In this document: piece by piece, positions 1-58,561 of the stretch
Layout of the letters: every line of letters begins with the position of its first letter
Numbering within the stretch: the first letter of the stretch is position 1
From: Phycisphaerales bacterium
GTDB taxonomy: Bacteria; Planctomycetota; Phycisphaerae; Phycisphaerales; UBA1924
Length of the DNA: 58,561 nt
Reading direction: 5' to 3'
Assembly: GCA_020847175.1 (NCBI GenBank)
Contig: JADLCM010000043.1
Location: 1-58,561, forward strand
The notes under the pieces: model-generated
What the model was told of the DNA's origin: nothing
Databases searched by the model: none
Seen by the model: the letters and a program-made list of their open reading frames with translations, nothing else
Made by a program: the position numbers and the translations under genes

Positions 1-23
1 CCCCCCCCCCCCCCCCCCCCCCC
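1..23. repeat. Poly-C homopolymer at the window edge
   Basis: The window opens with 23 consecutive C residues. Nothing in the neighbouring sequence continues this composition. A homopolymer exactly at the start of a contig is more typical of an assembly or read-end artefact than of biology, although a true G/C tract cannot be excluded. Confidence 0.9.
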
Positions 24-72
24 GGTTATGCTCGTGGAGTTGAGTCCGACAACTCGGGCAGGAGCAGCGACC

Positions 73-381
73 ATGCGAATCAAGAGTGACGGCGTACTTG
101 CGACGGTGTTCGGGCTGGTCATTGTGTGCGGCGCAGCCGTAGCAACCGAGTGGGAGAATCCAACCGGTCCGACGACACCGGGTTGGCAATGGGGGCAGCA
201 GAACTGCAACCCTGCGAACAACGAGACCAACGACCCCAAGGTTTGCAGCGAGGAAGACTGTCGCACGTGTTGCATGAACGGATTCCACAACGAATGGTTG
301 ACGCAAACGGAACTGGGTCAGTGCCAGTCGTACTGCGCGGCAATCAACTGGGACAACGTGGAGTGCGAGGTCGAGGGGTGA
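73..381 (+). CDS. Small secreted cysteine-rich protein
   Basis: This 102-residue protein has a clear Sec signal: a short basic n-region (MRIK), a hydrophobic core at about residues 8-22 and a likely cleavage after A-V-A at residue 24. The mature part of about 78 residues holds 8 cysteines, including a VCSEEDCRTCC cluster and a CQSYC pair, so up to four disulfides are possible in the envelope. I chose the ATG at 73 because GGCAGGAG lies 8-9 nt upstream and translation then begins right at the signal peptide; an upstream ATG at 28 would add 15 residues. It is the first gene of a four-gene overlapping operon. I do not recognise a named family; the Cys spacing resembles small disulfide-rich (knottin-like) proteins. 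Confidence 0.75.
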   Translation: MRIKSDGVLATVFGLVIVCGAAVATEWENPTGPTTPGWQWGQQNCNPANNETNDPKVCSEEDCRTCCMNGFHNEWLTQTELGQCQSYCAAINWDNVECEVEG

Positions 382-1004
382 GGCCGCGCGTCCTAATGAT
401 ACTCGGAGCCGCGGCGGTCGCGACGACCGTGTTAGTCGTGTGGCGCGTGGCGCAGTCGCGCGCACCCGTTCGGCCCCAATGGCTTGTCAACCTCAATCAA
501 AAGGTGCCTGTCGCGAGTTTTGAGGGTTCGAGGTTCGAGCGAGAGGTGTTTGACCGGCTGGAGCACTTGTGGAATGACTTTCTTCGGCAAGAGACCTGGT
601 CACGTGAGGACGTCGATTGGATCGTTGGTCAGGCGATGTTAGTGCCGATTGACTACACGCCGCCGGTGGTCGAGCCGCCGAACGAAGAGCAGATTGACCC
701 GCACATCGCTGACAACGCGATGTTCATCATCCGCACGCGCCTCAAGTTTGGTGGCCCTATCGAGGGCGATGGCGTCGACCGGCTGGCGGAACTCATGCTG
801 GCATGGTCGCGTTCCGCGAGCCCGTTTCGTCGCATGGACATGACGCAGGGGCTGGTTTCATCGGGGCTTGTCGTGCGACCAGAGATTCGAGCTCGCATGG
901 AGGAGATGAAGAACGACCCGCTTCCGGTGGTCGCCGCCAACGCGCGCCGCCAACTCGCCGCATGGGATGCAGACCAGCGCGTCGTGAAGGACGGTGGTGA
1001 CTGA
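378..1004 (+). CDS. Membrane-anchored protein of unknown function
   Basis: About 208 residues from a GTG that overlaps the previous stop (GTGA); an ATG at 396 is the alternative start. The N-terminus (residues ~7-23, MILGAAAVATTVLVVW) is one hydrophobic segment, so the rest should be exported but anchored. The remainder is mostly helical in character and ends in AANARRQLAAWDADQR, reminiscent of a degenerate HEAT-type helix pair. No family recognised. Overlaps with both neighbours (378/381 and 1004) imply translational coupling with the Cys-rich protein upstream and the next membrane protein downstream. Confidence 0.7.
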   Translation: MRPRVLMILGAAAVATTVLVVWRVAQSRAPVRPQWLVNLNQKVPVASFEGSRFEREVFDRLEHLWNDFLRQETWSREDVDWIVGQAMLVPIDYTPPVVEPPNEEQIDPHIADNAMFIIRTRLKFGGPIEGDGVDRLAELMLAWSRSASPFRRMDMTQGLVSSGLVVRPEIRARMEEMKNDPLPVVAANARRQLAAWDADQRVVKDGGD

Positions 1005-1630
1005 TGGCTGACTCTCGCTCAGTCCTCGGGTGGATCGTCGCGGCAGGGTGCGCGACGGCAGTTCTCGCCGCGGCGATCGTCGCGCCGCGTCACGACGGGC
1101 GATTACAGAGCCAGGCTCTCGCCCCTGCCGCATCGCAGAAGCCTGCGGGCTGCTCCGCGTGTGACGCGGCGAAGAAGTTTCAGACGTGGGCGGGCTACAC
1201 ACCGGCGTTCAATGAGGCCCGCCGCGAGTTGGCCGCGGTGGCAAGCCTCGACTTGACCTCAGAAGAGGCAGCTCTTGCTCGCTTCACCAACCTCGCACTC
1301 GGTGTGTCAAGCTTCCCTGGTGTGGACGGCCGCGAGGAGGCGGTCGCGCTGCGGGTGCTGGCCCTGGAAGCCTTGGTTGCCAGGGCCACGTCGGGCGAGC
1401 CAGACGCCGCGCTGACCGACCGCTGCATCGAAGTGGCGACCGCCCTGGCGTATGACACAGACATGTCGCTCCGTCTTGCCGCCGCCAACGCGGCATGCGC
1501 ACTCGTGGGCGCACGGCGCGTCGACTGGTCTGTGGCGAGCGCCGACTTTGCGGCAATGATTCGGGACCTCGCCGAGGATGAAGACCTGTTCGTACGGGTG
1601 GCGGCCCGAGCTACGGGGCCGTCCCAATGA
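1004..1630 (+). CDS. Membrane-anchored CxxC protein, HEAT-like
   Basis: 208 residues, starting in a TGATG overlap with the previous gene. Residues ~9-27 (LGWIVAAGCATAVLAAAIVA) form a signal anchor. A CSACD (CxxC) motif follows at about residue 50. The C-terminal half consists of Ala-rich amphipathic helices (for example SLRLAAANAACALVGARR and LFVRVAARA) that look like HEAT/armadillo-type repeats. It has the same layout as the preceding gene (one N-terminal TM plus a helical ectodomain), so the two may be distant paralogues or partners. Function unknown. Confidence 0.7.
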   Translation: MADSRSVLGWIVAAGCATAVLAAAIVAPRHDGRLQSQALAPAASQKPAGCSACDAAKKFQTWAGYTPAFNEARRELAAVASLDLTSEEAALARFTNLALGVSSFPGVDGREEAVALRVLALEALVARATSGEPDAALTDRCIEVATALAYDTDMSLRLAAANAACALVGARRVDWSVASADFAAMIRDLAEDEDLFVRVAARATGPSQ

Positions 1631-2190
1631 GGCGAGCACGCCCCCCATGCGGATTCACGCTGGTCGAGCTACTGCTCGTCATCAGCATCGTGGCGCTGGT
1701 GCTGTCTCTTGCATTGCCCGCGCTGGCCGGAGCGCGGGCGGCGGCCCGCAACAGCGTGTGCCAGTCTCAAGTGCGTCAGATCGGGCTTGGCATCGCCTTG
1801 TACCGTGACGCATGGAATGAACTTCTTCCTCTCGCGCTGACGATGCCGGACATCCGACGCGACCGCCTTGATCCCTGGCGGGCGGTCAGTGTTTATCTGG
1901 ATGTGCCATTGCCTCGACTCGAACGCAATGAGTTGAAGATCGCATCTCCCTGGCGATGTCCGGCGGATCACAGCGTCAGAGCGCGCCAGGTCTTCAGTTA
2001 CGGGTATCTGGCATGGACGCTGATGAACTTCTACGACACGCTCGAGCCGCAGAGACGGGCCACCGCGTGGTACGAGCGGTTCCCTCTGAGCCCCGTGTTC
2101 AGCGATGCGGGAAGATTCCACAGAGAGTCGCGTTCCGGCGGCATCGGACGCAACTTCTGGCGAATTGACGGGTCGGTCGAACGGGAATGA
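1627..2190 (+). CDS. Type II pseudopilin-like protein (prepilin N-terminal motif)
   Basis: 187 residues beginning in an ATGA overlap. The N-terminus MRRARPPCGFTLVELLLV is the type IV prepilin/pseudopilin signal: a short basic leader, G|F cleavage site, the conserved Glu at +5 and a hydrophobic helix to about residue 35. Planctomycetes carry many such proteins with a DUF1559-like architecture; this one is shorter than typical DUF1559 proteins. Two Cys (C44 and C110, approximate) could form a disulfide. It needs a prepilin peptidase, which is not in this window. It closes the operon begun at 73, suggesting that the four products act together at the cell surface or in a pseudopilus. Confidence 0.85.
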   Translation: MRRARPPCGFTLVELLLVISIVALVLSLALPALAGARAAARNSVCQSQVRQIGLGIALYRDAWNELLPLALTMPDIRRDRLDPWRAVSVYLDVPLPRLERNELKIASPWRCPADHSVRARQVFSYGYLAWTLMNFYDTLEPQRRATAWYERFPLSPVFSDAGRFHRESRSGGIGRNFWRIDGSVERE

Positions 2191-2310
2191 ACGACTTCGC
2201 GCAGGCCGTGGTGCGTCCACCGAGGGGCTCCATTGAATGACTTTCCACGAGCGATTGCGATCCGCGAGTCCAGCCCCGAGCGCCGAGGTCATCACGAGGA
2301 ATGACTCAGC

Positions 2311-2691
2311 CTACGGGCACCCGGCCACGAACAGGTCGAGGTAATAGAAAAGGTCCGCCGCGTCGAGGGCTCCGTCGGGCACGCCATAAGCCGGGCCCAG
2401 GGGGTCGCTCGACCCGGAGAGGTCGCCGACGCAGACGAACTCGCCAAAGAGGGTGAAGTTCACGCCGCTCTGGCCGTTGCCGCCGAGGTCGGCGGGGACG
2501 GCGCGATAGTTGTCGACGTGGCTGCGTCCGCCGCCGGGGTTCCAGAGCCAGGCCTCCTGAAATCCGCCCTGCCCGATGCCGTGGTCGACAAAGGTGGAAT
2601 ACGCAACGGCCGCGGTGGCGGAGCCGCGTGCTGCTGGTGCTCCGCCCCTCCGGGGCTCCGCATCAGCCGCAGCATTCCACAGGAGATCCCT
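2311..2691 (-). pseudogene. 3' remnant of a secreted protein gene with a Phycisphaerae-type C-terminal tail
   Basis: An open frame of about 127 codons ends at TAG 2313-2311, with TGA at 2694-2692 immediately upstream and no ATG, GTG or TTG start that makes sense. The encoded end is protein-like: a stretch FQEAWLWNPGGGRSHVDNY, then a C-terminal tail DLSGSSDPLGPAYGVPDGAL followed by DAADLFYYLDLFVAGCP. Tails of this type (dockerin-like, Asp/Gly rich, ending in a YYLDLF element) occur at the ends of secreted Phycisphaerae proteins and are thought to be sorting or attachment signals. The rest of the gene upstream is absent, so this is best read as a 5'-truncated remnant. An out-of-frame start caused by a sequencing indel is possible. 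Confidence 0.7.
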
Positions 2692-2875
2692 TCAACGAAA
2701 GTGCGCATCTTGACAGACACTACCATAGGTAGACCGGCAGCACGGCGCGGCGGAGGCGCAGGGCGGCGTGGTCGGCACGCGGCGCGGCAACAAGCGCCTC
2801 AACATTCCGTCGGCTTCATCCGGAGCAGCGGTGCCGCGCACGCGGTGTACGCCGGGATCGTCACGTTTGGGTGAC

Positions 2876-2904
2876 GGGCCGAGGAGAGGCACGCTCCTCG
2901 GCCC
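2876..2904 (-). terminator. Strong hairpin downstream of the R-M gene
   Basis: A perfect 11-bp inverted repeat (GGGCCGAGGAG / CTCCTCGGCCC) with a 7-nt loop lies about 75 nt beyond the stop of the minus-strand restriction-modification gene. There is no T-tract, so it would be a non-canonical terminator or an mRNA 3' stabiliser. Confidence 0.5.
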
Positions 2905-2978
2905 GGTGTGCGCTGCGTCGGCGGATCGTTCGCTCAGCGGCGACGGCGTCGCGCCGCGCCCGGGGCAACGGGGCTCGC

Positions 2979-5900
2979 TCAGACCCGCTCACTTAACGCG
3001 GGAAGGGCCTTGACGATCTTCACCGTCTCGACGCTCACCCGCACCACCCGCTTGACGAGGTCGAGGATGTAGCGGGGTTGCTTGTGCTCTTTGGACCAGT
3101 CGTTGGGGTCGTTGCGGATGCCGCTGTCCTTGTCCACCGTGACCTGGTAGCGCTCCAGCACCCATTCCAGGGCGGGCTTGCCGTTGACGACGTAGTCGAG
3201 GGCCTCGGGCGGGATGCCGCCGAGGGTGATGTGGCTGTTGTAGAGGATGCGCGTCTTGTCCCACTTCTGCCCCGCGGCCTTCTGCTCGGCTGTCGGGCGG
3301 GCGTAGGTCATCTTGGCGACGGTGTAGAGTTTTTCGGGCTCCATCGCCAGCACATCGCAGTGCTCGGTGAGGGGGTAGGGGTCGATGGTCTCGTAGTTGA
3401 GGTGCCAGTGGGCGAGGTCGCGGCCCGCCTTGGAGAACCGCTGGAAGTCAGCGGCCTCTCTGGTGAGGGGGATCCGGGGGAGTTCCTTCTTGAGGTTGCT
3501 GGCGAAGCGCGTGCGGTACTCGGGCGAGTGCAGGATGCCGTAGATGTAGTAGAAGATGTCCTCTTTCGTGACCTTCGGGCCGTAGGCGGCGCGGAAGGCT
3601 TTGAGCGCGGCATCGGTGATGGCGTCGCGGCGGCGGTAGCCGTCGATCGTCTCGGCTTCGCCGAAGTTGAGTTCGGCGGCTTCGTCGGCGGGCGTGTAAG
3701 CGTAGAGCGGGAAGCACTGCCCCTTGGAGATCGCCTCAAGATCGAGCACTGTGTTCGACGCGAGGACGGAAAAGTCCTTGGTTGCACCCATGCCCGTGGC
3801 CGAGAGCACGACGTTTTCGTGCTCCGGTGTCGGGAACAGGCTGGGCATTTGGTAGACCATCTCGTTGAGACGCCTATCAAAGTACAGGGCCTGCTTCGCA
3901 AAGGGCCGATAGAGGCTCGGACGGATGGCACCGCGCTCAAACGCAAGGTCTTTGTCCCGGCCCACGTCGGCTTTCAGCGACCGCGTCCAACTGATGCGCT
4001 TGGCGTCTGCTGCGACGATTTCCTCAACGTCGGGATAGTCCCTCTTCGCTTTGCCTTCGCATGCCTTGCGGTACCTGCGGCGCTCCTCGTTGTATACGTC
4101 GATCATGGCTGAGATCGAGGCCCGCACACGGGCCGATGAGAAGTTGTACGCCCAGGCATCGCGGTTCGTGACGACCCCCAGCGAGTACGTCTCAAACAGC
4201 GTCGCCGTCGTGTCATCCTCCTTACTGCCCAGCGGCATGAACCGCTCGAAGGCCGGGTCGCGCTGATTGATCCAGTCGTGGTCGGCGTTGGGAGTAAGCG
4301 TCTGCCACTTGCCCGCCCTGGCGAGGCCGCCGATGCTGGCAGCCTCGGCCACGATGGCGAGTTTCTCCTCGCGGCTGAGGTAATCGCCGATGTCGTGGTA
4401 GCGCAGGACCGCCGGCCCGGCCTTGTCCGGGTTCTTGACCATGAACGTGATCGCGACGGGCGTGCGTGAGCCCGAGCCGAAGACCTTGCCGCCCTCCTGC
4501 CTCGACAACTCGCCCGACGTGCGCTGGTTGCCCCGCAGGTTGAAGACGTACAGGCTCGTGAACTCGTCCACGAGGCAGGCCCGAAGGCCGTCCATGTTGT
4601 TGGCGTCGATGAACGAGCCGTTGGTGACGAAGGCGACCACGCCGCGCCCGTTGATCCGGTCGGTGGCCCAGCGGATGGCGCGGATGTAGGAGTCGTACAG
4701 GTTCTTGAGGAGTTTGGCGTTGGACTGTTCGGCGTACGTTGATCGGATGCGCTGGTCGAGCGCGGGGTATTCGAGGTTCGCGTTGTTGTCGTTCTCGCTC
4801 TCCTGCTGGGCGGAGTACGGCGGGTTGCTCATGACCACGCGGATCGGGGCGTCCTTCTGCCGCCTCACGCGGGCGGTGTTCTCCGGCAGGGCGTTCTCGG
4901 CAATGTGGCCGCTGGACTCGAACAACTGGAAGGTGTCGGTGAGCACGATCCCCTCGAAGGGTTCGTACCCGGCGTCTTTCCCCGCTCCGCGGATGAGCCC
5001 GTGGTACGTCTCCTCGATGTTGATGGCCGCGATGTAGTACGCCAGCAGCACGATCTCGTTGGCGTGCAGTTCGTGCCTGTACTTGCGGGCCAGGTCCTTG
5101 GGCTTGATGAGGCCGCTCTGGAGCAGGCGCACGAGGAACGTGCCCGTGCCCGTGAACGGGTCGATGATGTGGACGCTCTCCGCCCCGATGGTGGTGTTGA
5201 ACTCCTCGCGCAGCACATCCTCGACGCTGCGGACGATGAAGTCCACCACCTCCACCGGCGTGTAGACGATGCCCAGGCGCTCGGCCATGCGCGGGAAGGC
5301 GATGCGGAAGAACTTGTCGTACAGTTCGACCACGACCTTCTGCCGCCCCTCGGCGCTGTCGATCCCCTCCACGCGGGTCCTGACGCTGGCGTAGAACTTG
5401 TCGAGGGTCTGCGTCTCCTTGTGCAGGGCCTCATCGTCGAGGGCGTCGAGCATGGCCTGCATGGCCTGCGAGACGGGGTTCTCTTTCGCGAAGGCGTAGT
5501 TGGCAAACAGCGCATCGAAGATCGGCCGCGTGATGAGGTGCTGAGAAAGCATCTCGATCGCGTCGTCTTTGGAGACCGCCGGGTTCAGGTTGGTATGCAG
5601 CCCGGCCAAAAAGGCCTCGAACGCCTTGGCCTGTTTCCTGTCCTTGCTCTCCAAGAGCGCCTTGATGCGCGTGGTGTAACGATCCGCGATCTTGGCGACA
5701 TCCGCCGCCCACGTCTCCCAGTATCGCCGGTCGCCGCACTTGAGGACGATCTTGGAATAGATCGCATCCTTCCAGTTGTCGAGTTCGGGGAAAGCGAAGG
5801 TCCCCTGCACCACGCGGGGGGTGCTGTCGCCGTCGGACGCGGCGCCGTCGCCGCCGGGGGCGGGGCCGCCCACGCCGATCACCTGGATGTTGTCCGGGCG

Positions 5901-7892
5901 GGCCCTGTTGAGTTCGATCTGGTTGATCGTGGCGTTGAAGCGGTCGTCGTGGGCACGCAGGGCCTGCAAGACCTGCCAGACGACCTTGTACTTTTCGTTG
6001 TCGCGCAAAGCCTCCTCGGGCTTGACATCCGCCGGGATGCCCACCGGCAGGATGATGTAGCCGTACTGCTTGCCGGGGGCTTTGCGCATGACGCGGCCCA
6101 CGCTCTGGACGACATCCACCACCGAATCGCGCGGATTCAGGAACAGCACCGCGTCGAGCGCAGGAACATCCACGCCCTCGGAGAGGCAGCGGGCGTTGGA
6201 GAGGATGCGGCAGGTGTTGTCGGGCGTCGGGGCCTTGAGCCAGTCGAGCAGCTCGCCCCGGCGCAGGGCGTTGAACGTGCCGTCCACGTGGTCGGCCTCG
6301 CAGCGGAGGTACCCGTCGTCCTCGGGATGCCTCTCGCGGTAGGCGTCGATGATCTGCCCGAACATCCGGACAAACGCCTTGGACGCGGCGATGGACCGCG
6401 AAAAGGCGACGGCCCGGCGCATCGGCCCGGTGTCGCCGTGCAATGTCTCCGCGTCGGCGCTCCCCGCCTCGAAGCGCTTGGCCAGGCCGTTCCAGCACCC
6501 GGTGATCTTGACGGCGTCCTCAAGCCGGAGTTCGTTGTCCTTGTCCGCGATCTGCTTCTGGAACTCCCGGCTGATGTACTTCTCGTCCACCGCCAGCACG
6601 AGCACCTTGTAATCGGAGAGCAGGTTCTTCCCGACGGCCTCGCCGAAGCCCAGGCGGTGGAACTCCGGCCCGAACATCTCGGGATCGTCCATCGAGCACA
6701 GCACCGCATCCGCTTGCTTGGCCTTGCTCTTGGCCTCGTCGCCGTACAGGCGCGGCGTGGCCGTCATGTACAGCCGCCTGGCGGCCCTGATGAACTTCGG
6801 GTCGTGGACCTTGACGAAGTGGCTCTCGTCCTCGCCGCTGAGCGTGACGCCCGTGGTGCGGTGGGCCTCATCGCAGATGATGAGGTCGAAGTCGGGCAGC
6901 CCCGCCTTCTGCGCTTTGGCGACCGCCTCGATGGACTGGTACGTCGAGAAGACCACCGTCATCCGATCGGCCGTGCCATCCTTCTTCGCTCGCTTCCGGA
7001 TCGCCTCGTGGTTGGCGACGATCTGCCCGGCGGACGTGGTGGCCGGGTACGCGAGGTCGTAGACCGTGATGTCCGCGCGGTCGTCGCCGCCCGCCCCCGT
7101 GCCCGCCCGGCGCTTGTCGATCTGCGCGTCCGAGCAGACCGCCAGGGCGTGGATGGGCCTCTTCGCCTCGGCGGACCACTCCCGCAGGCTCTGGGACATG
7201 AGCGAGAGCGAGGGCACGAGGAACAGAACGGCCCCGCCCGTGGGCGGGGTCACCCGCTCGGCGATGCGGAGCGCGGTGAAGGTCTTGCCCGTGCCGCAGG
7301 CCATGATGAGCTTGCCGCGGTCGGACCCCTCGAAGCCCTTGAGGACGTCGCGGATGGCGGCGTCCTGGTGCGGGCGCGTGTCCTTCTTGGGGAGCAGACC
7401 CAGCGTGGTCGTGCGCTTGGGATCGAACCTCGACCAATCGACCGCGCTCTCCCGGAGGCGCGCCAGGCCGATCCGCACCACCGGCTTGGACTGCTTGAGC
7501 GCATCCTCGGCGTTCCTGCCCCAGTTGTCGGTCGTGGAAACCACCATTGAGGCCGCGAACGGGTCGCGCCCGGCGGCGGTGAAGAACGAATCCAGGTCCT
7601 GCTTGGAGAGCGTGTGCTCGGGGAGGTAGAACTTGCACTGGATGGCCCAGTATCCGCCCGTGGCGCGCTCGCGGGCGACGATGTCGATGCCCACGTCCCC
7701 CACGGCGCCCTTGTTCGGCCAGTCGTTCCAGAGCCACACGTCGGAGTAAAGTTCGGCGTACTCCGGGTCCGTCCGCAGGAAGGCGGCGAACAGCCGCTCG
7801 AAGCGGTCGCCGAGGTCTCGGTTGTTGCGGGCATCCTCGCGGAAGCCGGCGAGGAGTCGATCAAGGGCGTCGGCGGCGGCGGGTCCTGACAT
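2979..7892 (-). CDS. Type ISP-like single-polypeptide restriction-modification enzyme
   Basis: 1637 residues containing nuclease, translocase, methylase and specificity functions in one chain, the LlaGI/LlaBIII architecture (those are about 1570 residues). Domains in order: Mrr-like nuclease at ~25-130 (GDVGID with D70; Q85-x-K87 in AIQCKFY); SF2 helicase/translocase at ~170-620 (Walker A ACGTGKT 198-204, DEAH 341-344, TATP 377-380, QSVGRVMR 596-603); coupler at ~640-865; gamma-type N6-adenine methyltransferase at ~870-1100 (DPFTGTGTF 911-919, catalytic NPPY 1023-1026); target-recognition region at ~1150-1637. All key residues are present, so it should both cut and protect; it would methylate one strand of an asymmetric site. 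It stands alone, with no separate hsdS or methylase gene nearby. Confidence 0.93.
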   Translation of the reverse strand: MSGPAAADALDRLLAGFREDARNNRDLGDRFERLFAAFLRTDPEYAELYSDVWLWNDWPNKGAVGDVGIDIVARERATGGYWAIQCKFYLPEHTLSKQDLDSFFTAAGRDPFAASMVVSTTDNWGRNAEDALKQSKPVVRIGLARLRESAVDWSRFDPKRTTTLGLLPKKDTRPHQDAAIRDVLKGFEGSDRGKLIMACGTGKTFTALRIAERVTPPTGGAVLFLVPSLSLMSQSLREWSAEAKRPIHALAVCSDAQIDKRRAGTGAGGDDRADITVYDLAYPATTSAGQIVANHEAIRKRAKKDGTADRMTVVFSTYQSIEAVAKAQKAGLPDFDLIICDEAHRTTGVTLSGEDESHFVKVHDPKFIRAARRLYMTATPRLYGDEAKSKAKQADAVLCSMDDPEMFGPEFHRLGFGEAVGKNLLSDYKVLVLAVDEKYISREFQKQIADKDNELRLEDAVKITGCWNGLAKRFEAGSADAETLHGDTGPMRRAVAFSRSIAASKAFVRMFGQIIDAYRERHPEDDGYLRCEADHVDGTFNALRRGELLDWLKAPTPDNTCRILSNARCLSEGVDVPALDAVLFLNPRDSVVDVVQSVGRVMRKAPGKQYGYIILPVGIPADVKPEEALRDNEKYKVVWQVLQALRAHDDRFNATINQIELNRARPDNIQVIGVGGPAPGGDGAASDGDSTPRVVQGTFAFPELDNWKDAIYSKIVLKCGDRRYWETWAADVAKIADRYTTRIKALLESKDRKQAKAFEAFLAGLHTNLNPAVSKDDAIEMLSQHLITRPIFDALFANYAFAKENPVSQAMQAMLDALDDEALHKETQTLDKFYASVRTRVEGIDSAEGRQKVVVELYDKFFRIAFPRMAERLGIVYTPVEVVDFIVRSVEDVLREEFNTTIGAESVHIIDPFTGTGTFLVRLLQSGLIKPKDLARKYRHELHANEIVLLAYYIAAINIEETYHGLIRGAGKDAGYEPFEGIVLTDTFQLFESSGHIAENALPENTARVRRQKDAPIRVVMSNPPYSAQQESENDNNANLEYPALDQRIRSTYAEQSNAKLLKNLYDSYIRAIRWATDRINGRGVVAFVTNGSFIDANNMDGLRACLVDEFTSLYVFNLRGNQRTSGELSRQEGGKVFGSGSRTPVAITFMVKNPDKAGPAVLRYHDIGDYLSREEKLAIVAEAASIGGLARAGKWQTLTPNADHDWINQRDPAFERFMPLGSKEDDTTATLFETYSLGVVTNRDAWAYNFSSARVRASISAMIDVYNEERRRYRKACEGKAKRDYPDVEEIVAADAKRISWTRSLKADVGRDKDLAFERGAIRPSLYRPFAKQALYFDRRLNEMVYQMPSLFPTPEHENVVLSATGMGATKDFSVLASNTVLDLEAISKGQCFPLYAYTPADEAAELNFGEAETIDGYRRRDAITDAALKAFRAAYGPKVTKEDIFYYIYGILHSPEYRTRFASNLKKELPRIPLTREAADFQRFSKAGRDLAHWHLNYETIDPYPLTEHCDVLAMEPEKLYTVAKMTYARPTAEQKAAGQKWDKTRILYNSHITLGGIPPEALDYVVNGKPALEWVLERYQVTVDKDSGIRNDPNDWSKEHKQPRYILDLVKRVVRVSVETVKIVKALPALSERV

Positions 7893-7993
7893 CGGTCCGC
7901 CAGTGTATCGAGACCGGTTTCACAATGCCGGGGCTGCCGCTCCTCCGGCACGTCCCGCTCGGGCCGCGGCCAAGCCTGCGGGTCGGGGCTGCG

Positions 7994-8473
7994 TCAGGCG
8001 GGTGGGGGCGCGGCGGCGTGCGGCGGGGGTTGATAGGTTCCCGGCACGGCGCGGAAGGAGACGGCGAGGCGGTTCCAGCCGTTGATGGCGATGATCGCCA
8101 TCGTCAGATCGACGAGTTCCTTCTCGGAGAAGTGTTCGCGCACGGAATCAAACACCTCATCGGGAGCGCCGGACTGGTGGATCAGCGTGACGGCTTCGGT
8201 CCAGGCGAGTGCGGCGCGTTCGCGGGGGGAGAAGAAGGGGGTTTCGCGCCAGGCGGAGAGCGCGTAGAGCCGCTGCTCGCTCTCGCCCGCGGCCCGGGCA
8301 TCCTTGGTGTGCATGTCGAGGCAGTAGGCGCAGCCGTTGATCTGCGAGGCGCGGGTCTTGACCAGTTCCAGGAGGCTGTGCTCCAGGGGGCAGCGGCGGA
8401 CGTAGTTCTCGACGCCCAGCATGGCCTGCAAGGCTTCGGGCGACTGCTCGTGGTACTTGAGGCGCGGCGTCAC
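7994..8473 (-). CDS. AhpD-like / carboxymuconolactone decarboxylase family protein
   Basis: 159 residues from a GTG start; CGGAG lies about 8 nt upstream, and no ATG is available before the molybdoenzyme stop 22 nt away. The family core is clear: LVKTRASQINGCAYCLDMHTKDAR contains the CxxC redox pair (CAYC) and the conserved His two turns later, as in alkylhydroperoxidase AhpD and its relatives. The family includes disulfide-dependent peroxidases and lactone decarboxylases; this subgroup (AGESEQRLYALSAWRE, then PFFSPRERAALAWTEAVT) is usually annotated only as AhpD-like. It is likely co-transcribed behind the molybdopterin oxidoreductase and may serve redox defence there; that role is inferred. 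Confidence 0.88.
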   Translation of the reverse strand: MTPRLKYHEQSPEALQAMLGVENYVRRCPLEHSLLELVKTRASQINGCAYCLDMHTKDARAAGESEQRLYALSAWRETPFFSPRERAALAWTEAVTLIHQSGAPDEVFDSVREHFSEKELVDLTMAIIAINGWNRLAVSFRAVPGTYQPPPHAAAPPPA

Positions 8474-8495
8474 GATGTGCTCCGAGCGGCGGGGG

Positions 8496-10772
8496 TTACC
8501 CCTGCTGCGGTTCGAGCGAGTCGGCCCAGTCCGGGGGTGCTTCGGCCTTGCGGAGGCGGGCGGCGCACACCTTGTACTCGGGAATCTTGGAGATCGGGTC
8601 CTGGGCGGAGATGGTGAGCTGATTGGCGCTCTTGCGTCCGGGCCAGTGGTAGGGGATGAAGATGGTGTCGGGGCGGATGGTGGTGACGACCATTGCGCGG
8701 AGGGTGCAGTCGCCGCGCCGGGATTCGGCGGTGACCCAGTCGCCGTCGCTGATGCCCAGGGTTTCGGCGAGGCGCGGGTGGAGTTCGATGCGCGGCTCGG
8801 GGTACTGGTCGACGAGCGGGCCGATGCGGCGGGTCTGGGTGCCGGAGAGGAACTGGCTGACCACGCGCCCGGTGGTGAGGATGAGGGGGTAGTCCGCGTC
8901 CACATCTTCTGCGGGGGGCGTGTAAGGGGCGACGTTGAAGCGGGCCTTGCCGTCGGGGTAGTAGTACGGGCCGGCGCCCTTGGCGACGGGGTTCCAGGAG
9001 CCGGGCTCGAAGAGGCGCGGCGTGCCGGGGTGGTCGATGGGGGCGCCGTCCGGTGATTCTGAATAGCAGGGCCATGAGACGCCGTACTGCCTTTCGATCT
9101 TTTCGTAGGTGATGCCCGAGTAGTCGGCGATGCCGCCCTTGCTCGCGAGGCGGAGCTCATCGAGGATTTCGCGTGGGCCGGCGAAGGTGAAGCCCGCGGG
9201 GCGGCCGAGCGCTGCGGCGATGTCCTGGATGATCTTCCAGTCCTGGCGTGCATCGCCGGGGCACTCGACGGCCTTGTTGATCTTGATGACCTTGCCCTCG
9301 ATCTGGGTGACGATGCCTTCGTCCTCCTCCTGGAGCGAGCCGGGGAGCACGATGTCGGCGTGGCGCGCGGTTTCGTTCATGAAGAAGTCGATGGCGAGGT
9401 AGAAGTCGAGTTTGCCCAGGGCGCGGGCGATGAAGGCGTTGTCGGGCAGCGAGACCATCGGGTTGAAGCAGATCGAGAGCAGCCCCTTGATCTCACCCCT
9501 GTCGATCTTGCGGAACATCTCGTAGCAATCGACGCCGGGGCCGGGCAGGTCCGGCTCGGGGATGTTCCAGAGGCGCGCGATGTGGGCGCGATGCTCGGGG
9601 TTGGTGATATCGCGCATGCCGGGCAACTGGTCGCACTTCTGCCCGTGCTCGCGGCCGCCCTGGCCGTTGGCCTGGCCGGTGATGGTGCCGTAGCCGCAGC
9701 CCTCGCGCCCGATGCGCCCGGAGGCGAGGACGATGTTGATGGCGCCGAGGACGTTCTGGACGCCGTGGGAGTGATGCTCGATGCCGCGGGCGTGCATGAG
9801 GAAACTGGTCTTGGCGGTGCCCCACCATTCGGCGGCCTGGCGGACAAGGCGCTCGGGGATGCCCGTGACTTCGGCGGTCCTGGCGGGGGTCCACGATGCG
9901 ACGTGCTCGGCGACCTTGTCGAACCCCACGGTGAAGGCGTCGATGAAGGGCCGGTCGATCCAGCCCTTCTCGATCATCAGGTGGAGCACGCCGCTAAAGA
10001 GCGCGATGTCGCGCCCGGGCTTGACGGGAAGGAAGAGGTCGCAGGTGCGGGCCAGCGGGGTGATGCGCGGATCGACGACGATGATCCTGGCGCCGTTATC
10101 GCGGGCCTGCCAGACATACTCGGTGGTGATGGGGGCGCACTCGGCGACGTTGGCGCCGCTGATCCAGATGAGTTCGGCCTTGGGGATGTCGCTCCACGGG
10201 TTGGCGGCGCGGTCGATGCCGAAGGCCTTCTTGTTGCCGGCGCCGGCGCTGACCATGCACAGCCGCCCGTTGTAGTCGATGTAGGGCGTCTTGAGGCAGA
10301 CACGGGCGAACTTGCCCATGAGGTAGGCCTTTTCGACGGTGAGACTTGCACCGCTGAGGGCGCCGATCGCGGCGTTGCCGTGTTCCCTCTGGATGCGGGC
10401 GAACTCGGAGGCGACGCGCTCGATGGCCTCGGGGTATCCCATCGGGCTGAAGCCCTCGGGGGCGCCGGGGTCGCGCTTGAAGGCGGTGAGGAGGCGGTCG
10501 GGGTGGGCGCCCTGGAGGTAGCGTTTGACGCCCTTGGGGCAGAGCATGCCGCGGTTGAAGGGGAAGTCGTACCACGGCTCGAAGCCGATGACGGTGTCGT
10601 CCTTGACCTTGAGCTGGATGCCGCACTGCTGGCCGCAGAAGCAGCAATGGGTCTTGACGAGGCGGTCGGGCTGCGCGTCGGTGGCGAGGCGCGCAGGGCT
10701 GGCGCGGTTGAGGTGCGGCCCGAAGCGGTCGAGCACGGGGAGAAGGTTGGGGGGCGGGGTGCTCATGGGCAT
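8496..10772 (-). CDS. NarB/NasA-like molybdopterin oxidoreductase (probable nitrate reductase catalytic subunit)
   Basis: 758 residues, the usual size for cytoplasmic NarB/NasA or Cys-type formate dehydrogenases. An N-terminal [4Fe-4S] site is visible as C43-x2-C46-x3-C50-x27-C78. The Mo ligand is cysteine, C172 in [10 protein letters not shown], with no in-frame [18 protein letters not shown] and LPGMRD match the NarB/NasA/FdhF branch of bis-MGD enzymes, and the C-terminal dinucleotide-binding domain is intact ([18 protein letters not shown]). There is no Tat signal, so it acts in the cytoplasm. A second ATG at 10766 has a better-placed AAGGA. It lies 9-15 nt behind the NarI-like cytochrome gene and opposite genes for a multi-cluster ferredoxin and a Rieske protein, unlike classical assimilatory nas loci. 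Nitrate is the favoured substrate; formate is the main alternative. Confidence 0.85.
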
Positions 10773-10781
10773 CCTTGTCGT

Positions 10782-11909
10782 CTAGCGGGGGCCGTGCGCC
10801 GGTTCGGCGTCGATGAGGGCGGCGACATCGACGATGCCGGGGCGCGGGGTGACGGGGCGTCCGCGTCCGGCCTGCCACATGCGTCCCTGCGCGAGCGCCA
10901 TGGTCAGGCGGCGGCAGCGCGGGCAGACGTACTGGTAATGTCCGGACGGGTCTCCGGGCATGTCGTAGGCGTATCCGAGCGCCCGCTCGACCGAGATGAG
11001 GTCTTCGATGTGCATTCTCGAGGCGAAGGGCTGCGCGCAGGAGCGGCAGATCGCCTGCTCACCCGTGCGGCCAGCATCCTTGTAGAAGGCGACGCCGATC
11101 TGGGCGGGGCGCTGGAAGATGTGGAAGAACTTGCCGAAGGGCAGCCAGAGGAGGGTGAAGATCACGCAGGCCGCGTGCACGATGGCGAGGAAGTCGTAGG
11201 CGTAGCCGCGCATCCAGGTGTAACTGGCGGTGAGCATGAGGCCGGTGATGCTGACGGCGAAGAGCAGGATGAGGGGCAGGAAGTCTTCGGCGAACTGCTG
11301 CACAGCGCCCGCGCCGTGGTCTTTCATGCGCCGGCGCATGGCGATCATGACGCCCGCGATCACGAGGAAAGAGGCCCACACGAGGCCGTGAAAGATCACC
11401 CCGCCGAGGAGGCTGCCGATGCGGAAGGTGAAGGTGGGGAAGCCGAAGACGTACACGCGGTAGCGCTCGAAGTCGTCGGCTGGCGTCTGGAAGTGGATCC
11501 ACCCGAAGACGAGGGGGAAGGTGATGCCCGCGGCGAGCACGCACCCCCACATGATGAGCCAGTGCGCAGCCCAGCGGGCGCGCCCGCGCCGGTAGATGAA
11601 GTTGTTCAGGGCGAAGACGCCGATGACGCGCCGGGGCCAGGCGGCAAGGTTTGCGAGCAGGCGGTCGCGTGAGAGAAAGACCTGCCAGCCGCGCCGCCAG
11701 TACATCGCCGTCGGCGGGCGCTGCAGCCACATCGAATAGCGGTAGACAAGGGCGAAGACCGCGAAGAGGGTGGCGAAGGTGTACCCCACGAGCGCGGCAT
11801 CGAAATGGGCAAGGTTGCGCGAGCCCACGGCGATGGAGGCCGCAACCAGCCCTGACGCGATGACGCCAAGGATGATCGAGCGGGTCTTCTCCGGGCCTGG
11901 GGTCCGCAT
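10782..11909 (-). CDS. NarI-like membrane b-type cytochrome with C-terminal tetracysteine domain
   Basis: 375 residues. About seven hydrophobic segments occupy residues 10-265. Histidines within them ([22 protein letters not shown] and PFGKFFHIF) follow the pattern of the NarI/DsrM quinol-oxidising diheme cytochromes, including the typical P-F-G-K-x-x-H end. The soluble tail then carries CRSCAQPF and, about 45 residues later, YVCPRCRR: two CxxC knuckles that could bind zinc or iron and would face the cytoplasm. It immediately precedes the molybdoenzyme gene on the same strand and probably passes electrons between the quinone pool and that enzyme. The fusion of a tetracysteine tail to a NarI-like core is unusual in my experience. 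Confidence 0.75.
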
Positions 11910-12059
11910 GTGGCGCCTTTCAATCGGCAGCGCGGGCCGCCGGGAGAGCGGACGGCCGCATCCACAATATACGCCGAATGGTCAGGCTGAGGAGACAGCG
12001 CGCGGCGTGGACCGCGGGATCGGGGGGCCCATGCTCGTGCGCCCCTCCACCCCGCAGGA

Positions 12060-12797
12060 TCAGTCGCCTTCATCGTCGTGGCCGCGGCGTTCGTCGTGCT
12101 CCCCCTCTCGACCGGCCTCATGCTCGCCCAACTGGAGCGTTACGCCGAGCAACGGGAGTTTCGTCGTCTGCATCGACGCATCGGCGTTGCGGAAGAGCCC
12201 GTACGCCCAGGCGCCCGTGATCAGCAGCAGCACGATAGCGACGAGGGGGTGGGCCGACACGATGCCGTCGCCGGAATCGGCGTGCTTGCGGCCGTGCACC
12301 ATGCCTGCAGTGATGTTCTCCCGGTGCCGTGCCGAGTGGAGTATCACCCCGACCAGGTGTACGCCAGCCACAGCGAGGAGGGCGTAAGTGCATAGCTCAT
12401 GCACCTCCTTGGCGCTCTCAATACCCCGCCCGAGCATGATGCCCGTGACGGCGAGCGCGACGAACAGCGCGAGCATGGCGAAGATGGCGTAGGCCGAGCC
12501 CGGATTGTGCCCGACATACTTCTTCGCGCCCCCCAGCACCGCGCCCTTCAGGTACGCAAGCACCGCGCGGGGGCCGAACGCAAAGGACGTGAACCGTGCG
12601 TGTCGGGTGCCGATGAAGCCCCACACGAGACGAAAGACGACAACGACGGCGAGCGTCAGGCCGATGATCGCGTGGTACGGAAAGAGCAGAGAGTGCTCTC
12701 CGAGACCGAGCGCGATCCACGCTGCGGCCACAACGCCGCCAGCGAGCAACCAGTGAAACAGGCGGGTGGGAAGGTCCCAGATCAGGGTGGAGGTCAT
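12060..12797 (-). CDS. Cytochrome b561 (di-heme, Ni/Fe-hydrogenase type)
   Basis: 245 residues, four main membrane helices plus a fifth near residues 183-200. The opening WDLPTRLFHWLLA with H15, then H42, H133 and H147, matches the heme ligands of cytochrome b561 proteins that exchange electrons with quinones or periplasmic partners; KYVGHNPG is a further family signature. The C-terminus is an odd acidic/His-rich tail (GEHEAGREGEHDERRGHDDEGD region), perhaps metal-binding. GGAG lies about 9 nt upstream of the ATG. It is the first gene of the minus-strand redox set, 150 nt ahead of the NarI-like gene, and so probably supplies another quinone-linked route. Confidence 0.9.
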   Translation of the reverse strand: MTSTLIWDLPTRLFHWLLAGGVVAAAWIALGLGEHSLLFPYHAIIGLTLAVVVVFRLVWGFIGTRHARFTSFAFGPRAVLAYLKGAVLGGAKKYVGHNPGSAYAIFAMLALFVALAVTGIMLGRGIESAKEVHELCTYALLAVAGVHLVGVILHSARHRENITAGMVHGRKHADSGDGIVSAHPLVAIVLLLITGAWAYGLFRNADASMQTTKLPLLGVTLQLGEHEAGREGEHDERRGHDDEGD

Positions 12798-13153
12798 GCT
12801 GGCTCCAATCAGGAGGTTGCCAATACCGGATCATCGTATCCTCAATCCTTCTCCTTCGGGTTTTGCGGGGTGGTCTTTACGTTCAGCGGGCTCGCACGGC
12901 GCGGGGAGGCCTTCCGGCGGAGGCTGCCGGGGCCGGATGGTGTGAGCCGGGCGCAGGTGGTTGGAGTTCCGGTTGCTTCGGGGATCGGCGCTGAGGTGAA
13001 CAGGGCGGGAACGGGCTGACGGTGCGTTCATGTCCTTGTTGGGGCCAGAAGTACGGGGAACTGAGACTCGAGCGCGGTGCGGCGTGCACAGAGCGAGCAG
13101 TTTTCTGTAACCAAACGCCTGCCGGCGGCTCTGGATAGGTAAGGAGACCTGCC
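12798..13153. other. Intergenic region at the divergence point of the redox island
   Basis: 356 nt between the minus-strand cytochrome b561 gene and the plus-strand stub at 13154. No convincing ORF on either strand. It must contain the promoter of the minus-strand redox genes and possibly that of the plus-strand set; I see no clean FNR-type TTGAT-N4-ATCAA box. Confidence 0.6.
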
Positions 13154-13243
13154 ATGACCCAGAGCCAGATCGAAACCCGGCGTCTTGATGGTGTGTACCT
13201 GTCGCTGAAGTTGTGCTATGGCCTGGTGCCGATCGCGGCGGGG
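13154..13243 (+). pseudogene. N-terminal stub of a DoxX-like small membrane protein
   Basis: A perfect ribosome-binding site (TAAGGAG, 7 nt spacer) leads an ATG. The first 30 codons encode [20 protein letters not shown] followed by [10 protein letters not shown], which resembles the start of small DoxX-like four-helix membrane proteins common in planctomycetes (RLDG-YL-LKL-YGLVPI-AG-DKF). After codon 30 the frame enters Pro/Arg-rich sequence with no membrane helices, typical of noncoding high-GC DNA, although it stays open to 13687. The remaining ~110 codons of the family are missing, so this is a truncated gene. Confidence 0.6.
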
Positions 13244-13575
13244 GCCCCCCTGCTCCGGTCGCTACATGGGCGCGGAGCGCGCGGGCCTGCCGCCACGCCT
13301 GGACGATACCCCGCGCTCGGAGATCAGCGCCGGACTCCCACTCGGGCGGCAACACGCCGCGGCCATCGGCTCGGGCTGCGCGTCGTCGCGGGCGTGCGCA
13401 CCGCACGGCCAGGACGCTTCGCGCGGTGCGCCGTCGGTTCCGCGCGGTGGGCCGGGAGCGCCGCGTCTCGCGCCCGGCGCTCCGCGCAGCGCGGGGGTCG
13501 GCGGCGGGGGTACCGGGATCCGCGCCGGGTTCGCTCGTCGTACACTGTCTGGCGTCCGCTCGCCCCGGAGCCGCC
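13244..13575. other. Gene-free stretch upstream of the ferredoxin gene
   Basis: 332 nt of very GC-rich sequence between the DoxX-like stub and the ferredoxin start. All frames give Arg/Pro/Ala-rich translations without domain character. I see no promoter or RNA that I can support; it may be decayed sequence of the truncated upstream gene. Confidence 0.55.
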
Positions 13576-14214
13576 ATGCCCGTCCCCAGCCACCTCAACT
13601 TCTACATCGACGCCTCCCGCTGCATCGGCTGCCAGTCGTGCGTGCAGGCCTGCACCGAGTGCGACACCCACAAGGGGCACTCGATGATCCACCTGGAGAC
13701 CGTGGACCGGACCCACTCCACGCAGACCATCCCCGTCATCTGCATGCACTGCGACTCTCCCACCTGCGCCGAAGTCTGCCCCGCCGACGCCATCAAGCGC
13801 ACCCCCGACGGCGTCGTCCAGTCCGCCCGCAAGCCTCGCTGCATCGCGTGCAGCAACTGCGTGCTCGCCTGCCCCTTCGGCGTGCCCAAGATGCAGGTCG
13901 AGTTCGAGCTCATGATGAAGTGTGACATGTGCTATGACCGCTCGTCGGTGGGCTTGAAGCCCATGTGCGCCAGCGTCTGCCCCAGCCAGGCCCTTTTCTT
14001 CGGCACGCGCGAGGAGATCGAAGCGCTCCGCCCCCAGTCCGCCCCCGTCGACCGCTTCCAGTTCGGCAACCAGACCATCACCACGCGCGTCAAGATGATG
14101 GTCCCGCGCAGCATCGCCGGTTCACGCCCGGAGCACATCGACGTCACCGCATCACTCGACCCGGCACCCCCGCCGCGCTCGGTGCCCCTCGGCGTGCTCA
14201 ACGGCGCGCGGTGA
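13576..14214 (+). CDS. Four-cluster ferredoxin subunit (NrfC/DmsB/NarH-like)
   Basis: 212 residues from the ATG at 13576. Four cysteine groups bind four [4Fe-4S] clusters: [11 protein letters not shown] at ~18-28, [14 protein letters not shown] at ~56-69, [13 protein letters not shown] at ~89-101, and [21 protein letters not shown] at ~115-135. This is the ladder used by NrfC, DmsB and HybA-type subunits to carry electrons to or from molybdoenzymes. There is no signal peptide, so it is cytoplasmic, like the molybdoenzyme encoded on the opposite strand; they are probable partners. The C-terminal 60 residues are a family-poor tail. Confidence 0.92.
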
Positions 14215-14249
14215 GCGCCTGCCCGTGGTCCAGCGCTCCGGAGTCTCCC

Positions 14250-14789
14250 ATGCCCGACCAACCCCCCCGCGTCCTCACCCCCGACGGCCGACCCCCCGAA
14301 GACCAGCCCGCGTGGCGGCGTGACTTCCCGATCGACACCGCCGAAGATGCCTACGTCGCCCGGCGCGACTTCACCAAGTTCATGGTGCTCATCAGCGGGT
14401 CATTCGTCGCCGGCCAGGCGTGGATCGCTCTCAAGACGCTCGGCGGCACCGATGCCGCCTCGGGCTCGCGTGCCATCGCCCGCGTCGATGAGATTGCCCT
14501 CGGCCAGGCCGCGGTCTTCCACTACCCCGGCGAGCACGATTCCTGCCTCCTCGTGCGGGCGCCCGACGGCCAGTTCCTCGCCTACAGCAACAAGTGCTCC
14601 CACCTCTCCTGCCCCGTCACGCCCGATGTCAAGGCCGGCACCCTGAACTGCCCCTGCCATCACGGGTACTTCGACCTCGCCACCGGCCGCCCCCTCGCCG
14701 GACCGCCGCGCCGCCCCCTGCCCCGAATCCTGCTTGAGATCCGCGACGGCACCATCTACGCCACCGGCGTGGAGGAGAGAATGGCATGA
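14250..14789 (+). CDS. Rieske [2Fe-2S] protein with twin-arginine signal anchor
   Basis: 179 residues. Residues 38-60 contain ARRDFTKF followed by a hydrophobic segment, a Tat-type signal anchor like QcrA. The Rieske site is complete: C116-S-H118 and C134-x2-H137, with C121 and C136 placed for the usual disulfide (CSHLSC ... CPCHHG). The cluster should therefore sit on the outer side of the cytoplasmic membrane. It follows the ferredoxin gene by 35 nt and overlaps the next gene (ATGA). No cytochrome b/c1 partner of a normal bc complex is nearby, so it probably serves the molybdoenzyme/NarI-like/b561 set. Confidence 0.92.
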   Translation: MPDQPPRVLTPDGRPPEDQPAWRRDFPIDTAEDAYVARRDFTKFMVLISGSFVAGQAWIALKTLGGTDAASGSRAIARVDEIALGQAAVFHYPGEHDSCLLVRAPDGQFLAYSNKCSHLSCPVTPDVKAGTLNCPCHHGYFDLATGRPLAGPPRRPLPRILLEIRDGTIYATGVEERMA

Positions 14790-15079
14790 GCCGCGCACCC
14801 GCCCCCCCCGGCGCCTCCTCCTCCGGGCCGCCCGCCCCCTCGACCCCCGCCTCCCGGGCACGCGCCGACCGCCAATCCCGCATGGGCGTCGTCTCGGGCA
14901 TCCTCACCATCGTGCTCATCCTCGGCCTCATGCAGCTCTGGCTCCTCACCGCCACCATGAACGCCGTCCTCGGCGGCGACCACGCCGTCGCCTGGCCGGC
15001 CCTCGGCGCCAGTGCCGTCTGCCTCCTGCTCAACCTCGGCCTGCTCCGCTACCTCTACTCGCTGGAACGCTCGCGATGA
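14786..15079 (+). CDS. Small two-helix membrane protein
   Basis: 97 residues. The first 30 are Pro/Ser/Ala-rich. Two hydrophobic helices follow at ~34-57 (SGILTIVLILGLMQLWLLTA) and ~68-90 (PALGASAVCLLLNLGLLRYL). It starts in an ATGA overlap with the Rieske gene and ends in an ATGA overlap with the TehA-like gene, so it is made together with both. I cannot assign a family with certainty; similar short proteins sit beside Rieske or molybdoenzyme genes, and a role as accessory membrane subunit is likely but inferred. Confidence 0.75.
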   Translation: MSRAPAPPGASSSGPPAPSTPASRARADRQSRMGVVSGILTIVLILGLMQLWLLTATMNAVLGGDHAVAWPALGASAVCLLLNLGLLRYLYSLERSR

Positions 15080-16233
15080 CCGCAGCACAGGCCCCGGCGA
15101 CGCCCCCCGCGCCGCCCCGCGGCCCGGCGGCCGCCATCGACCGCGCCGCCTCCGGCCTTCTCCCCGCTTACTTCTCCCTCGTCATGGCCACCGGCATCGT
15201 CTCCCTCGCGGCGTGGACGGTCGGCGTGGACATGCTCGGCCCCTGGTGCGGCCACTTCGCCCGCGGGCTGTTCTGGCTCAACCTCGTCTTCTTCGCCGCC
15301 CTCTGGGCGCTCACCCTCCTCCGCGTCGCCCGACACCGCGCCCGGCTCCTCGCCGATGTCAGCGACCACAACCGCGGCGTCGGGTTCTTCACCGCCGTGC
15401 CCGCCGCTTGCGTGCTCGGCACGCAGACGCTCCTCATCGCCGACTCTCCCGGCGCGGCGTGGGCCCTCTGGGGCCTCGGCGCGTTCCTCTGGGTGCTCAT
15501 CACCTACACCGTCTTCACCGCCCTCACCGTCAAGGCCGTCAAGCCCGCGCTCGCCGACGGCCTCAGCGGCGGCTGGCTCGTTTCCATCGTCGCGACGCAA
15601 TCGGTCTCCGTGCTCGCCGCCCAACTCGCCTCCGCCGGCCTCGGCGCCGCGCCCGCCGGCCCTGCGCACGACGCCATGCTCTTCCTCGCCCTCGTGCTCT
15701 GGCTGGGCGGGGCCATGCTCTACGTCTGGATCATCTCCCTCATCTTCTACCGCTACACCTTCTTCCCCTTCAAGCCCTCCGACCTCTCCCCGCCGTACTG
15801 GATCAATATGGGCGCCATGGCGATCTCGACCCTCGCCGGGGCCACCCTGCTGCTCTCGGGCCGAGACAGCTCCCTCATCGTCGAGCTCACCCCCTTCATC
15901 AAGGGCGCCACGCTCCTCTTCTGGGCCACCGCAACATGGTGGATCCCGATGCTCGTCATCCTCGGGGTATGGCGCCACATCATCAAAAAGTTTCCCCTCC
16001 GTTACGACCCCCTCTACTGGGGCGCCGTCTTCCCGCTCGGCATGTACGCCGTCGCCACCACGCGCATGGCCCGCGCCCTGAACCTCCCCGTCCTCCTCCC
16101 CCTGCCCCGCGGCTTCCTGTTCGTCGCCCTCGCGGCCTGGACCCTCACCCTCGCGGGCCTCATCCACCGGCTGGTGCGCGGCCTATCACCATCGCCCAAT
16201 CCCCCCGCGCCGCGTGACCCCCGCCCCAAGTAG
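15076..16233 (+). CDS. TDT-family membrane protein (TehA/SLAC1-like anion channel or exporter)
   Basis: 385 residues and about ten hydrophobic helices. YFSLVMATGIVSLAAW at ~34-49 is the family's first-helix signature, and a pore Phe is plausible in the later helices. The TDT family includes TehA (tellurite), Mae1 (malate), Ssu1 (sulfite) and plant SLAC1, which passes nitrate and chloride. In this cluster, transport of nitrate or nitrite would make sense, but no residue I can see fixes the substrate. The gene overlaps its upstream neighbour by ATGA and ends the Rieske operon. Confidence 0.85.
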   Translation: MTAAQAPATPPAPPRGPAAAIDRAASGLLPAYFSLVMATGIVSLAAWTVGVDMLGPWCGHFARGLFWLNLVFFAALWALTLLRVARHRARLLADVSDHNRGVGFFTAVPAACVLGTQTLLIADSPGAAWALWGLGAFLWVLITYTVFTALTVKAVKPALADGLSGGWLVSIVATQSVSVLAAQLASAGLGAAPAGPAHDAMLFLALVLWLGGAMLYVWIISLIFYRYTFFPFKPSDLSPPYWINMGAMAISTLAGATLLLSGRDSSLIVELTPFIKGATLLFWATATWWIPMLVILGVWRHIIKKFPLRYDPLYWGAVFPLGMYAVATTRMARALNLPVLLPLPRGFLFVALAAWTLTLAGLIHRLVRGLSPSPNPPAPRDPRPK

Positions 16234-16305
16234 ACGGCGCGCCGATCCGATCCTTCGTCCTGCCCCTTTGCCGGCTCCGTGCCTTCCGACCCCCGAGGTG
16301 CGCTC

Positions 16306-16779
16306 GTGGAAACGCTGGTTCGAAAGGCTCGCCGCGCCGACGTAAACACGCTGATTGACCTCTCGCGGCGGACCATCAGCGCATGCTATCGATCCTTCCT
16401 CGGCGATACTGCGGTCGACGGCTTCCTGCGCGGCGGCTCCGCAGACCGTGTCGTGCAGGACAACCTCGATCGCTGCTTCGTCATCGAGCGCGCAGGCCAG
16501 GTCGTGGGCCTTGCGATCTGCCGGGACAACCTGATCGACCTCTTGATGATCGACCATCGCCACCACCGGCAGGGGCTTGGCACCAAGCTCCTCCGGCGCA
16601 TCGAGGCCTTCTGCCCACCCGGCGGCGCTCCCATGCGGCTGGAGAGTTTCGAGGCAAACGAACCCACCAACGCCTTCTATCGCCGGAGCGGCTGGGTCGA
16701 AGTCAACCGATTCCTCGATTCGGAGTCGGGGTTCAACAAGATCGTCTATCAATGGGCGCCCCGCCCCTGCGACCCCTGA
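16306..16779 (+). CDS. GNAT-family N-acetyltransferase
   Basis: 157 residues. The acetyl-CoA loop is HRHHRQGLGTKLLRRIE (Q-x-x-G-x-G) and the domain ends with the usual F-Y-x-x-x-G-W turn (NAFYRRSGWVEVNRF). I placed the start at the GTG at 16306 because GAGGTG lies 5 nt upstream and the domain starts at once; a GTG at 16279 would add nine residues. Substrate unknown. It follows the TDT gene by about 70 nt but has no obvious functional tie to it. Confidence 0.85.
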   Translation: METLVRKARRADVNTLIDLSRRTISACYRSFLGDTAVDGFLRGGSADRVVQDNLDRCFVIERAGQVVGLAICRDNLIDLLMIDHRHHRQGLGTKLLRRIEAFCPPGGAPMRLESFEANEPTNAFYRRSGWVEVNRFLDSESGFNKIVYQWAPRPCDP

Positions 16780-16888
16780 ACCTCGCCACCCGCGTGAGAA
16801 CAGTGTCCCTCGGGCGTGGAGGACCCGCGCCCTGGGCACCCGCACACTCATCCGTCATCACGCACGCTCCTCCGAGGAGGGACCAACC

Positions 16889-17038
16889 ATGAGCGCCCAC
16901 ACACTGAGCAGCAGAGTCGCCATCGTCACCGGCGGGGCCAAGAACCTCGGCGGCCTCATCAGCCGCGAACGCGCAACCCACGGGTGGTGGATCACCGGGC
17001 AGACGATCTTCGCCAACGGCGGGTACACGACGCGGTGA
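16889..17038 (+). pseudogene. Short-chain dehydrogenase with its middle deleted
   Basis: A 49-codon ORF behind a strong GAGGAGG ribosome-binding site. The first ~27 residues (MSAHTLSSRVAIVTGGAKNL, then GGLISRE) are the N-terminal Rossmann strand of an SDR with its TGG-x-x-x-x-G nucleotide loop. The last ~17 (WWITGQTIFANGGYTTR) are the classic SDR C-terminus (ITGQ-x-x-x-x-x-GG). Roughly 200 residues, including the catalytic Ser-Tyr-Lys, are missing between them, yet the frame is preserved. Either an in-frame deletion remnant or an assembly collapse. Confidence 0.8.
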
Positions 17039-17155
17039 CGCCCGCAAGCCCATTCGAACCCCCCGCTCCGGCCCCTCCTGACTCCGGCCTCTCCCCATAC
17101 CATCATCCGGTGCCGCTCTCCGCGCGCCCCCAATCTCCCTCCCCAGCCGAGGACC

Positions 17156-18337
17156 ATGATGCCCACCCGGATTCTTTCTTCCGTGCTTCTTCTCGCCGCG
17201 TTGCTCCTTCCCGCCGCCGCTGGGGCGCAGCCAGCCCTCCGCACGCGGCACGTTTTCCTCATCATCGCCGACGGGCTCCGCTGGCAGGAGGTCTTCACGG
17301 GCGCCGACGAGCGCCTCATCAACGCCGACAACGGCGTCGATGATCCCGAAGCTCTCCGCAGCGCCTACTGGCGGCCCACCCCCGAAGCCCGCCGCGAAGC
17401 CCTCATGCCCTTCCTCTGGAAGACCGCGGTGCCGCAGGGCCAGATCTACGGCAACCTCCTCAAGTCCTCCGACGCCCACATCACCAACCCCTGGCGCGTC
17501 TCCTATCCCGGATACTCCGAAACCTTCTGCGGCTACCCGAGCGACGAGATCAAGAACAACGCCAAGATCATGAATCCCGAAACCACCGTCTTCGAGTGGT
17601 TGAACAACAAGCCCGCCTTCTCGGGGCGCGTCGCCGCCTTCGGCGCCTGGGACACTTACCCCTTCATCTTCAACACCGATCGCAGCCATCTCCCCGTCGA
17701 CAGCGCGGTCGGCCCCCTCGATTTCGGGCGAACCTCCCCCGTCATCGATCTCTGGAACACCGCCCGCGCCGAGACCCCATACCGCTGGGGCAGCACCTGC
17801 TTCGACTCCATGGTCTTCCGCCCCGCGCTCGAATGGATCCGCCTCAACTCGCCGCGCCTCGTCTTCCTCGGCCTCGGCGAAACCGATGAATGGGCTCACG
17901 AAGGCAACTACGACCAGTACCTTCACGCCGCCCGCAGGGTTGACACCTACCTCGCAGCACTCTGGAACTTCATCCAGTCCTCCCCCGAGTACAAAGACTC
18001 CACCTCCATCATCCTCCTCTGCGATCACGGCCGGGGCGGCGACGCCCCCCTCACCACGCCCCCCGCCGCCCTCCCGGCGCTCGATGGCGTGCAGCCGCAG
18101 CAATGGCGCGACCACGGCGGCCGAATCGCCGGCGCCCAGCAGATCTGGATCGCCATCTGGGGCCCCGACACCCCGCCCCTCCGCGAGCGCGCCGACCTGC
18201 CCGCGGTGACCCAATCGCAGGTCGCCGCAACGCTCGCGGCACTCCTCGGCGAAGACTACCCCGCCGCGCAGCCCCGCGCGGCCCAGCCGATCGGCGACGC
18301 GATCAAAGCGCCTGCCGACGCCACCCGCACCCCCTGA
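17156..18337 (+). CDS. Secreted alkaline-phosphatase-superfamily protein
   Basis: 393 residues. A Sec signal at residues 1-24 ends in A-G-A|Q. The opening HVFLIIADGLRWQEVFTGAD gives the first metal Asp and the T/S nucleophile region of the alkaline phosphatase/sulfatase/phosphoglyceromutase superfamily. Later metal ligands are visible in LGLGETDEWAHEG (D-x-x-x-H), LLCDHGRGG (D-H) and WRDHGGRIAGAQQ. Exported hydrolase; the precise ester substrate (phosphate, phosphonate or sulfate) cannot be read from sequence. A second Met at residue 2 is an equal start candidate. Confidence 0.82.
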   Translation: MMPTRILSSVLLLAALLLPAAAGAQPALRTRHVFLIIADGLRWQEVFTGADERLINADNGVDDPEALRSAYWRPTPEARREALMPFLWKTAVPQGQIYGNLLKSSDAHITNPWRVSYPGYSETFCGYPSDEIKNNAKIMNPETTVFEWLNNKPAFSGRVAAFGAWDTYPFIFNTDRSHLPVDSAVGPLDFGRTSPVIDLWNTARAETPYRWGSTCFDSMVFRPALEWIRLNSPRLVFLGLGETDEWAHEGNYDQYLHAARRVDTYLAALWNFIQSSPEYKDSTSIILLCDHGRGGDAPLTTPPAALPALDGVQPQQWRDHGGRIAGAQQIWIAIWGPDTPPLRERADLPAVTQSQVAATLAALLGEDYPAAQPRAAQPIGDAIKAPADATRTP

Positions 18338-18550
18338 CCCCCCACCCACGACGCGGATGAACGCAGCGCGCGTGCTTCCCTCGGCGCGCGCCGACGATCC
18401 GTCACCGCCCCCCGCTCAGGCCGCCCCGGGGAGCCTGCAACTACATATAGAACCCGCGGCCGCACCCGAACCGGCGCCTCGCCCCGGCACGCCCGCTTCT
18501 GTGCCCAGGCGCACAAAAAGCCTCCGCACGGGGCATAAAGCCGGCCTACC

Positions 18551-18562
18551 ATGTATATACAT
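18551..18562. promoter_or_regulatory. AT-rich perfect palindrome in the ric promoter region
   Basis: ATGTATATACAT is a perfect 12-bp palindrome 61 nt before the ric start codon, inside a short AT-rich island (CATAAAG to GATATCGA) in otherwise very GC-rich DNA. The ATGTAT/ATACAT half-sites recall those of Rrf2-type NO sensors (NsrR), though the NsrR consensus spaces them by about 5 nt. Likely an operator or -10 element. Confidence 0.5.
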
Positions 18563-18623
18563 ATCCAGATATCGACATCACGCCTTTCGCCCCCTTCGCG
18601 GCGGCACAATCAGGAGTACCCAC

Positions 18624-19373
18624 ATGGCCCAAATCAACCCGGACACGACCGTCGGCGAACTCGTCGCCCAGCGCCCCGCTCGCTCGCGCGTTTTCGAGAC
18701 CCTGAAGATCGACTACTGCTGCGGCGGCAAGCTTGCCCTCTCAAAGGCGTGCGCCAATCGCGGGCTCGACACGGGCACCGTCATCGGGCTGCTGGAGCAG
18801 GCCGACGGCCAGGCCACCGACGTGGTGGACGCCGGGGCCATGTCCCTTGGTGATCTCGCCGACCACATCGTCCGCGCCCACCACGACTTCCTCCGGGCCG
18901 AACTCCCGCGCCTCGACGCGATCACCGAGAAGGTCTTCCGCGTCCACGGCGAGCATGAGCCGCGCCTCAAGCAGGTCCGCGAGGCGTTCTGCGAACTTAA
19001 GGATGAGATGCTCAGCCACATGGCCAAGGAAGAGCACGTCCTCTTCCCCATGATCCGCAAGATGGAGCAGACCCGCACCCCCCAGTCCTGCTGCGGGGGC
19101 ACGCTCGCCCACCCCATCGCCCAGATGGAGGCCGAGCACACCCAGTCGGGCGATGCGCTGGCGACAATGAGCGCAGCCACCGACGGCTACACCCCGCCCC
19201 CGTGGGCATGCAACACCTACCGCGCCATGCTCGACGGCCTCGCCAACCTCGAGCGCGACATGCACCAGCACGTGCACAAGGAGAACAACGTTCTCTTCCC
19301 CAAGGCGCTCGCGCTGGAGTCGCAGCTGACCGGCGCTCGCGCCGGGGGCTCCTCGCGCTGCTGCGGCGCCTGA
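18624..19373 (+). CDS. ric: RIC/YtfE/ScdA-type iron-sulfur cluster repair di-iron protein
   Basis: 249 residues. The N-terminal DUF542/ScdA segment carries LKIDYCCGG (C32-C33) and the rest is a hemerythrin-like four-helix bundle with spaced metal ligands (HIVRAHHDFLRAELPRL, SHMAKEEHVLFPMI, EAEHTQSGD and HQHVHKENNVLFPKA). RIC proteins restore iron-sulfur clusters damaged by nitric oxide or oxidants. The ATG at 18624 has AGGAG about 8 nt upstream; the frame is open to 18357 but that extension is low-complexity. A CCGG-type Cys pair mid-protein (SCCGG) and a terminal RCCGA are extra cysteines. Its position near the nitrate-reductase-like island fits NO protection. Confidence 0.95.
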   Translation: MAQINPDTTVGELVAQRPARSRVFETLKIDYCCGGKLALSKACANRGLDTGTVIGLLEQADGQATDVVDAGAMSLGDLADHIVRAHHDFLRAELPRLDAITEKVFRVHGEHEPRLKQVREAFCELKDEMLSHMAKEEHVLFPMIRKMEQTRTPQSCCGGTLAHPIAQMEAEHTQSGDALATMSAATDGYTPPPWACNTYRAMLDGLANLERDMHQHVHKENNVLFPKALALESQLTGARAGGSSRCCGA

Positions 19374-19453
19374 CGCGAAACCTGGCGGGCGTGGCGAGAG
19401 CGCCCGGCGCCGGGTGCACCTGCCGCGCACCGGAACACTCACAGGAGCCCGAC

Positions 19454-20464
19454 ATGCGGCACACGATTGCACGGATGGCGCTCGCCGTCGGCACGCCACT
19501 GCTCGGGCCATCGTGCGCCGCCCGTCAGCCGGCGCCCGATAATGTGCCACCGGGGCCCGGCGGGGCCGGCGAAGGTGAAACGCTCCGCGTGACGGGGGAG
19601 CACCGCACGCGGATGCTCCTGCGCGACCTGGAGCCGGGCGCCATTGTCGATTGCTCCGGCGCCGTCTTCTACCTCAGCCTCGCCGACGAAGACCGCGCGA
19701 ACAATTACATTCTTCAGGTCCGGGCGAGCCGCGACACGATCGTGCGCAACGTGGACATCGTCGGCGACATCCCGCTGGACAGGAGCTGGGACGCGCAGTA
19801 CGAGGACAACAACAGCGCCGCCTTCGCCTTCATCAGCAGCCACGGAGGCACGCTCGAAGATGCACGCATCACCCGCTCCTGGGATCCGCTCCGCGCCGCC
19901 CGTGACTCCGAGGGCCACTACCAGTTCCGGCGCATCTATGCATCGATCTGGCGCGACGATGTGCTGGAAACCGACAGCGGCTATCCCGACGTGCTGATCG
20001 AAGACTGCCTCTTCGACGGCGGGCACGGCGGGTTCAGCTGCCGCCAGGGCGCCGGGACCGATGCCCCCGACGCATCCGCCCGCTGGCTTCGGTCGCGCCA
20101 TGTTCTGATGCGCCTCACCCCCTTCCCGGGCAACACGCAGCGATACGGGGACAAGGCCGTGCACTCCTCGTTCGTCAAGCTCCACAAGAACTGCCAGTCG
20201 CTTGAGATCACCGACAACGTCTGGGCGTTCGAGAACATCGACTCCACCACGTGGGGCCCCAACTGGAGCGAACTCTTCAAGGCGAAACTCAAGGTCAGCG
20301 AACGCAACCTCCTCCTCTGGCTCGGTGACGGCCCGTTCCCGGCTTCGATCTGGGTGCCGCCGGGCTTCACAGCGCTCTCGGGTCAGGCCGCCCGCGACGA
20401 GTGGAACCTCCGTCGCGAGGCCTGGCTCCGGCGCGTCCGCCCGGCCGAACTCGCCGGCCCCTGA
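19454..20464 (+). CDS. Exported beta-helix-like protein of unknown function
   Basis: 336 residues with an AGGAG about 8 nt before the ATG. An N-terminal signal (residues ~1-22) ends near PSCAAR; the Cys is a weak lipobox candidate. The body has short repeating strands separated by Asn/Gly turns (YILQVRASRDTIVRNVDIVGD, FAFISSHGGTLEDARITRS, DVLIEDCLFDGGHGGF and LEITDNVWAFENID), the look of a right-handed parallel beta-helix as in pectate lyases. No catalytic signature recognised. Possibly polysaccharide-binding or -degrading at the surface. Confidence 0.7.
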   Translation: MRHTIARMALAVGTPLLGPSCAARQPAPDNVPPGPGGAGEGETLRVTGEHRTRMLLRDLEPGAIVDCSGAVFYLSLADEDRANNYILQVRASRDTIVRNVDIVGDIPLDRSWDAQYEDNNSAAFAFISSHGGTLEDARITRSWDPLRAARDSEGHYQFRRIYASIWRDDVLETDSGYPDVLIEDCLFDGGHGGFSCRQGAGTDAPDASARWLRSRHVLMRLTPFPGNTQRYGDKAVHSSFVKLHKNCQSLEITDNVWAFENIDSTTWGPNWSELFKAKLKVSERNLLLWLGDGPFPASIWVPPGFTALSGQAARDEWNLRREAWLRRVRPAELAGP

Positions 20465-20494
20465 GACGGACCGCCCCCGGGGCTCCGCGCCCTG

Positions 20495-22840
20495 TCATCC
20501 CGGCGGCGCCGCGCCAAGCGCATCCAGCCTCGACCGCCACATCGCCGCCTGCGCTGCGTCGCCCTTCATCTCGTACAGCCGCACCAGCCGCTCCATCGCC
20601 TCGCGCCGGTCGCGCACGGTTGAAGTCGTCCGCTTCGCCACCGCGGCTTCAGACCCCGTCAGCAGCGGTTCCGCCTCCTCCAGCCGCCCCTGCTCCATGT
20701 AACACGCGCCCAGCACGCCATCCACCTCGGCCATCGGCGAAGAGCCCGCGGCGAACGACTTCAGCCACGCCCGGCGCGCCCTCTCAACGTGCTCCGTCGC
20801 CTCCTCGACTCTGTCCCGCGCGAGCAGCACCCTGCCCAGCACCAGGTGCGACGACGCCGAGATCATGTGGTCAGACCCGTAGATCGTCTCGCGGATCGAC
20901 AACCCCTCGCGGGCGCGCTCCTCGGCCTCCTCCAGTCGGCCGAGCGCCGTGAGCACCGACGCCGCGTTGTTCAGGCACCCTGCGATGTCCGGCGTCACCT
21001 CCCCCGACCCTTCGCGCGAAACCTCGATCGCCCGCGACATCACCTCCAGGGCCTCGTCGTAGCGCCCCTGGCGATCCAGGCTGCCCCCCAGCATGTTGAG
21101 CGCCCCCGGGAGCGCCGCCCGGTGGTGCGGGTGCCGCTCCAGGAACCCGACGAGCGAGCGGATCGCGGGCTCGGCACGCACCGGGTCGCGATGGCGGGCG
21201 AGCCCCTGCGACAGCAGCGCCACCACGTACGAGAGCGCCCAGGCATCCGCCTCGCTCGCCTCAAAGCGCGCCGCCGCCTCGGCCAGCATCTCCACCCCGC
21301 GCGGGTCGCCCGCGGTCGCGAGGTAGCTCCCGTAATCTCGCAGCAGCCGCGCGTTCCGCAGCGACCCCGCCGCCTCACCCGGAACCTCCAGGCCCCGCGC
21401 CTCCTCAAACAGCGCCCGCGCCTCATCGTGGTTACGCAGCTCCCCGTGCACCACTCCGAGCGTCCGGAGCAGTTCGGCGCGCACCCGCGGGCGGTCCGTC
21501 AGCGAAGTGCTGATGGTCCGCGTCCCCTCTCGCACGAGGTCGAGCACGCTCAAGGGCCGCCCCTCGGCGCTGGTCTCATTCCCCTTGCCCAGCAGCCGGA
21601 CGATGAAGTCCTGCGTCTCCCACGCCGTCCGGGCCTCATCCCGCGCTCGCGCCGCTTCCACCCGTTCGCGCTGTTCCGAGGCCCGGGCCCGCACGTACAG
21701 CCCCGTCATCATCGCCCCGAACACCACCACCGACACCACCAGCGCCGCGACCAGCGCGCTCGCCACCGGGTACCGCGCCACCAGCGCGCGCCCCTGGTAT
21801 GCCAGCGTCGGCGCCCGCGCCGTCACCGGCTCGCGCCGAAGCACCCGCCGCAGGTCTTCTCCCAGCGCCGACGCAGATTCGTACCGGCGCCCCGGGTCCT
21901 TCTCAATCGCCTTGAGAATCACCGCCTCCAGGTCCCCACGCACCCCTCCCGCCGCCGTGCGCGGCCTGATCGGCGCATCCTCCGCGATCGCGCGAACCGA
22001 CGCGGGCAGGTTCCGGGCGCTCACCCGGTACGGCAGCGCCCCAGTCAGCAGCTCGTAGAGAATCACCCCCAGCGCGTACACATCGGTGCGCGTATCCACC
22101 GCGTCGTTCTCGCCCCGCGCCTGCTCTGGGCTCATGTACGCAATCGTCCCCGCGATGCGCCCGCGCTCCGTCTGGAGCGTCCCCTCGCCTTCCTGCATCA
22201 GTTTCGCGAGCCCGAAGTCAAGCACCTTCGGCAGCCCCTCGGGCGACACCAGGATATTTGAGGGCTTGAGGTCGCGGTGCACCACCCCGCTCCGGTGCGC
22301 CGCCGCGACCGCCTCGCACACCCGCGCCGTCAGGTCCACCCGCTCCGCCTGCCCGCAGTTTCTTTCCCTGGCGAACTCCCCCAGCGGCACGCCATGCACC
22401 AGCTCCATCACGAGGTACGGGCTCCCATCCTCGGCCCGGCCTGCCTCGAAAATCGATGCGATGCCCGCGTGGTTCAACCGTGCCAGCGCCGCGGCTTCGC
22501 GCAGCAGCATGCGGTCCGCGCCCCGGTCCCCCGCGCGCCGGAGCACCTTCACCGCCACGCGCCGCCTCGGCTCCGCCTGCTCCGCCTCGTACACCACGCC
22601 CATCCCGCCCCGCCCGATCTCACGCACCACCGTGAAGCGCCCCACCCGCGCCGGCGCCGCGGCCGGCCCCGCCCGCAGCGCCTCGGCGAACCGAAGGTTC
22701 TTCTCGATCTCCTCCAGCGCAGCCCGGCATGTCGCGCACGTCGCCACGTGCGCCGCGACTTCGCTCCGATCGCCCCCCTCTCGCGTGGCCAGGTGTTCCA
22801 GGGCCTCGATGTCAGGACACGGCGCCTCGGGGGCCATCAT
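20495..22840 (-). CDS. Membrane Ser/Thr protein kinase with N-terminal zinc finger and C-terminal TPRs
   Basis: 781 residues. Residues 31-38 (HVATCATC) form a ZAS-type H-x3-C-x2-C zinc finger of anti-sigma factors. The kinase domain spans ~68-330: GRGGMG loop 77-81, ATP Lys K98, HRDLKPSN 188-195, DFGLAK 208-213 and APE-equivalent SPEQA. One TM helix lies at ~355-380 (VASALVAALVVSVVVFGAMM), followed by an extracytoplasmic half with TPR-like repeats from ~455 to the end. It begins inside the ECF sigma gene (29 nt overlap; ATG-ATG start), so the two are translated together. The pairing matches the planctomycete ECF/kinase groups in which the kinase senses a signal and controls the sigma factor. 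Confidence 0.93.
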   Translation of the reverse strand: MMAPEAPCPDIEALEHLATREGGDRSEVAAHVATCATCRAALEEIEKNLRFAEALRAGPAAAPARVGRFTVVREIGRGGMGVVYEAEQAEPRRRVAVKVLRRAGDRGADRMLLREAAALARLNHAGIASIFEAGRAEDGSPYLVMELVHGVPLGEFARERNCGQAERVDLTARVCEAVAAAHRSGVVHRDLKPSNILVSPEGLPKVLDFGLAKLMQEGEGTLQTERGRIAGTIAYMSPEQARGENDAVDTRTDVYALGVILYELLTGALPYRVSARNLPASVRAIAEDAPIRPRTAAGGVRGDLEAVILKAIEKDPGRRYESASALGEDLRRVLRREPVTARAPTLAYQGRALVARYPVASALVAALVVSVVVFGAMMTGLYVRARASEQRERVEAARARDEARTAWETQDFIVRLLGKGNETSAEGRPLSVLDLVREGTRTISTSLTDRPRVRAELLRTLGVVHGELRNHDEARALFEEARGLEVPGEAAGSLRNARLLRDYGSYLATAGDPRGVEMLAEAAARFEASEADAWALSYVVALLSQGLARHRDPVRAEPAIRSLVGFLERHPHHRAALPGALNMLGGSLDRQGRYDEALEVMSRAIEVSREGSGEVTPDIAGCLNNAASVLTALGRLEEAEERAREGLSIRETIYGSDHMISASSHLVLGRVLLARDRVEEATEHVERARRAWLKSFAAGSSPMAEVDGVLGACYMEQGRLEEAEPLLTGSEAAVAKRTTSTVRDRREAMERLVRLYEMKGDAAQAAMWRSRLDALGAAPPG

Positions 22841-23408
22841 CGAGCTCCTCGACATCCGCCCGCAGCTCGCGGAGCCGCGACAGGATTCGGTGCTTCGAGT
22901 TATACACGAACTTGACCGGCTCGCCGAGTTCCGCCGCCGCCGCCGCCGCCGCCGCCGTCGCTCCCCGCTGCACCACGAGCTCAAAGGCCGCGAATGCCTT
23001 CGGGTCCGACTCGGCCCGCACCCTGTCCAGGCACTGCCGGATCGCCGCGTGCTCCCACTGCTCATCCCACATCGCGCTCACGCGCGGATCGTCGGCCGCC
23101 CGGCTCGCCGCCTCCCCTGCGCCCTCCGGGCGCTCGCGCAGCGCCTTGAGCGCCTGCCGATGCGCGATGCCGAACAGGTAGCTGCTCAGCCGCCCCCGCG
23201 CCCGGTCATATCGATCCTCCCGGTACGCCCTGGCAAACTCCCCCAGCACCGTCTGCCCGAGGTCCTCCGCTTCGGTCTGCGTCAGCCCGAGCCCGAGCCC
23301 GAACGACTCGATCGGCGCGCGAAAACGCTCGACAAGCCGACCCCACGCCCCTTCATTCGAGAAGTCGCGGAGCCCCTGCAGGATGGTGCTCGTCGTCACC
23401 CAGTCCAT
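22812..23408 (-). CDS. ECF-type RNA polymerase sigma factor (kinase-associated)
   Basis: 198 residues. The sigma-2 region is seen in WGRLVERFRAPIESFGLGLG and TEAEDLGQTVLGEFARAY, with RGRLSSYLFGIAHRQALKALR as region 2.4. Sigma-4 ends in VYNSKHRILSRLRELR. The family member type is the planctomycete set fused by operon to Ser/Thr kinases. The sigma-4 helix-turn-helix starts with eight alanines encoded by a CCG-repeat tract, an unusual feature covered separately. It is the first gene of a two-gene unit with the receptor kinase. Confidence 0.92.
   Translation of the reverse strand: MDWVTTSTILQGLRDFSNEGAWGRLVERFRAPIESFGLGLGLTQTEAEDLGQTVLGEFARAYREDRYDRARGRLSSYLFGIAHRQALKALRERPEGAGEAASRAADDPRVSAMWDEQWEHAAIRQCLDRVRAESDPKAFAAFELVVQRGATAAAAAAAAELGEPVKFVYNSKHRILSRLRELRADVEELDDGPRGAVS
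22931..22957. repeat. (CCG)9 trinucleotide microsatellite inside the sigma factor gene
   Basis: Nine perfect CCG units lie within the ECF sigma gene and encode eight consecutive alanines at the start of the sigma-4 DNA-binding region. Slippage would add or remove whole alanines without a frameshift. Confidence 0.95.
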
Positions 23409-23459
23409 ACGGTCCGTCCGCTCCGAGTCTACTCCCTCCCGCGCGCTCCGCCTCCCCCT

Positions 23460-24662
23460 TCACTCCTCCGTGCTCAGCGCCAGGCGGCACATCATCTCCA
23501 CGCCCGTCCCCAACGCCTCATCGTTGAAGTCAAACTCGGCCTGGTGCAGCTGCGGCACCTCCCCGGCCCCCTCGGGTCGAAGCCCGAGAAAGAAGAAGCA
23601 CGCCTTCGCGAACGCCCCGTAGTAACTGAAATCCTCCCCGCCCATCGTCGCGTGAGGCGCCTCGTGCACCCGGTCCTCACCCAGGGCTCCCCGGGCAACG
23701 CGAAAAAACTCCGCCGCCGCCCCCGCGTCGTTGATCGTCGCCGGGTACCCGTCGTGCCACGTCACCTCGGCGCGGCAGCCCAGCCCCGTTGCCACGCCCC
23801 GCGCGATCTCGAACAACGCCTCCTTCGCCCTGGCCCGCACCGCGGGCGAGAGCGTCCGCACCGTCCCCTCGATCCGCGCCCGCTCCGGGATGATGTTCGT
23901 CGCCGTGCCCCCCTCCACCACCCCCACCGTCACCACGATCGGGTCAAACGGCGCCGTCACCCGGCTGGGGATGGTCTGGAGCGCTCCGATGATCTGCGCG
24001 ACCGCGACGATCGGGTCGCGCCCCAGGTGCGGGTACGCCCCGTGCGCCTGCACGCCCCGCACCGCGATCTCGAACTCATCCGTCGCCGCCAGCAGCGGGC
24101 CTGCCTTCGTCGCCACGTGGTTCAGCGGCAGCAGCGGCCATCCGTGCAGCCCGAAGACCCGCGCCACCGGGGGCCCGAGCCCCCCGCGCCCTTCACCCGC
24201 CAGCGCCCCGTCCTGGCACATGAGGTTCCCCCCCCCGCCCCCCTCCTCGGCGGGCTGAAAGAGAAACGTGACCGGGTTGGGCCGCTCCTTGGCCGCCGCC
24301 AGCACCCGCGCCGCCCCGAGCAGGATCGTCGTGTGCCCGTCGTGCCCGCATGCATGCATCACCCCGGGGCATGTGCTCGCGTACGCGCGCCCGGTGTTCT
24401 CCACGATCGGCAGCGCATCCATGTCCGCCCGCAGCGCCACCGCGCCCCGCGCACCCTTGACCGTCGCGGGCAGGTGCGCCACGACCCCCGTGCCCCGCGC
24501 CAGCCCGGCGCGGAAGGGGATGCCCAGGCGGGTCAGTTCCGCCTGCACCACCCGGCTCGTGCGCGATTCGGCGAACGCGAGTTCCGGATGAGCGTGCAGG
24601 TCGTGCCGGATCCGGATCAGGTCGGCCGACTCCTCACGCACGCGAAAGCCCAGGTCGTTCAT
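23460..24662 (-). CDS. M20-family amidohydrolase/peptidase (hippurate-hydrolase type)
   Basis: 400 residues. LRADMDALPI and MHACGHDGHT carry the metal Asp/His ligands; FQPAEEGGGGG carries the catalytic and metal Glu pair; VRGVQAHGAYPHLGRDP is the lid-domain His; MGGEDFSYY supplies the last ligand region. The cysteine in HACGHDGH is typical of the aminoacylase/hippurate hydrolase/IAA-amino-acid hydrolase branch, which cleaves N-acyl or N-aroyl amino acids in the cytoplasm. No signal peptide. It is followed at 25 nt spacing by the M16-like gene upstream in transcription order, so the two may be one operon. Confidence 0.93.
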   Translation of the reverse strand: MNDLGFRVREESADLIRIRHDLHAHPELAFAESRTSRVVQAELTRLGIPFRAGLARGTGVVAHLPATVKGARGAVALRADMDALPIVENTGRAYASTCPGVMHACGHDGHTTILLGAARVLAAAKERPNPVTFLFQPAEEGGGGGNLMCQDGALAGEGRGGLGPPVARVFGLHGWPLLPLNHVATKAGPLLAATDEFEIAVRGVQAHGAYPHLGRDPIVAVAQIIGALQTIPSRVTAPFDPIVVTVGVVEGGTATNIIPERARIEGTVRTLSPAVRARAKEALFEIARGVATGLGCRAEVTWHDGYPATINDAGAAAEFFRVARGALGEDRVHEAPHATMGGEDFSYYGAFAKACFFFLGLRPEGAGEVPQLHQAEFDFNDEALGTGVEMMCRLALSTEE

Positions 24663-24686
24663 GGCCCATCGTAGTGACCCGGAACT

Positions 24687-25934
24687 TCACTCTGCCAGCG
24701 CACGCGCCGGGTCCAGGGGCGTCGGCCCGAGCGACTGCACCGAAATCCGCCCGAGCCGCCGGCGCTCCAGGTACGCGTTCACCGCCTCCAGCGTGATCGC
24801 GTCTACCTTCGCGCCAAGTTCCGCCAGCGAGCGCGTGCGCCCCAGCCGCAGCCAGTCCCCCGCGAGCGAGGCCGCCCGCGCCCCCGTGCTCTCTCCCGAA
24901 AAAACCAGCCGGCTCTTCATGCCCACGACCGCCCGCTCAAACTCCTCGCGCTCGATGCCGCTCCGGTTGATCCGCCTCAGCTCGTCCGCCAGCACGTCCA
25001 GCGACTGCTGGGCCCGCTCGGGCGTGGTCCCCACGTAGGCCGTCACCGCCCCGAACTCCTTGCCCGCCTTGTACGCCGCCGACACCGAGTAGCACAGCCC
25101 GCGCTTCTCGCGCACCTCCGTGAACAGCCGCCCCGACATGCCCCCCGAGAGCACGCTCACCACGATCCGCTCCAGCCAGGCATCCTCGTGCGTCTCCGCC
25201 GGCGCATCGTGCGCCACGTAGATGTGAACCTGATTGCTCGGGTCGTTGATGTGCCCGTACCCGCGTTCCCCCTCGGCCTCGAAGGCAAGCCCCGCCTCCG
25301 CCCCGCTCCACCCCGCCAGCAGCGGCTCAAGATCGCGCTGCGCTTCATCCAGCGTCGCCGCCCCGGCGATCGCCAGCACCGCGCCCCGGGGCGCCGCGAG
25401 CCGCGCCCACTCCCGGCGCAGGTCATCCCGCGTCATCGCCCTCAGCGTCCCGGGCTCCCCCAGCCCGCTCCGGTTGACCGGGTCGGGCCGGTGCCGCAGG
25501 CGCAGGGCGATCGCTGCACGCTGCGCCGGCTCATCCGCCAGCGACTCAATCGCCTGGAGCGCCAGTTCGCGGGCCGGTTCAATCGATCCCTCATCCATGC
25601 GCGGCCGGCGCACCATGTCCGCGAGCAGCGGCAGCAGCCCCCGCAGGTCCTTGCCCACCACCGTCGCGCCCAGTTGAAAGTGAAACGTGCTCCCCGCCGC
25701 GCTCCGCCCCGCGCCCAGCAGGTCGAAGGCGTCCGCCTGGCCCCGCGAATCGAGGTTTCCCGCGCCCCGCAGCAGCAGCTCGCTCCACATCGCCGAGAGT
25801 CCGAGAAGGCCCGAGGGCTCATGCGCCCAGCCCGCGGGCAGCATCCACGCCAGCGCCGCGGACCGCACCCCGGGGTTTGATTCCACGATGAGCGGCATCC
25901 CGCACGAGAGCATCGTCTGACTGATCGTCGTCAT
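24687..25934 (-). CDS. M16-like peptidase homologue lacking the HxxEH zinc motif
   Basis: 415 residues from the ATG at 25934, which has GGAGG 4-5 nt upstream; an upstream in-frame ATG at 25976 lacks one. The fold is M16 (pitrilysin/MPP-like): GLLGLSAMWSELLLRG is where H-x-x-E-H would lie, and LFTEVREKRGLCYSVSAAYK is the conserved C-terminal R/Y motif. The zinc ligands are replaced (S-A-M-W-S), so it is presumably catalytically dead. Such subunits normally pair with an active M16 partner, which is not in this window. No clear signal peptide. Confidence 0.82.
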   Translation of the reverse strand: MTTISQTMLSCGMPLIVESNPGVRSAALAWMLPAGWAHEPSGLLGLSAMWSELLLRGAGNLDSRGQADAFDLLGAGRSAAGSTFHFQLGATVVGKDLRGLLPLLADMVRRPRMDEGSIEPARELALQAIESLADEPAQRAAIALRLRHRPDPVNRSGLGEPGTLRAMTRDDLRREWARLAAPRGAVLAIAGAATLDEAQRDLEPLLAGWSGAEAGLAFEAEGERGYGHINDPSNQVHIYVAHDAPAETHEDAWLERIVVSVLSGGMSGRLFTEVREKRGLCYSVSAAYKAGKEFGAVTAYVGTTPERAQQSLDVLADELRRINRSGIEREEFERAVVGMKSRLVFSGESTGARAASLAGDWLRLGRTRSLAELGAKVDAITLEAVNAYLERRRLGRISVQSLGPTPLDPARALAE

Positions 25935-26391
25935 GCGTCCTCCACGATGCGAGTCTATCGGGCCTCGCACGCCCACGTCGGTCTGTCGCGAACGCCCGCG
26001 AACGCGCGATCATGCGGCGATCTTGCTCGAAAGCGCCGCGAACGCACGCGAGCAGCCCGTGGCACGCCTCCTCCGCCGCCGCGCACCGCGCGACCCGTCG
26101 CGCTCTCGTGAACACGCGGCGCGCGACCGACCCTCGCGCGCTTCTCTCGCCTCACCGCGCGCCGCGCGCGATCGCGCCCTCGCCTCCGCGCGACTCGCGC
26201 GCCGTTGTGGAGAACTCACGCGCGACTTGCACGAACGCGCGGAGGTTGTTCAAGTATGTTCATCGTGACGCTGTGTTCGCTCAAGATGGGTCTTGAGCTC
26301 TTCCGATAGGAAGCACGGCAATCGTGATTGAGCGTGGCGCTCGGCACGGTCCACGAGGTCAACGAAGACCACAACGGTCAGGAGATTCGTC
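25935..26391. other. CG-rich intergenic region before the lysine-rich peptide gene
   Basis: 457 nt between the M16-like gene (read leftward) and the short peptide gene (read rightward). About 25980-26240 is extremely CpG-dense with alternating CG runs. CGCGAACGC occurs three times, at 25987, 25997 and 26037, and GAACGCGCG recurs at 26233. No ORF looks real. The right part (26250-26390) is of normal composition and should hold the promoter of the peptide gene, plus the hairpin at 26279. Confidence 0.6.
26279..26298. other. Perfect hairpin upstream of the lysine-rich peptide
   Basis: GCTCAAGA-TGGG-TCTTGAGC forms a perfect 8-bp stem with a 4-nt loop, followed by TCTTCC. It lies 94 nt before the peptide start. 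It could be an operator for a dimeric repressor, an RNA leader hairpin, or a weak terminator. Confidence 0.45.
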
Positions 26392-26466
26392 ATGGCAAAG
26401 AAAGCTGCGAAGAAAGCCAAGAAGAAAGCCGCCAAGAAGAAGAGCACCAAGAAGAAGGCCAAGTAA
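26392..26466 (+). CDS. 24-residue lysine-rich, histone-H1-tail-like peptide
   Basis: An ORF of 24 codons with GGAG 7 nt upstream of the ATG. The peptide is 14 Lys, 7 Ala, one Ser, one Thr and the initiator Met, arranged as KKAAKKAKKKAAKKK and STKKKAK, like the C-terminal tail of histone H1 or of bacterial HC1/Hc-like proteins. It would bind DNA or RNA by charge. Codons are almost all AAG/AAA and GCC, so the DNA is a purine-rich island. The strong Shine-Dalgarno, clean stop (TAA) and a good downstream hairpin at 26615 argue for a real gene; it is too short for most gene callers. Confidence 0.7.
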   Translation: MAKKAAKKAKKKAAKKKSTKKKAK

Positions 26467-26614
26467 CGCCGATCGCGGCGCGGCCGTCCGATCTCTCGAT
26501 CCGGGCGGTCTCTCAGTTTCAGGTTTGCAGGGGAGATTCGGGCCAACGCAGGGATTCCGGGCCTCAGCCCGAGAGTGTCGCGAAGGCCCCGTTCTTACGA
26601 CGAGCGCCACGTAC

Positions 26615-26640
26615 CGCGGGGCCGGGCAACCGGCCCCGCG
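26615..26640 (+). terminator. 11-bp GC hairpin with GCAA tetraloop
   Basis: CGCGGGGCCGG-GCAA-CCGGCCCCGCG is a perfect 11-bp stem closed by a GNRA tetraloop, 150 nt after the lysine-rich peptide and 50 nt before the next gene. There is no T-tract. It is a good candidate terminator or stable RNA end; the GNRA loop suggests selection at the RNA level. Confidence 0.55.
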
Positions 26641-26690
26641 ACTCCATTTGGCTCACTCGCCCTCGTTCCCCCGCTCGCCAACCATCCCCC

Positions 26691-27317
26691 ATGTCCCACG
26701 ATCCCCAGGTCCGCGCCCTCCTCCGGCACCTGAGGTCGCACTTCACCCTCACCCTCCGTTCCGACCACGGGGGCGACCCCCGCGCCTTCGACGCCCCCTA
26801 CATCCTCGACCCCGCCTCCAACCGCATCGTCCTCTCCCTGGCGCTCCACCCCCACCCATCCGAAGGTGTGCTCTTCATCCCCGACGACAGGTGGGACGCC
26901 CTCGAACTGCTCGTCGAACTCGCCCCGCTCTCTCCGCCCGACTCACCCGCCTCCGACCGCTTCCGCGCGGCGCACACAGGCGCCGCACGTGCCCGCCTCT
27001 GCAGCGCCCGCGTGCTGAGCGCCAAGCTCCGGGGCGTCGTCGCCTCCGGCGACGACCTCCCGCTCACCTTCTCATGGCTCGATCGCGAGCCCGAACTGCG
27101 CCGGCTCCTCAACGCCGACCGCGCCCGCCTCGCGCTCCGCGCATCCGACGCTCTCGTGGCCCCGGCCCCCGAGTGCCTCACCCTCAGCCTCGATCCCGAC
27201 GGCATCCTGTTCCGCACCCGCACCGGCCTCACCCGCCTTGCCTTCCCCTCGCCCTGCGACACCTTTGACGCCGCCGATGCCGCCGTGCGCGCGCTGCTCC
27301 AGGATGCCCCCGCATGA
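26691..27317 (+). CDS. Hypothetical cytoplasmic protein
   Basis: 208 residues from the ATG at 26691; the frame is open further upstream but that part overlaps the lysine-rich peptide and hairpin and is low-complexity. It has no signal or membrane segment. A core such as ARLCSARVLSAKLRGVVAS and LPLTFSWLDREPELRRLLN is well-formed protein but I recognise no family. It overlaps the amidohydrolase gene by ATGA (27314-27317), so the two are co-translated. Confidence 0.65.
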   Translation: MSHDPQVRALLRHLRSHFTLTLRSDHGGDPRAFDAPYILDPASNRIVLSLALHPHPSEGVLFIPDDRWDALELLVELAPLSPPDSPASDRFRAAHTGAARARLCSARVLSAKLRGVVASGDDLPLTFSWLDREPELRRLLNADRARLALRASDALVAPAPECLTLSLDPDGILFRTRTGLTRLAFPSPCDTFDAADAAVRALLQDAPA

Positions 27318-28612
27318 CCGCACCCACCGCCGCTTCCCCCGCGCCCCCCTTTGGCCACTCCCGCCCCTCGCGCCTCCGCGAGGCGCACGCTCACCTCGCC
27401 GCCCTCGGGCGTGAAATGGCCTTCGTCGCGCTCGATGACGCCTCCTCCGGCGACGACGCCCTCCAGCGCCTCGCCCGTCACGCGCGCGAAACGCCCGACG
27501 ACTGGGTCATCGGTGTCGGCGCCCGCCCCGAGGCCTGGCCCGAACGCGCCTGGCCCCCTGCCGCTGCCTTTGATGCCGCGCTCGGTGCGCGCCCGTCCAT
27601 CATCCGCTGTTTCGATCACCACGCCCTGCTCGCCAACTCCGCCGCCCTCGCCCGCGCGCACATCTCCGCCCGCACGCCCGACCCCGCAGGCGGCGTCATC
27701 GCGCGCACCCCCTCCGGCGAGCCCACCGGCCTCCTCCTAGAGCACGCCGCCCACCTCGTCTGGTCGCACGTTCCCGAACCCGACTCCGACGCCCGCCGCA
27801 CGCACCTGCGCCGCGCCATCGCCCACCTCGCCTCCCTCGGGTTCACCGAAGTCCACGACCTGCTCAGCCAGCCGTGGCTCGGCCCCGAACTCGCCCGCCT
27901 CCACGACGCCGGCGAACTCACGCTCGCCGTCCGCCTCTACCCCCTCGCCCCCGATCTCCCCGCCGTCGCCGCCTCGGCCCCCGGCTGGCAGCGCCCCGGC
28001 CTCTCGCTCGCCGGCGCCAAGATCTTCGCCGACGGCACGCTCAACAGCCGCACCGCCTGGATGCTCCACCCCTACGCCGACCCCGCCCCCGGCCTTGAGC
28101 GCGGCAAGCCGATGATGACCCCGGACGATCTCCGCGCCGCGATCTCCCGCGCCGACGCTCTCGGACTCCCCATCGCCGCCCACGCCATCGGCGACGCCGC
28201 CGTCCGCGCCGTTCTCGACGCCATCGAAGCCGTCCGGCCCCGCGCCCGGGGCGCCCGCATCGAACACGCAGAGATCATCGACGAGGCCGACGTGCCCCGG
28301 TTCGCTGCTCTCGGCGTCACCTGCTCCGTGCAGCCCTGTCACCTGCTCTACGACATCGAAGCGCTGACCCGCGCTCTCCCCCACCGCCTGCACCGCGTCC
28401 TGCCGCTCCGCGACCTGCTCGGCGCCGGCCTCACGCCGGGCCAGACCCTTCTCTTCGGCTCCGACGTGCCCATCGTCCGCGCCGACCCGCTCGACAGCAT
28501 CCAGGCCGCCGTCCGCCGCGCCCGGTCCTCAGGCGGCCCGCGCATCGCCCCCGCCCAGGCCCTCTCCGAGTCAGAAGCCTGGCAGTGCTTCGTGCATTCC
28601 GATGGACCGTAG
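27314..28612 (+). CDS. YtcJ-type metal-dependent amidohydrolase (amidohydrolase family 3)
   Basis: 432 residues of the amidohydrolase superfamily. LREAHAHLAALG gives the H-x-H metal pair; GFTEVHDLLSQPW, AKIFADGTLNSRTAWM, PIAAHAIGDAAVRAVLDA and RIEHAEIIDEADVPRF are the TIM-barrel motifs of the YtcJ branch, with the late Asp in FGSDVPIVRADP. Family members hydrolyse amide or imide bonds; the substrate is unknown. The N-terminal beta-sandwich domain that usually precedes H-x-H in YtcJ (~60 residues) is shortened to about 22 residues. Cytoplasmic; coupled to the upstream hypothetical gene. Confidence 0.87.
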   Translation: MTAPTAASPAPPFGHSRPSRLREAHAHLAALGREMAFVALDDASSGDDALQRLARHARETPDDWVIGVGARPEAWPERAWPPAAAFDAALGARPSIIRCFDHHALLANSAALARAHISARTPDPAGGVIARTPSGEPTGLLLEHAAHLVWSHVPEPDSDARRTHLRRAIAHLASLGFTEVHDLLSQPWLGPELARLHDAGELTLAVRLYPLAPDLPAVAASAPGWQRPGLSLAGAKIFADGTLNSRTAWMLHPYADPAPGLERGKPMMTPDDLRAAISRADALGLPIAAHAIGDAAVRAVLDAIEAVRPRARGARIEHAEIIDEADVPRFAALGVTCSVQPCHLLYDIEALTRALPHRLHRVLPLRDLLGAGLTPGQTLLFGSDVPIVRADPLDSIQAAVRRARSSGGPRIAPAQALSESEAWQCFVHSDGP

Positions 28613-28700
28613 GGGAACGAGGCTGCCCACCGTCCACCGAGCTGCGGCCCGTTCGCGTTCACCATACAAACACGGTGATCGGGTTTCTCCCCGCTCGTTC

Positions 28701-29462
28701 TCACCCCCAAATGTTGTACCGCACGATGCACCGTACGGCGCTGATCCCGTCACGCCAGCCGATCTTCTTTCCTTCCGCATAGGTCCGACCGGCGTACGTG
28801 ACCGCGACCTCAAAAATCCGCAGTGCACGCACGCCCCCGGACTCGCGCGGCAGGCGCATCTTCGCCAGCCGCGCGACCGTCTCGGGCTCCACCCCGAACC
28901 GCTTCTCCCGGATCTCCAGCCGCTCCAGCACCTCCCGGCTGAAGGCCTTGAAGCAGCACTCGATATCCGACAGGTTGAGGTTGGTCAGCACGTTGCTCAG
29001 CGTCGTCAGGAGCCGATTCGCCCGGTAGTGCCAGTAGTACAGCACCCGGTGCGACGGACCGATGAACCGCGAGCCGATCACCGCATCCGCCCGCGTTTCG
29101 GGCGAAGGGTCGAGCAGGGGCCGCAGCACCGCGTCGTGGTCCGCCGGGTCATACTCCAGGTCCGCGTCCTGCACGAGCACCGCATCGCAGCCGCCCTCCA
29201 GGGCCGCCTTGAACCCGGTGGCCAAGGCCGCGCCCTTGCCCCGGTTCCGGTCGTGCACGATCGCGATCACGTCCGCCCGGGCACCGAGCCCGCGCACGAT
29301 CTCCGCCGTCCCGTCCGTGGACCCGTCATCGACGACGATCAGCCGGCGTTCTGCCCTCGATCCGTCGGCGAGCAGGGGCGGGGACACCGCATCCAGGCGC
29401 TCAACAAGGCGCGGCAGGAGCGCCCGCTCGTTGTACGCCGGAATGACGACCCCGATGCGCAT
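28701..29462 (-). CDS. GT2-family glycosyltransferase (dolichol-phosphate-mannose-synthase-like)
   Basis: 253 residues. GVVIPAYNER starts the GT-A fold; VVDDGSTDGT and LVQDADLEYDP give the nucleotide-sugar and metal Asp motifs (DAD). GSRFIGPSHRVLYYWHYRANRLLT and LNLSDIECCFKAFSRE are typical of the DPM1-like polyprenyl-phosphate glycosyltransferase branch. There is no C-terminal membrane domain, so it should be a soluble or peripheral enzyme transferring sugar to a lipid carrier. Monocistronic, convergent with the amidohydrolase gene and divergent from the next. Confidence 0.93.
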   Translation of the reverse strand: MRIGVVIPAYNERALLPRLVERLDAVSPPLLADGSRAERRLIVVDDGSTDGTAEIVRGLGARADVIAIVHDRNRGKGAALATGFKAALEGGCDAVLVQDADLEYDPADHDAVLRPLLDPSPETRADAVIGSRFIGPSHRVLYYWHYRANRLLTTLSNVLTNLNLSDIECCFKAFSREVLERLEIREKRFGVEPETVARLAKMRLPRESGGVRALRIFEVAVTYAGRTYAEGKKIGWRDGISAVRCIVRYNIWG

Positions 29463-29531
29463 CCATGAGGATAGCGGGACCGGCCTTCACCCTCGCCGGC
29501 CCACGCCCCCCGGCCACTCCCGCGCTCCGCC

Positions 29532-30860
29532 ATGCGCCGGCCCGCCGCGGGGACATGCGGCGGGGCCCTCGAGCCTTCGGGAATGCTCGTGCGGCGGACC
29601 TCACGCCCGGCCACCGATTCCGCCGAACAATCACCCGTGCCGCACCCTGCCGAAGATCCCGGCTTTCTGTCCGCAGCGGCCCGGGCGTCGCGCGCCCTGC
29701 CGGCGCCCGAGAGGCCGCTGATCGCCGTGCTCCCGGCCCGGCGCAGCATCGCACAGCGCTCGATCTCGACGCTCACCTGGTGCAGCGCGGTCGGCATTCT
29801 CGCCTGGCTGGCCCGCCCCTGGATCGCCCCTTGGCACATGTGGCTGCTCTGGGGGTGCGCCGCGGTGGTGCTCATCCGGGTCGGCTGGGAAGCCTTGGTG
29901 CGCCAGTCTCGAATCTTCGCCTGCTCACCTGAGCGCGCCATCGTGCGCTTCGGCGTCCTGTCGCGCAACGCCATCGACCTGCCCTGGGACCGGGTTCAGC
30001 AGGTCATTCTCCGACGTTCGCTCGTGGAACGCCTGTTCGGACTCGGCACCCTGGGCTTTGCGACTGCCTCGGGCGGCGTCGATCTTGCCTGGGTTGGCGT
30101 GGCACGCCCCTGGGCCCTTCACGCCCGGGTGCGTGCGATGGTTCCGGGAGGGGCGATGCGCCCCGACCCCGCCCCGGGGGCGGCCCACGTTGAAACGGCG
30201 CCGCCTTCATCGAATGGGCCGGGCACGCTCCCCGCCCGCCCGCTGGTGGTGGGGCTTGCCGGGGGCATCGGCGCGGGAAAGAGCGCCGCCGCGCGAGAGT
30301 TTGCACGCCTGGGCTGGCTCGTGAGCGACTCGGATGCCGAGGCCCGCCATGAACTTCAGTCCCCCGAAGTCCGCGAGGTGCTGCGCTCCTGGTGGGGCGA
30401 GAGCATCCTGGATGGCGCGGGCGGCATTGACCGGGCCGCGGTCGCCCGGATCGTCTTCTCCGACCCGGCCCAGCGCACGCGCCTCGAAGGGCTCATCCAT
30501 CCGCGCCTCCGGGCCGCGCGCGAGCAACTCAAGGCCGAGGCCCGTTCGCGCGGCGCCCCCGGCGTGGTGATCGACGCCCCCTTGCTGTTTGAGGCCGGGC
30601 TCGACCGCGAGTGCGATGCCGTGGTCTTCGTGGATGCTCCGCGCCCGGAGCGCCTCGACCGCGTGTCACGCACCCGCGGATGGAGCGAGGACGAACTGGC
30701 ACGCCGGGAGGCCGCCCAGATGCCGCTGGAGGAGAAGAAGCGCCGCGCCGACACGGTCATCGTCAACGCCGGCGATGAGCCGGCGCTCCGGAGGCAGGTC
30801 GAAGAGGCTTCCCGCGTTCTACTGGCCCGCGGCCCGCGCCGCATCGACCGATCCGCGTGA
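29532..30860 (+). CDS. coaE: Membrane PH-like domain fused to dephospho-CoA kinase
   Basis: 442 residues in two parts. Residues ~75-205 look like a YdbS/bPH2-type module: two hydrophobic helices (LTWCSAVGILAWLARPW and MWLLWGCAAVVLIRVGW), then RIFACSPERAIVRFGVLSRN, DLPWDRVQQVILRRSLVERL and FGLGTLGFATASGG. Residues ~236-435 are a complete dephospho-CoA kinase: P-loop GGIGAGKS 244-251, DSDAEARHEL, VVIDAPLLFEAG, and RRADTVIVNAGD. CoaE makes the last step of CoA synthesis (ATP plus dephospho-CoA to CoA) and is normally a stand-alone cytosolic protein of about 200 residues. A linker of ~30 Pro/Ala-rich residues joins the parts without a frame change. A later ATG (29583) is an alternative start. Confidence 0.88.
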   Translation: MRRPAAGTCGGALEPSGMLVRRTSRPATDSAEQSPVPHPAEDPGFLSAAARASRALPAPERPLIAVLPARRSIAQRSISTLTWCSAVGILAWLARPWIAPWHMWLLWGCAAVVLIRVGWEALVRQSRIFACSPERAIVRFGVLSRNAIDLPWDRVQQVILRRSLVERLFGLGTLGFATASGGVDLAWVGVARPWALHARVRAMVPGGAMRPDPAPGAAHVETAPPSSNGPGTLPARPLVVGLAGGIGAGKSAAAREFARLGWLVSDSDAEARHELQSPEVREVLRSWWGESILDGAGGIDRAAVARIVFSDPAQRTRLEGLIHPRLRAAREQLKAEARSRGAPGVVIDAPLLFEAGLDRECDAVVFVDAPRPERLDRVSRTRGWSEDELARREAAQMPLEEKKRRADTVIVNAGDEPALRRQVEEASRVLLARGPRRIDRSA

Positions 30861-30882
30861 CCCGACCCAAGGACCATTCGCG

Positions 30883-31305
30883 ATGAACCGCGTCATCGTC
30901 ACCGTACTGCTGCTGACCGCCTCCAACATCTTCATGACTTTCGCGTGGTATTACCACCTGAAGATGAAAGCCTGGCCCCTGATGCTGGCCATCCTTGCCT
31001 CGTGGGGCATTGCGTTCTTTGAGTATTGCCTGCAGGTGCCCGCGAACCGCTTTGGACACACGTCCCACGGCGGGCCGCTCTCGGCCCCGCAGCTCAAGGT
31101 CATCCAGGAAGCGTTGACGCTGAGCATCTTCGCTGTATTCTCGCTCGTGGTGCTCAAGGAGAAGCTCCGCCCACAGGACATCATCGCCTTCACGCTCATC
31201 TTCGCCGGCGTGGCGGTGGCGATGACCGGCAGAGGCGGAACGAAGCCCGGCTCCGCGCACGACGCTCCGCCCCCGCGGGCGGGTGAACCCTCGCCCGGAC
31301 ACTGA
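30883..31305 (+). CDS. DUF486 (DMT-superfamily) small membrane protein
   Basis: 140 residues, four hydrophobic helices: VIVTVLLLTASNIFMTFAWY, WPLMLAILASWGIAFFEYCL, LTLSIFAVFSLVVL and IIAFTLIFAGVAVAMT. The motif FAWYYHLK with AFFEYCLQVPANR-G is the signature of the DUF486 family in the drug/metabolite transporter superfamily. Function unknown; half-size DMT proteins work as dimers. It follows the coaE fusion by 22 nt and is probably co-transcribed. Confidence 0.92.
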   Translation: MNRVIVTVLLLTASNIFMTFAWYYHLKMKAWPLMLAILASWGIAFFEYCLQVPANRFGHTSHGGPLSAPQLKVIQEALTLSIFAVFSLVVLKEKLRPQDIIAFTLIFAGVAVAMTGRGGTKPGSAHDAPPPRAGEPSPGH

Positions 31306-31345
31306 CCCCGGCGCGGCGCGCCGGTGCGGCCCAGGATCACCTCAC

Positions 31346-31783
31346 ATGAGCAAGAAGCCCGCTGCACGTTCAACCGCAAGGCGACGCGCCCGAGCGCGGG
31401 GGTCGCCGTCGCTTTCTGACGAAGGGAACGCCGCCTCACGCCGCGCCATCTCCGCACTCAAGAAGCACTGCCTCTCACTGCCGCACGTCACCACGGACAT
31501 CAAGTGGGGCGATCACGCGGTGTACATGATCGGCGGCAAGATGTTCGCGATATTTGACATGGACGACGGGCCGAGGTTCTCGTTCAAGTGCGACGATGAC
31601 GACTTTGACCGGCTCTGCGACGAGCCGGGCATCATCCCCGCCCCCTACGCGGCGCGTTTCGCCTGGGTGCAGGCGACGCACCCGAGGGTATTGGCCCCAG
31701 CCCGCGCGCGGGCGCTGCTCGCCAAGGCCAGAGACCTCGCCCTGGCGAAGTTGCCCAAACGCCTCGCACACGAACTCGCCTGA
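31346..31783 (+). CDS. MmcQ/YjbR-like protein
   Basis: 145 residues. After a basic Ala/Arg-rich N-terminus (~residues 1-30), the domain reads HCLSLPHVTTDIKWGDHAVYMIGGKMFAIFDM, then SFKCDDDDFDRLCDEPGIIPAPYAARFAWVQ, the double-wing MmcQ/YjbR (CyaY-like) fold. The fold resembles DNA-binding proteins but a biochemical role is not established. The ATG at 31346 fits the domain; an upstream start would add a tail of no clear character. Confidence 0.88.
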   Translation: MSKKPAARSTARRRARARGSPSLSDEGNAASRRAISALKKHCLSLPHVTTDIKWGDHAVYMIGGKMFAIFDMDDGPRFSFKCDDDDFDRLCDEPGIIPAPYAARFAWVQATHPRVLAPARARALLAKARDLALAKLPKRLAHELA

Positions 31784-31808
31784 TCGCGCGGGGCTCGCGC
31801 CTTGGAGC

Positions 31809-31825
31809 GGCGCGGCATCCGCGCC
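31809..31825. terminator. Hairpin in a convergent gene junction
   Basis: GGCGCGG-CAT-CCGCGCC forms a perfect 7-bp stem in the 42-nt gap between the MmcQ-like gene (+) and the rhamnosidase gene (-), ending at the last base before the latter's stop codon. Its position suits a bidirectional terminator, although T-tracts are absent. Confidence 0.45.
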
Positions 31826-34780
31826 CTACGGCATCGCGCACGAGTATGCGCCCCCGGTGCCCTCCACAAGATGCCGCGAGCCGTCGGGCAGAATCACCGT
31901 GGCTCGAACCTGCTCCGGAACGGCGCACACGAGGCGGAATCGCCCACCGCTGATCCGCCAATCCACGCGGACCGTCCCCTCCGGGCTCATGAACTCGACA
32001 TCCACCGACGTGATGGCGTTCGCGCCTGCGTCTGCGGGGGGCGGCTGGGGCGCAATCAGGATGTCCTTCCACCCGCGCCCGCCCGGGGCCTGGCGCAGCC
32101 CCGCAACGTACGCGTAGTGCCACTCGGCCAGGTGCCCCAGCATGAAATGGTTGAGGCTGTCGCCCGTCCCCCGGCGTGCATCCCACGATTCGGGCAGCGT
32201 CGTCAGCCCCGACTTCACCATGTGCCCGTAGGAGGGGATGTCCTCCCGGTTGTAGATGCGGTGCAGCACATCGCCCCGTCCGTTCTCGGCCAGGGCGCGG
32301 ATGAGGAAGACCTGGAGCACTTCACCCGGGGTCTGCTTCCACCCCCGGGACTTCAAGTCGGCCACGATCGCGTCGAGCGCCTCTTCGCGGTCTGACTCAG
32401 GAATCAGCCCGATGCAGAGCGCCGCCGCCGTGCCCGCCTGGCACGAGCCGTTGTTCCTGACAGTGTGCGACACGCCGTCATAGAAGCGCCGCTGAAAGTC
32501 GGCGCGGATCTGCCCGAAGAGCGCCCGGTACCGCGCGGCATCATCCTGCCGGCCCAGCACGTCTGCCATGCGGGCCACCGTATCGGCCCCGCAGGCCCAG
32601 ATCGCCGTTGCGCTCACTTCATTGGGCGTCCAGCGCGAGGGGCCGTTGCCCTGCCCGTGCCCGAAGTCGTACCAGTCGCCCAGGTTGCTCGAAATGATCC
32701 CGTCCTGCGCCGTGGTGCCGAGATAGTCGATGTATCGCTTCGCACTCTCGTAGCTTGCCTCAAGAATCGACCTGTCGTCGTACCACTCGTACAGATGCCA
32801 CGGCAGCAGCACCCCCGCGATGCCCCACTCAGGGGCGTTGTTCCAGAACCCGTGGGGCGGCACGCCCACGAGGTAGTTCGGGCAGTTCGTCGGGATGTGC
32901 CCGTCCGGCTGCTGCGCATCACGGATGTCCCGGCATGTCTTGCCGAGCCACTCGAGCACGTCGTAGCCGTACGAGATGCTCCGCGCCATGTGCCAGTCCT
33001 GCTCGATCCATCCGTTCTTCTCGCGGTGCGGGCAGTCCATGGGCACATGCGCCATGTTCGAACGGATCGCCCAGTCGATGATCCGGTGGGCCGCGTTGTG
33101 CATCGCGCTCGACGACGTGAACGACCCCGCGACGAAGTTGAAGCTCCGCACCGGCGTCAGGCGCACCCACTTCAGCACCGGCAGGCCGTCGGGGTTCGGC
33201 TCACCGAGCGGCACGGCCCCCTCGACCTGCACGAACTGCGCGCCCGCGAAGCAGAACTTCACCGCGTGCATTCCCACGTGGCTCGGACCGACGACGTAGT
33301 CGTGCCAGATGTCCTTGCCCGTGCCCCAGGTGTAGGTGAACCGGACGCGCCCGGACTCCTCGATGTACTCGCAGGGTCGGAAGCGAATCCGCTGCCCCGG
33401 CTTCCCCTCGTAGTAGTAGAACTCCACCAGCGATGCGCAGTTCTGCGGGAAGACGTACGTGTACACGCCCGGGCCGACTCGGCGCACGTCCTCGGTGCCG
33501 ATGGGGGATTGACGGACCATGCCCCGGCAGGGCAGGGGCACGAGCTTGCCCCTGGGCGCCGGCGCCACCACCACCTCGCGCCACGCGGGCGCGTCTGCCT
33601 TCGCCGCGAACCCGGGGGCATCCCACCCGGGCTGTTCCAGCCGGGCGTCCCAGTCCTCTCCGCCGTAGATGTGCGAGAATGTCAGCGGGCTCTCCGCCCA
33701 ACGCCAATTCTCATCGCTCACCACCCGCACTTCGCCTGACGCCGTCGTGACCGTGGCGTCCAGCCACAGCAGGTGAGGCCAACCCTCGGAGAAGTCGGGC
33801 ATCGCGTCGGTCTTGGCGTACCGGTGCGAATCGTTCGTCGGCCCGACCCACCAGAAGGAGTTGCCCAGCAGCACGCCAAGGACGTTCTCACCGCGGCGCA
33901 GCGAGCCCGGGCCGCGCCCCACCGGCAGGTCGAACTCCTGGACATACAGGGTCTTGTCGTATTGCGACCATGCCTGGTTGATCACGGTCGATCCGACCGG
34001 GGCGCCGTTGCAGGTCAACTCGTAATGACCAAGCCCCACCATCCGCACAGTGGCACGCACGATCTCATCGTCAATCGTGAACGCGCGCCGGAGCATCGGG
34101 CAGGGCGGCAGCGGCTCAAAGACCGCCTTCGCCAGCCCCCAGGGCGCGACGTCTGACCCGCCCAGGTCGACCACGGGCGCCGCGTCTCCGATCTCGGGCA
34201 ACCCTGCCGGGAACGAAGCCCAGGGCCTTGAACCGCCGCGCCAATCGCTGTTACTAACAACCCAGCCCTTGGGATCGCGCTCCTCACCAATGCACAGGCG
34301 CAGGATCATGCCCCCGGGGTTCCGGGCCAGCGCAGGGTCCTGCCCTTCCACCGCGTCGTTGCGGGCCTGCACCGCGATCACCATCCGCCCCGGACGCAGC
34401 GCGACTTCGGCCCGTGTCACCGACGACCACGAGGTCGCCTGGGCCACCTCCTGGTCCCCAATCCACACCCGGGCGCGGTTGTCTGCCGCGATGCAGAGCA
34501 CACCCGATGTCACGCCCTCGGGCACGTCGAACTCGCGCGCAAGGAAGGCTTCGCCGGCCGGCGCGTTCGATGTCGTGGGCACGTCGGCCCCGGGGGGTGC
34601 GATCCAGACCCAGTGCGGCAGAGGTCCGCGCGCCGGGGACTTCGCCGGGGCGATCCACTTGGGCGTCACGGAAGCCGCCCCGCCGTCGCCCGTCGCTTCG
34701 CCGGCTCCGGGGTGGGCCGAAGGCCGCACGACGGCGAACGCCAGCAGGCACCACACCATCGCCAGCCCCGATCGACCCAT
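31826..34780 (-). CDS. Secreted alpha-L-rhamnosidase (GH78-like)
   Basis: 984 residues with a Sec signal (residues 1-~22, ending S-A-H). The order is N-terminal beta domains (~75-300, carbohydrate-binding type), a linker beta-sandwich, then an (alpha/alpha)6 barrel from ~555. The family motif is DCPHREKNGWIEQD at 582-595, in which GH78 enzymes place catalytic acids; WYDFGHGQGNGP and a C-terminal beta-sandwich follow (~900-984). It would remove terminal alpha-L-rhamnose from plant or algal polysaccharides or glycosides outside the cell. Monocistronic and convergent with the MmcQ-like gene; no polysaccharide-utilisation neighbours, no sulfatase. Confidence 0.9.
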   Translation of the reverse strand: MGRSGLAMVWCLLAFAVVRPSAHPGAGEATGDGGAASVTPKWIAPAKSPARGPLPHWVWIAPPGADVPTTSNAPAGEAFLAREFDVPEGVTSGVLCIAADNRARVWIGDQEVAQATSWSSVTRAEVALRPGRMVIAVQARNDAVEGQDPALARNPGGMILRLCIGEERDPKGWVVSNSDWRGGSRPWASFPAGLPEIGDAAPVVDLGGSDVAPWGLAKAVFEPLPPCPMLRRAFTIDDEIVRATVRMVGLGHYELTCNGAPVGSTVINQAWSQYDKTLYVQEFDLPVGRGPGSLRRGENVLGVLLGNSFWWVGPTNDSHRYAKTDAMPDFSEGWPHLLWLDATVTTASGEVRVVSDENWRWAESPLTFSHIYGGEDWDARLEQPGWDAPGFAAKADAPAWREVVVAPAPRGKLVPLPCRGMVRQSPIGTEDVRRVGPGVYTYVFPQNCASLVEFYYYEGKPGQRIRFRPCEYIEESGRVRFTYTWGTGKDIWHDYVVGPSHVGMHAVKFCFAGAQFVQVEGAVPLGEPNPDGLPVLKWVRLTPVRSFNFVAGSFTSSSAMHNAAHRIIDWAIRSNMAHVPMDCPHREKNGWIEQDWHMARSISYGYDVLEWLGKTCRDIRDAQQPDGHIPTNCPNYLVGVPPHGFWNNAPEWGIAGVLLPWHLYEWYDDRSILEASYESAKRYIDYLGTTAQDGIISSNLGDWYDFGHGQGNGPSRWTPNEVSATAIWACGADTVARMADVLGRQDDAARYRALFGQIRADFQRRFYDGVSHTVRNNGSCQAGTAAALCIGLIPESDREEALDAIVADLKSRGWKQTPGEVLQVFLIRALAENGRGDVLHRIYNREDIPSYGHMVKSGLTTLPESWDARRGTGDSLNHFMLGHLAEWHYAYVAGLRQAPGGRGWKDILIAPQPPPADAGANAITSVDVEFMSPEGTVRVDWRISGGRFRLVCAVPEQVRATVILPDGSRHLVEGTGGAYSCAMP

Positions 34781-34899
34781 GTGCGTACCTCCGGCACCAG
34801 CGTACCGTGAGCGCGCCGACGGCGCACCACGCCCGCGTGGCCCCCTGGTCGGGCCCCTGCGGAGACGGCCACTGACTCACATCGCGGCGACGGGCGCGA

Positions 34900-36045
34900 T
34901 CATCCGCGGCTTGCGGCCCTCTTCTTCGCGGGCTTCTCCGGCACTCGGGCCGCGGCGGGCTGCTCGAACAGGTCGGCGAACTTGAATCCCTTGCGCTTCT
35001 TCCACGCGCCCCGGTGGAAGGCATCGCTGGCGAGGATCGGGAAGAGCGCCGAATACTCGCCGAAGACCATCTGCTCGTGCACCACGTCCACCTTGCCCCA
35101 GCTGCACGCCTCGCGCAGCGTGGAGCCGCTGAGGGCCCCGTCGCGGCTGTCGGCGACCGTGAACTGGATCGCGTACTTGTGCATGCCGATGTCGCCCCGG
35201 GCCTTGCCGCCCTTGCGCTCGCTGAGCAGCTCGGCGGCGACGACGATGTCCTGCGCGAAGTTCTTGGGCACCCCGCCGCCCATCATCATCAGGCCCGTGT
35301 CCTGGCAGGCGAACTTGATCTCGGTCAGCTCGCGGAAGTCGGCGCCGCTGTCGATGGCCAGGTGCGGGCGACCCTCCTCGCGGGCCTCCACCTGGTGCAG
35401 CACGATGCCGAACCCGGCGGAGCAGTCGCTGAAGGCGGGCACAAAGATCGGCACGCGCTTCCGGTGGCACGAAAGCACGATCGACTCGTTCCGCGGGTGC
35501 TTGCGGGCGAGGTACGCGCCCATCGCGTCGATGAGTTCGCGGCTTGAATACGCCCCCGGCCCGCGCGCAGCGCAGAACTCATCGAACACCTGCTTGGTCG
35601 CCTCGTCGCACGCCCGCAGGTCGTCCTCGTCGATGTACGTGTCATAGATCCGGTCGATCATCATGTCCCGGAGCGTCGGGTCGTCCACGGGCGGGGCCTC
35701 GGGGCTGCCGGGGGCGATGTAGTGCCGGTAGCCCAGCCCCTCGAAGAAATCCTGGTCCACGATGTTCGCACCCGTCGAGACGATGGCGTCCACCATGTTG
35801 TTCTCGATGAGCGTGACGACGGCCTTCTTCAGGCCCGCCGAGATCATCGACCCCGCGAGCGTCAGGATCACGCCACACCCCTTGTCCGCGAGCATCATCG
35901 AATAGATATCCGCGGCGTGCGCCAGCGTGCGGCTGGAATAGGCCATCTTCCGGTACGCCTCCACGATCGGGCGGGCGTCAAACGCGGTGATGTCAATGTG
36001 CTCCACGGGGCGCGCGAGCAGGTCTTTCTTGGTCCACGGGGCCAT
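34900..36045 (-). CDS. Deoxyhypusine-synthase family protein
   Basis: 381 residues of the DHS fold. LTLAGSMISAGLKKAVVTLIENN and VSTGANIVDQDFF form the NAD-binding front; GGGVPKNF holds K261, matching the active-site lysine of eukaryotic DHS; HKYAIQFTVADSRDGALSGST and EACSWGKVD complete the site. Eukaryotic and archaeal DHS transfers a butylamine group from spermidine to translation factor IF5A. Bacteria lack IF5A, so bacterial members probably make polyamines such as homospermidine. GGAGAG lies upstream of the ATG. The basic C-terminal tail (KPAKKRAASRG) is lineage-specific. Confidence 0.92.
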   Translation of the reverse strand: MAPWTKKDLLARPVEHIDITAFDARPIVEAYRKMAYSSRTLAHAADIYSMMLADKGCGVILTLAGSMISAGLKKAVVTLIENNMVDAIVSTGANIVDQDFFEGLGYRHYIAPGSPEAPPVDDPTLRDMMIDRIYDTYIDEDDLRACDEATKQVFDEFCAARGPGAYSSRELIDAMGAYLARKHPRNESIVLSCHRKRVPIFVPAFSDCSAGFGIVLHQVEAREEGRPHLAIDSGADFRELTEIKFACQDTGLMMMGGGVPKNFAQDIVVAAELLSERKGGKARGDIGMHKYAIQFTVADSRDGALSGSTLREACSWGKVDVVHEQMVFGEYSALFPILASDAFHRGAWKKRKGFKFADLFEQPAAARVPEKPAKKRAASRG

Positions 36046-36197
36046 GGCGGTCTCTCCGGCGCGATCCCCCCTCGCGGCGACATGGTGCGACGCCCCCGGG
36101 GGTGGCGGGGACGGCGTGATCGTATGCGTTCCCGCGCCCGGGCAAGGGCCGGATCATCGCGGAGCGCGCGCCCGAACCGGGTCATCGGTGGGCGGCG

Positions 36198-36679
36198 TCA
36201 CGGTCGCCGAAAGCCCTCTCGATCCAGGCGTTCCATGTACCGCGACGGCTCGGGGATGGGCCCGAACCCCAGGGGCGCATAGACGCTGTGGGCGTCTCGT
36301 GTCAGAAGACAGAACCGCCGGATGCCCCGAAGGTCCGGGTGGTCAATCGCGGCCCGCACCATGAGCCGGGCGAGCCCCCGCCCCCGGTAGGGCTCGAGCA
36401 CAAAGACATCGCAGAGGTACGCAAAGGTCGCCCGGTCAGTGACGACGCGGGCGAAACCTGCCTGGACCGGCAGGTGCGGCTGGGCCGCCCGGCAAGAGTC
36501 GTGGAATACGCCCCGAAGCACAGCGAGTGCGCGATCGCGCGCTCCAGCCGGGTGCGGTCAATTCCGGGTGACCAATAGCACGAGGAGAGAAACGCGAACA
36601 CCGCCTCCATGTCCAGCAGAGCCGGGTCGGTACTCACGATCCATGACGCGTGCTCACCCATCCGAGAGCGTATCCGCAC
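36198..36679 (-). pseudogene. Frameshifted GNAT acetyltransferase
   Basis: Two overlapping frames together make one GNAT protein. The N-terminal half (from ATG 36679 or 36661) reads MGEHASWIVSTDPALLDMEA and onward to AIAHSLCFGAYSTT. The C-terminal half, in another frame, reads QAGFARVVTDRATFAYLCDV, FVLEPYRGRGLARLMV (acetyl-CoA loop R-G-R-G-L) and SVYAPLGF, to stop at 36198. The break lies near 36440-36500, in the GC-rich stretch between FGAYSTT and QAGFARV. Either a real frameshift or a sequencing indel; apart from that the domain is complete. Confidence 0.82.
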
Positions 36680-36791
36680 CGCGGCGCGGCGCGGGGTCCA
36701 GGCGGCCCTGGCGCCGGGCGAGCGTCCATGGGCAGGGCCTGCAGACTCCCGCGGCTCGGGTTGCTGGGCCCCGGCCCGCGGCCCCGTGCGT

Positions 36792-37370
36792 TCAGTTCAG
36801 GTCCGGGAGTCGCAGCACGCCGGTATCGCCCGCGACGTGCACCACGCTTGCCTGCACGCCCGCCCCCGCCAGCGTTGAGATCAGTTCGGCATCGTCCACC
36901 ATGCGCACCCGCAGCGCGGGCCGCTCCGAGATCGCGAGACGTGCGAGAGCCCCGGGCGAGGGCGCCACGACCTGAGTACGCACGGCGCGCGACACGGCAA
37001 CCGCGTGCGCCGGCACCTGGGCCCGCGCCGGCGCGCCGCCCGCTGCAACGTGGCCGGCCGGCGCTGTCCCCGGCGAACGCTGGCCAGACCCGCCGGCGCC
37101 CCCCACACCCTGGCTGCTTCGCCCCGGCGCGCCCGGTTTCAGCCCGGAGGCCATCCACACAGCACCGGCGCACACCACGGCCACGGCGCTCCGACCGACG
37201 ATCCGCCTGAGCCCGCGCCGGCGGACCACGCGCCGCAGGTGCGGAAGGGCCGCCTCACGGCGAAGCGCGCCCCCCGGGCTCAGCCCCAGCCACCGCGTCC
37301 CACCCGCGCCGTGGTGCGCTCCGGGCGCCAGACTTGCTTCGTCACCCTGGAATCGTGGGCTGTCGCTCAT
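36792..37370 (-). CDS. Single-TM partner of the downstream-type ECF sigma factor (possible anti-sigma)
   Basis: 192 residues, starting in an ATGA overlap with the sigma factor gene. The cytoplasmic N-terminus (~60 residues) is basic and Arg-rich; a membrane helix lies at ~61-76 (GRSAVAVVCAGAVWMASG); a Gly/Ala/Pro-rich linker follows; and a folded C-terminal end reads LRVRMVDDAELISTLAGAGVQASVVHVAGDTGVLRLPDL. The order sigma then single-TM protein is the usual sigma/anti-sigma arrangement, but no ZAS zinc finger is present, so the anti-sigma role is inferred from position only. Confidence 0.72.
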   Translation of the reverse strand: MSDSPRFQGDEASLAPGAHHGAGGTRWLGLSPGGALRREAALPHLRRVVRRRGLRRIVGRSAVAVVCAGAVWMASGLKPGAPGRSSQGVGGAGGSGQRSPGTAPAGHVAAGGAPARAQVPAHAVAVSRAVRTQVVAPSPGALARLAISERPALRVRMVDDAELISTLAGAGVQASVVHVAGDTGVLRLPDLN

Positions 37371-37963
37371 GATTCATCCCTCCGCAGCCTCGCCCGCAAC
37401 CCGTCGAGCACGCGGCGCAGCCGACCGTGCGCGGCATCACCCGAGAGCCCGGCCTCGGCCCCGGCCTCGGCGTGCGTCTCGCCGTGGGCGAAGCGCCGGC
37501 GCACCAGGTCCCGGTCTGCCCCCGTCAACGTCGCCAGTTCCTTTCGGAGCGCCGCGATAAGTTCTTCACGTTCGCGGTCGGGGGTCCGGCTCTCCGGCGC
37601 CCGGGCGCGGCGCTCCCGCTCTGCTCGGCGGCCTTCGCGCCGCAGTTCATCGACCGCCGTCGTCCGGAGCACCCGAGTCATCCACGCCTCGACCTCGCGG
37701 TCGGTCGTCATCGCGGGCATCCGGCGGGCCGCCTTGAGCATCGCGCTCTGCACCACGTCGAGGCAGAACGCCTCATCGCGGCGCGTCATCGTCCCGACCA
37801 GCACGGCCGCGCGCTCGAACCACTGCCGGTAGAACACCTCGAACGCCCGGGCGTCTCCGCGCGAGATCGCACGTGACAGCGCCGCCCATGAAGCGTCGCG
37901 CGCCGAATCGCCATTGAGAGAGAGCAGGCTCACGATGTGCGCGGCGTGTTCCTTCACCCACAT
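37367..37963 (-). CDS. ECF-type sigma factor
   Basis: 198 residues. Region 2 is RAISRGDARAFEVFYRQWFERAAVLVG then RDEAFCLDVVQSAMLKAARRMPAM, with VEAWMTRVLRTTAVDELRREGRR as region 2.4. Region 4 is LTGADRDLVRRRFAHGETHAEAGAEAGLSGDAAHGRLRRVLDGLRARL. The domains are complete, with a charged Arg-rich linker between them. A Shine-Dalgarno GGAG touches the ATG, so the real start may be slightly different. First gene of a pair with the single-TM partner. Confidence 0.9.
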   Translation of the reverse strand: MWVKEHAAHIVSLLSLNGDSARDASWAALSRAISRGDARAFEVFYRQWFERAAVLVGTMTRRDEAFCLDVVQSAMLKAARRMPAMTTDREVEAWMTRVLRTTAVDELRREGRRAERERRARAPESRTPDREREELIAALRKELATLTGADRDLVRRRFAHGETHAEAGAEAGLSGDAAHGRLRRVLDGLRARLRRDES

Positions 37964-38029
37964 CTCCGGACGCCCGCGATGCCGGGGCGGGCCCGCCCCA
38001 GTGTCGCAGGCGCGGGGGGTACGCTCAAG

Positions 38030-39517
38030 TCAACCTTCCTTCTTGGCCCGCTCGGCCCGGAGCATCTCCAGCTGAGCCCTCACCTGTGTCAGCTCCAAGG
38101 TCAGCCGATTGGCCTGCGTCTCGGCCTCGTGCCGCGCTTCCCGCTCGTCCTCGAGCGCCCGCTGAAGAAGTTCAAAGCGCGTTCGCGCCTCCACTGCCTC
38201 GCGCCGCGCCATCTCTGCGTCCCGTGCCGCGGCGCTGGCCCGGTCATCGGCCTGCTGCTTTTCCTGCTCGCCCTGCTCGCGCCGCGCGCTGATCGTCGCC
38301 AGGCGCGACTCCAGGTCCGCCCGCTCACGCTCCGCGCGGGCCAGTTCCGACTTGAGCCGATCGAGCTCCGCCGGGCTCACGTCAACACCCTCGCGCGCCG
38401 CGGCCTCCGAGAGGCGCTCGCGGATCGCCGCCTCATCGTTCCGGGCCGCATCAATCCGCTCGCGCAGGCCCGCCGCGGCCGCGTCGAGCGACTCGATGGA
38501 TCCGCCCCCTGCGCGCGACTGCGCCAGCACCAGCCGATCCTCCACGCGCTGAATCTCCGAGCCGACCATTTCGGCCTCGAGCTGGGCCCGGTTGAGCACG
38601 AGCTCCGCTTCACGCAGTTCCGCGTCCGAGGTCATTCCCCGCTCGTGCATCTCGCGCCGCTGGGCCACGTCCGCTTCGCGGGCGGCGACTTCGAGCTCTG
38701 CCCGCTCGTGCATGAGCGCGAGTCGCCGGCGTTCCGCGTTCAGTTCGACCACGGCCGCGTCCGCATCTCCCGCCGTTGCCTCCGCGATGGCACGCACCCG
38801 CTCGTCAAGGGCGGCGGCACCCTCCACACGCAGGCGTTCGCGGCGCTCCGCGGCATCGCGCGCGAGCAGGGTCACGATCCGCGATGCCGCCTCGATCTCC
38901 GGGCCGTCCCCCTGCACCATGAGGAGGTACGACGCCTGGTGAAACTGCAGGATTGCCGGGTTGCCGTCCGAGTCGGCGAGCTGCAACCCCGCCTCCACGG
39001 CGCTCAAGACAGCATCCACCGTCGGCCCCGCTTCACTTCCGGCTCCGGGCAGCGACTCGACAAGCGACCGAAGGGGCAGCACCCCCAGGTTGGTCGGGCG
39101 GTCGTTGCGCCCCGCAGGCACAGCGCTGAACACCGCAAACCCGGCCCCCGCCTCGCCCTCGCGGGTGGACTGGTCGTCCACAACCACCCGCGCGCCCGCC
39201 TGCCCGTGGGCCGCCGATGCCCCGGCGCGCAGGGCCTGCAGCGCCGTGACCCCCGTCAACTTGAGCGGGCTCACCTCCCACGCCGAGACCCCAGGGTCCA
39301 GCACCACGTTCACCACGGCGTCGCGCGACGCCCCGCGCAGGGCCTCGACGTACTCTCCCACTGTGCCGCCCGGCCAGTCCAGCGAGATCACGGGCGCGTG
39401 CATGGTCCCCTGGGCGAAGGCCAATCCCGAGGCGAGCGCAAGGGCCAGCCCGCCCCAGACCCTTCCGGCTCGCCGCGCCGCGCTGCATGTCGTGCCCGAT
39501 GTCGGTTCCGTGCTCAT
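38030..39517 (-). CDS. Exported long coiled-coil protein with N-terminal secretin/STN-like domain
   Basis: 495 residues with a signal peptide at ~17-36 (VWGGLALALASGLAFAQG). Residues ~40-215 hold small alpha/beta segments (VISLDWPGGTVGEYVEALRG, VNVVLDPGVSAWEVSPLKLT and ILQFHQASYLLMVQGDGPE) that resemble STN/secretin N-type domains. From ~220 to the end it is almost uninterrupted heptad-like coiled coil (ERRERLRVEGAAALDERVRA through QLEMLRAERAKKEG). It likely acts as a periplasmic spacer or scaffold. It lies 104 nt upstream of nothing obviously linked; the next gene in the same direction (TlpA-like) ends about 100 nt before it. Confidence 0.75.
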   Translation of the reverse strand: MSTEPTSGTTCSAARRAGRVWGGLALALASGLAFAQGTMHAPVISLDWPGGTVGEYVEALRGASRDAVVNVVLDPGVSAWEVSPLKLTGVTALQALRAGASAAHGQAGARVVVDDQSTREGEAGAGFAVFSAVPAGRNDRPTNLGVLPLRSLVESLPGAGSEAGPTVDAVLSAVEAGLQLADSDGNPAILQFHQASYLLMVQGDGPEIEAASRIVTLLARDAAERRERLRVEGAAALDERVRAIAEATAGDADAAVVELNAERRRLALMHERAELEVAAREADVAQRREMHERGMTSDAELREAELVLNRAQLEAEMVGSEIQRVEDRLVLAQSRAGGGSIESLDAAAAGLRERIDAARNDEAAIRERLSEAAAREGVDVSPAELDRLKSELARAERERADLESRLATISARREQGEQEKQQADDRASAAARDAEMARREAVEARTRFELLQRALEDEREARHEAETQANRLTLELTQVRAQLEMLRAERAKKEG

Positions 39518-39620
39518 GGCGTGTCCTCGAGGGAGTGCGGGCGATGCGCCCGGTCCTTTCAGAACGACGCCCGGAGCGCAATCCGGCGCTCGCCGAGAAG
39601 AAAAGCCCCCCGTGGACCGC

Positions 39621-40610
39621 TCAGTCCTTGATCGCCTCGTCCACCAGCCGACCTACAGCACTCGCGCCGTCCGCGATGACTCGCCCGTCCCGGCCCACGA
39701 CGATCACCCGCGGCAGGCCCCTCATGCCAAAGGCGTCGTTCCACAGTTCCAGGCGTGTGGCGCTCCGTCCGGCGATACCCGGCACGTCCACGTGGTCCCA
39801 GTCCAGCCCCTCCTCCGCGATCGCCCCGGTGGCCGCGTCTGGGTCTCGATCGAAGTTGAGACCGACGATCTGAACGTCCGGATGCTCTCGGCGCACGCGG
39901 CGCAACGTGTCAAGCTCCCGCATGGAAGGCTCGCACCATGTCGCCCAGCAGTGCAGCACCGTGACCGACCCGGCCCACGATGCGCTCGATACCCGCCCGC
40001 CGCCCATGCGCGGCAGGTCGCACGTCAACGCTTCCCCCACCACCGGGCAGGGCAATGGCTCCATCCCCAGGTTGCGCACCCGCTCCGCCAGCGCCCGCGT
40101 GTATGCCCCGCGCCCCTCAGGGGGCAGCGCCGCCACGCCGATGACCACCGGAGAGCCGTCCGGTGGCGCCAGGAACTCGAACTGCGACTGGTACAGCCCG
40201 CCCTCCACGCTCGATTGCGAACCGATCTCAACGACATCCAGCCCGGTGCCCGCCTCATCGCTCACCACGACGCGATACTGCACGCTCTGCGGCCCGTAGA
40301 CCGGCTCGGCCTGCTCGCCCCCCCATCGGCGCGTCAGGAGCACGAAATACCCCCCGCGCGGGCGTGCGCAGATGTTGAGCATCCCCGCCGGGGTTGCGAG
40401 CGCGATGGGCGAAACTCCGGCCCACGCCAGGTCAAGCCGCTCGGGCGACTTGTGCCACTTCCACCCGGCGCCCGGGAGCATCGGGCCGCGCACGCTCGAC
40501 GACCCCGGGCGCTCGAGGGTCGAAGGGAGCGCCCCGAGGCAGGGCGCGCCGACCACCAGGCACACCGCGAGCGCCGACGCCGCGCGCATCCGCCCCGAAA
40601 AGGTGACCAT
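39621..40610 (-). CDS. Exported TlpA-like thioredoxin-fold protein with CxxS active site
   Basis: 329 residues. A signal peptide at ~8-27 leads a beta-rich domain (~55-165, containing LDLAWAGVSPIALATPAGML and YRVVVSDEAGTG, fibronectin-III-like). The thioredoxin fold occupies ~205-325: VTVLHCWATWCEPSMREL, VQIVGLNFDRDP and GMRGLPRVIVVGRDGRVIAD. The active site is C226-E-P-S229 instead of CxxC, so a disulfide-exchange cycle of the normal type is impossible; C221 lies nearby. A cis-Pro is kept (GLPR). Possibly a monothiol or binding protein. GGAG lies ~9 nt before the ATG. Confidence 0.85.
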   Translation of the reverse strand: MVTFSGRMRAASALAVCLVVGAPCLGALPSTLERPGSSSVRGPMLPGAGWKWHKSPERLDLAWAGVSPIALATPAGMLNICARPRGGYFVLLTRRWGGEQAEPVYGPQSVQYRVVVSDEAGTGLDVVEIGSQSSVEGGLYQSQFEFLAPPDGSPVVIGVAALPPEGRGAYTRALAERVRNLGMEPLPCPVVGEALTCDLPRMGGGRVSSASWAGSVTVLHCWATWCEPSMRELDTLRRVRREHPDVQIVGLNFDRDPDAATGAIAEEGLDWDHVDVPGIAGRSATRLELWNDAFGMRGLPRVIVVGRDGRVIADGASAVGRLVDEAIKD

Positions 40611-40673
40611 GCGTCACTCCTCGTTGCTCCGCCGCGTTCAGACGCCCGGCCTTGCCGCCGGTTCCGCGCTCGC

Positions 40674-42017
40674 TCAACCCTTGAGCAATCGTTCGAGATA
40701 GTGAATATCGACCCCGCCCGTCCGGAAGGCCCCGTCCTGCACCAGGCGCGAGTGAAGCGGAATGGTTGTCTTGATCGGCCCCACGCGGAACTCCCGCAGC
40801 GCCCGCGCCATCCGGTCCAGGCACTGCTCCCGCGTCTCGGCGTGCACGATCAGTTTGCCGACCATGCTGTCATAGTTCGGCGGCACCACGTACCCCGGCA
40901 CCACGTGGCTGTCAAGGCGCACCCCGAGCCCGCCGGGCGTCTCCCACTGCTCGATCTTCCCGGCGCTCGGCATGAACCCCTTGTCCGGATCTTCGGCGTT
41001 GATGCGGCACTCCATCGCGTGCCCGCGAATCTCCACGTCCTTCTGCTTGAACGGAATCGGCATTCCCGCCGCCACCATGATCGACATCTTCACGATGTCG
41101 ATTCCGGTAATCATCTCGGTCACCGGGTGCTCGACCTGCACGCGGGTGTTCACTTCGAGCATGTAGAAGTTGTGCGCGCCGTCCATGAGGAACTCGACCG
41201 TGGCGGCCCCCGAATAGTCCGCCGCCTTCACCAGGCGCGCCGCCGCCTCGCACACCGCCTGCATCTTCTTTCGGTCCACGTTGGGCGCGGGCGCCTCCTC
41301 GATCACCTTCTGATGCCGGCGCTGCATCGAGCAATCCCGTTCCCACAGGTACACCGCGTTGCCGTGCTTGTCCCCCAGGCACTGCACTTCCACGTGCCGG
41401 GCGTGCTCCAGGAATTTCTCGATGAACACCGCCCCGTTGCCGAAGGCCGCGAGCGCCTCCTGCTGGGCGGCCCGGATGTTGGTCCGCAGGCTCGCCTCGT
41501 TGCGGCACACGCGCATGCCGCGCCCCCCGCCCCCCGCGCTCGCCTTGATGATGACCGGATAGCCGATCTCCTCGGCCACCTTCACCGCCTCGTCCTCCTC
41601 CTCCACCGCGCCGTCGGAGCCGGGGAAGATGGGCACCTTGTTCGCCTTGGCCGTCTGCTTGCAGGCGACCTTGTCGCCCAGTTTCCCCATGGCCTCCGGG
41701 CTCGGGCCGATGAACTCGATCTTGCAGTCGCGGCAGATCGCCGAGAAATCGGCCCGCTCGGAGAGAAAGCCGTACCCGGGGTGGATCGCGTCCACATCCG
41801 CCACCTCCGCCGCCGAGATCAGGCGCGGGATGTTCAAGTAGCTCTCGCGCGCGGGCCCGGGGCCGATGCAGATCGCCCGGTCGGCGAGCCGCAGGTACGG
41901 GGCGTTCCGGTCGGCGGTGGAGTAGACGCACACCGTCTCAATGCCCATCTCGCGGCACGCGCGCATGATGCGAAGGGCGATCTCTCCACGATTGGCGATG
42001 AGGATGCGTCGAAACAT
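40674..42017 (-). CDS. accC: Acetyl-CoA carboxylase biotin carboxylase subunit
   Basis: 447 residues, full length. ATP-grasp signatures are all present: KASAGGGGRGMRVC (Gly-rich loop, ~159-172), EKFLEHARHVEVQ, MLEVNTRVQVEHPVTEMITG (metal/biotin site, ~286-305) and GHAMECRINAEDP. AccC carboxylates the biotin on AccB with ATP and bicarbonate, the first half-reaction of malonyl-CoA formation for fatty acids. GAGG precedes the ATG. In most bacteria accB directly precedes accC; here they are separated by about 690 nt holding a four-helix-bundle gene and a hairpin. Confidence 0.98.
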   Translation of the reverse strand: MFRRILIANRGEIALRIMRACREMGIETVCVYSTADRNAPYLRLADRAICIGPGPARESYLNIPRLISAAEVADVDAIHPGYGFLSERADFSAICRDCKIEFIGPSPEAMGKLGDKVACKQTAKANKVPIFPGSDGAVEEEDEAVKVAEEIGYPVIIKASAGGGGRGMRVCRNEASLRTNIRAAQQEALAAFGNGAVFIEKFLEHARHVEVQCLGDKHGNAVYLWERDCSMQRRHQKVIEEAPAPNVDRKKMQAVCEAAARLVKAADYSGAATVEFLMDGAHNFYMLEVNTRVQVEHPVTEMITGIDIVKMSIMVAAGMPIPFKQKDVEIRGHAMECRINAEDPDKGFMPSAGKIEQWETPGGLGVRLDSHVVPGYVVPPNYDSMVGKLIVHAETREQCLDRMARALREFRVGPIKTTIPLHSRLVQDGAFRTGGVDIHYLERLLKG

Positions 42018-42144
42018 GGAACCTCAGTGCGGAAGGTCAGGAGTGCATGAGTTCGAACCGCCGGGGATCCGAAATCCGCGCGACGTGCCGGCGCTGATGC
42101 GCGAGCCGCGAATTGACTTTCCCACGACTCGGCGACCGCCCGGT

Positions 42145-42169
42145 CGGGCCGCGCGGACTCCGCGGCCCG
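42145..42169 (-). terminator. Hairpin between the four-helix-bundle gene and accC
   Basis: CGGGCCGCG-CGGACTC-CGCGGCCCG forms a perfect 9-bp stem with a 7-nt loop, about 37 nt past the four-helix-bundle stop (read leftward) and 128 nt before accC. It could terminate accB-side transcripts or attenuate accC. No T-tract. Confidence 0.45.
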
Positions 42170-42205
42170 AAACCGGGGCCCCAGTCGGCTCTCGACCGGT
42201 CACGA

Positions 42206-42577
42206 TCATCGATCATCCTCCAGCTGCGCGTTCGGACTGCGGATCAGCGCATGGGCCACGCGATCGACTCTTTGGATGAAGCCCACGAACCCCGCGGCTG
42301 GCGCGTGTTCGAAGAGTCCTTGGGCGAGCTCGACCTGGGTCGGGAGTTCACACAGTGAGCCCCTCGCAACACGAGGGAACCGGACAAAGTCACGGCGCGA
42401 GAACCTTTCGTAGCCCTCGGCGATATTGCTCGGAACGGATCCCGGAGCCTGCCGGATCTGCATGGCCAGGCCGAACTTCTCAACCTCCGGTGGCTCGACG
42501 GTGTATGCGCAAGCCCACCGCGCGAGCTCCATCGCACGCTGCCAAGCCACGATGTCGCGAAACGTACGTGTCGGCAT
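42206..42577 (-). CDS. Four-helix-bundle protein (23S rRNA intervening-sequence-protein type, S23)
   Basis: 123 residues. FRDIVAWQRAMELARWACAYT, KFGLAMQIRQAPGSVPSNIAEGYER and SLCELPTQVELAQGL correspond to the three conserved helices of the S23/TIGR02436 family (D-x-x-x-W-Q-x-A, then S-x-P-x-N-I-A-E-G). The family was first seen in intervening sequences of 23S rRNA genes and is widespread at other loci; molecular role unknown. Start chosen at ATG 42577, where the domain begins. It sits between accB and accC on the same strand, an uncommon insertion site. Confidence 0.88.
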   Translation of the reverse strand: MPTRTFRDIVAWQRAMELARWACAYTVEPPEVEKFGLAMQIRQAPGSVPSNIAEGYERFSRRDFVRFPRVARGSLCELPTQVELAQGLFEHAPAAGFVGFIQRVDRVAHALIRSPNAQLEDDR

Positions 42578-42706
42578 AGGTACCAGTCCGCCGATTCCTT
42601 CCGCGCGCGTCACCCGTCGGGCCCCACGCGTCGCGCGCGTGATACATCGACGCCGCGCCCGCAATTTTCCTGCCGCACTTCGGCACTCCTGGAATCCCGA
42701 GGCCCC

Positions 42707-43168
42707 TCACCCCCGAACCAGGAACAACCTCTGCCCGAACTCCACGCTCTCCCCGCTCTTCACCAGCACCTTCTCGATCGTGCCGTTCACCTCGGCCTTG
42801 ATCTCGTTGAACACCTTCATCGCCTCGACCAGGCAGACCGTCGTCGAAGCGTCCACGCTCGCGCCCACCTTCACGAACGGCTCCGCATCCGGGTTCGGCG
42901 CGGAGAAGAACGTTCCGACCATCGGGCTCTCGATCGCCACCAGGCCGGCCTCGTCCGCCCCGTCTCCGTCCGCGCTCTCCGCGCCTCCCGCCGCCGGACG
43001 AGCAATCGCCATCGGCGCCGCGGGCAGCGCCATGCTCTGCACCACCGGCACGCCGCCGTACCCGCGTTTCACAGTCACCTTTTCTTCCTGATCGCGCAAG
43101 TCAAGTTCGCTCAGGTCGTTCTCGACCATCAACTTGACCAACTCCTTCAACTTCCGGATGTCGATCAT
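42707..43168 (-). CDS. accB: Acetyl-CoA carboxylase biotin carboxyl carrier protein
   Basis: 153 residues from the ATG at 43168, where IDIRKLKELVKLMVENDLSE gives the standard AccB N-terminus. An Ala/Pro linker (~45-75) is followed by the biotinyl domain with the EAMKV motif (VCLVEAMKVFNEIKAE); the biotin-accepting lysine is K118. AccB carries carboxybiotin from AccC to the transcarboxylase. AAGGATGAGG lies just upstream of the ATG. The open frame continues to 44857, but that is an antisense artefact of the permease gene. Divergent from the ABC permease gene. Confidence 0.97.
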   Translation of the reverse strand: MIDIRKLKELVKLMVENDLSELDLRDQEEKVTVKRGYGGVPVVQSMALPAAPMAIARPAAGGAESADGDGADEAGLVAIESPMVGTFFSAPNPDAEPFVKVGASVDASTTVCLVEAMKVFNEIKAEVNGTIEKVLVKSGESVEFGQRLFLVRG

Positions 43169-43279
43169 GGCCTCATCCTTCTCGCCTCGCGCCGAAGCGC
43201 GGGCCGTGAGTTTAGCACAGACCCGGTCCCTCCCGCATGATGCCTCGGCCGCCGAACCGTCCCGACTACACTCCGCACG

Positions 43280-44779
43280 ATGGCCCGAGTGCCGCGCCTG
43301 CTTCTCTGGCTGCTGCTCACGCTCGCCGTGCTGATCCCCGCCATCGACACCCTTACCCATCTTCGCGCTGCTGCCTTCCCCATCCCCACGTCGACCGACT
43401 TGGAGCGGCTCCTCCGCTCCCTCGTCTACGCGGGTGCGATCGCAACGCTCGGCACCCTCATCGCGATTCCCGCGTCCTGGCATCTCCGCGCCTGCCCCCG
43501 CGCCGCCTGGCCCGTTCTCCCCCTGCTTCTGCCCAACTACCTCATATACGCCGGGTGCCAGCGTCTCATCGCCCCCGGCACCGCGCTGGGAGACTTCCTC
43601 GCCCGGGGTCCGGCCACTGGCGAGAACTGGTGGCCTCTCGCGGCCGCGCGATCGCTCGCCGTGCTCGCCCTCGCGGCCTGGAGCTGGCCGCTCGCCTTCC
43701 TCGTGCTCCGCGAGTTCTTCGCCCGCCTCGATGACTCCATCCTCTCCGCGCTTCGCATGGATGCACCCCGGTTCGCGCGCGCCCGGGCGATCCTCCGGCT
43801 CGCCGCGCCGGGGCTTCTCGCGGGGGGGAGCACAGTCGCGCTGGTCACGCTCGGCTCGGCGATCCCGCTGCACCTTGCCCAGGTTGATTCCTACGCCCTC
43901 TCCCTCTGGACTCGTCTCTCCCTCGCCTCTCCGGCGGATCTTGCAGGCGTCTGGCTCGCGGCGTGGCCCTGCGCGCTCGTCGCGATCGTCGGCGCGTTCA
44001 TCCTTTCCGGTCACTTCGCCCTCCCGGCGGAACCGGCGCACCCAGCGACCCCTCGCCCGAGGCGCCGGCTGGCCCCGGTCTATCTCCTGACGCTCGTGGC
44101 GCCTCCTCTCGCGCTTCTGGTCTCCGAGCTCCACGGCCCCAGCGCCTTCCCGCGGTTCTGGCGCCTCCACGCCGACGCCCTTGCCAACTCCCTCCTCATC
44201 GCGAGTACGCTCGGACTCCTCGCGGCATTGGCCGCGTGCGCCGCGTGGGCGGCGTGCGCCTGGTCCTCGCGCCGCGGGCTGCGGCTCCTTCTTGTGCTCG
44301 CCCTGACCTGGGCGCTCCTGCCGGGCGTGCTCATCGGCCAGGCCTGGGCTTCGCTCTGCGTGCGCCCGTGGTTCCCCCTCGCCCTCGCGGACTCCCCCGT
44401 GCCCGCCATCCTGGCGCAGTGCGGCCGATTCCTGCCCGTCGCCCTCCTCGCGGGCATCGCGCTCGCCCGCGCCGATGCGCCGCTGCGCGACGTGCGCCGC
44501 CTCGATGATGCGTGTCGCCCGCGTGCCTTCCTCGCCGAGTTCCGGATGCTGGTCCCGGTTGCACTCGCGGCGGGGGCCGCCTGCTTCGCGCTCAGCCTTC
44601 ACGAGATCGAAGCCACCGTCATGGTGCAGCCCCCGGGGTATGACTCCCTCGCCCGGCGCATGCTCGAGATGCTGCACTACCAGCGCATGGAGATGCTCGC
44701 GACCGGCGTGCTTCTGGTTTCGTGCCTCGGGTGCCTGGCAACGGTGCCGATGTGCATCCGGGTGCGACGAGGCCGCTGA
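43280..44779 (+). CDS. ABC-transporter-permease-like protein (FbpB/ThiP type)
   Basis: 499 residues and about 12 hydrophobic segments in two similar halves, as in fused iron(III)/thiamine permeases. EAA-loop-like regions are RMDAPRFARARAILRLAAPGL (first half) and CRPRAFLAEFRMLVPVALAAG (second half), the sites that contact an ATPase. No ATP-binding or substrate-binding protein gene is in the window, so its partners are elsewhere or it is an orphan. The first gene of the plus-strand set leading to the NHL lipoprotein (36 nt on). Confidence 0.8.
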   Translation: MARVPRLLLWLLLTLAVLIPAIDTLTHLRAAAFPIPTSTDLERLLRSLVYAGAIATLGTLIAIPASWHLRACPRAAWPVLPLLLPNYLIYAGCQRLIAPGTALGDFLARGPATGENWWPLAAARSLAVLALAAWSWPLAFLVLREFFARLDDSILSALRMDAPRFARARAILRLAAPGLLAGGSTVALVTLGSAIPLHLAQVDSYALSLWTRLSLASPADLAGVWLAAWPCALVAIVGAFILSGHFALPAEPAHPATPRPRRRLAPVYLLTLVAPPLALLVSELHGPSAFPRFWRLHADALANSLLIASTLGLLAALAACAAWAACAWSSRRGLRLLLVLALTWALLPGVLIGQAWASLCVRPWFPLALADSPVPAILAQCGRFLPVALLAGIALARADAPLRDVRRLDDACRPRAFLAEFRMLVPVALAAGAACFALSLHEIEATVMVQPPGYDSLARRMLEMLHYQRMEMLATGVLLVSCLGCLATVPMCIRVRRGR

Positions 44780-44814
44780 ACCCCGCCGACCCGACGCCTG
44801 TATCATCCGCAGCG

Positions 44815-45939
44815 ATGCCCCGGCGCGTTCTGAGATCGCCGATCGTGTCGGCCTCACGGCCTCGGCGGGGCACGCGGCCCGCCGGTCGCGCCGCCGCGCG
44901 ACGCGGACCGGCTTCTCACGCGATCAGCGCCGGCATGCTGACCTCGGTCATCGCGGTCCTCCCCTGGCTCGCATCCTGCACAGATCGCGCCGCGAGCCGG
45001 CCCGGCGCCCCCCTCACCCCGCTCGTGACCTTCGGCGAACCCGGCACCCAGCCCGGCCAGTTCGCCTACCCCCGGGCCATGGACTTCGCCCTCGGCTCGC
45101 TTTGGGTGATCGACAAGACCTCGCGCATCCAGCGACTCGACCCCAGGACCGGCGCCTGCCTCGCCTCGTGGCGAACCCCGGCCATGGACCTCGGCAAGCC
45201 CACCGGCGTTACGGTCGAAGCCGACGGCGACGATGCCCTCATCTGGGTCGCTGACACGCACTACCACCGGGTGCTGCTCTACCGCCTCGCGCCCGGCGAA
45301 ACCGAAGCGTCGCTCGAATCCCAGTTCGGCTGCTTCGGGCGCGGGCCCGGCGAGTTCATCTACCCCACAGATGTCGCCATCCAGCGCGACCCGGCCACGG
45401 GCGCACTGCAACGCATCTACGTCTCCGAGTACGGCGGCAACGACCGCGTCAGCGTCTTCGGGCCCGGAGTCCTTCACGGCGAGCAGGACTTTCTCTTCGG
45501 CTTCACCGGCGCCGCCCCTTCCGCACGCGGCTTCGATCGCCCGCAATCTCTCGCCCTCTCTCCCCGTGAACTCATCGTTGCTGATGCCTGCAACCATCGC
45601 CTCGGCCGCTTCACCCCGGACGGCGACCTCATCGCCTGGATCGACCTCGCCGCTGAGGGTCAGCCCGGGCTCAACTACCCTTACGCCGTCATCCTCCTCG
45701 CCGATGGCTCTGCTCTCGTCTGCGAGTTCGGCGGCTCGCGCCTTCAGCGCATCGATCTCCGCACCGGCACGTCGATCGGTGTGTACGGATCGCCCGGGCG
45801 ACATGCGGGCGAACTCGCCAACCCGTGGGCCCTCACCCGCGACGGCGACACGTGCTACGTCCTCGACTCGGGCAACAGCCGTGTGATGGGCTTCCGCCTA
45901 CCGGTCCACCGCCTGGCGATCCGGGGCGACGGCCCATGA
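44815..45939 (+). CDS. NHL-repeat (six-bladed propeller) lipoprotein
   Basis: 374 residues. A long Arg-rich leader is followed by a hydrophobic stretch ending in WLASC, a good lipobox, so it should be a lipid-anchored exported protein; a start at ATG 44935 would give a conventional short signal. The rest is NHL repeats: GQFAYPRAMDFALGSLWVIDK, KPTGVTVEADGDDALIWVAD, GEFIYPTDVAIQR, RPQSLALSPRELIVADACN, LNYPYAVILLADGSALVCE and ELANPWALTRDGDTCYVLDS. Such propellers bind proteins or glycans. It overlaps the VWA gene by ATGA. Confidence 0.87.
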   Translation: MPRRVLRSPIVSASRPRRGTRPAGRAAARRGPASHAISAGMLTSVIAVLPWLASCTDRAASRPGAPLTPLVTFGEPGTQPGQFAYPRAMDFALGSLWVIDKTSRIQRLDPRTGACLASWRTPAMDLGKPTGVTVEADGDDALIWVADTHYHRVLLYRLAPGETEASLESQFGCFGRGPGEFIYPTDVAIQRDPATGALQRIYVSEYGGNDRVSVFGPGVLHGEQDFLFGFTGAAPSARGFDRPQSLALSPRELIVADACNHRLGRFTPDGDLIAWIDLAAEGQPGLNYPYAVILLADGSALVCEFGGSRLQRIDLRTGTSIGVYGSPGRHAGELANPWALTRDGDTCYVLDSGNSRVMGFRLPVHRLAIRGDGP

Positions 45940-48900
45940 CGCTCCTCTCCGCCCCCTCAGTCGCCGGCAGCATCGCCTCGGTCGTGCTGGGGCCGATCCA
46001 GTTTGACCGCCCGGCCTGGCTCTGGCTGCTCGTCCCATCCCTTGTATTTGTGATCTGGTGCGGCCGGCGCAGCCTCGCGGGCCTCGAAGGCTGGACGCGC
46101 TGGGGCGCCCTGGCGGCCCGCCTCGTCGTCGTCACGCTGCTGCTCGCCGTGGCCGCTGATCCCAGTTCACGCAAGCGCGCCGAACATGTTTCGGTCACGA
46201 TCCTCGCCGACGCCAGCCGCAGCATCCCCGCCTCGGTCCAGGAGGCCGTCGATCGCTTCGCCGAGTCCGCCGCCGAGCAGGGACGCCGGCGCGGCGATCG
46301 CCTGGGGGTCATCACCGCCGCCGAAGATGCCTTCGTGCAGGCGCTCCCCAGCGAGCGCAACACGACCGTCGAGCGCCGCTTCACCGGAGGGGCTGACGGC
46401 ACCGACCTCGCGGCGGGCGTGCGCCTCGCCCTGGCCGTGAGCCCCAAGGACGCCGCCCCGCGCCTGGTGATCGCCTCCGACGGCAACGAGACGTCGGGAA
46501 GCCTGCTCGAGGCCGCCCGCGCCGCCGCGGCCCAGGGCGTGCCCATCGATGTGATCCCCCTCCGCTACCGCTACCCCGCCGAAGTCATCGTCGATCGCAT
46601 CATCGTCCCCGCGAGCGCCCGCGAAGGGCAGACAATCAACATCCGCATCGCCCTGACCGCCACCCGCGCGACCGAGGGCACGCTCCTGCTCAAGATCAAC
46701 GATGAGCTTGTTGACCTCGACCCGGACGCCCCCGGCATGGGCGCTCGCGTCAGCCTCGTCGAAGGGCTCAATCTGCACGCCGCGTCGGTCGACGCCGGCG
46801 AGAGCGGCTCCAAGCGCTTCGAGGCCACCTTCGAGCCGGACGCGCGCGCGGGACGCCCCGTCGGCGACGAGATCGCCGAGAACAACCGCGCACTTGGCGT
46901 CACGTTCGTCTCGGGTGAGGGCCGCATCCTGCTCGTCCGCCCCCCCTCCGCCGAGGGCGAGGCCGAAGCTGCGCCCCTGCTCGATGCGCTCGCCGATGCA
47001 CGCCTCGACCCGCGCGTCATCCGCCCGGACACTTTCCCGGTCGAACTCAGCGAACTCGCCGGGTACGACGCCCTCATCCTCCTCAACCAGGAAGCCGGCG
47101 ATTTCTCCCTCGCCCAGCAGCAGATCATCGCCCAGTACGTCCACGACATCGGCGGCGGGCTCATCGTGATCGGCGGGCCCCAGTCCTTCGGCGCGGGCGG
47201 GTGGATCGGTTCGCCCCTCGCCGACGCGCTCCCCGTCAAGCTCGACCCTCCGCAGCGCAAGGACATGCCCCGGGGCGCGCTCGTGCTCATCATGCACTCC
47301 ATCGAGATGCCCCAGGGCGTCTACTACGGGCGGCGCACCGCCGAAGCCGCTGTCAATGTCCTCGCGCCCCAGGACCTCGCGGGCATCATCGAGTACCGGG
47401 GACTCGGAGGCCCCGGCGCCGAGTGGGTTCACCCCCTCTCCGCCGTGGGCGACAAGGGCGCCATCCGACGCGCGATCGGCGGCCTCGCCTTCGGCGACAT
47501 GCCGAGTTTCGATCCCAGCCTCCGCCTCGCCCTCGAGGGCCTGCGCGCCGCCGACGCCGGGCAGAAGCACGCGATCATCATCTCCGACGGTGATCCCTCG
47601 CTCACGCCGGCGCTGCTGCGCGACTTCGCCGAGGCGCGCATCACGATCTCCACCGTCGGCGTGAACCCGCACTCGCCCGGCGATCTCGCCACGCTCGCGA
47701 ACGTCGCGCAAGCGACCGGCGGGCGGTTCTGGAACATCCCCAACGCCCAGATCGCGTCCATCCCGGAGATCTTCGTCAAGGAAGCCCGCGTCGTCCGGCG
47801 CTCGCTCATCTGGGAAGGCGACCCCCTCGCCCCGGAACTCCAGCTCACAGGCTCGGATGCGCTCCGCGGCATCGATGCGCTGCCTTCGATCACGGGCTAC
47901 GTCGTGACGGCGGACCGCGAAGGTCTCAGCCGCGTGCTCGCCCGCGTCGGCAAGGAGAACGACCCCCTGGCCGCTGAGTGGCAGCACGGCCTCGGGCGCG
48001 TCTTTGTGTTTACCAGCGACACGGGCGTGCGCTGGGCCCGCGCGTGGCCTGCGCAGGCCATGTACCGCCCGTTCTGGGACCGCGCCATCCGCTGGGCCAT
48101 GCGCCCCACGGGCTCCAACAACCTGCGCATCGCCACCGAAGACCGGGGCGACGAAACGCTCATCACCGTCGAAGCCCTCGACGCCTCCGGAAACCTGCTC
48201 GGCGCCGGACTTCTCTCGGGCGCGCTCGCCCGCCCTGACGGCACAAGTTCCCCCCTCTCCCTCCGCCAGGTCGGGCCGGGGCGCTGGGAGGGCACCATCC
48301 GCAGCGCCGACCCCGGCACCTACGTGCTGGGCGTCAATCTCCTCGCCCCCGGGGCCGAGGGCGCCGAACCGATCCGCGCCGCCGCCCAGGCCGCGGTCAC
48401 GCGCCCCTTCGCCGACGAGTTCCGCGCCCTTGAAGACAACACCGCGCTGCTCCGCCAGGTCGCGGCCCAGACCGGCGGGCGCGTGCTCTTCGAGGTCGGC
48501 CTTGACCGGGGTGAGGTGCGCCTCGCGGGCGACCCCGCCAAGACCGATCTCTTCACCCGCGACGGCATCACCATGCCCGTCGCCACGCGCTCCATCTGGC
48601 AGACCCTCGCGATCGTCGCCCTCGCGCTCTTCATCCTGGATGTCGCGATCCGACGCGTCCGCCTCGAACCCCGCGCGGCGCTCGCCTATGTTCGGCGCGT
48701 CCTCTCCCGCGCCCCCGAAAGGGCCGGCGCCCGCCTCGATGCCCTGTCGTCCGTCCGTGCGAAGGCGCGCTCACGGCTTGACCAGCGCGCCCAGGCCAAC
48801 CCCGGCGCCGAGCGTTCCGGCCCCTCGGCCTCCATCCCGCCGCCCGGCGATGTACCTGACCCCGCACTCGCTGCTCGCAAGTACGAACCCGCCCCCGGCC

Positions 48901-49064
48901 CCCCTCGTCCAGCACCCGATCGCGCCCCCGGCGCGCCCGGGCCGGACCGGTCCAAGCCCAGGCCCGGCTCGGAGGCCGAGCCCGAGTCCGGCCTCTCGCG
49001 TCTGCGCGCGGCCAAACGCCGCGCCCAGGAAGAAATGAACGACGACCATCCCCCCGCGCCCTAG
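45936..49064 (+). CDS. Large membrane protein with VWA and glutamine-amidotransferase-like domains
   Basis: 1042 residues. Two N-terminal TM helices (~25-42 and ~58-75) precede a VWA domain whose MIDAS begins DASRS (D-x-S-x-S) at ~90. A flavodoxin-like/GATase-1-like region follows at ~360-440 (YDALILLNQEAGDFSLAQQQ and GGLIVIGGPQSFGAGGW), then a second VWA-like segment (KHAIIISDGDPSLTPALLRD), beta domains and a final TM (~885-905). The last ~140 residues are Pro/Ala/Arg-rich and disordered, probably cytoplasmic. This BatA/GATase-type architecture is usual for MoxR-linked complexes. Co-translated with the NHL lipoprotein; MoxR is 9 nt downstream. Confidence 0.9.
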   Translation: MTLLSAPSVAGSIASVVLGPIQFDRPAWLWLLVPSLVFVIWCGRRSLAGLEGWTRWGALAARLVVVTLLLAVAADPSSRKRAEHVSVTILADASRSIPASVQEAVDRFAESAAEQGRRRGDRLGVITAAEDAFVQALPSERNTTVERRFTGGADGTDLAAGVRLALAVSPKDAAPRLVIASDGNETSGSLLEAARAAAAQGVPIDVIPLRYRYPAEVIVDRIIVPASAREGQTINIRIALTATRATEGTLLLKINDELVDLDPDAPGMGARVSLVEGLNLHAASVDAGESGSKRFEATFEPDARAGRPVGDEIAENNRALGVTFVSGEGRILLVRPPSAEGEAEAAPLLDALADARLDPRVIRPDTFPVELSELAGYDALILLNQEAGDFSLAQQQIIAQYVHDIGGGLIVIGGPQSFGAGGWIGSPLADALPVKLDPPQRKDMPRGALVLIMHSIEMPQGVYYGRRTAEAAVNVLAPQDLAGIIEYRGLGGPGAEWVHPLSAVGDKGAIRRAIGGLAFGDMPSFDPSLRLALEGLRAADAGQKHAIIISDGDPSLTPALLRDFAEARITISTVGVNPHSPGDLATLANVAQATGGRFWNIPNAQIASIPEIFVKEARVVRRSLIWEGDPLAPELQLTGSDALRGIDALPSITGYVVTADREGLSRVLARVGKENDPLAAEWQHGLGRVFVFTSDTGVRWARAWPAQAMYRPFWDRAIRWAMRPTGSNNLRIATEDRGDETLITVEALDASGNLLGAGLLSGALARPDGTSSPLSLRQVGPGRWEGTIRSADPGTYVLGVNLLAPGAEGAEPIRAAAQAAVTRPFADEFRALEDNTALLRQVAAQTGGRVLFEVGLDRGEVRLAGDPAKTDLFTRDGITMPVATRSIWQTLAIVALALFILDVAIRRVRLEPRAALAYVRRVLSRAPERAGARLDALSSVRAKARSRLDQRAQANPGAERSGPSASIPPPGDVPDPALAARKYEPAPGPPRPAPDRAPGAPGPDRSKPRPGSEAEPESGLSRLRAAKRRAQEEMNDDHPPAP

Positions 49065-49073
49065 GAGACACCC

Positions 49074-50140
<1,067 letters not shown>

Positions 50141-50144
<4 letters not shown>

Positions 50145-50188
50145 ACCCGCGTCCCAACACCCCAGTCCCCAAAGCCGGGTGCTCATGA
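50141..50188 (+). pseudogene. 15-codon ORF at the position of a DUF58 gene
   Basis: An ATG in ATGA overlap with the moxR stop opens 15 codons (MNPRPNTPVPKAGCS) and then stops. MoxR genes are typically followed, with just this overlap, by a DUF58 gene. The ORF may be a decayed or interrupted DUF58 start, or chance. No DUF58 motif follows. Confidence 0.3.
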
Positions 50189-50652
50189 CCCGTTGGGCGC
50201 CCGGGCGGGTGGGCCGACGATTCGCCTGAGATCCCTTCCCGTGCGGGCGGCGCAGACGGAGCGCACGACGATGCCCCAAGCGGCATCATCGTGGCACGGA
50301 CAGACGGTCGTGGCACCATTCGCCCGCGAACACCTGTCTGGTCCTCGTGCCGCCGATCTCCGGTCCCTTGGAGATCGGTGTCCCCGACAGGGGCAACTGC
50401 CGCTGACACACGGCACCGAACGCCGGAGGAACCGGCGATCGGTGGCACGGGGGGAGGGTGCGGGAGATGGGCAGGTTCACTTGTCCGGAGCCGTTTTTCC
50501 GCCGATGTCGAGTTGTACGAGCCGGCCTGCCGCGAGGCGGCCGACCGGGAAGGATCACGGGACGGAGTCCTACACTCCTGACGTTTGGCAACCCCGGCCC
50601 CGGATCTCGTGCGAGACGGGGAGGGTTCGCACGGATTCGGAAGAGGGGCAAC
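50189..50652. other. Structured gene-free intergenic region
   Basis: 464 nt with no convincing ORF on either strand. It holds two strong hairpins (50353-50378 and 50414-50444), a smaller CCCC-GACA-GGGG hairpin near 50382-50393, and a repeated GTGGCAC motif at 50290, 50306 and 50442. This could be a structured leader for the gene at 50653, a small RNA, or degraded sequence after moxR. Confidence 0.5.
50353..50444. ncRNA. Candidate structured RNA (two adjacent hairpins)
   Basis: CCGATCTCC-N8-GGAGATCGG (50353-50378) is a perfect 9-bp stem. Thirty-five nt later CACCGA-A-CGCCGG-AGGAA-CCGGCG-A-TCGGTG (50414-50444) is a 6+6-bp stem with one symmetric A/A mismatch, and its loop contains AGGA. Two regular stems in a noncoding stretch suggest a transcribed element, but both strands fold equally, so strand and identity are open. 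Confidence 0.35.
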
Positions 50653-51060
50653 ATGATGGACGCGAGAGCCATCAAGCAGTACGCCGGCAAGCACCCGCAT
50701 GGTGTTCGTATTCGGATGATTGATGGCACCGCGTACGACGTCTCGCACCGGGACTTCGTCTGGTTCTTTCCGGGCTTCGGCGAGGGCGAACGCGCCGTTG
50801 CTTCTCGCTGGGCCACGCACTTCTTTGTCGCCGATGCCGCGAGCGAAGACGGTCCGGTCGTCAGCGCCATGCTCGTCAAAGATGTTGCACCCAGGCCCTC
50901 CAACGGCAACGGCCACAAGAAGCGCTCCACACGCTCTCGCAAGTACGCCGGCGCGGACCCGCGCCGCCCGGCCCACAGGAACAGATCATGCCCATCGAAG
51001 TCACCATGCCACGCCTCTCCGACACCATGGAGCGCGGCACCGTCGTCAAGTGGAACGTGA
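50653..51060 (+). CDS. Small conserved-looking protein upstream of the E2 gene
   Basis: Up to 135 residues from an ATG-ATG start (50653/50656) with GAGGGG about 7 nt upstream. The first ~75 residues are well formed (ARAIKQYAGKHPHGVRIRMI, then DGTAYDVSHRDFVWFFP), like short planctomycete proteins that read 'pFrPf-i-l-DG--y-V-H-df'. The tail is basic (HKKRSTRSRKY). The last ~24 codons overlap the start of the E2 gene and look like a Ser/Pro-rich shadow of it, so the true end may be earlier or the frame altered by an indel. Function unknown. Confidence 0.65.
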   Translation: MMDARAIKQYAGKHPHGVRIRMIDGTAYDVSHRDFVWFFPGFGEGERAVASRWATHFFVADAASEDGPVVSAMLVKDVAPRPSNGNGHKKRSTRSRKYAGADPRRPAHRNRSCPSKSPCHASPTPWSAAPSSSGT

Positions 51061-52298
51061 AGCCCGGCGACAAGGTGTCGCAGGGCCAGGTGCTCGCCGA
51101 CATCGAGACCGACAAGGCCACGATGGAGCTCCAGAGTTTCGACAACGGCACGGTGGCCGCACTCACGGCCCCGGAGGGAACGCAGGTCGGCGTGGGCTCG
51201 GTGATCCTCGTGCTCGCCAAAGAGGGTGAAGACTGGAAGAGCATTGGAGCGACGGGCGCACGGAGCGCTCCGGTCCGGGCCGCGGCCGCCGGCGCGCCGA
51301 GCCCCGCCGGAACTTCCGCGGCGTCCGGCGGCACGGCGGTGCTTGATCGGCCCGCCTCAGGCGCCAACGGGGCGCACGCGGGCGCGCCCGCCCACGATGG
51401 CGCCGACCGCGTCTTCGCCTCGCCCCTGGCTCGGAAGATCGCCGCCGCCGAGGGCGTCAATCTCTCGCGGGTGCAGGGAAGCGGCCCGAGCGGGCGGATC
51501 ATCCGGCGCGATGTGGAGGCCGCGCTCGCCGCGGGCGGAGTCACCGCCGCCGGCGCCCCCTCAGGTGCGAAGCCCGCGCCGACTCTGGAAGCAAAGACTG
51601 TGGCGCTCTCCGCCATGCGGGGCGTCATCGCCCGGCGCCTCGTCGAGAGCACGACGACCATCCCCCACTACCAGGTGACCGTCGAGGTCGACATGGATGC
51701 TCTCATGGCGCTCCGCGGGCAGCTCAACGAGCAGCTCGCGGGTCAGGGCGTCAAACTCAGCGTCAATGACTTCCTCGTGCGGGCCTGCGCGGTCGCGATG
51801 AACGAGCACCCCTTCATCAACAGCCGGTGGGTGCAGAGGGGCAGCGAGGTCGCCATCGACCTCGTCGAACGCGTAAATGTCGGCATCGCCATCAGCCTGC
51901 CGCAGGAGCGGGGCGGCGGTCTGGTCGTGGGCACCGTGCGCGACGCCGACCGCGTCGGGCTCCGGGCGATCAGCGCCGAGAGCAAGCGCCTCGCCGAGAA
52001 GGCACGCACCAGGGGCCTGAGCGTCGAGGAGATGAGCGACAGCACGTTCACGATCTCCAACCTCGGCATGTTCGGCGTGAGCCACTTCACCGCGATCATC
52101 AACCCCCCCAACGTGGCCATCCTCGCCGTCGGGGCGGCGATCCAGCGCCCGGTCGTCAAGGGCGGCGCCGTTGTGACGGGCTATGTCATGAGCATGACCA
52201 TGAGCAGCGACCACCGGGTCATCGACGGCGCCATGGCCGCGGCCTACCTCGCCACCGTGCGCGACCTGCTGGAGAAGCCCGCCACGCTGCTGGTGTGA
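50988..52298 (+). CDS. Dihydrolipoamide acyltransferase (E2) of a 2-oxoacid dehydrogenase complex
   Basis: 436 residues in the classic order: one lipoyl domain at 1-80 (ADIETDKATMEL, lipoyl lysine K43), an Ala/Gly linker, the E1/E3-binding domain at ~143-178 (FASPLARKIAAAEGVNLSRV then SGPSGRIIRRDV) and the catalytic domain to the end with SSDHRVIDG (His409, Asp413). It transfers acyl groups from lipoamide to CoA at the core of pyruvate or branched-chain dehydrogenase complexes. Pyruvate is likely but not provable from sequence. No E1 or E3 gene is adjacent. The gene starts inside the preceding small ORF. Confidence 0.95.
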   Translation: MPIEVTMPRLSDTMERGTVVKWNVKPGDKVSQGQVLADIETDKATMELQSFDNGTVAALTAPEGTQVGVGSVILVLAKEGEDWKSIGATGARSAPVRAAAAGAPSPAGTSAASGGTAVLDRPASGANGAHAGAPAHDGADRVFASPLARKIAAAEGVNLSRVQGSGPSGRIIRRDVEAALAAGGVTAAGAPSGAKPAPTLEAKTVALSAMRGVIARRLVESTTTIPHYQVTVEVDMDALMALRGQLNEQLAGQGVKLSVNDFLVRACAVAMNEHPFINSRWVQRGSEVAIDLVERVNVGIAISLPQERGGGLVVGTVRDADRVGLRAISAESKRLAEKARTRGLSVEEMSDSTFTISNLGMFGVSHFTAIINPPNVAILAVGAAIQRPVVKGGAVVTGYVMSMTMSSDHRVIDGAMAAAYLATVRDLLEKPATLLV

Positions 52299-52376
52299 GC
52301 CTTTGCGATCTACGCCACGAGCGCTCGGGTGTGACGAGCCGGTGACAAACCGGAGGGCCCGCCGCGCATCCAATGC

Positions 52377-52394
52377 CCGGGGCGCACGCCCCGG
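52377..52394 (+). terminator. GC hairpin between E2 and serpin-like genes
   Basis: CCGGGGC-GCAC-GCCCCGG forms a 7-bp stem with a 4-nt loop, 78 nt after the E2 stop and 16 nt before the next ATG. There is no T-tract. It may be a terminator or a 5' leader hairpin close to the ribosome-binding region of the next gene. Confidence 0.4.
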
Positions 52395-52409
52395 AACCCG
52401 GGGGGACGC

Positions 52410-53534
52410 ATGAAGACCTGGCTGCCGTTCGTGTTCACCGCGGCCATGCTTGTCGGGGCCTGCGGGCAGCCCCAGCCGGGGCGCGGCACCCACGCCGACC
52501 GCCTCGGCGAGGCCGACCTTGTGATACGGGATGCGGATCAGGAGCTGACCACCTCGCGGGTGGCCGCATCGCTCTCCGAGCCTGTGCGGGCGGGACAGAG
52601 CCTGCTCTGGTGCTCCACGCTCCAGCTCGCCTTTGACGCACTGGAGACTGAACTCGGCCCTCCGCTGCGCGTGGAACCCGCCACCCCGGCGGTCCAGGCG
52701 CTGATCGATGCGGCGCCCGCCGCGCAGAGCCTGAATAGCGCCAGCTACGTCGCGCTCGCGGGCTTCGGACGGGACGACATCATCACGAAGATTCACACGG
52801 CCCTCGAAGAGACCTTCGGCGGGGCGGCCTCACCCACCATGATCCCGCAGAGCGTCGGGCCCGACGACATCCTCGCCTATGCCTACCTCTTCAAAGACCT
52901 TTCGTTCGAGTGGCCCCTGCTGCGCGCCGAATGGGGGCTCGACTTCCTGGGCACGCCCGTGGCCCAGTTCGGATTCTGGACTGACCACGACGCCCGGGAC
53001 GAACACCGCGCGGAGCGCGTGGGCCAGATCAAGGTGCTGCACTACGCGGACCGCGAGAACTGGTCCATCGAGATCGCGACCAAGGCCGCCGATGACCGGC
53101 TGATCATCGCCCGCGCCGCCGGCGCGCCGGAGGGATCGCTCGGCGACACGGTACGTCATGTGCTGGAACGGGCCGAGACCGATCCGCCCGCCTACACGAA
53201 GATCGGTTCGGATGAGGATGTGCGCATCCCCGTGATGAACTTCGATGTCACCCGCTCGTTCTCCGAGCTTGTCGGCCCCACGCTGACGGGCACCAAGACC
53301 GGCGGCCCCGTGGTCGAGGCGCTCCAGAACATCCGGTTCCGCCTCGATGAGAAGGGCGCAGTGCTCAAGAGCGAGGCCCGGATCGGCGCCAAGGCCGCGG
53401 CCCCGCCCGAGGAAGAACGCGAGTTCATCTGCGACGGCCCGTTCTTCGTGCTGATGATGCGCGCCGGGGCGTCCGAGCCCTATTTCGTCGGGTCCTTCGC
53501 CACCCCTGAACTGCTCGTCCCATTCGAGAAGTAG
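52410..53534 (+). CDS. Serpin-like lipoprotein
   Basis: 374 residues. The signal ends in LVGAC, a textbook lipobox, so the protein should be lipid-anchored outside the cytoplasm. The rest follows serpins in order: SLLWCSTLQLAFDAL (helix B region), ILAYAYLFKDLSFEWPL (like the 'N-A-x-Y-F-K-G-x-W' strand), KVLHYADRENWSIEIATKAA, VRIPVMNFDVTRSFSELVG (like 'v-x-l-P-k-F'), then RLDEKGAVLKSEARIG near the hinge and FICDGPFFVLMMRAGASEPY with FVGSF at the end ('dhPFlf-I ... ilFmG'). The hinge lacks the run of small residues expected in inhibitory serpins, so it may be non-inhibitory. Recognition is by eye. Confidence 0.6.
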   Translation: MKTWLPFVFTAAMLVGACGQPQPGRGTHADRLGEADLVIRDADQELTTSRVAASLSEPVRAGQSLLWCSTLQLAFDALETELGPPLRVEPATPAVQALIDAAPAAQSLNSASYVALAGFGRDDIITKIHTALEETFGGAASPTMIPQSVGPDDILAYAYLFKDLSFEWPLLRAEWGLDFLGTPVAQFGFWTDHDARDEHRAERVGQIKVLHYADRENWSIEIATKAADDRLIIARAAGAPEGSLGDTVRHVLERAETDPPAYTKIGSDEDVRIPVMNFDVTRSFSELVGPTLTGTKTGGPVVEALQNIRFRLDEKGAVLKSEARIGAKAAAPPEEEREFICDGPFFVLMMRAGASEPYFVGSFATPELLVPFEK

Positions 53535-53619
53535 CCTTCGGCCTCGTGCACCCGCGCGCGGAACCCGTGCCGCCAAGACCCGGTCCCTCCGGTCTTCGAC
53601 GCTGCCCCCGCTGCAACTC

Positions 53620-54180
53620 TTACCGGCCGTCGTTCTTGAAGAACTGCATCGGGCGAGGGCCTTGGCAGCAGCCGACCGGGCGGGCATCGTCCATGGCCTC
53701 GGCCCGGCGCCGGGCCGCCTTGGCCTCATCGCGAGGCTCGCCGAGCGCCGTCATCACCGCCCCAGCGCCGAGCACAGCCACGATCGCCAGCGCCAGTTCG
53801 GGGGGCAGTTCGACCCCCACCTTGTCGAGCCCGACAATCGCCAGCGGAGCGATAACGATGAGCGCAAGCACCGCAAGCGCCAGCCGGCGCAAGATCCGTT
53901 CGGGCTCGTCCGGAGCCTCGGCCTCGGCCTCCAGCGCCTCGGCCACCGAGCACAGCGTCTCCCCCTCGGGCGCTCGCGGCTGCGACCGGGGCGAGGCCAG
54001 CGCCGTCGAACGCGGCGCATCTTCGGCGACGACGTACGAAGGCGTCGGCCTCGGGCCCGACCCACCCAGCGCCGCCTCGGCCTCGGGCGCGCCCGTGGAC
54101 GTTGAAGACACACGCTTGGCCGCCCGAACGGGGCCGTCAAACCCCGGCCCCGTGATGAATCCCTGCGGCGTGCCTGACAT
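53620..54180 (-). CDS. Hypothetical two-helix membrane protein
   Basis: 186 residues from the ATG at 54180, with GGAGG 7 nt upstream. The N-terminal ~100 residues are Pro/Ala/Glu-rich and probably disordered; two membrane helices follow at ~102-118 (LALAVLALIVIAPLAIVGL) and ~127-142 (PELALAIVAVLGAGAVMTAL). A short charged tail ends with the unusual VGCCQGPRPMQFFKNDGR. No family recognised. Convergent with the serpin-like gene. Confidence 0.68.
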   Translation of the reverse strand: MSGTPQGFITGPGFDGPVRAAKRVSSTSTGAPEAEAALGGSGPRPTPSYVVAEDAPRSTALASPRSQPRAPEGETLCSVAEALEAEAEAPDEPERILRRLALAVLALIVIAPLAIVGLDKVGVELPPELALAIVAVLGAGAVMTALGEPRDEAKAARRRAEAMDDARPVGCCQGPRPMQFFKNDGR

Positions 54181-54331
54181 GGTCCACCTCCGCCGACCCG
54201 CCCCGACCCGGCCCACGCGCCCACTGTAGCGGCGCGCCTCCCCGCCCCGGCCCGCATTCCGCCCGGAGGAGCGTTATCGGGTGCGGTTCGGCCAACCCAC
54301 CTCTCCGGCGTCAACCCCCGCCGGCGGCGTT

Positions 54332-55687
54332 CTATTTCGCCTTGAGCACGGTGAAGCCCGCGCCTTCGAGCGAATCGAACCGCTGGTCGAGCTGCCCTTC
54401 CAGGTCGGAACCCACAAAGGTCTGCTGCTGCCTGAAGCTCTTGGCCATGAGGGCGACGATGAAGTCCGTAGCGACGATCGTGAGGAGGAGGACCGTCGCC
54501 GCGACGCCGGCCATGAACGTGACGGCGGTGAGGAAGGAGAACTCCGGGATCCGGAAGATGAAGATGGCGAGGAGGATCACGCCGATCAGGTTGGCGATCG
54601 CCGCCTTCTGCCGGATGCCCCGCACGATGGAGGTCGTCTCTTCCGGGGTGTGCGGGCGGACCATGAGCTCGGCCCGAAGGGCATAGATGAGCGAGCCCGC
54701 CATGAAGGCGAGAATGCCGCCGATCAGGAGCGCATCGCCGTACACCTGGTTCACCGTGGACATGATGACGACCAGGAAGAGCGCGTACATCGGGCCCATG
54801 ATGCTCATCACCCAGCCGGGCGTCGCGCTCTCCGGGAGCAGGGTCTTGAGGCTCATGCTCGATCGGATCACCCCGGGGAAGAGCGCAATCGCCTTCGGGC
54901 CGATCATGATGAAGACCTGCATCGCGAAGAGCGGCCCGATGATCTTCTTGACCTCGGGTCGAAACTTCTCCGGGATGTGTTCCACGTCCATCATCGCCGT
55001 GATCGGGATGAACGTGATGGCGAAGGGCGTCAGAAACACGATGAGCCAGGCCAGCCGGCTCAGCCGCCGGCTCTTCTTCGGGTCGGCCCAGGCCCGGGCG
55101 GCAAGCACCATGATGACCGCCCCCGCCAGCACCGCGAGCTTGGGCGTCACGATGATGCCGTCCATCAAGTCGGAGTTGACCAGGACCGTCTGCGCCATCA
55201 GCATCTTCGGGTCTTCAATCCCGCGCTGCTCCTTGATCGCCTTGAGCTGCGCCCGCACCTCGTCCATCGAGATCGTGCGAACTTCGGTGCCGTTCGCCTC
55301 CGCCTGCTGACGCGCCGCGGCGCGCATCCCGACCAGCGTCTCCTCCTGGATGGTGTCATCCATCGGCTTGTACGTCGTCCACTCCAGCGCCGCGTACACC
55401 ACCATGAACGCCGCCGCCACCCACAGCACGCTCTTGCGCCACGCCGCGTAGTCCTGCGCGATCGGGCTGGTGATCGGGCGCGAACCCGACGCGAGCACCC
55501 GGCGCTCTTCGTCCGTGGCTTTCTCGGTCAGAAAGTCTCCACGGATCACCCGGCGCACGTGCAGCCACACGTTCTCCTTGAACCCCCCTTTCATGCGGTC
55601 CTGAAGCGACACCTCCACGACGCTCGTCGCGGTCGCGGGCGGGTCGGGGTTGCGCGGGCCCTGCTGGATCGTGGGAGGCGTTGACAT
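54332..55687 (-). CDS. Polytopic membrane protein of unknown function
   Basis: 451 residues from the ATG at 55687 (a second ATG lies 18 nt upstream). About eight hydrophobic segments: VLWVAAAFMVVYAALEW, LAVLAGAVIMVLAARAW, LAWLIVFLTPFAITFIPI, IGPLFAMQVFIMIGPKAIAL, GPMYALFLVVIMSTVN, LLIGGILAFMAGSLIYAL, IANLIGVILLAIFIFRIP and AVTFMAGVAATVLLLTIVA. The N-terminus is soluble (~85 residues) and a soluble loop of ~65 residues follows the first helix. I recognise no family. Divergent from the PrpD gene. Confidence 0.75.
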   Translation of the reverse strand: MSTPPTIQQGPRNPDPPATATSVVEVSLQDRMKGGFKENVWLHVRRVIRGDFLTEKATDEERRVLASGSRPITSPIAQDYAAWRKSVLWVAAAFMVVYAALEWTTYKPMDDTIQEETLVGMRAAARQQAEANGTEVRTISMDEVRAQLKAIKEQRGIEDPKMLMAQTVLVNSDLMDGIIVTPKLAVLAGAVIMVLAARAWADPKKSRRLSRLAWLIVFLTPFAITFIPITAMMDVEHIPEKFRPEVKKIIGPLFAMQVFIMIGPKAIALFPGVIRSSMSLKTLLPESATPGWVMSIMGPMYALFLVVIMSTVNQVYGDALLIGGILAFMAGSLIYALRAELMVRPHTPEETTSIVRGIRQKAAIANLIGVILLAIFIFRIPEFSFLTAVTFMAGVAATVLLLTIVATDFIVALMAKSFRQQQTFVGSDLEGQLDQRFDSLEGAGFTVLKAK

Positions 55688-55785
55688 GGCCCGAGTGTAA
55701 GGCAAACCGGCCTCCCGGGTTCGTGCGCAGGCTGATTCGCTCCTTCGCCCGGGCTACGGTTGCCTTTCGCGTGGAGAGACCGACG

Positions 55786-57396
55786 ATGTCCGATTTCACC
55801 GTCCTTGCCGCCTCGAGCAACCAGGCCCTCGGCATCGCCCAGTATGCCATTGACTTTCTGGCCAAGGGCGACCCGAGCGCGGCGGTGATCGAGCGCACCA
55901 ACCAGTTCCACACCGACGCCACGCTCTGCGGGCTCTCGGCCATCGCCCAGGGCACCAACGCCCCCAACCTGCTCCGGCGCGAGGCCCTGCAGTACGCCGT
56001 TCCCCCGGGCGACCACGGCCCCGGGCTGGGGCGCAGCAGGCATCACGGCGCCACCTGCTTCGGCTCGGCGGTGCGCGTCAAGAGCGAAAAGGCCATCGTC
56101 GCCAACTGCGCCGCCGTACGCGAGTGGGACAGCAACGGCACCAACTTCGGCTACAACCCCATGCTCGGCCACACCGCGGGCGAGTTCGGTCACAACGACT
56201 ACTACCCCGTCGCCCTCGCCGCGGCCCAGATGCTCGGCGCTGACGGGCGCACCGCGCTCATGGGCATGATCGCCATCGACGAAATCCGCGGGCGCCTCGC
56301 CGAGGTCTTCAGCCTCAAGGACTGCAAGGTGGACCATGTGCTCCACGGGGCCATCGCCTCGGCCGCGGTCTTCGGCGCCATGGTCGGCGCAGCACCCGAG
56401 CAGATCGAAAGCGCAATCGGCATGACCGTCGCGCACTACGTGCCCTTCCGCGCCATCCGCGCGGGCAAGCAGCTCTCCGACAGCAAGGGCGCCTCCGCGG
56501 CCATCAGCACCGAGGCCGCCATCCTCAGCCTCAAGCGCAGCATGGCCGGCTTCCTCGGTCCGCGCGACATTTTCCGCAACCCCGAGGCCATCTTCCGCCT
56601 CTTCCAGGGCCCCGGGCAGATGTTCCAGAAGGTCGGCGCCGCAAAGGCCAACACCGAGAAGCACGACGCCAGCCCCTTCAACCTGCACCTCGCCATGCGG
56701 GGTGACGACTTCGCCGTCATGGGCATGCACTTCAAACTCGCCCTGTACGAGCACCAGTCGGCCGGGGCGATCCAGGCCGTGGTTGACCTGGTCGAGAAGG
56801 CCCCGCACCTGCTCGATGACGCTTCCGGCGGCTCGATCGGGTCCATCAACATCCTCGCGTACGAGCCGGCGTTCGGCATCATCGGTGACCCCGCGAAGAA
56901 GAACCCGAAGACCCGTCAGAGCGCTGACCACAGCATGGCCTACATCGTCGCGACGCTCCTCCGCAAGGCCCTGGAGCGCCGCGCCCGCAAGGAGAGCACC
57001 GACTGGAAGGGCCTGATGCTCGTGCCCCACGACTACGCCCCCGACGCCATCAGCCACGTTGTGACGCGGTCGCTCATGGACCGCATCACCTTTGAGCACG
57101 GCGGGGCCGAATACGACCGGCGCTACCCCGACGGCATCCCCACCAGCGTGGTGATCCGCGACCGCGCCGGCAGCGCGTACGACTCCGGCCTCGTCATGTA
57201 CCCCGCCGGACACGCCCGCAACACCGGCGCAGACCTCAAAGGGCTGCTCACGCACAAGTTCACGCTCATGGGGCGGCTGGTCTGCGACAATCCCGAGCCG
57301 ATCATCGCGCGCTTCAGCCGGCTGGAGGCCAAGAGCACCGCGGAGATTCAGGCGATCAACGACTTCACGCTCGAGGTCAAGGGGAAGTTTGATTGA
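55786..57396 (+). CDS. prpD: MmgE/PrpD-family protein (2-methylcitrate dehydratase type)
   Basis: 536 residues. LRREALQYAVPPGDHGPGLGRS and KSEKAIVANCAAVREWDSNG open the family core (DSNGTNFG-YNPMLGHTAGEFGHNDYYP, with the D-x-x-x-N and H ligands); GMTVAHYVPFRAIRAGKQLSD-SKGASAA and GPRDIFRNPEAIFRLFQGPG are typical of the PrpD branch. PrpD dehydrates 2-methylcitrate in propionate oxidation, though MmgE/PrpD paralogues have other substrates. The methylcitrate synthase and lyase genes are absent from the window. Heads an overlapping three-gene unit with the next two. GGAGAG lies ~8 nt before the ATG. Confidence 0.93.
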   Translation: MSDFTVLAASSNQALGIAQYAIDFLAKGDPSAAVIERTNQFHTDATLCGLSAIAQGTNAPNLLRREALQYAVPPGDHGPGLGRSRHHGATCFGSAVRVKSEKAIVANCAAVREWDSNGTNFGYNPMLGHTAGEFGHNDYYPVALAAAQMLGADGRTALMGMIAIDEIRGRLAEVFSLKDCKVDHVLHGAIASAAVFGAMVGAAPEQIESAIGMTVAHYVPFRAIRAGKQLSDSKGASAAISTEAAILSLKRSMAGFLGPRDIFRNPEAIFRLFQGPGQMFQKVGAAKANTEKHDASPFNLHLAMRGDDFAVMGMHFKLALYEHQSAGAIQAVVDLVEKAPHLLDDASGGSIGSINILAYEPAFGIIGDPAKKNPKTRQSADHSMAYIVATLLRKALERRARKESTDWKGLMLVPHDYAPDAISHVVTRSLMDRITFEHGGAEYDRRYPDGIPTSVVIRDRAGSAYDSGLVMYPAGHARNTGADLKGLLTHKFTLMGRLVCDNPEPIIARFSRLEAKSTAEIQAINDFTLEVKGKFD

Positions 57397-57841
57397 GCCC
57401 CGCGGGGTATTCCGGCACGCCGCTCGTCAGGAAGCTCGGCCTCAGGGCGGGCGGGCGCGGCGCATTCGTGAACGCCCCGGAGACTTTCGCGGATGCGCTC
57501 GGCCCATTGCCCGAGGGGTTCGTGCTCGTACCGGGCCTGGGCCGGGCCAGGAACCTCGACCTCGTCCACGTCTTCTCAGACCGGGCCGCCGAGATGGAGC
57601 GCCTGGTGCTCCGGGCCCGGTCCGGCATCCGTCCCGACGGCATGATCTGGGTCTCCTGGCCGAAGAAAGCCTCCAGGGTGCCGACGGACATCACCGAGGG
57701 TGCGATCCGCGACTTCGCGCTCGCCAACGGGCTGGTCGATGTGAAAGTCTGCGCGGTTGACGAGGTGTGGTCAGGGCTCAAGCTCGTCATTCCCGTCAAG
57801 GACAGAGCCGCGTCGACGCCGCCCCGGCCAAGGAAGCGCCC

Positions 57842-57845
<4 letters not shown>
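57393..57845 (+). CDS. DUF3052-family protein
   Basis: 150 residues from a TTG that overlaps the PrpD stop (TTGA). The family motifs are GYSGTPLVRKLGLRAG, VHVFSDRAAEMERLVLRARSGIRPDGMIWVSWPKKAS and PTDITEGAIRDFALANGLVDVKVCAVDEVWSGLKLV. DUF3052 proteins look like a trimmed Rossmann fold; the biochemical role is unknown. A basic tail (PPRPRKRP) ends it. Overlaps the LOG gene by ATGA, so it is co-translated with both neighbours. Confidence 0.85.

Positions 57846-58561
<716 letters not shown>

Follow-up and report, generated by a model that had tools for sequence, protein, structure and literature searches.

A five-gene set encoding a NarI-like protein predicted to be a membrane cytochrome, a molybdoenzyme of the NasC lineage, a four-cluster ferredoxin, a Rieske protein with a predicted membrane tether and the small membrane protein DUF6755 recurs in a fixed order across distant genomes. 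We propose, with a probability of about two in three, that these five products form a quinol-driven respiratory nitrate reductase, with nitrate and nitrite passing through a SLAC1-type channel. The set came to attention in a 58,561-nucleotide stretch of Phycisphaerales DNA (here called the window), which a sequence-only reading had described as a divergent, nitrate-reductase-like redox island that might represent an undescribed respiratory complex. Nitrate activity and formation of a complex are predicted from gene content and sequence, and the role proposed for the Rieske protein is the least certain part.

Homologue searches returned at least 7861 cytochrome and at least 8000 molybdoenzyme homologues, among 8000 scored candidates each. 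For the locus sample, one genome per species was scanned with the cytochrome alignment; at least 504 stretches were confirmed and the best 80 kept, 59 of which had at least 5.5 kb after the cytochrome and were testable for gene order (the other 21 were too short). The order cytochrome–molybdoenzyme–ferredoxin–Rieske–DUF6755 on one strand was present in 58 of the 59 testable loci among these best 80 of at least 504, and the same 58 encode together a molybdenum subunit, a four-cluster subunit and a membrane anchor, as in complex iron–sulfur molybdoenzymes. The exception, L032, has the cytochrome and molybdoenzyme, and the ferredoxin, Rieske and DUF6755 genes are missing from the fetched stretch. 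Eleven phylum labels occur over the best 80 loci (one locus is unlabelled), many of them from metagenome bins whose labels may be wrong. The full set is also present on four Deinococcus plasmids (n = 4), where an MFS gene takes sixth place and is annotated as a nitrate transporter on two. Among sampled acidobacterial genomes, 44 of 297 have the cytochrome gene, and in twelve loci chosen from 23 acidobacterial cytochrome matches below 400 bits the first four genes were in order in every case (12/12), with DUF6755 recognised in eight; one of the twelve (L143) has its molybdoenzyme frame in pieces. DUF6755 is present in 13 of 392 genomes of the window's phylum and adjoins the Rieske gene in 14 of 15 DUF6755 loci, window included, the remaining one being a below-cut-off match. 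The five-gene set is therefore more than a chance grouping and not a local oddity, and the search for the same set across genomes that the sequence-only reading had proposed bears out its assumption that the plus- and minus-strand genes belong together.

All seven genes listed in that reading are open frames at the coordinates in Table 1, and all matched Pfam over cut-off (molybdopterin oxidoreductase, with three domains; Ni_hydr_CYTB; 4Fe-4S dicluster; Rieske; DUF6755; SLAC1) except the NarI-like protein.

Table 1. Genes of the island and its surroundings in the window.
Feature	Position	Strand	Basis
Type ISP restriction-modification enzyme, complete, 1637 aa	2979-7892	-	
AhpD/CMD-family gene, local addition	about 7994..8473	-	PF02627; 2/80 best loci (L020, L032)
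NasC-lineage molybdoenzyme, 758 aa, no signal peptide seen	8496..10772	-	three Pfam domains, Cys-Met, clade
NarI-like membrane cytochrome b, 375 aa, C-terminal four-cysteine domain	10782..11909	-	predicted fold, conserved His/Cys
Cytochrome b561, local addition	12060..12797	-	PF01292 (Ni_hydr_CYTB)
Four-cluster ferredoxin, FdhB/DmsB kind, 212 aa	13576..14214	+	Fer4_11; DmsB and FdhB models
Rieske protein, twin-arginine N-terminal helix, 179 aa	14250..14789	+	Rieske domain; RRxF
DUF6755 small membrane protein, 97 aa	14786..15079	+	PF20540, 98.7 bits
SLAC1/TehA-family channel, likely nitrate/nitrite route	15076..16233	+	PF03595, 156.9 bits
ScdA/RIC-like hemerythrin gene	18357..19373	+	ScdA_N and Hemerythrin domains

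Not every gene of the island belongs to the set. Cytochrome b561, which had been counted as a component and lies at the divergence in the window, accompanies it in only four of the best 80 loci besides the window (L025, L026, L030 and L075, where it lies after SLAC1), and the AhpD-like gene in two; many of these 80 loci are short, and both genes were rejected as parts of the system. The restriction-modification gene directly adjoins the AhpD-like gene. A ScdA/RIC gene is found close to the set in the window itself, in 11 of the best 80 loci (within the fetched stretch) and in 4 of the 12 distant acidobacterial loci; its product probably repairs iron centres after nitrosative stress and is a frequent neighbour, not a component.

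The divergent layout, which had been presented as a feature of the island, proved to be a trait of the window's lineage. The nearest relative, L020, carries one continuous block rather than two divergent halves: window 8013-11994 aligns inverted to L020 13920-9916 and window 13569-16176 aligns forward to L020 13983-16623, so that the block continuous in L020 is partly inverted in the window. A functional meaning of the divergent arrangement was consequently rejected. Within the gap, a short plus-strand frame (13154-13270) opens at a start codon preceded by a good ribosome site. The 26 residues at its beginning align to a single place in L047 (58%, E 1e-5), and the frame is probably what is left of the beginning of another gene, broken at the rearrangement. 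FNR-like palindromes with two mismatches number 13 over both strands of the window against 4.7 expected (0/100 shuffles as high). None falls within the gap between the divergent halves (12798-13575), and nothing was built on these boxes as to FNR-type regulation.

The molybdoenzyme had been called NarB/NasA-like, with exclusive clustering among formate dehydrogenases named as the result that would speak against this. Its best NCBIfam match was NasC (757.2 bits; the cut-off of 1100 was not reached), followed by formate dehydrogenase (539 bits, cut-off 666), two NapA models (249.8 and 242.9 bits, cut-offs 904 and 930.55) and NarG (58.4 bits, cut-off 1084.15). The cysteine ligand to molybdenum is followed by methionine in all 71 locus rows and the four Deinococcus rows, a pair also present in both NapA references and in 11 references resembling nitrate reductases, three of which come from unannotated records; in five formate dehydrogenase references the following residue is histidine (four) or glutamine (one). 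A 44-row tree was built from 20 of the 71 locus rows, the four Deinococcus rows and 20 references. In it, the 24 rows of this molybdoenzyme type grouped together with full support (100/100), their sister group being four NasC-type enzymes (99/88), and formate dehydrogenases (99/95) and NapA each fell into a separate clade. Three cautions attach to this tree: nine references (chiefly DmsA and YdeP), as well as the NasC rows from D. grandis and Paenibacillus, sit on long end branches; the grouping of NapA with two Paraburkholderia rows is doubtful; and six rows have an unusual letter composition. By sequence, then, the enzyme belongs to the NasC lineage, as sister to the four NasC references and not inside them, and a formate dehydrogenase identity was ruled out by the Cys-Met motif and the tree. 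The window's genome encodes a second molybdoenzyme of 1187 aa (G000:C1, L002 616-4176, plus strand), of the type II DMSO reductase family, which scored 311 bits with TIGR03479 and 129 bits with NarG, both far under cut-off.

Assignment of the membrane cytochrome to a NarI-like fold draws on several tests, each weak alone. The window protein matched no Pfam family over cut-off, Nitrate_red_gam included, and searches with its sequence in Pfam and the PDB likewise gave no family over cut-off; among 74 relatives, two matched Nitrate_red_gam weakly (best E 0.0062). Its predicted structure has six membrane-length helices (23 or more residues), and a ranking of folds placed EtfD/NarI first, which is a weak test by itself, while Foldseek with the same model returned unrelated receptors on top (best E 0.034). 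Histidines and cysteines are conserved, and the positive loops and the C-terminal domain are predicted to lie inside. The predicted fold and the histidine pattern tentatively favour the earlier NarI-like label. The four-cluster ferredoxin was confirmed by its Fer4_11 match, by the DmsB and FdhB models and by 17 cysteines that at least 95% of 81 rows retain.

The sixth position of the operon points to nitrate. Cytochrome and DUF6755 are both present in 64 loci. In these, the gene that follows was SLAC1 only in 33, a NarK-type MFS transporter only in 16 and both in one; SLAC1 or MFS lay elsewhere in five, neither was found in two, and the contig ended in seven. The MFS sequences that were scanned (four proteins and the MFS part of L071) matched NarK/NarU models best, under cut-off. 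In L071 and L097 the MFS domain shares one open frame with the cytochrome, a fusion that probably explains why databases use the name 'MFS transporter'. The swapping of channel for transporter at this position, together with the NarK-cytochrome fusions at two loci, ties nitrate transport into the cytoplasm to the gene set, and supports the suggestion that the SLAC1 protein is a nitrate/nitrite channel. Genes for NrfH and NrfA lie after the set in L048 and L143 and before it in L039. Among the recurring neighbours, no narJ-kind chaperone gene was recognised and no nirB was identified.

Since the superfamily often switches substrate (as set out in the part of PMC10100899 available), the enzyme might act on another oxyanion such as chlorate, selenate or iodate, with nitrate incidental. 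We regard this as highly improbable, because the NarK-type transporters, the NrfHA neighbours and the Cys-Met motif all point to nitrate.

The fate of the nitrite bears on whether nitrate is respired or assimilated. The window's genome (3.18 Mb, estimated completeness 95.6%) has a cytochrome c oxidase and gave no match to a PF01077 siroheme reductase, NrfA or NirK in profile searches with positive controls; assimilation is therefore unlikely in this organism. Across 40 chosen genomes carrying the operon, PF01077 was found in 25 and not in 15, NrfA exceeded its cut-off in 18 (strongly, with at least 298 bits, in 15), NarG did so in 7 and in none of the other 33, and copper nitrite reductase was over cut-off in one (19 when weaker or partial matches are counted); 11 lacked PF01077, NarG and strong NrfA together. 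An assimilatory nitrate reductase fed by quinol instead of ferredoxin or NADH would suit an enzyme whose nearest relatives are NasC enzymes, three of the four with nirB beside them (the fourth record is unannotated), and the 25 operon genomes with a PF01077 enzyme. We nevertheless consider it rather improbable: PF01077 is not found in the window's genome or in 15 of the 40 operon genomes, nirB is absent among the recurring neighbours identified, and the NrfHA neighbours point to respiration. The respiratory reading is favoured because of the gene order, the Cys-Met motif, the NasC-sister clade, the conserved ferredoxin and the NarI-like fold, and because of the SLAC1/NarK exchange, NrfHA beside the set, the window's genome with no PF01077, NrfA or NirK match, and the 33 of 40 operon genomes in which NarG was not over cut-off.

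The Rieske protein raises the question of sidedness. At its N-terminus 76 of 80 rows have RRxF and the remaining four RR[DE]L, so that the arginine pair is invariant (80/80), and at least 95% of rows retain the cluster motif C.HL.C...CPCH.G.F. Its model has one long helix (31-65) followed by a domain nearest that of the arsenite oxidase subunit AioB. The twin-arginine signal of AioB carries AioA out of the cell. By analogy, the Rieske signal might export the folded molybdoenzyme and ferredoxin, making the whole enzyme periplasmic, and the AioB-like model and the universal arginine pair would fit this. It is very unlikely in our view, as a NarK-type or SLAC1 sixth gene, fused to the cytochrome in two loci, fits a cytoplasmic site only, the long Rieske helix runs into the domain and is more anchor-like than a cleaved signal, and the positive loops and C-terminal domain of the cytochrome are predicted inside. 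Of 75 rows of the molybdoenzyme itself, trimmed at the ends to the profile match, one showed a Tat-like motif near the N-terminus.

For the Rieske domain alone, twin arginines preceding the helix suggest a position outside the membrane. The nearest solved chains by sequence, a Thermus bc1-type Rieske protein and AioB, face the outside. The charges flanking the helix argue against this orientation, the tail before it being net negative (K+R 5.1 versus D+E 7.2) and the stretch after it net positive (3.8 versus 1.2). Invariant residues in the tail (Pro20, Trp22, Phe26 and Pro27) suggest a partner on that side. If the charges are the better guide, the Rieske domain would be cytoplasmic and link the cytochrome to the molybdoenzyme, an arrangement that we think unlikely given the Tat-like arginine pair at the helix start in every row and the outward facing of the nearest solved relatives. 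There is a parallel in Paracoccus, where the Rieske protein NasG connects NasB with NasC (according to the part of PMC3475470 available).

In the respiratory reading, quinol would be oxidised near an outer haem of the predicted cytochrome (His245 with His139 or His174), and electrons would cross the membrane to an inner haem (His116 with His263), from which they would pass through the four ferredoxin clusters to the cytoplasmic molybdenum site, where nitrate would be converted to nitrite. Energy would be conserved by the release of protons on the outside, by analogy with NarGHI. The Rieske centre may pass electrons, on the outer face, between the quinol site and a carrier in the periplasm, which is the least certain step. 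Nitrate would enter and nitrite leave through SLAC1 or NarK, and in relatives with NrfA the nitrite may go to that enzyme. A bolder and distinctly doubtful extension is that the set represents a NasC-derived further respiratory class beside Nar and Nap, a hybrid of NarGHI and cytochrome bc1 that splits each quinol, one electron leaving via the Rieske centre on the outer side for a carrier in the periplasm and the other going inward through the b haems to nitrate; if this were true, genome surveys would be counting that class as nitrogen assimilation. The charges flanking the Rieske helix lower the odds of this extension, because they speak against an outward domain.

The set resembles several known systems without coinciding with any. 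Like NarGHI, it combines a molybdenum subunit, a four-cluster subunit and a NarI-like cytochrome, has linked NarK-type transporters and probably takes electrons from quinol to cytoplasmic nitrate. It differs in its NasC-type molybdenum subunit, in a cytochrome outside the Pfam NarI family, in the added Rieske and DUF6755 proteins and in having no narJ-kind gene recognised among its recurring neighbours. The sister clade and Cys-Met motif link it to NasC/NarB, whereas its enzyme scores below the NasC cut-off and its partners are membrane redox proteins, not nirB. Haloarchaeal pNar also joins a nitrate reductase to a Rieske protein (NarB) and a di-haem cytochrome (NarC), but its NarGH is outward-facing and NarC is a bc1-like protein of nine helices (in the portion of PMC7754194 available), compared with a NasC-type subunit and six predicted cytochrome helices here. 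AioAB shares the Rieske likeness; AioA, however, has no protein ligand to molybdenum (PMC7331816, as available in part), whereas the operon's enzyme keeps its cysteine ligand and is linked to a four-cluster protein and a cytochrome. In Bacillus bataviensis nasC lies beside a Rieske gene and hcp, outside nirBD; the available text of PMC3475470 mentions no membrane cytochrome or four-cluster subunit there, and its authors read the locus as assimilatory.

The clade of cytoplasmic formate dehydrogenases, NasC/NasA, AioA and NapA has been described as having no member with the canonical four-cluster or membrane-anchor subunits, and NasA/NasC as exclusively assimilatory (both in the accessible part of PMC7331816). 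A later survey assigned 18.60% of 47,011 superfamily members to NasC/NasA and, in the sections available, kept the assimilation-only view (PMC10100899). Among open-licence PMC papers we found no account of the gene set, in keeping with the earlier supposition that it was undescribed, and no mention of DUF6755; the accessible parts of PMC6828613, PMC8301774 and PMC11409646 hold nothing on the set.

This widespread operon runs counter to the claim in PMC7331816 (as far as the available part goes) that NasC/NasA enzymes lack four-cluster or membrane-anchor partners, and databases often label its enzyme as assimilatory. DUF6755 gains a first context, and the exchange at the sixth position suggests that a SLAC1 channel can replace NarK. 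If nitrate is respired through this system, nitrate respiration and nitrite release would be under-counted in Planctomycetota, Acidobacteriota and Chloroflexota: the cytochrome gene occurs in 44 of 297 sampled acidobacterial genomes, and NarG does not exceed its cut-off in 33 of 40 operon genomes.
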